This document shows positions 1 through 10,193 of a stretch of 10,193 nt of DNA, piece by piece. The position numbers and the translations under genes were made by a program. Under the pieces are notes generated by a model. The model was not told the DNA's origin. It searched no databases and was given only the letters and a program-made list of their open reading frames with translations. Within the stretch, counting starts at the first letter, position 1; every line of letters begins with the position of its first letter. This DNA is from a bacterium (GTDB lineage: Bacteria > B130-G9): the NCBI GenBank assembly GCA_021160245.1, contig JAGHCW010000194.1:1-10193 (forward strand). Direction: 5' to 3'.

Positions 1-152
1 GTCTAGGGCAGTTGATTTACAGAAAAGCTACGGTTGAAGATGTTGTTCGAATGGATTTCTCCACACATCCGGAGCTGACGCCGAACCCCGCACATGCGCA
101 CTTGATGTTCGCTGCGCAGAAGGCGTTTGAAGAGTGGTCGAGAGGGAAGTAG
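1..152 (+). CDS. 3' end of a truncated gene, possibly a pyridine nucleotide-disulfide oxidoreductase C-terminus
   Basis: An open frame enters from the left edge (complete codons from base 3) and stops at TAG 150-152, giving 49 residues. It contains ATVEDVV, THPELTPNP and a helical AAQKAFEEW end. A helix with a 'TVEDL' turn, followed by a 'xHPxLTP' segment and a closing helix, resembles the end of the dimerisation domain of flavin-dependent pyridine nucleotide-disulfide oxidoreductases (NADH oxidase / CoA-disulfide reductase / lipoamide dehydrogenase-like). The cofactor domains lie outside the window, so the family assignment is tentative. The codon pattern is coding-like and the frame matches the strand of all neighbours. 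The next gene starts 125 bases downstream, so it is probably a separate unit. Confidence 0.42.
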   Translation, partial: LGQLIYRKATVEDVVRMDFSTHPELTPNPAHAHLMFAAQKAFEEWSRGK

Positions 153-277
153 AGCGGCACGTGGTGATATGTTGGGGCAAGACCATTAGAACCAGTTAGG
201 AATGTTGTGCGCGCAAATGAAATGGCCCAACTGAGGCGCCGTGATTACGCGATAACTGTGATGCGAGGGAGTTCAAC

Positions 278-808
278 ATGACGTCCGGAAAGGAAAGTCC
301 CGATAGCGGTCAACAGCCGGAGTTCGTGTTTCGGCCGATAGGTTACGTCCATTGCAGCTATGTCGATCCAGCCAAGACGCCGATTCAGCCAGTATTTGGT
401 CAGGGCTCACAGGCAAAGGTGGTTGTGCTGCCGGAATACGAGGAAGGGCTGGATGATCTGGACGGATTCTCGCACATCTTCATTCTATTCGTATTTCATA
501 AGGCAGGACCTGCAGCCCTGAAGGTCAAGCCCTATCTTGAAAGTGTCAAGAGGGGCGTATTTGCCGCAAGATCGCCCAGAAGGCCCAATCCGATCGGCTT
601 CAGTCTGGTTCGACTGGTAAAGCGCGAGGGGAATGTGCTATTTATCGAGGACATCGATATTCTAGACGGGAGTCCAGTGGTGGACATCAAGCCCTTTATT
701 TCCAGATTTGACACGCGATCGGAGGCGCGCTCAGGATGGCAAGAGGAGATTGCGGACACAGACGCGGAAGAGGTTGGCTCGCGCAGGAGGAAGGAGCCGG
801 GCGAGTAG
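278..808 (+). CDS. trmO: TrmO/TsaA-family protein (probable tRNA m6t6A37 N6-methyltransferase)
   Basis: The 176-residue product is a single TsaA-like (YaeB/TrmO) beta-barrel domain. Family members characterised in E. coli use S-adenosylmethionine to N6-methylate t6A at position 37 of tRNAs that read ACY codons. Visible signatures are FRPIGYV (18-24), the LPEYEEGLDDLDGFSHIFIL block (51-70), the SAM-pocket motif ARSPRRPNPIG (97-107), and LDGSPVVDIKPFI (129-141). It lacks the extra C-terminal domain of the ~235-residue E. coli protein and ends in a charged tail (about 157-176) that may be disordered. The ATG start is supported by GAGGGA at 265-270 with a 7-base spacer. Short TsaA-domain proteins are common in anaerobes and archaea. 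The neighbouring genes concern metal cofactors rather than tRNA, so the tRNA role is assumed from the family and not shown by context. Confidence 0.88.
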   Translation: MTSGKESPDSGQQPEFVFRPIGYVHCSYVDPAKTPIQPVFGQGSQAKVVVLPEYEEGLDDLDGFSHIFILFVFHKAGPAALKVKPYLESVKRGVFAARSPRRPNPIGFSLVRLVKREGNVLFIEDIDILDGSPVVDIKPFISRFDTRSEARSGWQEEIADTDAEEVGSRRRKEPGE

Positions 809-938
809 GCAAATGGGAATGATAGTTTTGCCCCGCTAAGAGTGGCTTATAGACCGTGTTTTGTGAATGAACTAGGAAACGACGAGACAGAAGGAGGCAT
901 CTTGAGCAGGCCCCAAAGCCGTAAGCGCTGTTGCCACT

Positions 939-965
939 GCACTTGGGTAGGCAGCTGATTGTTCG
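939..965. repeat. Two abutting short words shared with the 4215-4345 gap (possible empty site)
   Basis: Bases 939-951 (GCACTTGGGTAGG) recur exactly at 4215-4227. Bases 952-965 (CAGCTGATTGTTCG) recur at 4332-4345 with one mismatch. Here the two words touch; at the second locus they are separated by 104 bases that contain a GC-rich hairpin. The order and orientation are the same. The words could be remnants of an intergenic repeat family or the two halves of an insertion target. Confidence 0.45.
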
Positions 966-1003
966 TTCCTCATTTTTTCCGAGTGTTGATATTTCAGGGT
1001 TGT

Positions 1004-1018
1004 TGAGTCTTTGACTCA
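1004..1018. promoter_or_regulatory. Small inverted repeat upstream of the FmdE-family start
   Basis: TGAGTC (1004-1009) and GACTCA (1013-1018) form a perfect 6-base inverted repeat with a 3-base centre, ending 36 bases before the ATG at 1055. It could be an operator half-site pair or a weak hairpin in the leader. The arms are short, so chance occurrence is quite possible and no regulator is identified. Confidence 0.25.
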
Positions 1019-1054
1019 TGGTGAGCGGTAAACTTGAAGATGAGGAAGGAAAGT

Positions 1055-1663
1055 ATGGTTTTGGGAAGAGATTCAATTCTTGATTTAGGGATAAAGCTTC
1101 ATGGACATTTGTGCCCAGCGATGCCGTGGGGTCTCAGAGTGGGGCTTGCTGCGATGGCAGCTCTGGGAGTAGAGCGCGCTAAGAACAAGGAGCTTTACTG
1201 CAACTGCGAGGTTGGCGATGCGCACGCTATGATGTGCTTTGCCGATGGAGTGCAAACAGCGACGGGCTGCACCCTTGGTAAGGGCAACATTGCAAAGCTT
1301 GGGTATAACAAGAATGCAATCGAGTTGATAGACGTCAAGAGCAGCAGGGCAGTTCGTGTAACGTGCAAGCCGGAGCGAGTAGTCAAGGGCTTCCAGGGGA
1401 AGTTTTTTGAGCTCAGAAAAAGCGGCGTGGAGCCTCAGGACGTCCCGGAGGAGATTGTCAGGCCGCTTGTCGATGCTGTGTGGTCCGCGCCCGATGACGA
1501 CATTTTGGTCGTGGGCGAGGTTCGCAAAGTTGACTTCGTGCGGCCTAAAGGGACATTTGAGTGGGCGCGCTGCGAACGATGCGGTGAGGTTGTCTTTGGA
1601 CCGGGCCTGCGGATAGTGGATGGTAAGGTTGTCTGCATACCCTGTTCTGGATACAGAGCTTAA
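1055..1663 (+). CDS. FmdE-family protein with C-terminal zinc ribbon
   Basis: The 202-residue product belongs to the FmdE family, named after formylmethanofuran dehydrogenase subunit E but widespread in anaerobes that lack that enzyme. The N-terminal domain shows HGHLCP (16-21) followed by GLRVGLAAM (26-34), and a Cys/Asp motif CFADGVQTATGCTLGKGN (61-78). These are the conserved His/Cys positions thought to bind metal. The C-terminal zinc ribbon has CERC (173-176) and CIPC (194-197). I chose ATG 1055 because AGGAAGGA (1043-1050) lies just upstream; a TTG at 1034 in the same frame has no good ribosome site and would add 7 residues. It leads a run ending at 4185, with the exporter gene 17 bases downstream. 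No other Fwd/Fmd subunit is in the window, so a role in methanofuran chemistry is unlikely; a metal or molybdopterin-related role is inference. Confidence 0.88.
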   Translation: MVLGRDSILDLGIKLHGHLCPAMPWGLRVGLAAMAALGVERAKNKELYCNCEVGDAHAMMCFADGVQTATGCTLGKGNIAKLGYNKNAIELIDVKSSRAVRVTCKPERVVKGFQGKFFELRKSGVEPQDVPEEIVRPLVDAVWSAPDDDILVVGEVRKVDFVRPKGTFEWARCERCGEVVFGPGLRIVDGKVVCIPCSGYRA

Positions 1664-1680
1664 GCGAGGGGGGCAGAAAG

Positions 1681-2439
1681 ATGGACATGACGCTTTCTGC
1701 CCCGCTCATTATTTCAGGCATTGCGTTTGTTTTCTCGATGCTTGGGATGGGCGGGTCGCAGCTCTATATCCCTGTGCTCTTCTGGATGGGGATGGATTTC
1801 AAGACCGAGGCAATTCCGCTTGGCCTCCTTCTGAATATCTTGAACAGTTCCTCGGCGGCTTTCACTTACGGGCGTAAGAAGTTGATCGATTGGCGAACCG
1901 GTGTGCCCTTTGCGATTGCATCAGTCGGCCTTGCACCAGTCGGTGCTTGGCTCAATGTGAAGCTCCCAACTAGGTTCTTGATCGGGGTTTTTGCGGCCTT
2001 CTCAGCGACGGCAGCAATCCTAATGCTTTCCGGTTGGAAGGCGAAACATGGGGAGCTAACTTCTCGTGGTCGACTGATCCTGGGAATATGTGGCGGGGGA
2101 ACGCTTGGGTTCGTGGCGGGCCTTATTGGTCGTGGCGGAGGGTCCTTTATCGTGCCGATGCTGGTCATTGCGGGGCTTGCGCCCAAGATGGCCGCTGCGA
2201 CCTCGGCGTTCATTATCACGTGGTCGGCGGGTTCGAGCTTCCTCTCGCACGTCGCGCTAGCTGCCTCGCCAAACTGGGCAATATGGGCGCCTTGTATTCT
2301 CGGGGTGCTGATCGCCAGTCAATTGGGCTCCAGGCTCATGGCCGCCAAACTCAAGTCCGGCGTTGTCAGGTTCATATTTGGGATTGTTTTGCTTGCGGTT
2401 GCAGCAGCTTTAACTATACAGGATGTGATATTACACTAA
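1681..2439 (+). CDS. TauE/SafE-family membrane transporter (sulfite/organosulfonate exporter family)
   Basis: The 252-residue hydrophobic protein has about eight membrane segments (roughly 8-25, 42-62, 74-92, 98-117, 132-150, 154-180, 199-216 and 228-247). It shows the two-fold repeat typical of the family: the GMGGSQLYIPVLFWMG loop (22-37) in the first half and GLIGRGGGSFIVPMLVIAGL (147-166) in the second. TauE/SafE proteins move small sulfur-containing anions such as sulfite, sulfoacetate or thiosulfate across the cytoplasmic membrane, but most members have no tested substrate. The start is supported by GAGGGGGG (1666-1673), 7 bases before the ATG. It lies 17 bases after the FmdE-family gene and 16 bases before the first ATPase, so co-transcription is likely. 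In this setting it might export a sulfur by-product or import an oxyanion; the sequence cannot decide. Confidence 0.85.
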   Translation: MDMTLSAPLIISGIAFVFSMLGMGGSQLYIPVLFWMGMDFKTEAIPLGLLLNILNSSSAAFTYGRKKLIDWRTGVPFAIASVGLAPVGAWLNVKLPTRFLIGVFAAFSATAAILMLSGWKAKHGELTSRGRLILGICGGGTLGFVAGLIGRGGGSFIVPMLVIAGLAPKMAAATSAFIITWSAGSSFLSHVALAASPNWAIWAPCILGVLIASQLGSRLMAAKLKSGVVRFIFGIVLLAVAAALTIQDVILH

Positions 2440-2455
2440 TGATGGTGGTGAAAGT

Positions 2456-3298
2456 ATGAAAGTAGCAATAGCTAGCGGAAAGGGCGGAACAGGAAAGACG
2501 ACGCTGGCCACGAATCTCGCCATAATGCTCTCGCGGGCGGGTGAGAAGGTTGCATATCTGGATTGCGACGTCGAGGAGCCCAATGGACATATATTCCTGA
2601 AGCCGAACATAGAGAAGCGCGAGACTGTCTATCTACCAGTGCCGGTTGTGGATCAGGATAAGTGTATTTCGTGCCGGAAATGTGAAGAGATATGCCAATA
2701 CAACGCGATTGCCTGCATGGGCAAGAAGACTCTGGTATTTCAGGAGCTCTGTCACGCCTGCGGCGGCTGCTACCTCGTTTGCCCAACGAACGCGATAAGC
2801 GAGACCGACCGCGAGGTTGGTGTGGTTGAGGATGGTCACGCCGGTCCAGTTGGCTTCGCCCATGGGAAGCTCAAGATAGGCGAGGCCCTGTCTCCGCCCC
2901 TCGTAAAGGCGGTCAAGCAGCGCGCCTCGGATGGCTTCACGGTCCTGGACGCGCCGCCGGGAACATCTTGCCCGGCTGTTGAGACGATAATGGACGCGGA
3001 CCTTGTCCTGCTTGTGACCGAGCCCACGCCCTTTGGCCTCAATGACCTTAAGCTAGCGGTTGATATGGCCCGGCAGGTCGGAAGCCTATTTGTGGTCGTA
3101 GTCAATCGATCCGATATAGGAGACGACAAGACGCGGAAATACTGCGACCAGCAGAGGATTGAGGTGTTGGCCGAGATACCGAACGACAGGAGGGTTGCGG
3201 TCTGTTATTCGACCGGCGGACTGCCGATTGATGGTGTCCCGGGCTATGCCGACTATCTGCTTCCGATTGTTGAGAGGATTTTAGGAGGTGCAAGATGA
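2456..3298 (+). CDS. MinD-like P-loop ATPase with inserted two-cluster ferredoxin domain (copy 1)
   Basis: The 280-residue protein is a deviant-Walker (MinD/Mrp superclass) ATPase of the COG1149 type. The N-terminal P-loop KGGTGKTT (9-16) is followed by the DCDVEEPN segment (36-43). A ferredoxin insert then carries two CxxCxxCxxxC sets: C70, C73, C76, C80 and C99, C102, C105, C109. The second of these continues into CPTNAI. The ATPase fold resumes with DAPPGTSCP (165-173) and a VTEPTPFGLNDL block. Such proteins occur in pairs in anaerobes next to NifX/ORP-domain proteins, and in Desulfovibrio they are linked to the orange-protein complex. The expected role is ATP-driven assembly or transfer of Fe-S or mixed-metal clusters in the cytoplasm. 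GGTGGTG (2444-2450) precedes the ATG by 5 bases. The stop overlaps the start of copy 2 (ATGA), so equimolar production is likely. Confidence 0.9.
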   Translation: MKVAIASGKGGTGKTTLATNLAIMLSRAGEKVAYLDCDVEEPNGHIFLKPNIEKRETVYLPVPVVDQDKCISCRKCEEICQYNAIACMGKKTLVFQELCHACGGCYLVCPTNAISETDREVGVVEDGHAGPVGFAHGKLKIGEALSPPLVKAVKQRASDGFTVLDAPPGTSCPAVETIMDADLVLLVTEPTPFGLNDLKLAVDMARQVGSLFVVVVNRSDIGDDKTRKYCDQQRIEVLAEIPNDRRVAVCYSTGGLPIDGVPGYADYLLPIVERILGGAR

Positions 3299-4185
3299 AA
3301 GAGCTAGTTGTCATCTCAGGCAAGGGAGGCACAGGAAAGACCAGCATTGTCGCCTCTTTCGCGACGATCGCTCAGAAGAAAGTGTTGGTGGATTGCGACG
3401 TTGACGCAGCCGATCTCCACCTCGTTCTTGCGCCTCGCATTCTTTCTCGAAACGTTTTCATAGGCGGCAGAGAGACTCGCGTACTGCCCGGACACTGCAC
3501 CGCGTGCGGCAAATGCGAGGAGATATGCAGGTTTGACGCGATTCGCTTCGACGGGCCTGGGAACGGTATCGTGCCTAAGACGTTTAGGATCGACCCCTTG
3601 GCGTGCGAAGGCTGCGGCGTATGCGCTCATTTCTGCGCGGAGAATGCCATCGAATCCAAGCCGAGTCAGAATGGCGAGTGGTTCGTATCAGAGACGAGAC
3701 ATGGGCCAATGGTCCACGCGAGGCTATACTCAGCTGAGGAAAACAGCGGCAAACTCGCAACGTTAGTTCGCAACGAGGCCAAGAAACTGGCAGAAGAGAA
3801 GAGCCTTGACCTGATCATCATCGACGGCGCTCCCGGGATTGGCTGTCCCGTGATAGCCTCGGTAACGGGAGCGGATTTCGTATTGATTGTGACGGAACCA
3901 ACGCTCTCTGGAAAACACGACCTTGAGCGAGTCTTTGAGCTCACAAAATACTTCGGCATAAAGTCTGCGATCTGCGTCAACAAGTTCGATTTGAACATTG
4001 AGATGACTGAGGCGATTGATGCGTTCGCCAAAGACAATGGGGCCAAAGTATTGGGGAGAATCAGGTATGATTCTGCTGTTACTAAAGCCCAAGTCATGGG
4101 CGCAAGTGTTGTAGAATATACAAGCGGAGCGGTTGCTAATGAGATAAAGGCGCTCTGGCGCAATGTCGTCTATGAGATGGCTTGA
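3295..4185 (+). CDS. MinD-like P-loop ATPase with inserted two-cluster ferredoxin domain (copy 2)
   Basis: The 296-residue paralogue of the upstream gene has the same plan: P-loop KGGTGKTS (10-17), DCDVDAADLH (33-42), a ferredoxin insert with C68, C71, C74, C78 and C104, C107, C110, C114, then DGAPGIGCP (177-185) and VTEPTLSGKHDL. The spacer between the two cluster motifs is longer and less similar than in copy 1, and the second motif ends in CAENAI rather than CPTNAI. The two copies are therefore old paralogues, not a recent duplication, and probably form a heterodimer. A strong TAGGAGGTG (3282-3290) precedes the ATG, which overlaps the upstream stop by 4 bases. The gene ends 41 bases before a GC-rich hairpin that may end the transcript. 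Confidence 0.9.
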   Translation: MKELVVISGKGGTGKTSIVASFATIAQKKVLVDCDVDAADLHLVLAPRILSRNVFIGGRETRVLPGHCTACGKCEEICRFDAIRFDGPGNGIVPKTFRIDPLACEGCGVCAHFCAENAIESKPSQNGEWFVSETRHGPMVHARLYSAEENSGKLATLVRNEAKKLAEEKSLDLIIIDGAPGIGCPVIASVTGADFVLIVTEPTLSGKHDLERVFELTKYFGIKSAICVNKFDLNIEMTEAIDAFAKDNGAKVLGRIRYDSAVTKAQVMGASVVEYTSGAVANEIKALWRNVVYEMA

Positions 4186-4362
4186 GGGGTTGACAGTTGA
4201 GTGAACGTGTATGAGCACTTGGGTAGGACGGGCTTTCCAGCCCGTCCATTGTTTTCGAATGCGGGCAATTATGTGGCAGGCTGGAAGGACCACCTTACAC
4301 TAGGTTATTCGGGCGCGAGGTTGGCGGCTGACAGCTGATGGTTCGCGGTTAAGTGAGAGTTT
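4186..4362. other. Intergenic gap with hairpin and short repeats
   Basis: These 177 bases separate the two gene runs. They hold a near-duplicate of the downstream leader (4196-4216 against 4349-4369, 17 of 21 identical), the word shared with 939-951, a 9-bp hairpin at 4226-4247, a weaker palindromic stretch at 4273-4296, and the word shared with 952-965. No ORF of note is present. The promoter for the downstream run may lie here, but I cannot place it confidently. Confidence 0.5.
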
Positions 4363-4369
4363 ATGAGCA
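4196..4369. repeat. Imperfect direct repeat pair around the hairpin gap
   Basis: The 21-base stretch at 4196-4216 and that at 4349-4369 agree at 17 positions and both end in TATGAGC, the second copy containing the ATG of the methyltransferase gene. The first copy therefore looks like a displaced, decayed duplicate of the methyltransferase start region, left on the far side of the hairpin. It could come from a local duplication or from insertion of the material between. The match is short and imperfect, so this is suggestive only. Confidence 0.35.
4226..4247 (+). terminator. GC-rich hairpin: intrinsic terminator or REP-like element
   Basis: GGACGGGCT (4226-4234) pairs perfectly with AGCCCGTCC (4239-4247) around a TTCC loop, giving a 9-bp stem. 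It is followed by ATTGTTTT (4248-4255), a modest T-rich tract. It sits 41 bases after the second ferredoxin-insert ATPase and before the methyltransferase gene, where it could stop or thin out transcription. Palindromes of the form GGxxGGCTTTCCAGCCxxCC are also typical of REP sequences dispersed by RAYT transposases. A weaker relative with CAGGCTGGAAGG in the opposite orientation lies at 4277-4288. I cannot tell the two roles apart without genome-wide counts. Confidence 0.6.
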
Positions 4370-5070
4370 ACAGCCCGGAGCGGTCTTTATTCGATTTCGA
4401 TGAGGTGGCGGACAACTATGAGGATTGGTACGAGAGCAGAATAGGCCGGACTTATGATCGCCTCGAGAAGCAGGCAATCCGAGCCGCGCTCGGACCCGTG
4501 CCCTCCGGTAAGACGCTTCTGTCAATTGGCTGTGGAACCGGTCATTTCATGGAATTGTTCAAAAGGCAGGGCTTTTCAGTTACGGGAATTGATGTCTCAG
4601 AGAAGATGATCAATTTGGCGTCGGCGAGGTCGGGCGCTTCCGCGCGATATGCCCTTGCGGATGGACAATTTCTCCCTTTCGCGAATGGCGCTTATGATGT
4701 CGCATGTGCCATCACGGCGCTGGAGTTTGTGCCAGATGCGAAAGCGGCGATTATGGAGATGGCGCGCTGTGTGAAGCCTGGTGGCTGTATAATTGTTGGC
4801 GTCCTGAATCGCGTGTCCTTGCTTGCGTGGCTTAGACGGCGCAGGAACTCGCCCATATTCAGAAGCGCGAATTTGATGTCGAAAAAGGATCTAAAAACGC
4901 TACTTGGTGCAATTGGCGATGCAAGTGTCTATTCAACCACGGTCGTCTTGCCGTGGCCCGGATTTATAGCTCTTTCAGGAGCGCTCTCCGCTCTTGTGAG
5001 CTTCTTTGGTTTTCCGTTCGGGGATTTTTTGATTGGTATTGTGAAGGTTGACTCAAATAAGGAGATATGA
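4363..5070 (+). CDS. Class I SAM-dependent methyltransferase (type 11-like)
   Basis: The 235-residue protein has a Rossmann-fold methyltransferase core. Motif I is LSIGCGTGH (53-61), followed by the acidic strand end GIDVSEKM (75-82), [18 protein letters not shown] (97-114) and the post-motif [16 protein letters not shown] (132-147). The N-terminal [17 protein letters not shown] is typical of small-molecule (UbiE/type 11) enzymes. The C-terminal part (about 194-227) is unusually hydrophobic for the family and could contact a lipid or a partner. The substrate cannot be read from the sequence. Its stop overlaps the start of the Mrp-ORP fusion gene, so the two are probably co-translated; a role in metal-centre maturation or signalling would be inference. 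The ribosome site (GAGAG, 4355-4359) is weak. Confidence 0.8.
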
Positions 5071-6371
5071 TGGCAAGCAATGGGAAGCATGAGGGACACG
5101 ACTCGGATTCTCGTTCAGAGGGAGCAAACGGCCCAGAGATGACGGCGGAGATTAAGGACAGGGAGTACATCAGAGAGCAGCTCTCGGTAATAAAGCATAA
5201 GGTGCTTGTGCTGTCCGGAAAGGGCGGCGTAGGAAAGAGCACGGTGGCTGTGAATCTCGCCGCTTTCCTAGCTGGACAAGGCATGAAGGTCGGTCTTTTG
5301 GACATCGACATACATGGTCCGAGTGTCCCAGAACTTCTCGGCCTTAAGAGCGCCACCGTTGAGGGGCGTGATGGCAAATTGCTCCCCGTCATGTCCGGCC
5401 AGAACCTGAAGGTCATGTCGATTGGATTTTTGATTCGCAACCCGGACGAGGCGGTCATCTGGAGAGGTCCGATGAAGTATGGCGTGATCAAGCAATTCCT
5501 AAAAGATGTGATCTGGGGAGAACTGGACTATATGATCGTCGATTCCCCCCCCGGAACAGGCGACGAGCCTCTGTCAGTTGCCCAGCTTATCGACAACCCG
5601 GACGGCGCGGTCATCGTCACCACGCCTCAGGCTCTCTCTTTATCCGATGTTAGAAGGTGCATCGGATTCTGCCGCAAACTCCACGTCCCAGTGCTGGGAG
5701 TCGTCGAGAACATGAGTGGATTCGTCTGCCCAAATTGCGGCGAGAAGGTCGATATATTCAAATCAGGCGGCGGCATGAAGATGGCTAGCGACATGAGTGT
5801 CCCCTTCCTGGGGAGCATCCCGATTGATCCAGCAATCGTGGTCGCGTCCGATGCAGGCACGCCATTTGCTGAAGGATCGGCTAGCTCCGATGCTGCCGAC
5901 GCTTTTCAGAAGATTGCCGCGTCGGTTTTGTCCCGCACGGGCGGCGAGACGGCACAAACAGCAGTCGAGTCATCGACGAAAACGTCTGAGATTGAATCCG
6001 ACGAGGAGATGCCAGTAACTAAGATCGAGACCAAGAAGATTGCCGTGCCCGTTATCGAAGGAAAGCTGTCTCAGCATTTTGGTCACCCCGAATACTTCGC
6101 TATTTTCGATGTGGATACCTCGACAGGAAAGGCGCTTTCATCTCAGAAAATCGACTCGCCTCCTCACCAGCCGGGCCTTCTGCCGGGATGGCTCCATGAA
6201 CGAGGCGTTCAGGTGATCATCGCCGGTGGGATGGGTAGCCGGGCAAAGGACCTGTTCTCTGAGCGTGGCGTTGAGGTCGTGCTGGGCGTCGGAACCGATG
6301 ACCCCTCGGCTTTGGTCGAGGCGTATTTGGCGGGGACTCTGACGTCAGGAGACAACCTCTGCGACCACTGA
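5070..6371 (+). CDS. Mrp/NBP35-type ATPase fused to a NifX/ORP (DIMC) domain (MrpORP-like)
   Basis: The 433-residue protein has two parts. Residues ~40-290 are an Mrp/NBP35 Fe-S carrier ATPase: P-loop GKGGVGKST (50-58), [10 protein letters not shown] (78-87), [12 protein letters not shown] (157-168), ENMSGF (213-218) and CPNC (220-223), whose cysteines in this family hold a [4Fe-4S] cluster at the dimer interface. There is no Cys in the N-terminal tail, so it is Cfd1-like rather than Nbp35-like. A Thr/Ser/Glu-rich linker (~290-318) leads to a dinitrogenase Fe-Mo cofactor biosynthesis (NifX/NafY/ORP) domain with [17 protein letters not shown] (323-339) and [15 protein letters not shown] (382-396). 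The same fusion is known from Desulfovibrio as MrpORP. ATG 5070 is 5 bases after AAGGAG (5059-5064); the in-frame ATG at 5067 has only 2 bases of spacing. It links the ferredoxin-insert ATPases upstream to the lar genes downstream. Confidence 0.92.
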
Positions 6372-6392
6372 GCCCGGTGGGGTGTTTCACGA

Positions 6393-7244
6393 ATGGAGAC
6401 TGAGCGAATGACTGATGATATGGCAAGCGCCGAGAAGCTGTCCAAGCTGAGTCGCTTGCTTGCCGAGATGCAGAGCGTGCTCGTTGCCTTCTCTGGTGGA
6501 GCGGACAGCGCTTTCCTTTTGAAAGTGGCCTCTGATGTTCTCGGCGATAACGTGATCGCCGCGACGGCGACGGGGGAGATATATCCAAAGCGGGAGCAAG
6601 AGCAGGCAAAAGAGCTGGCAGAGGCGCTCGGCGTTCGGCACGTTACGTTTCAAGCTGAGCAGATGAAGGACGCGGACTTCGTCGCAAGCACTAAGGACCG
6701 CTGCTACTTCTGCGCAAGGCTTGTCGGAGGCCGATTGCTTGACATCGCGGCCAGCATGGGGGCAGCGGTCGTGGTGAACGGTACGAACGCCGATGACGAG
6801 AACGACTATCGTCCGGGGATGAGGGCTGCCCGGGAACTCGGCATTCGAAGTCCATTAAGCGAGGTGAGGCTAAATAAATGTGAGATCATCGCGATCTCAA
6901 AGGAATTGGGCCTGCCCACCTGGGACAAACCGTCCGATTCATGCCTCGCCACGAGGGTGCCTTATGGTGTTCAGATGACTGTCCAACGGCTCGCAAGGAT
7001 TGAGGCGTGCGAGGAGTTTTTGCGGCGCTTGGGTCTCGGTCAGGTTAGGGTGCGAGATAGTGGCGATACAGCGAGGATAGAGTCGCTGATGGCAGATATG
7101 CCCAGAATTGTTGATAAAGCCGTCTCGTCGGAGATTGCGAGGCACTTCAAGGCGCAAGGCTATACATACATCAGTCTGGACATCGAGGGATATAGAACTG
7201 GAAGCATGAACGAGACATTTGGGCAAAGGAGCGACGTTGGATAG
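6393..7244 (+). CDS. larE: LarE, ATP-dependent sacrificial sulfur transferase for the nickel-pincer cofactor
   Basis: The 283-residue PP-loop enzyme adenylates the carboxyl groups of pyridinium-3,5-biscarboxylic acid mononucleotide and replaces them with thiocarboxylates. The PP-loop motif is FSGGADS (33-39). Family blocks are DRCYFC (102-107), NGTNADD..DYRPG (129-142), SPLSEV (153-158), LPTWDKPSDSCLATRVPYG (174-192) and RVRDSGDTARIE (219-230). C184 matches the sulfur-donating Cys of Lactiplantibacillus plantarum LarE (C176). With C104 and C107 it makes a three-Cys set of the kind in LarE proteins that use a [4Fe-4S] cluster instead of sacrificing a Cys; that subtype call is inference. ATG 6393 has GGTGGGG 10 bases upstream. 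ATG 6408 has GGAG with a 9-base spacer, so the first 5 residues are uncertain. It lies 21 bases after the MrpORP-like gene. Confidence 0.93.
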   Translation: METERMTDDMASAEKLSKLSRLLAEMQSVLVAFSGGADSAFLLKVASDVLGDNVIAATATGEIYPKREQEQAKELAEALGVRHVTFQAEQMKDADFVASTKDRCYFCARLVGGRLLDIAASMGAAVVVNGTNADDENDYRPGMRAARELGIRSPLSEVRLNKCEIIAISKELGLPTWDKPSDSCLATRVPYGVQMTVQRLARIEACEEFLRRLGLGQVRVRDSGDTARIESLMADMPRIVDKAVSSEIARHFKAQGYTYISLDIEGYRTGSMNETFGQRSDVG

Positions 7245-7989
7245 GGAGAAGATTCGGGAGTTGCTGTCGGACCTCTCGGCGCACAAAGTCACGCCGGACG
7301 AGGCGTTCGAGCAGCTTAAGTCTCTTCCCTATGAGGACTTGGATTGGGCCAAAGTCGATACACATAGGGCTCTGCGCAAGGGGTTTGCAGAGGTGGTACT
7401 CTGCACGGGCAAAACGGATGAGCAAGTCGCCAAGATCGTTCAGAGGCTCTCGTCGTCCGGAGCGCCCGTTCTGGCGACAAGGGCCAAAAGGTCAGTTTTC
7501 GAGGCTGTCAGAGGGGTCAGAGATGATGCTGTCTATCACGAGACGGCGAGGATAGTGGTGGTCGGAAAACCTAACAGCCCAGTTACTGATAAGCAGATAC
7601 TGATCGTGAGCGCAGGCACCTCGGACCTTCCGGTCGCGGAGGAGGCGGCCATAACAGCCGAGACGATGGGCAATCGAATTGAGAGGCTATACGATGTTGG
7701 TGTTGCGGGTATTCACCGCCTGTTGGGTAATTTGGAGAAATTAAGGGCTGCTAACGTGCTAGTCGTAGTGGCCGGTATGGAGGGCGCGCTGCCCAGCATC
7801 GTCGGAGGCATTGTCGATAGGCCGGTAATCGCCGTCCCAACCAGTGTGGGATATGGAGCGAGCTTCGGCGGCCTTTCCGCCTTGCTGGGGATGCTGAACT
7901 CCTGCGCGCCGGGCGTCGTGGTCGTGAACATCGACAACGGTTTCGGGGCTGGATATGCGGCAAGCGTAATGAATCGGATGGGAGAATAG
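7237..7989 (+). CDS. larB: LarB, nicotinate adenine dinucleotide carboxylase/hydrolase of the nickel-pincer pathway
   Basis: The 250-residue protein is LarB, a PurE-like enzyme that carboxylates the pyridinium ring of nicotinic acid adenine dinucleotide and hydrolyses the phosphoanhydride to give the biscarboxylic mononucleotide used by LarE. An N-terminal helical region (1-60) precedes the PurE-like domain with VSAGTSDLPVAEEA (124-137), VAGMEGALPSIVGG (178-191), PVIAVPTSVGYGASFGG (196-212) and NSCAPGVVVVNIDNGFGAGY (221-240). C223 corresponds to the active-site Cys of the L. plantarum enzyme. I prefer the TTG at 7237 because AAAGGAG (7225-7231) lies 5 bases upstream; a TTG at 7219 would add 6 residues without a good site. 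The start lies inside the last codons of larE (8-base overlap), so translation is probably coupled. Confidence 0.93.
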   Translation: MDREKIRELLSDLSAHKVTPDEAFEQLKSLPYEDLDWAKVDTHRALRKGFAEVVLCTGKTDEQVAKIVQRLSSSGAPVLATRAKRSVFEAVRGVRDDAVYHETARIVVVGKPNSPVTDKQILIVSAGTSDLPVAEEAAITAETMGNRIERLYDVGVAGIHRLLGNLEKLRAANVLVVVAGMEGALPSIVGGIVDRPVIAVPTSVGYGASFGGLSALLGMLNSCAPGVVVVNIDNGFGAGYAASVMNRMGE

Positions 7990-7990
7990 A

Positions 7991-9169
7991 TTGAGAATTG
8001 CATACTTCGACTGCTTCTCCGGAGCCAGCGGAGACATGTTTATCGGGTCGTTGATGGACGCCGGCCTATCACTTGATCGCCTCAAGCAAGAGCTTTCCAA
8101 GCTCGGCGACTTGCAGTTTACGATAAGCGCCGCGAAGGGCATGAAGGGCGCGCTTTCGGGCACGAAGTTCGATGTCGAAGCCCATGAGGGGCACATCCAT
8201 CGCCACTTACGTCACATCGTCGAGATGATTGACGGGAGCGAGCTCAGTGACGGCGTCAAGGCCAAGAGCAAGGCTATTTTCGAGCACGTCGCGACGGTCG
8301 AGGCGGGTATCCACCAAAGCGACGTTCAGAAGGTTCATTTTCACGAGGTGGGAGCCCTTGACTCGATAATCGACATCGTTGGCTCAGTGGTGGCGCTCGA
8401 GCTTCTCGGCATCGATGCGGTCTATTGCTCAAAAGTCCACGTTGGAACTGGCTTCGTTGAATGCCAGCATGGTACTATCCCAGTCCCAGCGCCCGCGACG
8501 CTGGAGCTGCTCAAGGGGATACCCATCTACTCAAGGGGCATTGAGGCGGAGCTTGTAACTCCGACCGGCGCGGCGCTTCTTAAGAATATCAGTAGGGATT
8601 TTGGCGCAATGCCGCCAATGAGAGTCGAAAGCGTTGGCTATGGGCTGGGCACGAGAGACCTCGAAATACCCAACATGCTTCGAGTTACGATTGGCGAGAA
8701 TGATTCCGGCGGCTTTGACCGCGATCAGGTTGCCCTCATCGAGACGAACCTGGACGATGCGAATCCAGAAATCCTAAGTCACGCCTGTCAATTGCTCTCT
8801 GAACGAGGCGCGCTTGATGTCTTTATGACGCCAATTGTCATGAAAAAAGGAAGATTGGGAACGATGCTCAGCGTCCTGACCACCCAAGAGCGCCTCAATA
8901 AGTGCCTCGAGACGGTCTTCGCCGAGACAACAGCTCTGGGTGTCCGATTGAGTTACTTGGATAGGCGGAAGCTCTTTAGAGAGACGCGCTCGGTCGATAC
9001 AAAATTCGGCAAGATAGATGTCAAACTGGCCAAATCTGGCGAAGAGACTAAAAACATAGCGCCGGAATACGAATCGTGTAGGAAAGTCGCAGCTGATTTG
9101 GGCGTCCCTTTGAAGCAGATTTACGATGAGGCGAAGTCCGCCGCAGAGAAGCAACTGCTTGACGATTGA
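7991..9169 (+). CDS. larC: LarC, CTP-dependent nickel insertion protein (unsplit)
   Basis: The 392-residue protein is a full-length LarC, the cyclometallase that inserts nickel into the bisthiocarboxylated nucleotide to finish the NPN cofactor. The N-terminal half shows YFDCFSGASGDMFIGSLMDAG (5-25), a His cluster (H65, H68, H70, H72, H75), KVHFHEVGALDSIIDI (114-129) and GTGFVECQHGTIPVPAPATLELL (152-174). The C-terminal half shows ETNLDDANPEIL (251-262), MKKGRLGTMLSVL (284-296) and KNIAPEYESCRKVA (354-367). In L. plantarum the halves (LarC1/LarC2) are joined by a programmed ribosomal frameshift; here one uninterrupted frame spans both. TTG 7991 has GGGAG (7980-7984) 6 bases upstream and begins one base after the larB stop. 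Confidence 0.94.
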   Translation: MRIAYFDCFSGASGDMFIGSLMDAGLSLDRLKQELSKLGDLQFTISAAKGMKGALSGTKFDVEAHEGHIHRHLRHIVEMIDGSELSDGVKAKSKAIFEHVATVEAGIHQSDVQKVHFHEVGALDSIIDIVGSVVALELLGIDAVYCSKVHVGTGFVECQHGTIPVPAPATLELLKGIPIYSRGIEAELVTPTGAALLKNISRDFGAMPPMRVESVGYGLGTRDLEIPNMLRVTIGENDSGGFDRDQVALIETNLDDANPEILSHACQLLSERGALDVFMTPIVMKKGRLGTMLSVLTTQERLNKCLETVFAETTALGVRLSYLDRRKLFRETRSVDTKFGKIDVKLAKSGEETKNIAPEYESCRKVAADLGVPLKQIYDEAKSAAEKQLLDD

Positions 9170-9219
9170 TGGACCGGCTTTGGATAGAAAAGACTTACTG
9201 ATAATAGAAAGGCTTACAA

Positions 9220-9516
9220 ATGCCAACTTATGAGTATGAATGCACGAAGTGCGGCGTACATTTCAATAAATTGCAGGAGATGAGCGACGAGCCGCTCAAA
9301 ACATGTCCCGAATGCGGCGGCAAAGTCCGCCGATTGCTGGGGACGGGCGCCGGGATCATCTTCAAAGGAAGTGGCTTCTACACCACAGACTACAAGCACA
9401 CCCACGCCTCACCATCCACCATCCCCAACTCCGGCGGCAACCGTGCCAGCTGTGACAGATCAGCCCCCTGCTGCGGCCGAGGCGAGCCCTGCGATAAAAG
9501 CCCCTGTTCCGACTAA
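9220..9516 (+). CDS. FmdB-type small zinc-ribbon protein with Cys-rich tail
   Basis: The 98-residue protein begins MPTYEYECTKCG, the hallmark of the FmdB/CxxC_CxxC_SSSS family. It has zinc-knuckle pairs C8/C11 and C29/C32, followed by FKGSGFYTTDYK (48-59). The tail (about 73-98) adds six more Cys, including CCGRGEPC and the end CDKSPC. This ending recurs in many FmdB relatives as I remember them, which supports the frame to the very end. The family was named as a putative regulator of formamidase/formylmethanofuran genes, but its function is not established. A ribosome site AAAGG (9208-9212) precedes the ATG by 7 bases. It lies 50 bases after larC and may end the run. Despite the similar name it is unrelated to the FmdE-family protein at 1055. 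Confidence 0.85.
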   Translation: MPTYEYECTKCGVHFNKLQEMSDEPLKTCPECGGKVRRLLGTGAGIIFKGSGFYTTDYKHTHASPSTIPNSGGNRASCDRSAPCCGRGEPCDKSPCSD

Positions 9517-9755
9517 CGATATACTCTGTCCCCGACTCAAGGAGGCTGTGGGATTATCCTGCACGCGAAGAGGCGGAGGTGGGGCGTAAGGGTCGCCGGG
9601 TCGGGAATGTGTCTGCCAAAATTAGGCTATGCATATACTTGAGAGCGTCAGCACACTGCGCTAATTGACTCGATCGTGTTTGAACAGTATTCTAATTACT
9701 GAAAACTGCATAGCTTTGGATTCACTTGGGTGTAAGGATGAAGAGGAGAAGACAG
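9517..9755. other. Intergenic region before the small basic protein gene
   Basis: These 239 bases contain no gene that I can support. A frame running at 9371-9589 overlaps the FmdB-type tail and continues here, but it reads as low-complexity Pro/Ala/Thr and has no ribosome site. I see no clear terminator after 9516. A sigma-70-like promoter is placed at 9665-9693 and a ribosome site at 9743-9748. Confidence 0.45.
9665..9693 (+). promoter_or_regulatory. Sigma-70-like promoter for the small gene at 9756
   Basis: TTGACT (9665-9670) and TATTCT (9688-9693) match the -35 and -10 consensus at 5 of 6 and 4 of 6 positions, with an ideal 17-base spacer. A transcript would begin near 9700, leaving a leader of about 55 bases that contains the GAGGAG ribosome site at 9743-9748. 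This is the best-formed promoter I found in the window. It suggests the small gene is transcribed on its own rather than from the upstream run. Confidence 0.5.
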
Positions 9756-9962
9756 ATGGCAAAAAAGCCATTGAATCATAGGAAGATGCGGACGACGCAG
9801 GAAACAAGCGAACTTAAGAGGCTCGTGAGGGGAAACACGCCCACGCGCCTCATTGGTCTCAAGCTTGGTAGGAGTCCATCTGCGGTTTATGCTAAGGCAG
9901 GCGAGGAACGAATCTCGCTGAGGCCCACCAATCAGTCGCCATACAATCGTCGGAAGCCCTGA
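9756..9962 (+). CDS. Conserved small basic protein of the PTNQSPY type, possible DNA-binding
   Basis: The 68-residue, strongly basic product begins MAKKPLNHRK. It carries ELKRLVRGNTPTRLIGLKLG (19-38), then RSPSAVYAKAGE (39-50), and ends with ISLRPTNQSPYNRR (53-66). Small proteins with this 'NTPTRxIGLKLGR-AV-KA-ISL-PTNQSPY' layout occur in many bacteria, usually unnamed. The spacing of helices resembles a single Myb/SANT or GcrA-like helix-turn-helix, so DNA binding is plausible but not shown. I chose ATG 9756 because GAGGAG (9743-9748) lies 7 bases upstream; a TTG at 9726 and an ATG at 9738 in the same frame lack such a site. The gene has its own likely promoter at 9665-9693. Confidence 0.75.
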   Translation: MAKKPLNHRKMRTTQETSELKRLVRGNTPTRLIGLKLGRSPSAVYAKAGEERISLRPTNQSPYNRRKP

Positions 9963-10011
9963 AGTGATGGATGTGAAGAACACGCGAAAGGCTTCCTCCT
10001 GAGATTCTTAC

Positions 10012-10193
10012 TTGGCTCTCCGAAAGGCGCTCGGGGAGTTCCACTGCATAGGAAAGCCCCCCTGGGCAGATTTCTACAACCAGCTTGATAATATCTTTAG
10101 GCGATTCCCCCAACTACAACTCGACTTGAAAAACTGGGCGAGGCCAGCTGGCATGATTGGCGACCTGACTTCCTCAATTGATCGGATGCACCA
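10012..10193 (+). CDS. Open frame running off the right edge, unrecognised
   Basis: A frame opens after TGA 10000-10002 and continues to the end of the window without a stop. It reads about 60 residues from TTG 10012, including KPPWADFYNQLDNIFRRF and LDLKNWARPAGMIGDL. The amino-acid mix (Trp, Phe, charged and amide residues) and the use of AGG and GGC codons look coding. I do not recognise a family. No good ribosome site precedes TTG 10012. An ATG at 9967 in the same frame is closed by the TGA after 11 codons, so the gene could be 5'-decayed or could start at another site. A minus-strand frame at 9892-10113 is the alternative and is less convincing. Confidence 0.38.
   Translation, partial: MALRKALGEFHCIGKPPWADFYNQLDNIFRRFPQLQLDLKNWARPAGMIGDLTSSIDRMH

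Follow-up and report, generated by a model that had tools for sequence, protein, structure and literature searches.

We found that the genes of an ORP/MrpORP iron-sulfur (Fe-S) module and those for synthesis of the nickel-pincer nucleotide (NPN) cofactor (larE, larB, and larC) are joined into one block, TauE-ATPase1-ATPase2-methyltransferase-MrpORP-LarE-LarB-LarC, whose order is the same in all four genomes of the phylum, as far as their contigs reach. An order shared by all four genomes, which span three genera, makes the block more than chance. The reading we favor, at about an even chance, is that the two modules form one lineage-specific block in which MrpORP would load the two ATPases with clusters and, as one client, LarE.

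The stretch of DNA analyzed, here called the window, is one entire contig of 10,193 bp (G000:C185) from the MAG G000 (3.43 Mb in 244 contigs, ~95% complete). The phylum is a poorly sampled lineage, and our sample of it is small: four MAGs (G000 and its relatives G001, G002, and G003) of one family and three genera. The relatives' contigs that bear the block junction are 6 to 129 kb long; those of G002 and G003 break inside the block, and gene order there is readable only to the contig ends.

All of the families named in an earlier note on this DNA are present where it had placed them on the plus strand, as judged by curated profile matches. The upstream edge of the block is formed by a TrmO-type tRNA methyltransferase gene (278..808; TIGR00104, 133 bits, over cut-off), which also belongs to the neighborhood and has to be added to that note's otherwise correct gene list: It is 84% identical in G001 and adjoins the block there. 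The next gene encodes an FmdE-family protein with a C-terminal dksA/traR-like zinc finger, the latter a weak match (1055..1663; PF02663, 100 bits). FmdE was on the list but is a variable member, missing from the block of G001 (L039), where TrmO directly precedes TauE. The conserved run begins with a TauE/SafE-family membrane exporter (1681..2439; PF01925, 134 bits; 82.5% identity between window and G001) and two ATPases, each with an inserted 2x[4Fe-4S] ferredoxin domain (PF01656 and Fer4 in both). Atp1, of CbiA/MinD/Mrp type and Orp3/Orp4-like (2456..3298), has all eight ferredoxin cysteines conserved in the alignment; Atp2, of CbiA/MinD type (3295..4185), was identified from the alignment as well as the profiles and is 76-78% identical in the related genomes. 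A class I SAM methyltransferase (4363..5070; PF08241, 78 bits) precedes MrpORP (5067..6371), a member of an Fe-S carrier family in which an Mrp/NBP35 ATPase is fused to an ORP (Di-Nase) domain. The match to MrpORP is full length and over the curated cut-off (NF041136, 523 bits against 450; PF10609, 340 bits; PF02579, 64 bits).

Downstream from MrpORP lie the genes for LarE, a PP-loop sulfur insertase with a CXXC-C motif (6393..7244; TIGR00268, 294 bits); LarB (7219..7989; NF033503, 297 bits), which may actually begin a few codons past 7219; and the nickel insertion protein LarC, with LarC1 and LarC2 in one frame (7991..9169; PF01969, 478 bits; TIGR00299 and NF052512 over cut-off). All three members of this NPN biosynthesis set score over curated cut-offs, and by these profiles they are ordinary. 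The description of the Lar genes as a complete module therefore holds for cofactor synthesis but does not extend to LarA, which is not in the window. Genes within the block are closely packed: Atp1 and Atp2 overlap by 4 bases, as do the methyltransferase and MrpORP, and LarE and LarB also overlap; LarB and LarC are separated by 1 base, and MrpORP and LarE by 21 (about 10 bp in G002). An FmdB-type zinc ribbon protein follows LarC in the window (9220..9516; TIGR02605, 77 bits) and was not found 3′ of LarC in G001 or G003 (L039, L040). Still further downstream is a small basic open reading frame (9726-9962, up to 78 amino acids), which contains MAKKPLNHRKMRTTQETSELKRLV and SPSAVYAKAGEE and whose product looks like a small DNA-binding protein; a sigma-70-like site lies 5′ of it, at 9665-9693. 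No RNA family matched anywhere in the window, and promoter- and terminator-like sites occur in it at a frequency not above that in shuffles.

The full run from TrmO through TauE to LarC is present in G001, and the order from ATPase1 to LarC is kept in G002 and G003, to the limits of their contigs. This is so despite protein identities to the window that range from ~49% (the methyltransferase of G002) to ~82% (LarB and TauE of G001). Outside the block, the neighbors in the window and G001 differ: In addition to the absence of FmdE, an epimerase-like gene rather than FmdB lies 3′ of LarC in G001. A wide separation of the two modules in close relatives, which the earlier note had named as counting against its idea, was thus not seen; adjacency is kept in every phylum genome examined (four out of four). 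The yardstick for synteny was a set of closely spaced same-strand pairs, each with an anchor gene at least 50% identical, drawn from about 0.48 Mb of G000 set against 1.03 Mb of G001. The neighbor is kept in six out of eight pairs in the window and 12 out of 26 in the G000/G001 background, a difference that is not convincing alone. The longest conserved run in this partial comparison is the window's own, of eight genes; the next longest are of five genes (the larA region, which was deliberately chosen) and four, with background run lengths limited by contig ends and by 20-kb pieces. One ancestral joining of the genes, inherited since, may account for the conserved order.

ATPase2 is followed by a gap of 177 bases, the largest in the conserved block, in which a scan for terminator-like sites detected a 9-bp perfect hairpin on the plus strand (4226..4247). 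The hairpin belongs to a dispersed REP-like repeat: Six copies with up to three mismatches occur in 0.48 Mb of G000, compared with none for ten scrambled palindromes. In G001, a dispersed REP-like palindrome of another sequence occupies the same ATPase2-methyltransferase gap (L039:13209-13230) and also occurs in other pieces of that genome. Because the repeat hairpin stands between ATPase2 and the methyltransferase, it may split the block into two transcription units, the second being methyltransferase-MrpORP-LarE-LarB-LarC.

Outside the phylum we found no trace of the pairing. We took 80 MrpORP-type loci, from many phyla and all in named genomes, with flanks of at most 10 kb per side; tblastn detected LarB, LarC, or LarE in the flanks of none. 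A positive control set contained 29 LarC loci, and the same LarC query matched every one. In this survey, larC is present elsewhere in the genome in 34 of 50 MrpORP genomes, and of those 34 loci, 33 have at least 3 kb downstream from MrpORP and 28 have it on both sides. A second, independent survey covered 386 genomes, with MrpORP over the cut-off in 28, 24 of them outside the phylum. LarC is present in 13 of these 24, and in none of the 13 do the two genes lie within 50 kb; they share a contig in one genome only, about 56 kb apart and on opposite strands. Similarly, the seven genomes outside the phylum that have both LarC and an ATPase2-like protein in a 60-genome sample always carry them on different contigs. 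A search of plasmids with LarC matched distant lar genes only. The pairing thus stands at four out of four inside the phylum and zero out of 13 outside: It is confined to this lineage and is not general. The enrichment across phyla that the earlier note had proposed to look for is rejected on these counts.

Other genes of the window have wider associations with MrpORP. Among the 80 loci of the first survey, ATPase2 occurs in 55, ATPase1 in 49, TrmO in 14, FmdB in 12, and a related methyltransferase in eight. Relatives of the class I methyltransferase (40-45% identity) stand directly before MrpORP in the Planctomycetota-type MAG loci L049, L053, L108, and L112. The methyltransferase-MrpORP pairing is wider than that of MrpORP with Lar.

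The MrpORP P-loop is conserved in the alignment, and both cysteines of the CXXC motif that would hold the bridging cluster in the P-loop domain (C221-P-N-C224) are invariant in six sequences. In the ORP domain, the window's protein reads HFGHPEYF; the other five sequences in the alignment read HFGHC, so that Pro takes the place of a Cys conserved among them. MrpORP is the only Mrp-type protein in each of the four phylum genomes at E ≤ 1e-60. SufB/SufD had no match in any of the four, although the search was positive in each of 14 control genomes. Three of the four have an IscU/NifU-type scaffold. With MrpORP as the sole Mrp-type protein found, and no SUF genes detected, its role in this lineage is probably that of a general Fe-S carrier, and the same two results leave few evident substitutes for it. 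In Desulfovibrio, MrpORP carries a transferable Fe-S cluster and loads apo-aconitase and Orp3-Orp4-Orp8 in vitro (PMC6345978). As the main reading, we rejected cluster supply by the ATPases: The published flow runs the other way, MrpORP giving clusters to the ferredoxin-insert ATPases and to aconitase, which makes the ATPases clients (PMC6345978).

The earlier note's description of LarE as a three-Cys protein is borne out: C104, C107, and C184 align in all four phylum genomes and are invariant, giving a CXXC and a distant Cys. In Thermotoga maritima, the LarE CXXC-C motif binds a [4Fe-4S] cluster that is required for sulfur transfer, and the motif occurs in most LarE homologs (PMC9283937); it is therefore not special to this lineage. 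LarE here is a probable [4Fe-4S] client on the strength of its sequence. Because it has the CXXC-C motif of [4Fe-4S] LarE, it is plausible that MrpORP feeds clusters to it. As an Fe-S sulfur insertase, LarE is labile to oxygen.

The probable user of the NPN cofactor is an unlinked, malate-racemase-like LarA. Each of the four phylum genomes has one LarA, away from the block and outside the window; the larA regions are L133:9179-14936 (G000:C2), L134:9052-14808, L135:1229-6975, and L136:58-2656. Among all LarA models, the best match is to the malate racemase LarAH6 (NF052593), at 336.6 bits; because this is below the cut-off of 500, we assign the protein to the LarA superfamily only. The catalytic residues H107, H174, K184, H200, Q295, and K298 are invariant in the four genomes; we take them to match H108, H174, K184, H200, Q295, and K298 of L. 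plantarum LarA. Citrate synthase, a LeuC/LeuD-type aconitase, and NADP isocitrate dehydrogenase are encoded beside larA in G000, G001, and G002; in G003, whose contig is short, only isocitrate dehydrogenase is seen there. In the literature surveying LarA, the main text of one survey does not mention isocitrate or citrate synthase, and another does not mention aconitase.

In the reading we favor, MrpORP would load the two ferredoxin-insert ATPases with [4Fe-4S] clusters, as is known for the Desulfovibrio ORP complex, and would do the same for the CXXC-C cysteines of LarE, one of several clients. LarE would then use cluster-bound sulfide to thiolate the LarB product, and LarC would insert nickel, chemistry that is established for these families; the finished NPN cofactor would pass to the unlinked LarA. 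Joining of the genes would ensure that the carrier and the cluster-dependent enzyme are made together. The curated profile identities speak for this reading, as does an order kept with small gaps and overlaps at ~49-82% protein identity. So do the CXXC-C cysteines of LarE in all four genomes, in vitro cluster transfer by Desulfovibrio MrpORP, the scarcity of evident substitutes for this carrier, and a single LarA per genome with its catalytic residues kept. Against it are the lack of the pairing at all 80 loci and in all 13 genomes outside the phylum, the many organisms whose lar genes have no adjacent MrpORP, the commonness of CXXC-C LarE, and the hairpin that may divide the block 5′ of the methyltransferase. 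That MrpORP is a physiological cluster donor to LarE in this phylum, so that NPN synthesis would include Fe-S delivery as a genetically encoded step, we advance only tentatively and think somewhat unlikely.

The lineage-restricted distribution is what would be expected had a single insertion placed larEBC behind an MrpORP gene expressed under anaerobic conditions, with co-regulation or hitch-hiking alone and no biochemical relation between MrpORP and LarE. The genes may have remained in place because the cell needs both under anoxia, or because separation from the promoter carries a cost. This account, which we consider a real possibility though short of even, is also favored by the location of larA elsewhere, by the methyltransferase, TauE, TrmO, and FmdE having no evident link to NPN, and by the status of MrpORP as sole Mrp-type protein, which probably has many clients. 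It sits less well with an order that has outlasted such protein divergence across three genera while the flanks of the window and G001 changed, and with LarE itself being a probable [4Fe-4S] client. The same tight, conserved coupling, together with the failure to find SUF genes in the four phylum genomes, could instead point to MrpORP, perhaps with the ATPases, being specialized to build or repair the LarE cluster, the whole block being a unit for NPN production. We regard this as improbable: A sole Mrp-type carrier argues against specialization, typical Fe-S clients such as the aconitase-type enzyme are also present, and homologous ATPase/MrpORP modules occur elsewhere without lar genes. The 244 contigs of the source MAG raise the question of an assembly or binning artifact joining two unrelated fragments, an explanation already refuted, with hardly any probability left to it, by the identical junction in three independent relatives. 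A conserved block with a known carrier beside LarE suggests a specific donor-client pair; should MrpORP not load LarE, the block would be a clear case of genes joined within one lineage but not functionally coupled.

ATPase1, ATPase2, and MrpORP are the counterparts of Orp3, Orp4, and Orp9 in the ORP complex of Desulfovibrio (Orp3, Orp4, Orp8, and Orp9/MrpORP; PMC6345978), with which the block shares a full-length Mrp-ORP fusion adjoined by two MinD-type ATPases with ferredoxin inserts. It differs in adding the methyltransferase, TauE, TrmO, and larEBC, and the window has no sigma-54 regulator. A stand-alone, Orp8-like ORP (PF02579), which the ORP complex includes, was not found in G000 or G002, where only the MrpORP domain was detected; G001 and G003 have two copies each, those of G001 lying upstream of the block. 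LarE resembles the [4Fe-4S] LarE of T. maritima (PMC9283937) in its CXXC-C motif, its PP-loop SGG.DS, and its family by curated profile. Unlike the T. maritima protein, it is encoded behind MrpORP, and its cluster is predicted. The lar operon of Lactiplantibacillus plantarum has larB, larC, and larE for NPN synthesis, all of which are present in the window's block. Compared with that operon, the order here is E-B-C, LarC is in one frame, and the block is without larA (which is unlinked), a transporter, or a lar regulator. The earlier note did not know the combination as a described system; its Fe-S/ATPase set is in fact the described ORP complex, and we found no publication in the open-licence literature, a limited body, that covers MrpORP and LarE together or their joined block. 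Both modules are already described, and what is new, as far as that limited literature shows, is their joining into one conserved block.
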